A stretch of DNA of 33,289 nucleotides from an archaeon (GTDB taxonomy: Archaea > Nanobdellota > Nanobdellia > SCGC-AAA011-G17 > GCA-2687815): positions 1 to 33,289 of the forward strand of contig NZBH01000051.1 of the NCBI GenBank assembly GCA_002687815.1. Direction: 5' to 3'. Positions within the stretch are counted from its first letter, which is position 1. Each line of letters starts with the position of its first letter. The translations under genes and the position numbers were made by a program. This document shows positions 1-33,289 of the stretch, piece by piece. The notes below the pieces were generated by a model. The model made no database searches and had not been told where the DNA came from. It worked only from the letters and a program-made list of their open reading frames with translations.

Positions 1-1232
1 AACAATTATCAATAATATTAGGAGCTAAATTTGGAAGTCTTCTTTCATTAGGTATTGGACCAATTGTAACAGCATCTATCGTCTTGCAATTGTTGAATGG
101 TTCTGGTATTTTAAAGATAGATATGACTACAGAAGATGGTAAGAAAACTTTCCAAGGTTTACAGAAAGTATTGGCTTTATTTTTTATTATATTTGAAGCA
201 ATAATTTATGTTTTTATGGGTGGTTTGGCACCGTCTGCTGCTTTAACGGGTTCGGTTTTTAGATCTGTACAATTTTTATTAGTATTCCAGTTATTTTTAG
301 GCGGTTTGCTGATATTATTCATGGATGAGGTAGTTGCTAAATGGGGATTTGGTTCTGGTATTAGTTTATTTATAGCAGCTGGTGTTTCAGAACAAATTTT
401 TATTACTGCTTTGAGCCCATTAAATAGTGCTGGTAGATTAGCATGGGGTTCTGGTCTTCCTGCTATAGGAAAAGTTTGGATATTCTTTACTTCTTTATTT
501 AATGGAGATATAGTAAGCATGGGTCTTGCATTTGCAGCAATTGCTTCAACTATTTTTGTATTTTTATTAGCGGTATATGCACAAGCAATGAAAGTAGAAA
601 TACCTCTGTCTTTTGGTAGAGTCAGAGGTTATGGAATTAGATGGCCTTTAAGATTTATTTATACTTCAAATATACCAGTAATTTTAGTTGCAGCGCTAAT
701 GGCGAATATGCAATTATGGGCTAGATTGCTTGAAAGATGGGGTTATCCGCTATTAGGAACCTTCAGTGGGAACACTCCTGTTACTGGAATAGTATCTTGG
801 CTATTTTCTCCAAATGTTGTTAGAAATTTATTAACTGGTACGTTACAAGGGATAGATTTAGCTCATGCTGGAGTTTATATATTATTTATGATGGGTGGAG
901 CAGTAATATTCTCTATATTTTGGGTACAAACCTCTGGAATGGATGCAAGAAGTCAGGCAAAACAGATTATGTCTTCTGGTTTACAAATTCCAGGATTTAG
1001 AAGAGACCAAAGAGTCTTAGAAAGGATCTTGGGTAGATATATATTTCCATTAACAATAATGGGTGCTTTGACAGTTGGTTTTTTAGCAGCCTCAGCAGAC
1101 CTTTTAGGAGCTTTAAGCAGGGGTACTGGAATATTATTAGCTGTAATGATCATTTATAAGTTGTATGAAGATGTTTCTAAGCAACATATGATGGATATGC
1201 ATCCAATGTTGAGAAAAATGATGGGCAAGTAA
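1..1232 (+). CDS. secY: Preprotein translocase subunit SecY (5' partial; the reading frame is open to the window edge)
   Basis: The track ORF begins at an internal TTG (84). Upstream in-frame codons read QLSIILGAKFGSLLSLGIGPIVTASIVLQ, typical of SecY; multi-TM protein with C-terminal SecY motifs. Confidence 0.95.
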   Translation, partial: QLSIILGAKFGSLLSLGIGPIVTASIVLQLLNGSGILKIDMTTEDGKKTFQGLQKVLALFFIIFEAIIYVFMGGLAPSAALTGSVFRSVQFLLVFQLFLGGLLILFMDEVVAKWGFGSGISLFIAAGVSEQIFITALSPLNSAGRLAWGSGLPAIGKVWIFFTSLFNGDIVSMGLAFAAIASTIFVFLLAVYAQAMKVEIPLSFGRVRGYGIRWPLRFIYTSNIPVILVAALMANMQLWARLLERWGYPLLGTFSGNTPVTGIVSWLFSPNVVRNLLTGTLQGIDLAHAGVYILFMMGGAVIFSIFWVQTSGMDARSQAKQIMSSGLQIPGFRRDQRVLERILGRYIFPLTIMGALTVGFLAASADLLGALSRGTGILLAVMIIYKLYEDVSKQHMMDMHPMLRKMMGK

Positions 1233-1252
1233 GGTTTAATAAACAAAACCTT
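1231..1252 (+). other. Stem-loop between secY and the DUF106 gene
   Basis: AAGGTTT(1231-1237) / AAACCTT(1246-1252), a 7-bp perfect stem with an 8-nt loop right at the secY stop codon. Confidence 0.35.
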
Positions 1253-1284
1253 TAAAAATAGAAAAACTAAATTTATATTGTAAA

Positions 1285-1734
1285 ATGTTTGATTCATTTT
1301 TTAATACGGTATTGGGACCATTGATAGAATGGTCACCATTAGGAACGATTGTAATAGTGTCTTTTGCGTTAACATCACTAATTACTCTAGTCTATAAACT
1401 AATGACAGACCAAGAATTAATGAAATCTTTAAAAGCTGAGATAAAAGGATTTCAGCAAGAAATGAAAGAGCATAAAGAGGATAAAGAGAAGATGATGGAA
1501 CTTCAGAAAAGGGCTATGGAAAAGAATATGAAGTATATGAAGCATAGCATGAAACCAACATTAATTACATTTGTTCCAGTAATTATTATTTTTGGATGGT
1601 TAAGAACTACCTTTGAGTCAATTGGTAAAATAATGATACCAATAGTATCTGTTAATTTGAGTTGGTTTTGGATATATCTTGTATGTTCAATTGTTTTTAG
1701 TATTGTTCTTAGAAAAATTCTAAAAGTAAATTAA
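1285..1734 (+). CDS. DUF106/EMC3-type archaeal YidC-like membrane protein
   Basis: 149 aa with a TM helix, a long charged coiled coil rich in M/K/E, then two TM helices; located directly after secY as is common in archaea. Confidence 0.85.
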   Translation: MFDSFFNTVLGPLIEWSPLGTIVIVSFALTSLITLVYKLMTDQELMKSLKAEIKGFQQEMKEHKEDKEKMMELQKRAMEKNMKYMKHSMKPTLITFVPVIIIFGWLRTTFESIGKIMIPIVSVNLSWFWIYLVCSIVFSIVLRKILKVN

Positions 1735-1736
1735 AA

Positions 1737-2000
1737 ATGGCAGTAAAACATAAATCAAGAAGTTTGAGAAGAGTCTCTAGAAAATTACCTGGTGGAAAGG
1801 TTACAATTCAATATAAAAAAAGAAAACCAGGAAGAGCTAAATGTAGTAATTGCGGTAAACCTTTAATGGGTGTGCCAAGAGAGCTTCCATCTAAAATGAA
1901 GACTTTATCTAAAACAGAGAAAAGACCTGAAAGACCTTATGGTGGAGTTTTATGTTCTAAGTGTATGAGAAGTAAAATAATAAAAGAAGTAAGAAAATGA
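1737..2000 (+). CDS. rpl34e: Ribosomal protein L34e
   Basis: Zinc motif CSNCGKPL...CSKCMRSK; size and secY neighbourhood fit. Confidence 0.93.
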   Translation: MAVKHKSRSLRRVSRKLPGGKVTIQYKKRKPGRAKCSNCGKPLMGVPRELPSKMKTLSKTEKRPERPYGGVLCSKCMRSKIIKEVRK

Positions 2001-2299
2001 AAATTGGACAAATTTGTGTTAAAATTTCTGGTAGAGAAGCAAATAAGAAATGTGTTATTGTTGATATTGTTGATGATACATTTGTTTTAATAGATGGTAA
2101 TGTTAGAAGAAGAAAATGCAATGTTAAACATTTAGAGCCTCTTGATAAAGTTTTAAAAATTTCTAAGAAAGCTTCAACAGCAAAAGTACACGAAGCAATG
2201 AAAAAAGAAAAAATCGAAATTATTGAAAGAAAAAAGAAAAAAGTTACTAAAAAAGTTAAACCTCAAAGAAAACGAAAAGTAAAAAATGACGGAAAATAA
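1997..2299 (+). CDS. rpl14e: Ribosomal protein L14e
   Basis: MKIGQICVKISGREANKKCVIVDIVDDTFVLIDG...RRRKCNVKHLEPL matches L14e (KOW-like); overlaps the L34e stop by 4 nt. Confidence 0.92.
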   Translation: MKIGQICVKISGREANKKCVIVDIVDDTFVLIDGNVRRRKCNVKHLEPLDKVLKISKKASTAKVHEAMKKEKIEIIERKKKKVTKKVKPQRKRKVKNDGK

Positions 2300-2690
2300 T
2301 TCTCAAGAAAAATATTTAGAATTCCAAACTCTAAATCAAAAACTTGGTCAGATGAATCAAGAATTAAATTTGATGGAGCAGCAATTAATGGAACTTAAAA
2401 TAATTGAAGAAAGTTTGATTAATCTTAAAAAAGTAAAACCAGGAACTAAAACTCTTTCATCTGTTGGTCCGGGTATATTTGCTGAATCTAGATTGGATAA
2501 CAATAAAGAAGTTTTAATGAATATTGGAGCTTCAGTTGTAGTTAAAAAATCCATTTTAAGTGCAAAAACAACTATTTCAAATAAAGTTGAAAAAATAAAT
2601 GAATTGATGAAACAATTACAAAAAGAGATAGAAAGTGTAAATGGTAATTTACAAAAACTCTCAAGAGATCTTATAGAGAGTGAAAGATAA
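2286..2690 (+). CDS. pfdA: Prefoldin alpha subunit
   Basis: Two coiled-coil arms flanking a beta-hairpin segment (VGPGIFAESRLDNNKEVLMNIGASVVVKKS). Confidence 0.85.
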   Translation: MTENNSQEKYLEFQTLNQKLGQMNQELNLMEQQLMELKIIEESLINLKKVKPGTKTLSSVGPGIFAESRLDNNKEVLMNIGASVVVKKSILSAKTTISNKVEKINELMKQLQKEIESVNGNLQKLSRDLIESER

Positions 2691-2726
2691 TAATAGTTAT
2701 AAATTCTTTTAATTAGTCTTCTTGTT

Positions 2727-3938
2727 ATGAATCCTTTGAGCTTTTATTCTAAAAAAGAAATTCAAAAAGCAATAGCTAAAATAGCTAAAGATAGAGAAAT
2801 TGTAGTAAAATATGGGGATAAAGGTTTTGGGAAAAGGCCTGATATTGTTCAATTTGATGGAGATATTTTAGAATTAGCAAAACAAGGTGTAACTTCTTTT
2901 CATATTTCAGAGGAACATTGGTCAGATCCTTTGAAATTACAGCCAGGTATGATGAAAAAACAATTAGATGAACTAAGAACTGGTTGGGATTTTTTAATAG
3001 ATATTGATGCTGAAGCCTTAGAATATTCTAAAGTTGCTGCTAATTTAATAGTAGAAGCATTAAAATTTCATGATATTAAAGATATATCTGTAAAATATTC
3101 TGGTAATAGAGGATTTCATATTGGAATTCCTTTTGAAGCGTTTCCTGACAAAGTAAATAATCAAGATACAAAGATGTTATTTCCTGAAGGTACAAGAGTA
3201 ATTGCTTTGTATTTAAAACAATTAATTGAAGAACAATTAAAAAGTATTCTTAAGAATGAAACTCCTTTTTCCTTGGTTGATGTTGATACTGTTTTAATAT
3301 CTAATAGGCATACATTTAGAGCTCCATATAGTTTACATGAGAAAACTGGTTTAGCTAGTATTCCAATAAAACCAGATCAAATTTTGAGTTTTAAAAAAGA
3401 ACAAGCAGAACCAGAAAAAGTAAAATTTGATATAAAATTTTTAGAAAATGTAAATAAAAATGAAGCTTCCCAATTAATAATACAGGCATTTGATTGGCAT
3501 TCTAAAAATATAATTAAAGTTGTTGAGATAAAACCTAATAGGGAATATGATATTCCTAAAATAGCAGTAAAAGAGGATTTTTTTCCGCCTTGTATAAAAT
3601 TTATTTTAGACGGACTAAAAGATGATGGAAGAAAAAGATCTTTATTTATTTTAATAAATTTTTTGAGTTCTCTTGGTTGGAAATCAGAAGATATGCAAAA
3701 TTTGTTATTGGAATGGGATAAGAAAAATCATTCTCCTTTGAAAGATGGTTATGTAAAATCCCAATTAATGTGGTATAAAAAAAGAAAAAAAGCAATTCTT
3801 CCACCTAATTGTAGTAATGAAGCGTATTACAAGAGTATTAATATTTGTAAACCTGATAATTTGTGTAAGATGATAAAGAATCCTGTTAATTATTCTGTTA
3901 GAAAAACTAGATTTAAAAAAAGAAAGAAAAAATCTTAA
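2727..3938 (+). CDS. priS: Single-polypeptide DNA primase: PriS catalytic domain fused to a PriL C-terminal (Fe-S) domain
   Basis: PriS motifs DFLIDIDAE, SGNRGFHIGIPFEAFP and SNRHTFRAPYSLHEKTGLASIPI; C-terminus has a PriL-like four-Cys pattern PPC...PPNC...NIC...NLC. Confidence 0.88.
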   Translation: MNPLSFYSKKEIQKAIAKIAKDREIVVKYGDKGFGKRPDIVQFDGDILELAKQGVTSFHISEEHWSDPLKLQPGMMKKQLDELRTGWDFLIDIDAEALEYSKVAANLIVEALKFHDIKDISVKYSGNRGFHIGIPFEAFPDKVNNQDTKMLFPEGTRVIALYLKQLIEEQLKSILKNETPFSLVDVDTVLISNRHTFRAPYSLHEKTGLASIPIKPDQILSFKKEQAEPEKVKFDIKFLENVNKNEASQLIIQAFDWHSKNIIKVVEIKPNREYDIPKIAVKEDFFPPCIKFILDGLKDDGRKRSLFILINFLSSLGWKSEDMQNLLLEWDKKNHSPLKDGYVKSQLMWYKKRKKAILPPNCSNEAYYKSINICKPDNLCKMIKNPVNYSVRKTRFKKRKKKS

Positions 3939-4541
3939 TTATTTCAATAAGTTTATAATTTTCTTAATGTTTTTTTTATTAAAATCTTTCTTGTAATCTT
4001 TTACTAAAGATATTAAAGTAGATTTTTTAATTTTTTTAAAACCTTTTTTTGTTAATATATCTGAAACTTTTTTTGATATTAAAAATTGACAAAATTGTGT
4101 TGTATTTTTTGGCTTTTCAGTTTTTCTGCATCTTTCAAAGTCAATCATTTTTGCATTATTTTTTTCAATTAAAATATGTTTTATTGGATGATGCATTTCT
4201 TTTTTTTCTATTTGTAAAGAATCTAAAATGTAACATTTTTCAAAAATATCTTTTAGAATTCTCTTTATGTTTTTTTTATTTGCTTTTTCCATCCAATCTA
4301 GAATTCTTTCTCCTTCAATGAATTTGTAAATAATAGAATCTTTTTTTGAATGTAATAATTTTGGACCAATTTTTTTCTTGTTTAAAATTTTTAAGAATTT
4401 AGCTTCATTTGCAATATGTTCTTTTACAGAAATATCTTTTCTTGCAACTTTTATTCCAACTTTTTTATTACCTAAAAAAGCTGTGTATACATTACTTCTT
4501 TTACCTTTTGCAAGAAATTTCTTTTTTTTAATACTAATCAT
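3939..4541 (-). CDS. Predicted small Ser/Thr protein kinase (COG2112-like)
   Basis: VAxK-like lysine (VGIKVAR), catalytic-loop equivalent MHHPIKHILI, metal-binding MIDFERC; 200 aa kinase-fold layout. Confidence 0.65.
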   Translation of the reverse strand: MISIKKKKFLAKGKRSNVYTAFLGNKKVGIKVARKDISVKEHIANEAKFLKILNKKKIGPKLLHSKKDSIIYKFIEGERILDWMEKANKKNIKRILKDIFEKCYILDSLQIEKKEMHHPIKHILIEKNNAKMIDFERCRKTEKPKNTTQFCQFLISKKVSDILTKKGFKKIKKSTLISLVKDYKKDFNKKNIKKIINLLK

Positions 4542-4603
4542 AGAATAGTAAATAGAAAATTATTTAAATAAACTTCGATAATATTACTTAAAAAGAGGAT
4601 TGC

Positions 4604-6340
4604 ATGAAAAAAATAAGTTTATTTTTATTTAGCCTGATTATTTTGTCTTCATTTGTATTTGCAACAACTAGTATTGAAAAAGGTGCTGATTGGCTTGTAA
4701 ATAATACAGATTGGAAAGATGATGGTATTGAAGAAGTAACTTTTTCTATTTTATCTTTAGATTTGGCTGAATTCTCTAATGAAGTTGAAGAAGGATTAGA
4801 TGAGCTTTTAAAAAGAGAAAATTCTGGTGATTGTTGGCCTAAAGGTACTTGTAAAGTAAAAGAAACAGCTTTGGCTTTATTAGTTCTTAATCATCTTGAT
4901 AAACCAACTTCTGAAGTTTTAGATTGGCTTTATGATGCACAAATTTCTGCTTTAGATACTGGGACTTTCTGGATTCAGATGGCATCTGATGTTGATGGGG
5001 ATTGTGTTTTAAATTATGATGGTAAGAAAAGAACATTTACACTTAAAGATAATAAAATTGCAAAATGTAGTAATAATCCTTGGTTAGATGTTGATTGTAT
5101 TGAGAAAAATTTCATGGTTGATTCTTTAAGTAGAGAAGTAGATGTTGATTGTTCTTCTTTACCGGGTAGTGTAATTATCTCTTTGATATATCAAACTGAT
5201 GATTCTTATTATTTACTTCAAGAAGAGCATAGTAATGCTGCAACTATTAAAATAAATAATGCTTGTTTTGGTACATCTTCAGTAAGTAGTTCTTGCGATT
5301 ATAAATCAACTGCTTTTGCAACCTGGGTTTTGTCTTTGTTGGGCGAAGAATTGAATACTATGTCCTATTTAGAAAGCGAAATTTCAGATGGTGATATTCT
5401 AAGTCATGCTTTACTTTACTTAATTACTAAAAAGAATGTTTATTCTAATTGGTTAGTTGAACATCAAAGTGCTTCTGGTAATTTTGGAGATATTTATACA
5501 ACTGCTTTTGCTAATCTTGCTTTAAAAGGAAATCCTGTTGCAAGTAATTCTACTGGGTGGTTGAAAATAAGACAAAAACTAGATGGTTCCTGGAATGATA
5601 ATATAAGAGATACTTCTGTTGTTTTATTTAGTCTTTTAGGAGGAATAGAAGGAAAGGATGTAACTGGGGAAAGTTGTACTGATTCTGGTTATACGTGTTG
5701 TGATTCTTGTGAAATGGGTTCTGAAAAACCTACCTATAATGATGGTTGTTATAGCGGTGAAGTTTGTTGTGATAAATGTGAATCTGTTGTAGTAGAATCT
5801 TATTGTGGTGATGGTACTTGTGATATTGAAGAGGATGAAGTATCTTGTCCTGAAGATTGTAAGGTTTCTGGTTATTGTGGTGATGGTACTTGTGATATTG
5901 AAGAGGATGAAGTATCTTGTCCTGAAGATTGTAGAGGAGAAATAGATGTTCCTACAAGTTTTTGTGGTGATGGAGAATGTGAAATGGATGAAGATGGATC
6001 ATCTTGCCCCGAAGATTGTAAAGGATTTCCAACATGGATTATTGTAATTTTAGTAATTATTTTATTGGGAGTTGGCTTTTATTTTGTTTATAATAAATTT
6101 TTGAAAGGTAAAATTAAATTACCTGATATTTCCAAAATAATTAAATTTAAGATAGGATCTGGTAAGAAACAGCCTGCTAGAGTTCCTGCACAAAGACCTG
6201 CTTATCCTGCAAGAAGACAACCACTAGTTGCGAGAGGTAGAGCTGCTCCAAGAAGAATGTCTCCAAGAAGATCAAAAGTAGAAACTGAGCTTGAGAAATC
6301 CTTAAATGAAGCAAAAAAATTATTAGGTAAGAAAAAATGA
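4604..6340 (+). CDS. Secreted/anchored protein: signal peptide, alpha/alpha-toroid (prenyltransferase/squalene-cyclase-like) domain, Cys-rich CGDGxC repeats, TM helix, basic tail
   Basis: N-terminal MKKISLFLFSLIILSSFVFA; toroid motifs (QKLDGSWNDNIRDTSVVLFSLLG); three CGDGxCxxxEDxxSCPEDC repeats; TM WIIVILVIILLGVGFYFVY; Arg/Lys-rich C-terminus. Confidence 0.75.
   Translation: MKKISLFLFSLIILSSFVFATTSIEKGADWLVNNTDWKDDGIEEVTFSILSLDLAEFSNEVEEGLDELLKRENSGDCWPKGTCKVKETALALLVLNHLDKPTSEVLDWLYDAQISALDTGTFWIQMASDVDGDCVLNYDGKKRTFTLKDNKIAKCSNNPWLDVDCIEKNFMVDSLSREVDVDCSSLPGSVIISLIYQTDDSYYLLQEEHSNAATIKINNACFGTSSVSSSCDYKSTAFATWVLSLLGEELNTMSYLESEISDGDILSHALLYLITKKNVYSNWLVEHQSASGNFGDIYTTAFANLALKGNPVASNSTGWLKIRQKLDGSWNDNIRDTSVVLFSLLGGIEGKDVTGESCTDSGYTCCDSCEMGSEKPTYNDGCYSGEVCCDKCESVVVESYCGDGTCDIEEDEVSCPEDCKVSGYCGDGTCDIEEDEVSCPEDCRGEIDVPTSFCGDGECEMDEDGSSCPEDCKGFPTWIIVILVIILLGVGFYFVYNKFLKGKIKLPDISKIIKFKIGSGKKQPARVPAQRPAYPARRQPLVARGRAAPRRMSPRRSKVETELEKSLNEAKKLLGKKK
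5801..5933 (+). repeat. Tandem 72-nt duplication encoding YCGDGTCDIEEDEVSCPEDC
   Basis: Copies start at 5801 and 5873 and are identical for about 61 nt; a third diverged protein copy (FCGDGECEMDEDGSSCPEDC) follows. Confidence 0.95.
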
Positions 6341-6564
6341 GTCCATTATTTGAACTTAGTGATGAGAATAAACATATTTTTAAGAAATATCTAGAGAATA
6401 ATATAGGGATTATTGGTGTTGTATTTGCAACTATAGGATTTACAAATTATCTTTTTGCTGGTAAAATTGTTGATAAAAATTTAAGTTTAGTTATTCTTAT
6501 AATAGGTGGAGTATTAATTGTTCTTCATTATGTTAATCATGTTTTAATTACAAATTTAGAATAA
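6337..6564 (+). CDS. Small two-TM membrane protein of unknown function
   Basis: 75 aa, two hydrophobic helices; ATGA overlap with the upstream gene. Confidence 0.6.
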   Translation: MSPLFELSDENKHIFKKYLENNIGIIGVVFATIGFTNYLFAGKIVDKNLSLVILIIGGVLIVLHYVNHVLITNLE

Positions 6565-6957
6565 TTATTTAATATTTAATTTCTTTTTTAGAACAAAATT
6601 TTGTGCATTTAGATTTTTTACTAACATATCATATCTATGTAATTTTGCTAGTAAATCATTTAATAAATCTGTGGTGTATTCTGATTCAAGATCTACTTTT
6701 TCAGGTTCTAGAATTTCTATTGAGCTTGGCATGTAATCAAAGCAAATATCAAATAATCTAGCAATGTTTTCTATCTCTATTTCGAATTCAACAAATGTTG
6801 ACCAGAATTGTTTTACTTCTGCAATTTTACTAATGTCTTCTTTAATTACTTTTACATTATCTTCTTTTTTAAATTTGTCTACGACTGTTTCCATAGCTTT
6901 TTCTACATGTTCCTTTGGGCTACCCATGATTTCTATTATTACTCTTGCTTGTATCAT
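6565..6957 (-). CDS. Conserved-looking hypothetical protein (131 aa)
   Basis: Start set to the ATG at 6957 (MIQARVII...), which overlaps the upstream lamin-tail gene stop as ATGA; the longer track ORF would run well into the upstream gene. Confidence 0.65.
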   Translation of the reverse strand: MIQARVIIEIMGSPKEHVEKAMETVVDKFKKEDNVKVIKEDISKIAEVKQFWSTFVEFEIEIENIARLFDICFDYMPSSIEILEPEKVDLESEYTTDLLNDLLAKLHRYDMLVKNLNAQNFVLKKKLNIK

Positions 6958-8390
6958 TTTCTTATTCTTTGAAAGATTAGTAGTATTAAAACAGCACAAA
7001 AGAAAAATATTGTTGACCTTTTGGCTTTAATTTCGTTTGATTCGTAGATAATCTTTCCAGTAATTTCCTCCATATCTCTATATATAACCTTTTCGTAATT
7101 TTGATCTGTATTTTCACTACCTGCCTTTTTTATATCTGTTATTGTTTTTTCTTTCTTGATACTTTTACTCTTTTTTTCACATAAATTGCTTTCGCCTTGT
7201 ATTTTTATTTCTTTTGAATCTTTTTCTCCTAAACCTTCTAAGATTAATTCATATAAATTATCTTCAAATTTTCCATTACAATTTAAATCTATTTGTATTG
7301 GTAAGGTTAATTCATATTCTTCAAATTTATCTTCTGCGTTAAATTTAGTTTTTTTGCTTATATCTTGTTCTAATCCTAGACTAATACTCTCTTTTCCCGT
7401 ATCTCCCCTATACACATTTACTTTGATTCTTATGGTGTCGCCCCATTTTGCTTTATTGTCATTTCCAAGGTATATTTTTTCTATACTGATTTTAGAATCT
7501 TTTTCCAAATCTTTTTCTTGTATTATAAAAAATTTAAGATCTTGATTGTTTTCTAGATTAAAGTCATTACAAGATGTTTTTATTGTTGTATTTATGAAGT
7601 ATAAACCTGGAGAGTAATTTGGTGTCCAAGGGCCATCAAAATTTGTTTTATAGATAGCTGTTTTTGTTTTTGGTTGATAATTACTTATAATATTTCCATA
7701 AACATCTTTTATTTCTCTGTATAATATAATTTCTGTTGAAGAACCACCTATTTTTTCTACATTTACATTAAATTCAAAATCTCCAGAGTTATCAAAATAT
7801 TGTTCATATAATTTTATTTCAATTTTCCAATCACATTCATTTTCATAATAATCTATAAAACTTCCATTGTTAGAGTATCCTGGTGTTGGTTCTGCATCCC
7901 ATGGATTATTATTTTCATCTTTAATTATAGATTTCCCATTTTGCGTGTTTTCATATGTTAAATTATCAATTAGATTTCCATTTTTGTTATATAGAAATAA
8001 AATATCACCAGAATTTGATAAACCGTTTCCTATTGCTTCATCATTAACGTATAATTTAGTTGTGTTGTATAAAACTTTGAAATTATTATACACTCTTGTA
8101 TTTGAATCTGTAACCAGAGCATAGCTATTTGGATTAATTATTGTTCCATTATATCCATACAAACCGCCTTCAATTGTATCATTATCATTAATATCGCCAA
8201 TTATCCATTCTGAAACATCAATTGGGTTTTGTGTTGGATTATAAAGCTCTATATATTCATTTAGAGATTCATCATAAAGAGGATCTGCCATTACTTCGTT
8301 AATTATAATATTTGCATAAACTAATTGAGAGAGTAAGATTAAACTAAGACCATATACCTGAAATTTTTTTACCACAAGTACATTTACCAT
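6954..8390 (-). CDS. Secreted lamin-tail-domain (LTD) protein with C-terminal TM anchor
   Basis: Signal peptide-like KKFQVYGLSLILLSQLVYA, then IIINEVMADPLYDESLNEYIELYNPTQNPIDVSEW (LTD), beta-rich region, C-terminal TM. Confidence 0.82.
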   Translation of the reverse strand: MVNVLVVKKFQVYGLSLILLSQLVYANIIINEVMADPLYDESLNEYIELYNPTQNPIDVSEWIIGDINDNDTIEGGLYGYNGTIINPNSYALVTDSNTRVYNNFKVLYNTTKLYVNDEAIGNGLSNSGDILFLYNKNGNLIDNLTYENTQNGKSIIKDENNNPWDAEPTPGYSNNGSFIDYYENECDWKIEIKLYEQYFDNSGDFEFNVNVEKIGGSSTEIILYREIKDVYGNIISNYQPKTKTAIYKTNFDGPWTPNYSPGLYFINTTIKTSCNDFNLENNQDLKFFIIQEKDLEKDSKISIEKIYLGNDNKAKWGDTIRIKVNVYRGDTGKESISLGLEQDISKKTKFNAEDKFEEYELTLPIQIDLNCNGKFEDNLYELILEGLGEKDSKEIKIQGESNLCEKKSKSIKKEKTITDIKKAGSENTDQNYEKVIYRDMEEITGKIIYESNEIKAKRSTIFFFCAVLILLIFQRIRK

Positions 8391-9348
8391 TTTTAATGTT
8401 ATTTTGTGATATTGTAAAGCCCATTCTTTCTATTAATAGTTTCTTACATTTTGAACAGTATGTATTTTCTGAATTTTCAATGTTTATGTTTCCAATATAA
8501 ATATATTTCAATCCAGTTTTTAATGCAATTTCTTTTGCTTTTAGCAATGTTTCTTTTGGTGTTGGTTTTATGTTTAGCATTTTATACATTGGAAAAAATC
8601 TTGAAAAATGTAGGGGGGTATTTTCTCCCAGATTATCTTTGATCCATGTGCACATTTTTTTTATTTCTTCTATGTTATCATTCTTTTTAGGAATAATTAG
8701 ATTAGTAATTTCTAACCATACATTATTTTCTTTTAATATCTTTAATGTGTTTAGAATTGATTTAAGAGATGCAGTTGTAAGCTCTTTGTAGAATTTATCA
8801 TCAAAACTTTTTAGATCTATATTGGCAGCATCTAAATACTTACAAAAATCTTTTAATGGTTCTTTGTTAATAAACCCGTTACTTACAATTATGTTTTTTA
8901 ATTTATTTTTTCTAGCTAATTTTGCAATATCTAAAAAGTATTCTATTGCTATTGTTGGTTCTGTGTAGGTGTATGAAATACTTTTACATTTTTCTTCTAT
9001 TGCTTTTTTAACAATTTCTTCTGAAGTTAAGTCTAAATGAGAGATTTCTTCTGGTTTACATTGAGAGATTTCCCAATTTTGGCAATATAGACAATGTAAA
9101 TTACATCCTGCTGTGGCTATAGAAAAGATATTTGTTACTGGTAGAAAATGATATAATGGCTTTTTTTCTATCTTGTCAACATGAACAGTACAAGGTTTTT
9201 CATAAACCAAAGAATAAAGATTTCCATTTTTATTGATTCTAACACCACAATTGCCCTTTGAGTCTTCTTTTATGGTGCAGAATCTAGGACATAATTGGCA
9301 TTGAACTATTTTATTTTTTAATTTTTTATAATAACTAGCTTCTTTCAT
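8344..9348 (-). CDS. AmmeMemoRadiSam-type radical SAM enzyme (PflA-related)
   Basis: CQLCPRFCTI...GNCGVRINKNG, VDKIEKKPLYHFLP, radical SAM motif CNLHCLYC followed by QNWEISQ, C-terminal zinc motif YCSKCKKLLIERMGF...GKCTCGKKISGIW. Confidence 0.88.
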   Translation of the reverse strand: MKEASYYKKLKNKIVQCQLCPRFCTIKEDSKGNCGVRINKNGNLYSLVYEKPCTVHVDKIEKKPLYHFLPVTNIFSIATAGCNLHCLYCQNWEISQCKPEEISHLDLTSEEIVKKAIEEKCKSISYTYTEPTIAIEYFLDIAKLARKNKLKNIIVSNGFINKEPLKDFCKYLDAANIDLKSFDDKFYKELTTASLKSILNTLKILKENNVWLEITNLIIPKKNDNIEEIKKMCTWIKDNLGENTPLHFSRFFPMYKMLNIKPTPKETLLKAKEIALKTGLKYIYIGNINIENSENTYCSKCKKLLIERMGFTISQNNIKNGKCTCGKKISGIWS

Positions 9349-9734
9349 GATTTTATTAAATCATCAAATTCTAAGCCTTTCTTTTTTGCTATATCTTTTG
9401 AAATTATGAAGCTTCCTTTTTTGCTCCTTTCCATATTATCTAAACTTAAAAAAAACCAGGACATGTTATTAAATCTCATCCCTACCCATGGTTCAGCCCC
9501 AAATCTTTCAGAAAAATCTTTTAATTCTAAAATTTTTTCTTCTTCAATATATTTTTTATCTTTTTTAGTAGCCTTACATTCTATTGCTAGGACTCTGCCT
9601 GCATTTCCTGCAATTATATCTACTGCTGGTAGTGGGGTTGATCCTGAACCTGCAAATCTACATGGTTGCCAACCTGCTTCAAATAACATATGAAAAAGTT
9701 CCCTTTCTAATCTTGTACCCTTTTTTTTACTCAT
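9345..9734 (-). CDS. hjc: Holliday junction resolvase Hjc
   Basis: KGTRLERELFHMLFEAGWQPCRFAGSGSTPLPAVDIIAGNAGRVLAIECKATK; start taken at the Met of MSKKKGT. Confidence 0.9.
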   Translation of the reverse strand: MSKKKGTRLERELFHMLFEAGWQPCRFAGSGSTPLPAVDIIAGNAGRVLAIECKATKKDKKYIEEEKILELKDFSERFGAEPWVGMRFNNMSWFFLSLDNMERSKKGSFIISKDIAKKKGLEFDDLIKS

Positions 9735-9775
9735 AAATAATTTAAGAAAGAACTCCAATAAATAGTTTGCTATAA

Positions 9776-9797
9776 AATAAAAAGAAAAAAAAGAGAA
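9776..9797 (-). terminator. U-rich termination region downstream of the histone-like gene
   Basis: On the minus strand a TTCTCTTTTTTTTCTTTT run follows the stop at 9800; archaeal terminators are typically T-runs. Confidence 0.4.
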
Positions 9798-9799
9798 TT

Positions 9800-9970
9800 T
9801 TATAAATCTCTTGCTTGTGCTGTTTTTCTTCCGTTTTCTTTTGCTCTTCTTACTGCATCTTTAATTAATGCTTCAACTCTAGCGCTTAATGCTACTGCAA
9901 AATCACCAGAAACATTTAGACCTTCTGCAGCGTCTTTTATTTTTGATCTTACTACAAATAATTCTGCCAT
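9800..9970 (-). CDS. 56-aa histone-fold-like (DUF1931-like) DNA-binding protein, absent from the ORF track
   Basis: Translated by hand: MAELFVVRSKIKDAAEGLNVSGDFAVALSARVEALIKDAVRRAKENGRKTAQARDL*; histone-fold hallmark AGRKTxxAxDL-like C-terminus; strong SD upstream. Confidence 0.82.
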   Translation of the reverse strand: MAELFVVRSKIKDAAEGLNVSGDFAVALSARVEALIKDAVRRAKENGRKTAQARDL

Positions 9971-9980
9971 TTGTCTTATA

Positions 9981-9986
9981 CCTCCC
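9981..9986 (-). promoter_or_regulatory. Shine-Dalgarno of the histone-like gene
   Basis: Minus strand GGGAGG about 10 nt upstream of the ATG at 9970. Confidence 0.7.
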
Positions 9987-10005
9987 TATTGAAAAGTCAA
10001 AATTT

Positions 10006-10019
10006 AGCCCCTAGAGGCT
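10006..10019 (-). promoter_or_regulatory. Inverted repeat in the 5' region of the histone-like gene
   Basis: Minus strand AGCCTCTAGGGGCT: near-palindrome, or 5-bp stem with CUAG loop, lying roughly 25 nt downstream of a TATATAA element, i.e. near the expected TSS. Confidence 0.4.
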
Positions 10020-10067
10020 TTATACATAGTTTTTATATAATCGTATTATTTATAAACTTTTCTTAAA

Positions 10068-11606
10068 CTAACTTAATTGTTTTAAGATTTCAATGATTCT
10101 ATTTTTTCCCAGAACAAGAATAAATGGTGCTAATTTTGGTCCTTTTTCTTTTCCAATTAAAGCAAGATAAGCTCCTTTGAAAAAATCTGTGTTTTTTATG
10201 TCTACTTTTTTACAAATCTTGTAAAATTCTTCAAATAATGATTGTTGGGTGTAAGATTTCTTTTTTAATTTGTTTATTAGTTCTTTTAAAGTTTGTATTT
10301 GCTTTTCATTTAATGATTTTTTAATTTTTTCTGGGATTTTTTTGTGTACTTTAAATTTCATTTCTTCTGGTGCGTATTTTTGAATCCAATTCCAAGCACA
10401 TTCTGCTCTTTTTTTAACTCTTGGCGATTTATAACCTTTAATTGCTTTTTCTATATCTCCCTCATATGTTTGTACTAATACAGTCATATGTCTGAAAGAT
10501 GGTTGTTCTGGTAATTTTTTGGGAATTTTGAGATTAGATAGTTCGTAAATTCTTTTTTGTTTTGATTCTTCTTTTTTATTATTTATTTTTTCTTTATTAA
10601 AATAAATTCTTTCACAATAGTCAAAATCTTCATATAATTTTAAGACATCTAAATCAAAACTTATAGAAAATCCTGCTCCTGGTCTTGTTCCTGCAAATAT
10701 CCACCTTAAAATTTCAGGTTCATAAATCTCTAAGACACTATCAATATTTGTAACTTCTCCGGTGGAACTTGAAAATTCTTTTCCACCCTTAATACTAATC
10801 CATTCATAAATTACATAATCTGGTGCTTCTTTGTTCCAGACTTCTTTTATTATTTGTTTTCCTGTTTCGTATGAGCCACCAGCAGCAAAATGGTCTTTTC
10901 CTCCTGGTTCGAAATCAACTTTTTCATAGATCCAACGAGCACACCAATCACTTCTCCATTTTAATTTTACTATGCCTTTTTTTCTGAAATCAATTTTATT
11001 TGAAAACCCACATTCGCATTTGTATTGTATTTCATAATTTTTATCGTAATTCAAAATTTCAGTAGAATCTTTTTTACATTTTTCACAATAAACTGTTAAT
11101 GGCCAATATTCTTTGAAAGGTTCTTTTCTGTATTTATTTAGAATATTTTTTATTTTATTCCTTTTGTTTAATACTTCTTTAATTTGTTTTGAATATTTAC
11201 ATTTTTTATGCATTTCATTTTGTCTTATGAATTCAATATCCATTTCAAGATTTTTAAGGGAATTTTCAACTTCTTTTTCAAAATGTTCAGCATAACTTTT
11301 ATGACATTTAAATGGATCTGGAACTTCTGAAAGTGGTAAGCCTATGTATTTTTCAAGTTCTTTTGGAACATTTTTTGGAACTTTTCTAAATCTATCATAA
11401 TCATCCCAAGAATAAATAAATTTAACTTTTTTCCCTAATTTTTCTAGAGCTTTAACAACTATATCTGTGGTGATTATTTCTCTAAAATTTCCAATATGAA
11501 CAGTTCCAGAAGGAGTAATTCCTGCAGCACAAGTATAAGCTTTTTTCTTACTTCTGTTTGTTACCTTTTTAGCTGCAATATCTGCCCAATGTGATAGATT
11601 TTTCAT
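10068..11606 (-). CDS. lysK: Class I lysyl-tRNA synthetase
   Basis: AGITPSGTVHIGNFREIITTDIV (HIGN), IYSWDDYDRFRKVPKNVP, KGGKEFSSSTGEV (KMSKS-equivalent). Confidence 0.95.
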   Translation of the reverse strand: MKNLSHWADIAAKKVTNRSKKKAYTCAAGITPSGTVHIGNFREIITTDIVVKALEKLGKKVKFIYSWDDYDRFRKVPKNVPKELEKYIGLPLSEVPDPFKCHKSYAEHFEKEVENSLKNLEMDIEFIRQNEMHKKCKYSKQIKEVLNKRNKIKNILNKYRKEPFKEYWPLTVYCEKCKKDSTEILNYDKNYEIQYKCECGFSNKIDFRKKGIVKLKWRSDWCARWIYEKVDFEPGGKDHFAAGGSYETGKQIIKEVWNKEAPDYVIYEWISIKGGKEFSSSTGEVTNIDSVLEIYEPEILRWIFAGTRPGAGFSISFDLDVLKLYEDFDYCERIYFNKEKINNKKEESKQKRIYELSNLKIPKKLPEQPSFRHMTVLVQTYEGDIEKAIKGYKSPRVKKRAECAWNWIQKYAPEEMKFKVHKKIPEKIKKSLNEKQIQTLKELINKLKKKSYTQQSLFEEFYKICKKVDIKNTDFFKGAYLALIGKEKGPKLAPFILVLGKNRIIEILKQLS

Positions 11607-11630
11607 GGAATAAAAAATTCTTCTCTTTCT

Positions 11631-12587
11631 TTAAATAGTTTTCTTTAAGATTAATATCTTGTAATTTAATTTTCCTATGTTAACTTCCTTTTTTTTAATA
11701 ATTTTAAAGCCATCAATACATTTTTTAAATAATTCTATTTTTGGACTAATTATTAACATGCTATCTTTTAGAATGTATTTTACTTGATTAAAAAACTCTT
11801 CATATAATTCTTTTATTTCTTTTTCATTTCTTTTTTTAGAAGGAAATGGTATGTTAGTTATTATTTTGTCAATTTCATTTTTTTTGAACTTGGTGTCGAG
11901 CCAATCTAAGCTTTCTTTGTAGAAATTTATTTTTACTTTAGCCATTTTTGAATTTACTTCACTGCTTCTTATGTTAAAATCAGAATCCATTCCATAGAGT
12001 TTTTTCCCACCAGTTAATGCTGCTTCAATTAAAATAGTCCCATCTTTACAAAATGGATCTAATAAACTTTCATTTTTCTTCCAATTTAAAATTTTTAATA
12101 AAGAATAAGATAAACAAGCGTTTAATCCTTGATTATTTATTCTAATCCTGTAATCTCTTTTGCATAAATTATCTTTTAATAGAATTCCAATGAAACAATC
12201 TTGATTTATAATGTCAACATAAATTATTTCTTTACTTTTTAGATTGACTTTGAAACCTTTTTTGAAGATTACTTCTCCGACTTTTCTTTCTATTTTTATA
12301 GAGTTAAATCTATGATTTCCAAATCTGTTACATTTAACACGAAAATCTTTTTTTATGGAAGAGAATTTTATATTTTTTGTTTTTTCTATTATATTTTTAA
12401 AGTTTTTAAACTTAAATTTTCTTAATAAAATGTAAATTTTATCACAGCTTCTTGATATTTTAATTTTTTTAGAAGTTTCAAATAGAATTCTTCCTTGACA
12501 TACTTTTTTAGCTTTTACTTTATATAATTCTTTGACTTCATTTATTGCAATGTCTTCTAGTCCGATGATTGTTGTTATAAGCTTCAT
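11631..12587 (-). CDS. THUMP-domain class I methyltransferase (tRNA guanine-N2 methyltransferase-like, Trm14/TrmG10 group)
   Basis: N-terminal THUMP-like region; SAM motif SLLDPFCKDGTILIEAAL; motif IV ITNIPFPSKKRNEKEIKELYEEFF. Confidence 0.78.
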   Translation of the reverse strand: MKLITTIIGLEDIAINEVKELYKVKAKKVCQGRILFETSKKIKISRSCDKIYILLRKFKFKNFKNIIEKTKNIKFSSIKKDFRVKCNRFGNHRFNSIKIERKVGEVIFKKGFKVNLKSKEIIYVDIINQDCFIGILLKDNLCKRDYRIRINNQGLNACLSYSLLKILNWKKNESLLDPFCKDGTILIEAALTGGKKLYGMDSDFNIRSSEVNSKMAKVKINFYKESLDWLDTKFKKNEIDKIITNIPFPSKKRNEKEIKELYEEFFNQVKYILKDSMLIISPKIELFKKCIDGFKIIKKKEVNIGKLNYKILILKKTI

Positions 12588-12625
12588 GATAAATTAGAGA
12601 TAGCTTTATTTTAACAAATTTTCGC

Positions 12626-13663
12626 TTAATGTAAATATCTTTTAATTTCTTTTATGTTCAGATCTTTCCTTTTTAGCACTTCATCCAATTCACCAGCTAC
12701 TTTAATAGCATATAATGGTCCTCTATAAATAAAACCAGTAAATCCTTGTAATAAGTTAGCTCCAGCATTTAAGAAATTATAAGCATCCTCGCCTGTAAAA
12801 ATACCCCCTGAACCGATAATAGGTTTATCAGTAAATTTTCTTAAGGTTTTTATTGTTAATATAGCTTCTTCTTGTAAAGGTAATCCACTTTTTCCACCCC
12901 TACCATATTTTGGATGGATAACTGGAATTGCATTAATAGCAACATAACCATCCACTTTATTATCAGAAACATTTACTATTTCTTGTAATAATTCTTCCTC
13001 TAAGAAAGGTGATATTTTTATTAGCAGAGGTTTTCCCTTATCTGTTGATAAAAGACCTTTTAATAATAGTTTAAGATATTCTGGATTTTCAAATGTTTTA
13101 CCATCTTCTGTATTTGGGCAACTAATATTAATTTCTGTGTAAACACCCAAATGTTTTAATAATTTATATGAAGTTAGATAATCATCAATTGCTTTATCGC
13201 CCATTATCTTTGGATCATTCGTTTTTGCGATACTAACAGCAAAACTAACCTTTTCTTCTAAATTTTCTAGCTTTTCTCCTACTGCTTCTGCTCCGTCATT
13301 GTCTAAACCCATTCTGTTTATAGTAGCTTTATCTTTTATTAGTCTCCATAATCTTGGTCTTTTATTTCCTTTACTTGGTTGTGCGGTTACAGAACCGACA
13401 ACTTCGCCATTAAAACCAAGAGTATGAACTTTATCTACTATAGTTCCGTTTTTGTCAAAACCAGCAGCTAACATTAAAGGATAGCTAAATTCATGATCAA
13501 ATAACTTAGAAGAAAGTCGAGAAAATTTTGGGGGCGTATACCCTTCTTTTAATTTCATAATTTGTTTAGTAGCTAATCTATGCATAAATTCTGCATCTAA
13601 TTTTAAGCCAAATATAAGTGGTTTTGATAACTTGTAGAATAAATCAAGTGTTGTTGGTTTCAT
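12626..13663 (-). CDS. pyrD: Dihydroorotate dehydrogenase, class 2 (quinone-type)-like
   Basis: LAAGFDKNGTIVDKVHTLGF, QPSKGNKRPRLWRLIKDKATINRMGLDNDG, INISCPNTEDG, GSGGIFTGEDA, GFIYRGPLYAIK; N-terminal extension as in class 2. Confidence 0.9.
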   Translation of the reverse strand: MKPTTLDLFYKLSKPLIFGLKLDAEFMHRLATKQIMKLKEGYTPPKFSRLSSKLFDHEFSYPLMLAAGFDKNGTIVDKVHTLGFNGEVVGSVTAQPSKGNKRPRLWRLIKDKATINRMGLDNDGAEAVGEKLENLEEKVSFAVSIAKTNDPKIMGDKAIDDYLTSYKLLKHLGVYTEINISCPNTEDGKTFENPEYLKLLLKGLLSTDKGKPLLIKISPFLEEELLQEIVNVSDNKVDGYVAINAIPVIHPKYGRGGKSGLPLQEEAILTIKTLRKFTDKPIIGSGGIFTGEDAYNFLNAGANLLQGFTGFIYRGPLYAIKVAGELDEVLKRKDLNIKEIKRYLH

Positions 13664-13705
13664 TTTTTTAAAATTTCATAAGTAATTTAAATTGTTTATT
13701 ATTTT

Positions 13706-13978
13706 TTAGTATCTAACCTCAAAACTATTAAATTCATTGTTAACTTTTCCTTCTTTAATTTCTACATCTTTTATATTAGCACCAGATGGTCCTTTTTTAC
13801 AGAACTTAAGAATTTCATTTATGTTTTCTTCTTTACCTTCAAAAATAGCTTCTACCTTTCCATTTGGTAAGTTTTTAACAAAACCTTTTAGATTTAATTT
13901 ATTAGCTTTTTCTTTGATGTTTGATCTGAAGAAAACACCTTGCACTATTCCAGAAATAAAAATATGGACTCTTTTCAT
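13706..13978 (-). CDS. acyP: Acylphosphatase
   Basis: VHIFISGIVQGVFFRSNIKEKANKLNLKGFVKNLPNGKVEAIFEG. Confidence 0.95.
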   Translation of the reverse strand: MKRVHIFISGIVQGVFFRSNIKEKANKLNLKGFVKNLPNGKVEAIFEGKEENINEILKFCKKGPSGANIKDVEIKEGKVNNEFNSFEVRY

Positions 13979-14952
13979 ATTGGTTCTGCAAGATAAATAT
14001 TATCTTTATCTCTTAAAATCTTTACTCTTATTGTTTTATCTATTTCACCATTACAATTTATTATGGCAATAGATCTATTTTTTGCTACCCCTATCATTTG
14101 ATTTTTTATCCAACCAAATGTCTTAATTTTAACATTGGTTTTTTCATTTTTTCTAAAAACTTTTGGTAAACTTTTTCTCTTTTCTATGCCTAGTTCTTTT
14201 GGATTCATTTTTAAGTTAATATCAAATTCTTTTTCCCATTCTTTTAGTTGTTTGTAGAATTTATACCAATTCATTCTTTTTATTCCTTTAATCTTTCTTC
14301 CATATTTGTGTACTTCATATTTTTGAATACCAATTTTTGCATTAATTTCTTTTGAGAATTTTATTAAATCTATAATATCTTGATCATTTATTTTTGGAAT
14401 CCAGACTGGTGTAAGAACTAATTCTATTTTGTTTTTAGTAATTTCTTTAGCAGCTTCTATTATTTTGTCAATATTGTAAGAATTTATTCCGCATAGTTTT
14501 TTAGCTAAATCTTTGTCTAAACTATGGATAGATAGATTAATTTGATTTAAACCAGCCTTTTTAAGATCGCTTATTAATTTTTTATTTAGTAGAACTCCAT
14601 TTGATTCCATTATTATTTTTTTAACTTCTTTTATTTTAGAAATTTCTTTGATAAGTTCAATTAAATTTGGATATGTTGTGGAATCTCCAACAGAATCTAA
14701 TAAAATTATTGAATTGCCTTTAAATTTTACAATTTCTTTTATGTATTGTAATAGATAATTTGGTTCTACGATGTATTCAACTGGATGTACTTCTGAATTA
14801 TTAGCGTTTGTAGAACAAAAAGTGCATTTAAGATTGCAGATAGTTGTTGGTCTAACTTGGATTATGTTTGTTCCACGATCTATGCAGCCAAACATTACTG
14901 CTCCAACTAAAGGAATCTCGCTTTTTTTGTCTATTTTTATAATTTTTACCAT
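13975..14952 (-). CDS. Radical SAM protein (COG2100-like) with C-terminal TRAM-like domain
   Basis: RPTTICNLKCTFCSTNA radical SAM motif; C-terminal small beta-rich domain; ATGA overlap with acyP. Confidence 0.75.
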   Translation of the reverse strand: MVKIIKIDKKSEIPLVGAVMFGCIDRGTNIIQVRPTTICNLKCTFCSTNANNSEVHPVEYIVEPNYLLQYIKEIVKFKGNSIILLDSVGDSTTYPNLIELIKEISKIKEVKKIIMESNGVLLNKKLISDLKKAGLNQINLSIHSLDKDLAKKLCGINSYNIDKIIEAAKEITKNKIELVLTPVWIPKINDQDIIDLIKFSKEINAKIGIQKYEVHKYGRKIKGIKRMNWYKFYKQLKEWEKEFDINLKMNPKELGIEKRKSLPKVFRKNEKTNVKIKTFGWIKNQMIGVAKNRSIAIINCNGEIDKTIRVKILRDKDNIYLAEPI

Positions 14953-15004
14953 AAATAAAGATTAAATCAATACTTTAATAAATTTATTCACTTATTTCTA
15001 ATTT

Positions 15005-16987
15005 ATGATTTTAGGGAAGGTAATTGGAAGATCTTCAACAATACAATTTAAGTTTTTAGTAGAGGGAAATGCAAAAAAATTCCAATATTTGCAAGTTTTG
15101 CATGAAGATAATTATGTTCTTGCACAAATAGTTGAAATTGAAAGGGATATAGATAGAACAGTTGCATCTTGTAATATTCTTGGTTATAAAGATGAACAAA
15201 ATATCTTAAGACCATTAAGAACAGCATTTGAACCTGGCATAGAAATACTTAATGCAGAAGATGATTTTATTAAAAAAATACTTGATTTAGAAGAATCAAA
15301 AAATTCTGCTTATTTAGGAGTTTTAGAAGGAAGAGATAAATTAAAGGTATATCTTGATTTGAATAAATTATTGACAAAACATGTTTGTATACTGGCAAAA
15401 TCTGGTGCTGGAAAATCTTATACTGCTGGTGTGTTAATAGAAGAGATTTTGGATAGAAATATTCCTATTTTGATTATAGATCCTCATGGAGAATATACTA
15501 GTTTAAAATATCCAAATGCAGAAGATAAAGAAAATTTAGTTCGTTTTGGTATAGAAGCAAAGAATTATATTGATCAAGTTCAGGAATATGGGCTTAATGC
15601 TAAACATTTGAAATTAAGTAATCAAAATCTTTCTCCATCTGAATTAATTCATATGTTACCTTCTAAATTATCTAGTACTCAGATGGGTGTGTTGTATTCT
15701 GCTTTGAATAGTTTGGGAAAAGAAATTAATTTTGATGAAATAATACAACAATTAGAGATGGAAGAAGGTAATGCAAAGTGGACTTTAATAAATATCATTG
15801 AATATATTAAGAAATTAGATATTTTTTCTGATTATTCTACTGAAATGAATGAGTTAGTTAAACAGAACAAAGTTTCAATAATAAATCTAAAAGGAATACC
15901 TCCTGAAGTTCAAGAAGTTATTGTCTATAAATTGACTTATGATTTATTTGAAGCTAGAAAGAAAGAAGAAATTCCACCATTTTTTTTAATAGTAGAAGAA
16001 GCACATAATTTTCTTCCAGAAAGAAGTTTTGGTGAAGCAAAGAGTTCTAAGATTTTAAGACAAGTTGCATCAGAAGGAAGAAAATTTGGTCTTGGCATGT
16101 GTATTATTTCTCAAAGACCTTCTAGGTTGGATAAATCTGTAATATCTCAAGCTTCTACACAATTAATTTCTAGGATAACTAATCCAAATGATTTGAAAAG
16201 TTTATCTAGTTCTTTGGAAGGATTAACGTCAGAAACTGAGAGAGAAATTAAAAATATACCTGTTGGAACAGTTATGGTTGTTGGCTTGACTGATTTACCT
16301 GTATTTGTAGATGTTAGACCAAGAAAAACAAAACATGGTGGTGGAGCAGTAAATATTCTAGATGTTGAAAAGGTAGAAGAAAAAGAATTTATTGAAAGTA
16401 AAGAAGACTTTGAAGAAAAAAATAATTTACTTCCATTAATTAAACCAAAAATAGATTTAAATGATCTAAAAGTAATGCATGGTTCTTCTAAAATAAAAAC
16501 AGAATTAATTCCCTGTTCTTTATTGGTTATAAAAGATTTTAGATTATTGTTTGATTTGACTAATGGCCAGATAATTAACAATATTGAAGATGCTAGTGGT
16601 GAGAAATTAACTGCTGTAGCTATAGATAATTTAACTTCACAGCAGAAAAATATATTGAAAGTTGCTATAAACTTAAACGAGTTTAAAGCTGCTGATTTAT
16701 TATCTGAATCTGGTGCGCAATTTTCAGAAGTTTATGATATTACAAATATTTTAACTGGTAAAGGTTTATTTATTAAAATTAATGATGAATATAAATTGAA
16801 TGATAAAATTGGATGGTTGTCTAAATTAAAAGAATTATCTTTTTTAGGAAAAATAGAATTCTCTGATTTAAGTTATGATAAAATATTAGAAAAAAATTAT
16901 GATATTCAAAAAATAAAAGAGTATCTTAGTAATTTTATTGATATAGATGATGAGAAAGAATGTTATTTAGTTAAGTATAGTCCTTAA
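15005..16987 (+). CDS. herA: HerA-family ATPase/helicase with long C-terminal extension
   Basis: N-terminal HAS-barrel-like region; Walker A AKSGAGKSYTAGVL; Walker B FFLIVEEAHNFLPE; SEGRKFGLGMCIISQRPSRLDKSVISQ. Confidence 0.88.
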   Translation: MILGKVIGRSSTIQFKFLVEGNAKKFQYLQVLHEDNYVLAQIVEIERDIDRTVASCNILGYKDEQNILRPLRTAFEPGIEILNAEDDFIKKILDLEESKNSAYLGVLEGRDKLKVYLDLNKLLTKHVCILAKSGAGKSYTAGVLIEEILDRNIPILIIDPHGEYTSLKYPNAEDKENLVRFGIEAKNYIDQVQEYGLNAKHLKLSNQNLSPSELIHMLPSKLSSTQMGVLYSALNSLGKEINFDEIIQQLEMEEGNAKWTLINIIEYIKKLDIFSDYSTEMNELVKQNKVSIINLKGIPPEVQEVIVYKLTYDLFEARKKEEIPPFFLIVEEAHNFLPERSFGEAKSSKILRQVASEGRKFGLGMCIISQRPSRLDKSVISQASTQLISRITNPNDLKSLSSSLEGLTSETEREIKNIPVGTVMVVGLTDLPVFVDVRPRKTKHGGGAVNILDVEKVEEKEFIESKEDFEEKNNLLPLIKPKIDLNDLKVMHGSSKIKTELIPCSLLVIKDFRLLFDLTNGQIINNIEDASGEKLTAVAIDNLTSQQKNILKVAINLNEFKAADLLSESGAQFSEVYDITNILTGKGLFIKINDEYKLNDKIGWLSKLKELSFLGKIEFSDLSYDKILEKNYDIQKIKEYLSNFIDIDDEKECYLVKYSP

Positions 16988-17964
16988 TCTTTTTTTAAAT
17001 AAGTATCAATTTTCATAAATACTTTTTTAGTTTTTGCAGCTACTTCTTTTTCTGCTTTTAAGATTTCTTGAGAAGTCATTTTGCTAGTACTTAAACAAAC
17101 TAATTCATTTTTTAAAGTTAATATTGCTGTTAATTCATTTTCCTTTATTTTATCGTTTAATTTTGATATTCCTCTTACGTATAAATCTGCTCCGTGACAT
17201 AAAGCATTAACTGTTGTATCAAAAACCCATATCTTTGGTAAGTGTTCTATTGCTTTTTCCATTGGTAAAACTATTTTCCTTATTTCTTTTTCATTACCTT
17301 CTTTCCAGAATTCGTAAGCATCTTTTAAGTCATGTAAGCTGTGCCATGTTTCATCTGTAAATGGACCTGCTTTAGTTCTAATTAATTGTTTCATATTTGC
17401 ACCAACACCTAAATTCTGTCCAATATCATGACAAAATTTTCTAATATATGTTCCTGCTTCACAACCAATTTTAAATAAAACATCTTGTTTGTCAATTTCT
17501 AAGATTTTAAGATAATAAATTTCTCTTTCTCTTAGTTGTCTTTTAATAGCACTTTTTACTGGTGGCATTTGTTTTATTTTCCCAGTAAATTTTAAGAATA
17601 CTTTTTTTATTTTAATTTTATCTACAGGTTTATGTAAACGCATTAAACAGATATATTCTTTTCCTGCTGTAAGTAAAGTTTGAACAATTCTTGTTGCTCT
17701 TCCTAATGCAATTGGTAGAACTCCTGTTACTATTGGATCTAATGTACCAGAATGACCTACTTTTTTAGCTTTTAAAACTCTTTTAACATAATAGCCTATT
17801 TGATGACTTGTTGGACCCTCTGATTTATTTAAATTTACAATTCCATAAGAAATAGTATTTTCTACTGATCTTTTTTCCGGATATTCCCCATATTTGGAGT
17901 TTGTTCTAGCTTCTACCTTAGTTAGAATTTTTCTTTTTACTTTTTCAAATGGTAATTTTCCCAT
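16984..17964 (-). CDS. cbf5: rRNA/tRNA pseudouridine synthase Cbf5 (TruB family plus PUA)
   Basis: NLNKSEGPTSHQIGYYVKRVLKAKKVGHSGTLDPIVTGVLPIALGRATR; C-terminal PUA-like domain. Confidence 0.95.
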   Translation of the reverse strand: MGKLPFEKVKRKILTKVEARTNSKYGEYPEKRSVENTISYGIVNLNKSEGPTSHQIGYYVKRVLKAKKVGHSGTLDPIVTGVLPIALGRATRIVQTLLTAGKEYICLMRLHKPVDKIKIKKVFLKFTGKIKQMPPVKSAIKRQLREREIYYLKILEIDKQDVLFKIGCEAGTYIRKFCHDIGQNLGVGANMKQLIRTKAGPFTDETWHSLHDLKDAYEFWKEGNEKEIRKIVLPMEKAIEHLPKIWVFDTTVNALCHGADLYVRGISKLNDKIKENELTAILTLKNELVCLSTSKMTSQEILKAEKEVAAKTKKVFMKIDTYLKKD

Positions 17965-18010
17965 TTTTTATTTAAGAACATTGAACTTTATAAAGATTTA
18001 TTAGAAAAAG

Positions 18011-18484
18011 CTATTTTTTCTTAGTTTCTTTCTTTTTGGTTTCTTTTTTAGGCTTTTCTGGTTTTGGTTTTGTTTCTTTAGTTTTCTCTTCCTTTTTTGG
18101 TTCTTCTTTCTTAGTTTCTTTTTTCTCTTCTACTTCTGCTGGTTTTTCAATCGCTTTACCAAGACCAACTTTTTCTTTAAGTTTATCAGCTACACCTTTT
18201 TTCTCTTCTTGTTTTTTAGCTTCTTTGTAAGGAACACCAACTAAATTAACTTTAGCAACATTTTCATCTTTAACAGCTGTTACTTGAACTTTTCCTGGTG
18301 GAGTTCTAAAACCTCTTGAGAATATTAATTCATTAAGTTCTTTACCAATTTTAACATCATTGGTTTTCATATGTTTAATTATAAATTTTCTTAGAGCGTT
18401 TAATGCTCTTTTACTCCTTTTATATACAGGAGCTTTTCTCCAATGTTTCCTTAATGGGATAACAAATGTTTTTTCTTGTGCCAT
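18011..18484 (-). CDS. rpl31e: Ribosomal protein L31e with K/E/P-rich C-terminal tail
   Basis: FVIPLRKHWRKAPVYKRSKRALNALRKFIIKHMK; about 70-residue low-complexity tail. Confidence 0.92.
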   Translation of the reverse strand: MAQEKTFVIPLRKHWRKAPVYKRSKRALNALRKFIIKHMKTNDVKIGKELNELIFSRGFRTPPGKVQVTAVKDENVAKVNLVGVPYKEAKKQEEKKGVADKLKEKVGLGKAIEKPAEVEEKKETKKEEPKKEEKTKETKPKPEKPKKETKKKETKKK

Positions 18485-18485
18485 T

Positions 18486-18659
18486 TTATGCTTTAGTTTT
18501 TGTTCTTCTCCAACTTCTTTTTATAATTGTGTGTCTTCCAGGGTGGACTTTTCTTCCTTTTCCATATATTTTTGGAACTGTCCAAAATGGAGCCCATCTA
18601 GTTTGTTTTCTTTTTTTTGCTAATCTGCCTTTTTTAGCAGGATGAATATTTCTTGTCAT
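18486..18659 (-). CDS. rpl39e: Ribosomal protein L39e (57 aa, absent from the ORF track)
   Basis: Hand translation: MTRNIHPAKKGRLAKKRKQTRWAPFWTVPKIYGKGRKVHPGRHTIIKRSWRRTKTKA*; WRRTK C-terminus; placed between PDCD5 and L31e. Confidence 0.93.
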   Translation of the reverse strand: MTRNIHPAKKGRLAKKRKQTRWAPFWTVPKIYGKGRKVHPGRHTIIKRSWRRTKTKA

Positions 18660-18988
18660 TTTCTTTTGATTTTAAACTCTTTCTTTGGTTCTTGAATTTG
18701 TTGTAAAATTGCTTTAAATTTTTCATCACTTAATTTTTCATTTAATTGTCCTGCTTGGACTAATTGTGCTACCATGACAATAATTTTAATTGCCATTTCT
18801 GGATGTGCACTTTTTATATTATAATATCTTTCAATAGCTTCTCTTGTTAAATATTGTTTTAAATTTTCTTCTAAAGCTTGAATTTGTTGCTGTAATTGCA
18901 ATTGTTCATTGAGTGATTCTTGTTGCTGTTCATTCATATTTCCTTGAAATTCTTCTAATTTCTTTTTTCTTATTTCTTCTATGTTCAT
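18656..18988 (-). CDS. PDCD5-family DNA-binding protein
   Basis: C-terminal helices YLTREAIERYYNIKSAHPEMAIKIIVMVAQLVQAGQL...ISDEKFKAIL-like; between S19e and L39e. Confidence 0.9.
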   Translation of the reverse strand: MNIEEIRKKKLEEFQGNMNEQQQESLNEQLQLQQQIQALEENLKQYLTREAIERYYNIKSAHPEMAIKIIVMVAQLVQAGQLNEKLSDEKFKAILQQIQEPKKEFKIKRK

Positions 18989-19398
18989 TTTGCTAGTTTA
19001 TCTAAGAAAGCTTTACCTTTTTTTGTAATAACTCTTCCTTTGTGAACTCCTTTTGCCTCTTTCTTAACAAATTCTGCTTGTTCTAGTTGTTGTAATATAA
19101 CTCTTATGATTTTTCCAGATCCTTTATAAAATTTTCCTGGTTTGTGACCTCTATTTTTTTTACCACCATATGTGCTTCTTAATTTAGAAACACCGATTGG
19201 ACCTTTTATATAAATTTTTCTTAATACAGCTGCAGCTCTTTTATACCACCAGCCCTTATCTGTTGGAGGTCTTTCTTTATGAGCTCCTGTTTTTACAAAA
19301 TTAGACCAATCTGGAGCTTTCACTATGTTGCTTTTTTTAATCTCTTCTGCAGATTTTTCTATTAATTTATTTGTATTTGTATCGTGTATTGTTACCAT
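18985..19398 (-). CDS. rps19e: Ribosomal protein S19e
   Basis: PDWSNFVKTGAHKERPPTDKGWWYKRAAAVLRKIYIKGPIGVSKLRSTYGGKKNRGHKPGKF. Confidence 0.96.
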   Translation of the reverse strand: MVTIHDTNTNKLIEKSAEEIKKSNIVKAPDWSNFVKTGAHKERPPTDKGWWYKRAAAVLRKIYIKGPIGVSKLRSTYGGKKNRGHKPGKFYKGSGKIIRVILQQLEQAEFVKKEAKGVHKGRVITKKGKAFLDKLAK

Positions 19399-19452
19399 TT
19401 TAATTTTTTAACTAAAACTCAATTTTGATTAGAATTAAACTATTTAAAAAGC

Positions 19453-20823
19453 TTACTGTTTGCTAAGTTTCCACTTAACTCCTTCTTTAGTGTCTTCTAA
19501 TATAATGCCTTGTTCCCTTAATTTATCTCTTATTTTATCTGCTTTTTTGAAATCTTTTACTTTTCTTGCATCTTCTCTTTCTTTTATTAAGTTTTTAATA
19601 TTATCAGATATTTTGGATCTTTCTTTTTTTAATAAATCTAAACCAAAAACTTTATCCATTTCTTTAATTGTTTTTACTTTACCTTGAGCTTTTTTGTCTC
19701 TAACTAATTGCCATAAAATTGAGATAGCAGAAGGCATATCTAAATCATTGTTAATTGCATTCTCGAATTTTTTAAGATATGTTTTGTTTAATTTATTATC
19801 ATCTTTTATTTCAGAGATAATATTTTTTAATCTTTTATGTGAATTTTGAGCTGATTCTAAAGCTTTTAAATCAAAATTTAATGGGCTTCTATAATGTGCT
19901 GTAAATGTGAAGTATTTATAAGATAAAGGTCTGAATTCTTTTTCTTCTAGTTCAGATATTGTGTATAAGCCCCCTTTGCTTTTACTTATTTTTTTACCTT
20001 TTGAAGTTAGAAAAGCTCCATGGAGCCAATAATTTACAAATTTTTTTCCTGTGGCTGCTTCACTTTGTGCTATTTCATTTGTATGGTGTACTGGAATATG
20101 ATCTATTCCGCCGGTGTGGATATCAAAATTATCTCCCAAGTATTTCATACACATAGCAGAACATTCTATATGCCAACCCGGGAAACCTAAGCCAAAAGGA
20201 GATTTCCATTCTTGTTGTCTTACTCCTGATTTTTCAGAAAACTTCCAAAGAACAAAATCTGTTTTATTTTTCTTTTCTCCTAATTTAATTCTTGCACCCG
20301 CTTTTAACCCTTCTTTTTTTAGTTTTGCTAATTTACTATAGTTTTTGAATTTTGCAGTGTTAAAATAAATACCATCAGAAGTTTTGTAAGTGTAACCCTT
20401 TTTTTCTAATTTTTTTATTAATGCTATTTGTTCTTTGATATGATCAATTGCTTTTGACCAAATGTCTGGTTCTATTATGTTTAATTTTTTAAAATCGTTT
20501 CTGAAAACTTTCCAATAAAAATTTGCAATATCTTCTGCTCTTTTGCCTTCTTTTTTTGCAGCTTTTTCAATTTTGTCTTCGCCAGTATTTGCATCACTTG
20601 TTAAATGACCAACATCGGTAACGTTCATTACATGTTTAACTTTATATTTATTGTATTCTAAAACTCTTTTTAAAATATCAGAGAAAATATAACTTCTTAA
20701 ATTACCAATATGTTGATACCAATAAACAGTTGGGCCACAAGAATATAAGCCAACATGGTTTTTTTTAATTGGTTTAAATATCTCTTTCTTTCTTGTTAGT
20801 GTATTGTATAATTTTACTGCCAT
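19453..20823 (-). CDS. cysS: Cysteinyl-tRNA synthetase
   Basis: [45 protein letters not shown]. Confidence 0.97.
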
Positions 20824-20872
20824 TTTAATAATAAGAAGAACTACTTATTTATAAAATTTCTTTATTAAAGAA

Positions 20873-21400
20873 TTATCCAAATAAACCCTTCTTTTCAACT
20901 ACTGTTACTATTAAAGAATCTTTATTTTGTACACCTGAAGCACCGCCCATGACTTCAACATTACATGATTTAACACCTAAAGCTCCACCTTTTTCGTCTA
21001 TAATTAACTTTAATATTGCTTGTTCTCCTGATGCAATTGTATATTCTTTTGATGAACCTCCCATTGTATCTGCAAATGCGCAACTTACTTTTGGATCTGT
21101 ACTCATAACCTTTGCTTTTGCAGTTAAAGGAACTGGTTCGAAATTGGCTATTACTACTTTAATATCCCTAGCACTTCCTTTTTCTACTTCTATGCTACCT
21201 GGAGAAATTGTTAAAAAACTGTCAATTTCAGATAATCTTCCAATTTCTGCATCAGCTTGTTCAAATGCTTCTTTTGATAAGCCCCTTATATTTGTGAAAA
21301 TACTTCTAACGAATATTAAACCAAGACTTAAAAGAGTTATACCAATAACAATAACAATAATTGTAGTTATAGAAAGTTCTAGAGCACCCTTTTTTTTCAT
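20873..21400 (-). CDS. Archaeal type IV pilin-like protein (class III signal peptide)
   Basis: MKKKGALELSITTIIVIVIGITLLSLGLIFV N-terminus; beta-rich C-terminal ectodomain. Confidence 0.7.
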   Translation of the reverse strand: MKKKGALELSITTIIVIVIGITLLSLGLIFVRSIFTNIRGLSKEAFEQADAEIGRLSEIDSFLTISPGSIEVEKGSARDIKVVIANFEPVPLTAKAKVMSTDPKVSCAFADTMGGSSKEYTIASGEQAILKLIIDEKGGALGVKSCNVEVMGGASGVQNKDSLIVTVVEKKGLFG

Positions 21401-21497
21401 ACTTTTAATTTAATAAAGCTAATTAATAAAGTTTTTGGTGGTTTATTTAGAAAATCTTATAAATATTGTAAATACTTTATTCTTAAAAAGAGGTAAA

Positions 21498-22463
21498 ATG
21501 TTTGATATTGTTACGGTTGGAAGTGCATTAGTAGATGTTTTTGTAAACACAGAACTTGGAGAAATAAAAAAAGATGGGAAAAAATTAATTGCTTATCCTG
21601 TTGGTTCTAAGATTTCAGTTAAAAGTATAAAATTTTTAATTGGTGGTGGTGGGACTAATACTGCTGTTTCTTTTTCTAGACTTGGATTTAATACTGGTTA
21701 CTTAGGAAAAATTGGTAATGATAAAAATGGAGAAGAGATTTTAGATTTATTAAAAAAAGAAGGAATAAATTTTGTTGGTGTTAGAGGAGGAACTACTGGT
21801 TATTCAGTAATTTTAGATAGTAAGGAGCATAATAGAACAGTTTTAACACATAAGGGGGCTAGTGATGAATTAAAATATGGAGAATTATCTTTAAAAAAAT
21901 TAAAAACAAAATGGTTTTATTTTTCTTCTATGTTGAATGATTCTTTAATAACCCAAAAAAATTTAATTAAACTTGCGGCTTGGTCAGACGTAAAAATTGC
22001 TTTTAATCCTAGTATGTACCAAATAAAAAAAGATATAACATCTGTTAAAAATATTTTGAAGAAAACAGATATTCTGATTTTAAATAAAGAAGAAGCTACT
22101 TTATTGGTTAAGAAAAGACATATAGAAGATTTGTTAGAATGTGCCCGTCTTCTTGGTCCAAAAATTGTTTGTATTACTGATGGTAGAAGGAATACTTATG
22201 CTTATAATGGTTTTTTGATGTATACACTAAAGCCTCATGATATTAAAATAAAAGAAAGAACTGGAGCAGGAGATGCTTTTGCTTCTGGTTTTGTAGCTGG
22301 TTTTATTAAAAAAGATAATTTGGAATTTGCTTTACAAATGGGGTTGGCTAATGCAGAGAGTGTGGTAAAATATTTTGGTTCTAAAAATAAATTGTTGAAG
22401 TGGAAAGAAGCTCTTAAGAAAATAGAAAAAAATCCTGGAAAAATTACAAAAAAAGAATTATGA
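21498..22463 (+). CDS. PfkB-family sugar kinase
   Basis: GGGGTNTAVSFSRLG and RTGAGDAFASGFVAGF motifs; start at the ATG after the AGAGGT SD; the longer track ORF start at 21435 is unlikely. Confidence 0.9.
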   Translation: MFDIVTVGSALVDVFVNTELGEIKKDGKKLIAYPVGSKISVKSIKFLIGGGGTNTAVSFSRLGFNTGYLGKIGNDKNGEEILDLLKKEGINFVGVRGGTTGYSVILDSKEHNRTVLTHKGASDELKYGELSLKKLKTKWFYFSSMLNDSLITQKNLIKLAAWSDVKIAFNPSMYQIKKDITSVKNILKKTDILILNKEEATLLVKKRHIEDLLECARLLGPKIVCITDGRRNTYAYNGFLMYTLKPHDIKIKERTGAGDAFASGFVAGFIKKDNLEFALQMGLANAESVVKYFGSKNKLLKWKEALKKIEKNPGKITKKEL

Positions 22464-23236
22464 AAATAAAATTTGGTAGGATAATAAAAAAGGGAAAAAG
22501 TTTGTTGTTAGCTTATGATCAAGGATTGGAGCATGGTCCGGCTGATTTTAATGATAAAAATATTGATCCTGCATATATTTTAGAAATTGCTAAGAAAGGA
22601 AAATATAATGGAGTTATATTGCAAAAAGGTGTTGCTGAGAAATATTATAATAATGAAGCCCCTTTAATATTGAAATTAAATGGTAAAACGAATTTGATTA
22701 AAGGAGATCCTGTTTCTACTCAATTGTGTTCTGTTAAAGAAGCAATTAAACTTGGTGCAAAAGCTGTTGGTTATACTATTTATGTTGGTAGTAAACATGA
22801 AGCTAAAATGTTTAGGGATTTTAGTAAAATTCAGAAAGAAGCTCATAATCATAAGATGCCTGTGATTGCTTGGATGTATCCAAGAGGAAAAGCAATTAAA
22901 AATGAAAAATCTAAAAGAGTGTTAGCCTATACTGCAAGAATTGGACTTGAGATTGGAGCAGATATTATAAAAATAAAGTATTCTGGAAATGTTGAATCAT
23001 TTAAGTGGATTGTAAAATCTGCTGGAAAAACTAAAGTTTTAGTTGCCGGTGGTCCTAAATTATCTAAAAGAGGAATTTTAAAAGAAGCATACGATGCTAT
23101 GAAATCTGGAGCTAGTGGTATGGCTATTGGTAGAAATGTTTGGCAATATAAAGAGCCATTAAAAATGACTAAAGCCTTGAAAGAAATTATTTTTAATAAT
23201 AAGAAAGTTGAGGCTGCTTTAAAAATTTTAAAATGA
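22460..23236 (+). CDS. Class I (DhnA-type) fructose-bisphosphate aldolase
   Basis: LLLAYDQGLEHGPADF, GADIIKIKYSG (Schiff-base region), VAGGPKLS; ATGA overlap with the PfkB gene. Confidence 0.92.
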   Translation: MKIKFGRIIKKGKSLLLAYDQGLEHGPADFNDKNIDPAYILEIAKKGKYNGVILQKGVAEKYYNNEAPLILKLNGKTNLIKGDPVSTQLCSVKEAIKLGAKAVGYTIYVGSKHEAKMFRDFSKIQKEAHNHKMPVIAWMYPRGKAIKNEKSKRVLAYTARIGLEIGADIIKIKYSGNVESFKWIVKSAGKTKVLVAGGPKLSKRGILKEAYDAMKSGASGMAIGRNVWQYKEPLKMTKALKEIIFNNKKVEAALKILK

Positions 23237-24237
23237 AAAAAATAGCTTTTTTTGAAATTAAAAAATGGGAAGAACAGTATCTTAAAGAAAGATTAAAGAA
23301 TTTTGAACTTAAATTTTTTGAAGATGGGCTAACTAAAAAAAATATTGATAAAGTTAAAGATTTCGATGCAGTTTCTGTCTTTATTTATTCTAAGATTGAT
23401 AAGGAATTGTTAGAAAGATTTTCAAATTTGAAATTGATTGTTACTAGATCTACTGGTTTTGATCATATTGAGTTAGAAGGATGTAAAAAAGGAAAAATAA
23501 CTATTTGTAATGTTCCTCATTATGGAGAAAATACTGTAGCAGAACATACTTTTGCTTTAATTTTAGCTTTATCCAGAAAAATATACGAATCTTATGAAAA
23601 AGTAAAGAAAGGAAATTTTTCCTTAGAGGGATTAACAGGATTTGACTTAAAAGATAAAACTATTGGGATAGTTGGAATGGGGAGTATTGGTAGATATGTT
23701 GCTAGAATTGCTAAAGGTTTTGAAATGAATATTTTAGCTTATGATGTTACTAAAGATTTAAAATTTGCAAAACGTTTTGGGCTTAAATATGTTGGTTTGA
23801 ATGACTTATTAAAGAATTCTGATATTATAAGTTTGCATGTTCCATATAATAAAAAAACTCATCATTTAATAAATAAAAATAATTTGAAGTTAATTAAAAA
23901 AGGTTCTATTTTAATTAATACTGCTCGTGGTGGTATTGTTGAGACAGATACTTTGTTAAGAGGTTTAAGCAAAAGGATTTTTAGTGGTGTAGGTTTAGAT
24001 GTTCTAGAAGAAGAGTGTTTTATCAAAGAAGAGAAACAATTATTGGCAAAACAATTTCCTAAGAAATACGATTTAGCTGTTGTTTTAAAGAATCATATTT
24101 TATTGACACATGAAAACTGTATTATAACACCACATAATGCTTTTAATAGTAAGGAAGCTCTAATAAGAATTTTAGATACTACTATTTTGAATATTAAATT
24201 TTTCTTTAAAGGAAAAAAGGAGAATATTGTTAAATGA
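23233..24237 (+). CDS. D-isomer-specific 2-hydroxyacid dehydrogenase (D-lactate dehydrogenase-like)
   Basis: TVAEHTFALILALSRKI, GIVGMGSIGRYVARIAKGF, INTARGGIVETDTL, ENCIITPHNAFNSKEAL. Confidence 0.88.
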   Translation: MKKIAFFEIKKWEEQYLKERLKNFELKFFEDGLTKKNIDKVKDFDAVSVFIYSKIDKELLERFSNLKLIVTRSTGFDHIELEGCKKGKITICNVPHYGENTVAEHTFALILALSRKIYESYEKVKKGNFSLEGLTGFDLKDKTIGIVGMGSIGRYVARIAKGFEMNILAYDVTKDLKFAKRFGLKYVGLNDLLKNSDIISLHVPYNKKTHHLINKNNLKLIKKGSILINTARGGIVETDTLLRGLSKRIFSGVGLDVLEEECFIKEEKQLLAKQFPKKYDLAVVLKNHILLTHENCIITPHNAFNSKEALIRILDTTILNIKFFFKGKKENIVK

Positions 24238-24866
24238 TAATTATTAACTTTAAAAATTATAAAACCGGGAAAGATATTTTAAGATTAGCAAAAATATGTA
24301 AAGTTGTTTCTAAAAAAAATAAAATGATGATTGCCTTGTCTGCTGTAGATATTTATCCTGTTTCTAGATTTTATAAACAAGTTTTAGCACAACATGTTGA
24401 TTTTGAGGAAAAAGGAGCGTTTACTGGGACAGTATTACCAGAAGCTGTTAAAGAAAATGGAGCTATTGGGACCTTATTGAATCATGCTGAAAAAAAATTG
24501 AGTTTTAATGTTCTTAAAAAGACAATTTTGAGATGTAAAGAGGTAAAACTTAAGACAATTGTTTGTGCTGCTTCTATTAAACAAGCTAAAAAGATTTCAA
24601 AATTAAAACCAGACTATATTGCATTTGAAGATCCTAAATTAATTGGAACTGGTAAGTCAATATCTAAGGTAAAAGCGAATAAAGTCAAAAGATTTGCTAA
24701 AATTATTAATAAAACTGGAGTTATACCTTTATGTGGTGCTGGCGTTTCTACTAGGGCAGATATGAAGGCTGCGTTAGAATTAGGAACAAAAGGTATTTTG
24801 ATATCTTCTGCTATTGTAAAGTCTAAAAATCCTAGAAGAAGTTTATTAAATCTAACTAAAAGTTAA
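24234..24866 (+). CDS. tpiA: Archaeal-type triosephosphate isomerase
   Basis: INFKNYKTG, FEDPKLIGTGKSISK, PLCGAGVSTRADMKAALELGTKGILISSAIVKSKNP. Confidence 0.93.
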   Translation: MIIINFKNYKTGKDILRLAKICKVVSKKNKMMIALSAVDIYPVSRFYKQVLAQHVDFEEKGAFTGTVLPEAVKENGAIGTLLNHAEKKLSFNVLKKTILRCKEVKLKTIVCAASIKQAKKISKLKPDYIAFEDPKLIGTGKSISKVKANKVKRFAKIINKTGVIPLCGAGVSTRADMKAALELGTKGILISSAIVKSKNPRRSLLNLTKS

Positions 24867-24881
24867 TAAAATCTAATAAGA

Positions 24882-25817
24882 TTACCACCCTTCTTGTTGT
24901 TTTCCCAAGTAATCAAAGCATGCTAAAGCTGCTTTTGAGCCCTCTCCTGCTGCAACTATTATCTGTTTTGCTGGTATATCTGTAACATCACCAGCTGCGA
25001 ATATTCCTGAAATGTTTGTTAAGTTCTCTGCCATTGTTTTTGTGCTTCTTTTAATCATAATTTCTCCCCATTTATTCTTTCTTATAATTTCTGCGAAATT
25101 ACACCCTGGAATTAAACCAATTTCTACGAAAATACCCTCAACATTTAGTGTTCTTTCTTTCTTATTTTGCTCTAATTTTAAACCTGTAACAAATTTTTTC
25201 CCAAGTACCTCTGTTGTCTTTGCTTTGTATAATACTTCAACTTTTTTATTTTTTAATATCTTATCTTGTAAGACCTTATCACCATATAGCTTTGAGTTTA
25301 TTGTAATAATATAGATTTTTTTAGCATAAGGTATTGATGCTAAGGTAGATTCTAAAGCAGAATTTGCACCCCCTATTACGGCTACTATTTTTTGGTCGAA
25401 TAAAGGAGCATCACATGTTGCACAATATGTTAATCCTTTATTATGGAATTCATCTTCTCCTGGAACTTTTAATTTTCTTGGTTTTTTCCCTGAAGCAACA
25501 ATTACGGCTCTTGTTTGGTATTTTGATTTACTTGTAATAATCTCAAAATTTTTACCAATTTTTCTAATATTTTTTACCCTTTCTTTTATTTTTACTTTTA
25601 TTTTGTAATCTCTTAGATGTTCTTCAAATTTTTTAACTAAATCTGTACCCTTTATGAAATGATAACCGGTATAATTTTTTACTTCTGCACTTAGAAGAGT
25701 TTGACCACCTATATCCTTTGAAATTAATAGAAAATTAAGTTTTCTTCTTGCTGCATATATTGCTGCAGTTATTCCTGCAGGCCCTGCTCCGATAATAATT
25801 AGTTCATATGCTTTCAT
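24882..25817 (-). CDS. trxB: Thioredoxin reductase-like flavoprotein
   Basis: IIGAGPAGITAAIYAARR, redox motif CATCDAP, GIFAAGDVTDIPAKQIIVAAGEGSKAAL. Confidence 0.93.
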   Translation of the reverse strand: MKAYELIIIGAGPAGITAAIYAARRKLNFLLISKDIGGQTLLSAEVKNYTGYHFIKGTDLVKKFEEHLRDYKIKVKIKERVKNIRKIGKNFEIITSKSKYQTRAVIVASGKKPRKLKVPGEDEFHNKGLTYCATCDAPLFDQKIVAVIGGANSALESTLASIPYAKKIYIITINSKLYGDKVLQDKILKNKKVEVLYKAKTTEVLGKKFVTGLKLEQNKKERTLNVEGIFVEIGLIPGCNFAEIIRKNKWGEIMIKRSTKTMAENLTNISGIFAAGDVTDIPAKQIIVAAGEGSKAALACFDYLGKQQEGW

Positions 25818-26662
25818 CTTAAAACTTTTGGAATTGCATTAATTAAATCGCTAGCAATTAAACTTTGTTTATAATTTTTAGCTATTAAATCGCCAGCCTT
25901 TCCATTTATGTATGCTGCTGCACATGCAGATTCAAATGGTTTGTTATTTTGGGCTAAAAATGAACCACAAATTCCTGCTAATGTGTCTCCAGTACCCCCT
26001 TTAGTTAAATAAACGTTACCCGTTTTATTTATTATTGTTTGTTTACCATTTGAAATTATGTCTGGATTGCCTTTTAGTAATATTGTTGTTTTTAATTTTG
26101 ATGCAGATTCCTTTACAATTCTTATTTTTTCTTTTAATGTTTTATTAATAATTTTTATGCCTGTTAGGATATAAAATTCTTGTTGGTGTGGTGTGATAAC
26201 AAAATTTTCTTTTATAACTTTTTTATTTTTTGAAATTGCATGAATAGCATCAGCATCTATAACACACGGTAAATTAACTTTTTTTAAAAATTTATTAATT
26301 GTTGATAGTGTTTCTTTTTTTCTTTCAAGACCATTACCTATAGCAATAGCCATTTTACCTTCTGTTAATTTCAATAAAATTTTCAAATGTTTTTTATCTA
26401 AAAAATTTCCTTCTAAAGGATAGGTGATTAAATCAGGAGCAAAAGAAGCAATTATTGTGGCTGCTCTTCTTGGTGCTGCAATTGTTACTAAATCAACACC
26501 TATTCTTAATGAAGCTGATGCAGCCATTGCTACTAGGGCTGGACTTCCAGAATATAAGTCACTTCCACCGACAACTAATAGATGTCCATAATCGTATTTG
26601 TGAGCAGATTTTTTTCTTTTTGGAAATACCTTTTTTAGAACCTCTTTTTTAACTACTTCCAT
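25814..26662 (-). CDS. nnrD: ADP-dependent NAD(P)H-hydrate dehydratase (NnrD, kinase-fold domain only)
   Basis: KYDYGHLLVVGGSDLYSGSPALVAMAA..., LLKGNPDIIS, NVYLTKGGTGDTLAGICGSFLAQ; start set at Met of MEVVKKEVL. Confidence 0.9.
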   Translation of the reverse strand: MEVVKKEVLKKVFPKRKKSAHKYDYGHLLVVGGSDLYSGSPALVAMAASASLRIGVDLVTIAAPRRAATIIASFAPDLITYPLEGNFLDKKHLKILLKLTEGKMAIAIGNGLERKKETLSTINKFLKKVNLPCVIDADAIHAISKNKKVIKENFVITPHQQEFYILTGIKIINKTLKEKIRIVKESASKLKTTILLKGNPDIISNGKQTIINKTGNVYLTKGGTGDTLAGICGSFLAQNNKPFESACAAAYINGKAGDLIAKNYKQSLIASDLINAIPKVLR

Positions 26663-26744
26663 CTTTTGTTTAATATATTTTGTTAAATATAAATTTATTG
26701 GAAAGCTTTTTATAGAAAAATAGACTTCTATTATGAAAATATAA

Positions 26745-27617
26745 ATGTTAAATCTTTTGAAAAAATTTCCTGGGCAAGTAAAAGAGGCGATAAAGTTAAC
26801 TAGGAACATAAAAGTAAATGGATTTAACAAAATTTTAATTTGTGGAATGGGTGGTTCTGGAATATCTGGTTATTTATTGAGAGATGTTGTGGAATTACCT
26901 GTTTTTATTTCCCAAAGTTATGATATCCCTAAATTTGTTGATAATAAAACATTAGTTTTTGTTATTAGTTATAGTGGGGATACTGAAGAAACAATTTCTA
27001 TGTATAAGAAAGCTGTTAAAAAAACAAAGAAAATTTTTATTATAACTTCTGGTGGAAAGTTAAGTAGAGAAAAAAATGTTATTTTAGTTCCTCCCGGGTT
27101 ATTACCAAGAATGGCTTTAGCATATTTGTTCTTCCCTATGTTAGTTATATTAAAAAGTTCTAAAGTTGTTAGATATGATTTAGATGATATCTTAACATCT
27201 TTAAAAAAAGTAAAAATAAATAAAGCAAAAAAATTAGCTAGGAAGTTGTATAAAAATGTACCTGTAATTTATGCTCCTTCTAGTTATTTTGGGTTGGTGT
27301 GGAGGTGGAAACAGAGTCTTAACGAGTATAGTAAACAATTAGCAGTGGCTAATATATATCCTGAATTTTTTCATAATGAGATTGAAGCAGATTACAATAA
27401 AGTTAAAGTTGTTTTATTTGTAGATAAAGCTGATAAGAAAATTAAAGGATTTAAAAAAATGGTTAAAGTTCATGAAGTTAAATTATATGGAAAATCATTA
27501 ATTGCTAAAATGTTTTATGGAATTTATCTTGGTGATTTTGTTTCTTATTATCTAGCTAGATTGAATAAAAAAGATCCATTGAAAGAGGAGAAAATTGATA
27601 AATTAAAATGTATATAG
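26745..27617 (+). CDS. Bifunctional phosphoglucose/phosphomannose isomerase
   Basis: ILICGMGGSGISGYLLRDV, VISYSGDTEETISMYK, YPEFFHNEIEAD. Confidence 0.92.
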   Translation: MLNLLKKFPGQVKEAIKLTRNIKVNGFNKILICGMGGSGISGYLLRDVVELPVFISQSYDIPKFVDNKTLVFVISYSGDTEETISMYKKAVKKTKKIFIITSGGKLSREKNVILVPPGLLPRMALAYLFFPMLVILKSSKVVRYDLDDILTSLKKVKINKAKKLARKLYKNVPVIYAPSSYFGLVWRWKQSLNEYSKQLAVANIYPEFFHNEIEADYNKVKVVLFVDKADKKIKGFKKMVKVHEVKLYGKSLIAKMFYGIYLGDFVSYYLARLNKKDPLKEEKIDKLKCI

Positions 27618-28489
27618 TTGGTTTGGATCTTGGTGGAACAAATATTGGTGTTGGATTGTTAAAAAATAATAAAATCGTTAAATTTTTGAAGTTACCAACA
27701 CATGCAAATCAAGGTAAAGGAGTTGTTATAAATCAAATAATAAAAGCAATTGAATTAATTATTTCTGGAATAGATAAAAAAAATATTTCTGGTATTGGCT
27801 TGGGTGTTCCAGGTCCTTGTGATTATAAAAAAGGTGTTTTGATTAATCCACCAAATTTACCTTTTAGAAATGTTAATTTGAAAAATATAATAAAAAAAAG
27901 ATTTAAAAAAAAGGTAATTATGGAAAATGATGCAGGTTGTGCTGCTTTAGCTGAAAAAAGATTTGGTGTTGGTAAAAATAAAAAAAATTTTATTCTTTTA
28001 ACTTTGGGAACTGGAATTGGTGGTGGTTTAATTATTAATAATGAATTGTATCATGGGTTGGGAAATGGTGGTGAGCTTGGGCATATTAGTATAAAATCCG
28101 ATGGACCAAAAAGTAAATGTGGAAATGATGGTTGTTTGGAAGTTTTAGCTTCTGGTACTGCAATAGTAAAAAGAGCAAAAAAAATTTTAGGGAAAGAATT
28201 AAAAGCTAGAGAATTAGCACAACTTGCAAGAAAGGGTAATAAAAAAGCTAGAAGAGTCTTAGAAGAGAGTGGAAAATATTTAGGAATTGGTTTAGCAAAT
28301 TTTGTAAATATTTTTAATCCAGAATTAATTATTTTAAGTGGTGGTGTATGGGATAGTGGTGATATTTTGTTGAATTTTGCTAAAAAAGAGATGAAAAAAA
28401 GAGCGTTATTTAATACTGAAGTTGTTTGGAGTAAATTGAAAGAACCAGGTGTATTGGGAGCAGCTAGTTTAATTAAAAATGCATCATAG
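27608..28489 (+). CDS. ROK-family sugar kinase (glucokinase-like)
   Basis: GLDLGGTNIGVGLL, GLGVPGPCDYKKG, ENDAGCAALAEKRFG, LGTGIGGGLIINNELYHG, GELGHISI...KCGNDGCLEVLASG. Confidence 0.92.
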   Translation: MYIVGLDLGGTNIGVGLLKNNKIVKFLKLPTHANQGKGVVINQIIKAIELIISGIDKKNISGIGLGVPGPCDYKKGVLINPPNLPFRNVNLKNIIKKRFKKKVIMENDAGCAALAEKRFGVGKNKKNFILLTLGTGIGGGLIINNELYHGLGNGGELGHISIKSDGPKSKCGNDGCLEVLASGTAIVKRAKKILGKELKARELAQLARKGNKKARRVLEESGKYLGIGLANFVNIFNPELIILSGGVWDSGDILLNFAKKEMKKRALFNTEVVWSKLKEPGVLGAASLIKNAS

Positions 28490-29606
28490 ACCTCCTATTT
28501 TGTGGTTTTTGAAAAAAAAAGCATTAAGTGAATTATATGTATCTATTGCTTTAAGAAGTTTAGCAATTTCTATGGTTGGGATTTTTATTCCTCTTTATTT
28601 GTATTATGAATTATCTTTTCCATTAAAAGAAGTGTTCTTTTTTTATATAATTGTCTCAGTATTTTTTGCGATATTTACACCAATTGCTGCAAAACTTTCT
28701 AATAAGGTTGGTTTTAAATATTGTATTTTAGCAAGTTCTTTTTTTCATATTGCTTTTTTTGGATTATTATTTCTCTTGAATACATTACATGTATCCTTGA
28801 TTTTTCTTGCAGCAATACTTGGAATAAGTCAAGCATTTTTTTGGTTTAGTTTTCATGCTGATTTTGCTAAAAATAGTGATCATGATCATAGGGGAAGAGA
28901 AGTTAGTTTGTGGTTTGCATTCTCCTCTGTTTCGGCTATACTTGGTCCCTTTATTGGTGGTTTAGTATTATCTATACCAGAACTTGGTTTTAACTGGTTG
29001 TTTGTTTTTGCAAGTATTGTACTTCTTAGTTCTGCTATACCTTTATTTTTCTTTAAGGATGATAGAACAAGATCTTTTTCTTTTAAAGGTATTTTCTCTA
29101 AAATTAAACTTAAAGAAGCTATAGCATTTGTTGGTAATGGTATGGAGGGCGTGGCTGGTGTTGTTCTTTGGCCTTTATTTATTTTTATAATTGTAAAAAA
29201 ATATTTTTTGATGGGTTCATTAGCTTCTGTAGTATCTATATTTATGATAGTTTTTACTGTCGGGGTTGGTAAATTAAGTGATGGTATTAAAAAAAGAAAA
29301 ATAATGAATATCGGAATAATAATATCAACTATTACTTGGTTAATAAGAATCTTTGTTAAAACAATTTCACAGGTTTTTACTGTAACTTCTATAGGTGCTA
29401 CTGGTAGTACTTTAACAAATGTTCCATTCAGTGCTTTAACTTATGATAGAATTAAAAAAAATAATTTAATTGAATTTTTAGTTTTAAGAGAAGTATTTCT
29501 TTGTGTTGGTAGAATTTTAGTGTTAACTGTCATGTATTTTACAAGCAAATGGTTTGCTGGATTTTTTATGGCAGGAGTAGGTAGTTTATTGCAGCTTTTA
29601 TTTTAG
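28479..29606 (+). CDS. MFS-type transporter
   Basis: About 10-12 TM helices; cytoplasmic loop AAKLSNKVGFKY; overlaps the ROK gene by 11 nt. Confidence 0.8.
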   Translation: MHHRPPILWFLKKKALSELYVSIALRSLAISMVGIFIPLYLYYELSFPLKEVFFFYIIVSVFFAIFTPIAAKLSNKVGFKYCILASSFFHIAFFGLLFLLNTLHVSLIFLAAILGISQAFFWFSFHADFAKNSDHDHRGREVSLWFAFSSVSAILGPFIGGLVLSIPELGFNWLFVFASIVLLSSAIPLFFFKDDRTRSFSFKGIFSKIKLKEAIAFVGNGMEGVAGVVLWPLFIFIIVKKYFLMGSLASVVSIFMIVFTVGVGKLSDGIKKRKIMNIGIIISTITWLIRIFVKTISQVFTVTSIGATGSTLTNVPFSALTYDRIKKNNLIEFLVLREVFLCVGRILVLTVMYFTSKWFAGFFMAGVGSLLQLLF

Positions 29607-29610
29607 AAAA

Positions 29611-29620
29611 GTTTATAAAT
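29611..29620 (+). promoter_or_regulatory. TATA box for rpl15e
   Basis: GTTTATAAAT, about 77-86 nt upstream of the ATG at 29697. Confidence 0.6.
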
Positions 29621-29642
29621 CACATTTTTTCTAAAGAAGCTA

Positions 29643-29685
29643 GAAGGAATGTGGTAATCTCTGCTTCGGCGGAATCTGAACCTTT
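29643..29685 (+). promoter_or_regulatory. Structured 5' leader of rpl15e with a cUUCGg tetraloop
   Basis: TCTGC-TTCG-GCGGA hairpin (29660-29673) enclosed by GAAGG(29643-29647)/CCTTT(29681-29685). Confidence 0.4.
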
Positions 29686-29696
29686 GTGAATTAAAA

Positions 29697-30224
29697 ATGG
29701 GATTTTATAAATCAATTAGAGAAATTTGGAAGAAACCTAAAAAAAATTTGGGTAATCTATGGAAGGAAAGACTTGTTCAATGGAGAAAAGAACAAAGTAT
29801 TGTAAGATTAGATAGACCTACAAGAATTGATAAAGCAAGAAGTTTAGGTTACAAAGCTAAGCAAGGATACTTAATTGTAAGAGTTAAAGTTGGAAGAGGC
29901 GGTAGAAAAAGAGAAAAAATTAGTGGTGGTAGAAGAAGTAAACATAGTGGAAGTAAAAAGCTAGTTAGTAAAAGTTATAGGTGGGTTGCTGAAGAAAGAG
30001 CTTCTAAAAAATACAAAAATTGTGAAGTTCTAAATTCTTATTATTTAGCTGAAGATGGAAAAAATTATTGGTTTGAAATCTTGTTAATAGATGTGCATAA
30101 TCCTGTAATTAAAAGTGATAAAAATATAAACTGGATTTGTAATCAAAAAGGAAGAGTTTTTAGAGGAAAAACTGCTGCTGGAAAAAGAAGTAGGGGCTTA
30201 TTAAATAAAAGTAAAAAAAATTAA
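29697..30224 (+). CDS. rpl15e: Ribosomal protein L15e
   Basis: MGFYKSIREIWKKP...RLDRPTRIDKARSLGYKAKQGYLIVRVKVGRGGRKREKISGGRRSKHSG. Confidence 0.96.
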   Translation: MGFYKSIREIWKKPKKNLGNLWKERLVQWRKEQSIVRLDRPTRIDKARSLGYKAKQGYLIVRVKVGRGGRKREKISGGRRSKHSGSKKLVSKSYRWVAEERASKKYKNCEVLNSYYLAEDGKNYWFEILLIDVHNPVIKSDKNINWICNQKGRVFRGKTAAGKRSRGLLNKSKKN

Positions 30225-33200
30225 TAATATAATCTTCTTCTTGGTTTTAATATTAAATATAGTGAAATTATAAAGATTATTGTAATAATTGTTGCTATAA
30301 TTCCATATATTATTGTATTTGGTTTTTCTTTTATTCTTTCTTTTCTTGAAACTACTATTGCCCTGCAAGCTTCTACAGCTGATCCTGTTAGTTCTACTGC
30401 TTCTTTGAATTGTCCATCTTCCATATTTTTTTCTGCTTCGTTTAATAATTCATTGAATTCTAGACATTCTGGATTTTCTTTGAATAAATCTTTTGCAAAT
30501 GTTACTCTTGTTACCGCTGTTGTTTCATTATATATCCCACGTGTTATTAAATTTAAAAATAATTTAAGAGAGTCTGAAAAAGGTGGATTTTTTACATTTG
30601 CCTTTATTAGTGCTTCATAATAACCTAAATTTGATTGTCCTGAAGAAGTAATTATAAGATCTGATCTTGCTTCTTGACCTGGTCTTAATAATTCAATTTG
30701 ATCTTTTGTGAATTCTAATGTTAAATCAGTATTATTAGTTTCTGTTTCTAATTTTATACTGTATAACATAAGATTACCTGTGTTTTTTATTGTTATTGGT
30801 GCTACTATTGATTCATCTTTATAAATTAATAAAAATGGTTCTGAAAATAGATCTATTGATGCTGTTTTAGTAGTTCTTCCTCCGCTTCCTACTTCTGTTT
30901 GGTATATTTTTGATAATTCTGTTACTATTGCTGTAGAAGAATTATACCAGCTTGATGAATTATCATAACCATCATAAACCCTTTGTGAACATTTAATTAA
31001 ATCTTCATATGATTCTGAAATGGTTTCTAAAAATAGTGTAGAATTAGCTTTACCTTCCAATATTTCATCGTTTAAATACCATCTCCAAAAATCTTTATTT
31101 TTTTGATCTAAATCAGCACTATCTGAATAGTTTCCTGTAGTACAATTTATTATAGCATTTTGTATTGGTGTTGTATCATTTATTGCTGGATTTGAAGTTA
31201 ATATAGGAATTGTATTTTTGATCTTAAAGAAATAATAACGATCAGTCCCATTTAAAGATCTATTTATATTAGAAACTGTATCATTTGCATACCAAGCATA
31301 TCCAACAAGAATACCTCTTGTTGAAGCTATTCTTAAGGTAGTCCAATTTTTATGCAAAGTAGTAGCTGATGGTTTAGAAGAATAATTAGCCCATGAACCA
31401 GAATCATTAGTTGAAAACCAAGCATAATCTACATCTCTGTCATTATTTATATTAATACTTAAATTGATATCCTCATCATATCTTGGATAAGTTTGATTAT
31501 TTAAGTGGGAAGTAAAATATGGTGGATCATTTGGCCCAAAGATAATATAAGTTTCTCCAGCATCTGATCCTCCTGCAGGATCTGCTAATGGTGCACCGAT
31601 TATAATATCAGACATGTTAATATTATTTGTATCACCAGAGGCAACAGCTGCACCAGAATAGTCATCAGCATCATCACCCCAGATAGTAATATTAGCCCAA
31701 ATCAGATCTAAATCAAATGTTTTATTAAAGGAATAACTTCCAGAACCATAAATAACATAAGTTTCTCCAGTATTATTCAAAGTTTTATCAGTACTATTTC
31801 CCCCATATGCACCAATTATAATATCTGTTTTATTATCATTATTTATATCACCAGAAGCAACAGCATAACCAGACCAATCAATATGATCATCCCCAAAAAC
31901 AGTAATATTAGCTGAAACTGTATTATTATTTAAATCAATTACCTTTCCAATAGAATAACTTTCAGATCCGTAAATAACATAAACTTCTCCAGCATCAGTA
32001 CCTCCAGGAGGATCTGCTCCATATGCCCCAATTATAATATCATTAATACCATCATTATTTATATCTCCAGAAGTTACAGCTGCACCAGAATAGTCATCAG
32101 CAGCATGCCCATAAACAGTAATATTAGCTGAAACTGCATGTAAATCAAATACTCTTCCAGTAGGATAACCATCTGAACCATAAATAACATAAGTTTCACC
32201 AGAATTGTTTAAATTTGCATTACTTGTACCATTTCCACCCTGTGCTCCAATTAAAATATCTGCAATACCGTCATTATTTATATCACCAGAAGCAACAGAC
32301 GAGCCAGACCAGTCACTTAGATCATCTCCCCAAACAGTAATATTTGCTGGGAGTGTATTATTATTTAGGTCAAATGTTTTATTAATAGAATAACTGGCTG
32401 AACCATAAATAACATGAGTTTTACCGGCAGCACCTCTACCACTAGGATCTGCTCCAATTGCCCCCATTATAATATCTGCAATACCGTCATTATTAATATC
32501 ACCAGAAGCAACAGACCAACCAAGATGATCTAGAGTATCATTTCCATAAATAGTAATATTTGCTCCATGCAAACTTAAATCAAATGTTTTATTAATAGAA
32601 TAACTGGCTGAACCATAAATAACATAAACTTCTCCAGCATCAGTACCTCCAGGAGGATCTGCATACCTTGCTCCAATTATAATATCATTAATACCATCAT
32701 TATTTATATCACCCGAAGCTATATCTCTTCCAGAATGATCGTCAGCAGCTGTACCCCAAATAGTGATATTAGCAGATACTGAATTTAAGTCAAATGTTTT
32801 ACCTGTAGAATAGCTATTAGAGCCATCGATAACATAAGTTTCACCAGCACCAATACGTCCGGTAGGATCTGCTCCATATGCCCCAATTATAATATCACCG
32901 ATATCATCATTATTTATATCACCTGAAGCTATAGCCCAGCTGGAATTATCATTAGCATCATCCCCGTAAACAATAAGATTAGCAGATGTAGAATCTAAAT
33001 CATATGTTTTATTAAAATCATCTAATTGAATACCAAATATATATTCTAATAAAGTATTGTTTCCATAAATGGCAAACCCAGTGATTTCAAAATCAACATT
33101 ACCAATATTTTCTTTAAAGATAAAGAAAAAAATACTTCCAATAGAAATTAATATTACTAATATTACTAAATTTTTATTTATTTTAAACTCTTCTCTAGGT

Positions 33201-33289
33201 TTATCAAGTTTATTCTTTAAATTATTAGTATAAGAATCATAATAAGAATACCATTGTTCTTCTGTTCTCCCTTTTAGAAATTTACTTAA
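30221..33289 (-). CDS. Membrane-anchored FG-GAP (integrin-alpha-like) seven-bladed propeller protein, 5' partial
   Basis: The track ORF starts at an internal TTG (32572), but the frame is open to the window end: LSKFLKGRTEEQWYSYYDSY...NLVILVILISIGSIFFFIF (TM) then two more FG-GAP repeats. Seven repeats of ANITxxGDDxxDxSGxAVASGDINNDGIxDIIIGA...AGETYVIYGS; C-terminal TM and RRR tail. Confidence 0.88.
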   Translation of the reverse strand, partial: LSKFLKGRTEEQWYSYYDSYTNNLKNKLDKPREEFKINKNLVILVILISIGSIFFFIFKENIGNVDFEITGFAIYGNNTLLEYIFGIQLDDFNKTYDLDSTSANLIVYGDDANDNSSWAIASGDINNDDIGDIIIGAYGADPTGRIGAGETYVIDGSNSYSTGKTFDLNSVSANITIWGTAADDHSGRDIASGDINNDGINDIIIGARYADPPGGTDAGEVYVIYGSASYSINKTFDLSLHGANITIYGNDTLDHLGWSVASGDINNDGIADIIMGAIGADPSGRGAAGKTHVIYGSASYSINKTFDLNNNTLPANITVWGDDLSDWSGSSVASGDINNDGIADILIGAQGGNGTSNANLNNSGETYVIYGSDGYPTGRVFDLHAVSANITVYGHAADDYSGAAVTSGDINNDGINDIIIGAYGADPPGGTDAGEVYVIYGSESYSIGKVIDLNNNTVSANITVFGDDHIDWSGYAVASGDINNDNKTDIIIGAYGGNSTDKTLNNTGETYVIYGSGSYSFNKTFDLDLIWANITIWGDDADDYSGAAVASGDTNNINMSDIIIGAPLADPAGGSDAGETYIIFGPNDPPYFTSHLNNQTYPRYDEDINLSININNDRDVDYAWFSTNDSGSWANYSSKPSATTLHKNWTTLRIASTRGILVGYAWYANDTVSNINRSLNGTDRYYFFKIKNTIPILTSNPAINDTTPIQNAIINCTTGNYSDSADLDQKNKDFWRWYLNDEILEGKANSTLFLETISESYEDLIKCSQRVYDGYDNSSSWYNSSTAIVTELSKIYQTEVGSGGRTTKTASIDLFSEPFLLIYKDESIVAPITIKNTGNLMLYSIKLETETNNTDLTLEFTKDQIELLRPGQEARSDLIITSSGQSNLGYYEALIKANVKNPPFSDSLKLFLNLITRGIYNETTAVTRVTFAKDLFKENPECLEFNELLNEAEKNMEDGQFKEAVELTGSAVEACRAIVVSRKERIKEKPNTIIYGIIATIITIIFIISLYLILKPRRRLYY
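31525..32983 (-). repeat. Seven tandem FG-GAP blades (about 70-73 aa period)
   Basis: Nearly identical DNA blocks, e.g. 32370-32415 = 32580-32625 (46 nt, 210 nt apart) and 31971-32017 = 32616-32662 (47 nt, 645 nt apart). Confidence 0.9.

Follow-up and report, generated by a model that had tools for sequence, protein, structure and literature searches.

Does the open reading frame at positions 2727 to 3938 of this archaeal DNA (33,289 nucleotides, the whole stretch being referred to as the window) encode a replicative primase in which both subunits share a single chain? The original prediction read it as a PriS catalytic subunit fused to the C-terminal domain of PriL, with four candidate Fe-S cysteines and without the PriL N-terminal domain. 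We are highly confident that the gene codes for such a single-chain fused replicative primase of the DPANN type, made of a PriS core and a PriL C-terminal domain. This reading was weighed against a borderline PriL Pfam score, weak Foldseek matches of the C-terminal domain, the absence of SufBD, the absence of a PriS zinc motif and a genome completeness of 88%.

Domain layout of the predicted primase

The ORF has exactly the coordinates given originally, and the opposite strand contains stop codons throughout. The predicted protein is laid out as follows.

2727..3938, + strand: fused PriS/PriL-CTD primase, 403 aa plus stop, ATG start
2727..3389, + strand: PriS-like catalytic (prim-pol) core, about residues 1-221 (PF01896 at residues 100-215, confident model, Foldseek matches to AEP prim-pol folds)
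3513..3548, + strand: flexible linker, residues 263-274 (pLDDT <50), standing where the PriL N-terminal domain would be
3552..3935, + strand: PriL C-terminal (Fe-S/initiation) domain, residues 276-403 (PF04104 at residues 280-384, alignment with 9f26_B, PriX and PriL-CTD fold matches)

The match to PriS and PriL features exceeds chance. On the window protein, the Pfam PriS model PF01896 scored 31.3 bits (cut-off 26.8, E = 3.3e-7) and the PriL model PF04104 scored 22.3 bits (cut-off 22.4, E = 9.6e-5), the latter lying 0.1 bit below its cut-off on the protein alone and slightly above it in the genome search. The NCBIfam PriL models that cover the domain align from residues ~241-280 of the protein onward with model positions from ~197-220 of ~350-360, thereby indicating that the protein contains no more of PriL than its C-terminal part. 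Together with the predicted linker, this model coverage supports the proposal that the PriL N-terminal domain is absent. Curated annotation cut-offs miss this primase, which is useful to know: the protein scored 30.5 bits where the NCBI PriS equivalog demands 143.5, and 33.1 bits where one PriL model demands 431. The position of fused primases below such cut-offs may be the reason why a 2021 survey credited PriSL among DPANN mainly to Micrarchaeota, Altiarchaeota and Diapherotrites (PMC8407392).

AlphaFold2 modelled the full protein with a mean pLDDT of 87 and a pTM of 0.64; one helix and the single disordered stretch, residues 263-274, join the core to the C-terminal domain in the predicted fold. 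Foldseek searches with the whole model returned AEP prim-pol folds, among them the PriS structures of P. furiosus (1g71) and human, with bacterial Prim-PolC and LigD-Pol as the top matches. As the prim-pol core swamped this search and made it uninformative on the C-terminal domain, the domain was predicted and searched separately (pLDDT 90, pTM 0.84). Its top three matches were all PriX, followed lower in the list by primase large-subunit chains from yeast, human and Xenopus. Although weak (best E = 0.34), these scores lend support to PriX and PriL-CTD as the closest solved folds, in line with the predicted identity of the domain.

The C-terminal domain and its candidate iron-sulfur site

Five features of the C-terminal domain bear on its function.

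3591..3593, + strand: C289, candidate 4Fe-4S ligand 1 (FPPC), aligned with 9f26_B PriL
3624..3638, + strand: DGRKR, residues 300-304, predicted initiating-NTP site motif
3810..3812, + strand: C362, candidate ligand 2 (PPNC), from the 9f26_B and family alignments
3846..3848, + strand: C374, candidate ligand 3, from the same two alignments
3864..3866, + strand: C380, candidate ligand 4, from the same two alignments

The protein has four cysteines in total, at positions 289 (PPC), 362 (PPNC), 374 (NIC) and 380 (NLC). Pyrococcus abyssi PriL (9f26_B) is its sole clear sequence match in the PDB, and the FPPC, PPNC and C-x5-C pair of that chain align with all four, confirming the PriL-like order that had been read from the window. 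A profile built from 67 C-terminal domains also recovered 9f26_B (E = 2.6e-7), and at least four cysteines were found in the C-terminal segment of 127 of the 135 family members in which this segment is readable.

The most likely role of the four cysteines is to bind a structural 4Fe-4S cluster. Their positions and surroundings agree with those of archaeal PriL, which argues against the same fused primase carrying zinc, or nothing, at this site, an alternative that we consider unlikely. It draws on the Fe-S assembly genes, as SufBD (PF01458) had no match in the window's own genome (819 kb, 58 contigs, 88% complete) nor in ten related genomes but was present in 14 out of 14 control genomes, and on the relatives from which three or all four cysteines have disappeared, the site being dispensable there. 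However, radical-SAM enzymes require 4Fe-4S clusters, and the many radical-SAM genes of this genome show that the cell makes them; a candidate ApbC/Nbp35-like carrier (partial match) is present as well. Radical-SAM matches number 52 in this genome, many of them in tandem arrays (for example at L167 on contig C47, which alone has eleven, and at L168 on contig C14), and the six same-order relatives checked have 4 to 11. The arrays lie on small contigs and a binning error is possible; two radical-SAM genes are located in the window itself (8344-9348 and 13975-14952).

The second feature of the domain is its DGRKR motif, found as DG[RK]KR in 136 of 137 aligned sequences and as EGRKR in the remaining one. 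In Sulfolobus, PriL-CTD is replaced by PriX, in which D70 and 72-RKR-74 bind the initiating nucleotide (PMC5700102), and D300-G-R302-K303-R304 of the window protein has the same spacing.

The catalytic core and the primase genes of the genome

The PriS catalytic motifs that had been claimed for the N-terminal part were all found.

3000..3008, + strand: catalytic D92-I-D94, both aspartates invariant in 137 sequences
3099..3119, + strand: SGNRGFH, residues 125-131, predicted nucleotide-binding motif (S125, G126 and H131 invariant in 137 sequences, G129 kept in 135)
3285..3287, + strand: D187, predicted third catalytic aspartate, invariant in 137 sequences
3306..3320, + strand: R194-H195-x-x-R198 motif, H195 and R198 invariant in 137 sequences

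D92, D94, S125, G126, H131, D187, H195 and R198 are thus identical in 137 out of 137 aligned sequences. By motif, SGNRGFH is the counterpart of SGRRG..H in human PriS, and the role proposed for D187 follows human D306 (PMC4434180). The region of the R194-H195-x-x-R198 motif aligns with residues 314-349 of human PriS. No cysteine-based PriS zinc motif was found, as residues 1-288 contain no cysteine and no such motif lies between D94 and S125.

The window's own genome has one PriS and one PriL match, both within the fused ORF; neither a separate priS nor a separate priL was found in this 88%-complete assembly. Across this genome and 60 same-order relatives, PriL matches were found in 51 of 61, never more than one per genome and in each case at the fused primase. 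The full-length fused-primase profile matched in 267 of the 279 genomes of the phylum (96%); of the matches listed, most run through almost the entire model in a single open frame, and a few have internal stops or are split in two pieces. Homologues in many relatives, which are Woesearchaeota and Nanoarchaeota in the named records, are 52-59% identical across nearly their full length.

These results bear on whether the gene codes instead for a PriS-like repair polymerase of the LigD-Pol or PrimPol type, which we hold to be very improbable. PF21686 (LigD_Prim-Pol) fits the protein almost as well as the PriS model does (26.7 bits against a cut-off of 27.4), yet it too falls below its cut-off, and TIGR02778 reached only 24.7 of 214.7 bits. 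Bacterial Prim-PolC and LigD-Pol lead the Foldseek list, but the prim-pol fold is common to all AEPs, so these matches do not discriminate. Moreover, the protein has a PriL C-terminal domain with an initiation motif and four cysteines, and it is encoded by the sole PriS/PriL-type gene found in a genome whose phylum almost universally has one. That a separate priL lies in the ~12% of the genome missing from the 58 contigs, the fused ORF being an extra primase, is scarcely credible, since all PriL matches in the 60 same-order relatives, several of which are 98-100% complete, fall within the fused ORF.

The genes upstream of the fused primase are also conserved.

84..2690, + strand: secY, EMC3/TMCO1-like, L34e, L14e and prefoldin genes, assigned by Pfam (the L14e match is weak and below its cut-off)

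Most related loci that extend far enough for the comparison show the order secY, EMC3-like, L34e, L14e, prefoldin, primase, whereas PriS in other archaea is found in a PCNA/Gins15 neighbourhood instead (PMC2643942). On the other side of the primase, positions 4604-6340 (+ strand) code for a predicted secreted or membrane protein of 578 aa with repeated CGDGTCDxxEDExSCPEDC units, for which no Pfam match was found; L040, L041 and L051 also have this repeat protein close to their primase.

The sequence, the domain content, the conservation of residues and the lack of another priS or priL match are established here, and they suggest how the fused primase could work. The PriS core would bind metal ions through D92, D94 and probably D187, hold the incoming nucleotide through SGNRGFH and the R/H motif, and make the phosphodiester bonds, presumably those of primers in the cell. 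The C-terminal domain would be tethered by the short flexible linker that replaces the PriL N-terminal arm, and would hold the initiating nucleotide through D300, R302, K303 and R304 and deliver it to the catalytic centre, where the first dinucleotide would form, by analogy with PriX. Given that the D-x-R-K-R spacing is that of PriX and that all but one of the 137 sequences retain the motif, the best-supported mechanism appears to be one in which the tethered C-terminal domain initiates and the PriS core then extends.

Known fused primases and the loss of the cluster cysteines

The primase of Nanoarchaeum equitans was described as a PriS N-terminal region fused to a PriL C-terminal region (Berthon et al. 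2008, PMC2643942), and the domain content of the window protein supports the resemblance that had been proposed; the likeness to this protein (NEQ395) is by description, as NEQ395 was not among the loci compared. The same fused architecture was reported for all Cluster 2 DPANN (Dombrowski et al. 2020, PMC7414124). Hence the idea that the window extends a rare architecture did not hold, and the expectation that the primase would help place the genome was met down to the large Cluster 2 clade and no finer. Like the fused primases of Undinarchaeota/Cluster 2 DPANN, the window protein is encoded by one ORF without a separate priL in the same archaeal group, and its near full-length homologues and conserved gene order indicate that it is orthologous to them; it is a member of these primases with no notable difference, and another sequence for a known synapomorphy, read correctly. 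The biochemistry of the NEQ395 primase has reportedly been described by Schneider et al. in 2023 (NAR 51:5087).

Other known systems share parts of this arrangement. Heterodimeric PriSL of Pyrococcus has the same catalytic motifs and a four-cysteine PriL-CTD, whereas the window protein combines both parts in a single chain and lacks both the PriL N-terminal domain and the PriS cysteine zinc motif; canonical PriSL has a separate full-length priL, for which no counterpart was found in the window's own genome or the 60 relatives. Sulfolobus PriX and the pRN1 helix-bundle domain share the D-x-R-K-R initiating-nucleotide motif and a helical fold with the window protein, but PriX replaces the Fe-S domain and needs no cluster (PMC5700102), while the window protein has four cysteines in a domain fused to PriS. 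PolpTN2 of plasmid pTN2 (PMC3973330) is likewise a PriS-PriL fusion with four conserved cysteines; it is plasmid-borne, contains both PriL domains and is 923 aa long, judging from the names of its truncations, in contrast to the 403-aa window protein, which lacks the PriL N-terminal domain and is encoded on the chromosome beside secY and ribosomal protein genes.

Family members also differ in length. Compared with its Cluster 2 relatives, the window protein is among the shortest forms, with a minimal segment between residues 170 and 187, the one site at which 20 of 137 sequences contain a cysteine-rich, zinc-ribbon-like insert with at least three CxxC pairs. Carriers of this insert are scattered over the class (e.g., L037, L038, L054 and L133), and its site presumably differs from the location of the zinc motif in canonical PriS. 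Inteins were observed just ahead of the DxD motif in L033 (904-3807, + strand; Pfam Intein_splicing match and LAGLIDADG_3 above its cut-off) and at the SGNxGFH motif in L034 (887-3643, - strand; Intein_splicing match). L035 (813-2663, - strand) is intein-like by sequence at the same site as in L033, and its locus runs off the contig.

The novel part of this analysis is not the window protein but a probable clade of relatives that lack the cysteines. Among the 135 readable C-terminal segments, that of L122 has three cysteines, and those of seven others (L012, L015, L046, L047, L048, L054 and L118) have at most one. These seven lack three or all four cluster cysteines, with PPNY in place of PPNC, but their catalytic residues and DG[RK]KR motif are retained. 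A free quick tree gave two independent losses, a scenario that was dropped when grouping the seven sequences improved the likelihood by 11.9 units (p-AU 0.66); a single loss is the simpler reading and is compatible with the data. A link between the loss of the cysteines and that of Fe-S assembly was rejected, as SufBD is missing from cysteine-keeping and cysteine-lacking genomes alike. We think it probable that, in a Woesearchaeota-type clade, the fused primase has naturally lost its Fe-S cluster but not its catalytic and initiation residues. If so, comparing this clade with close four-cysteine relatives such as the window protein, as controls, would amount to a natural test of the idea that the cluster of the primase has a structural role and can be dispensed with.
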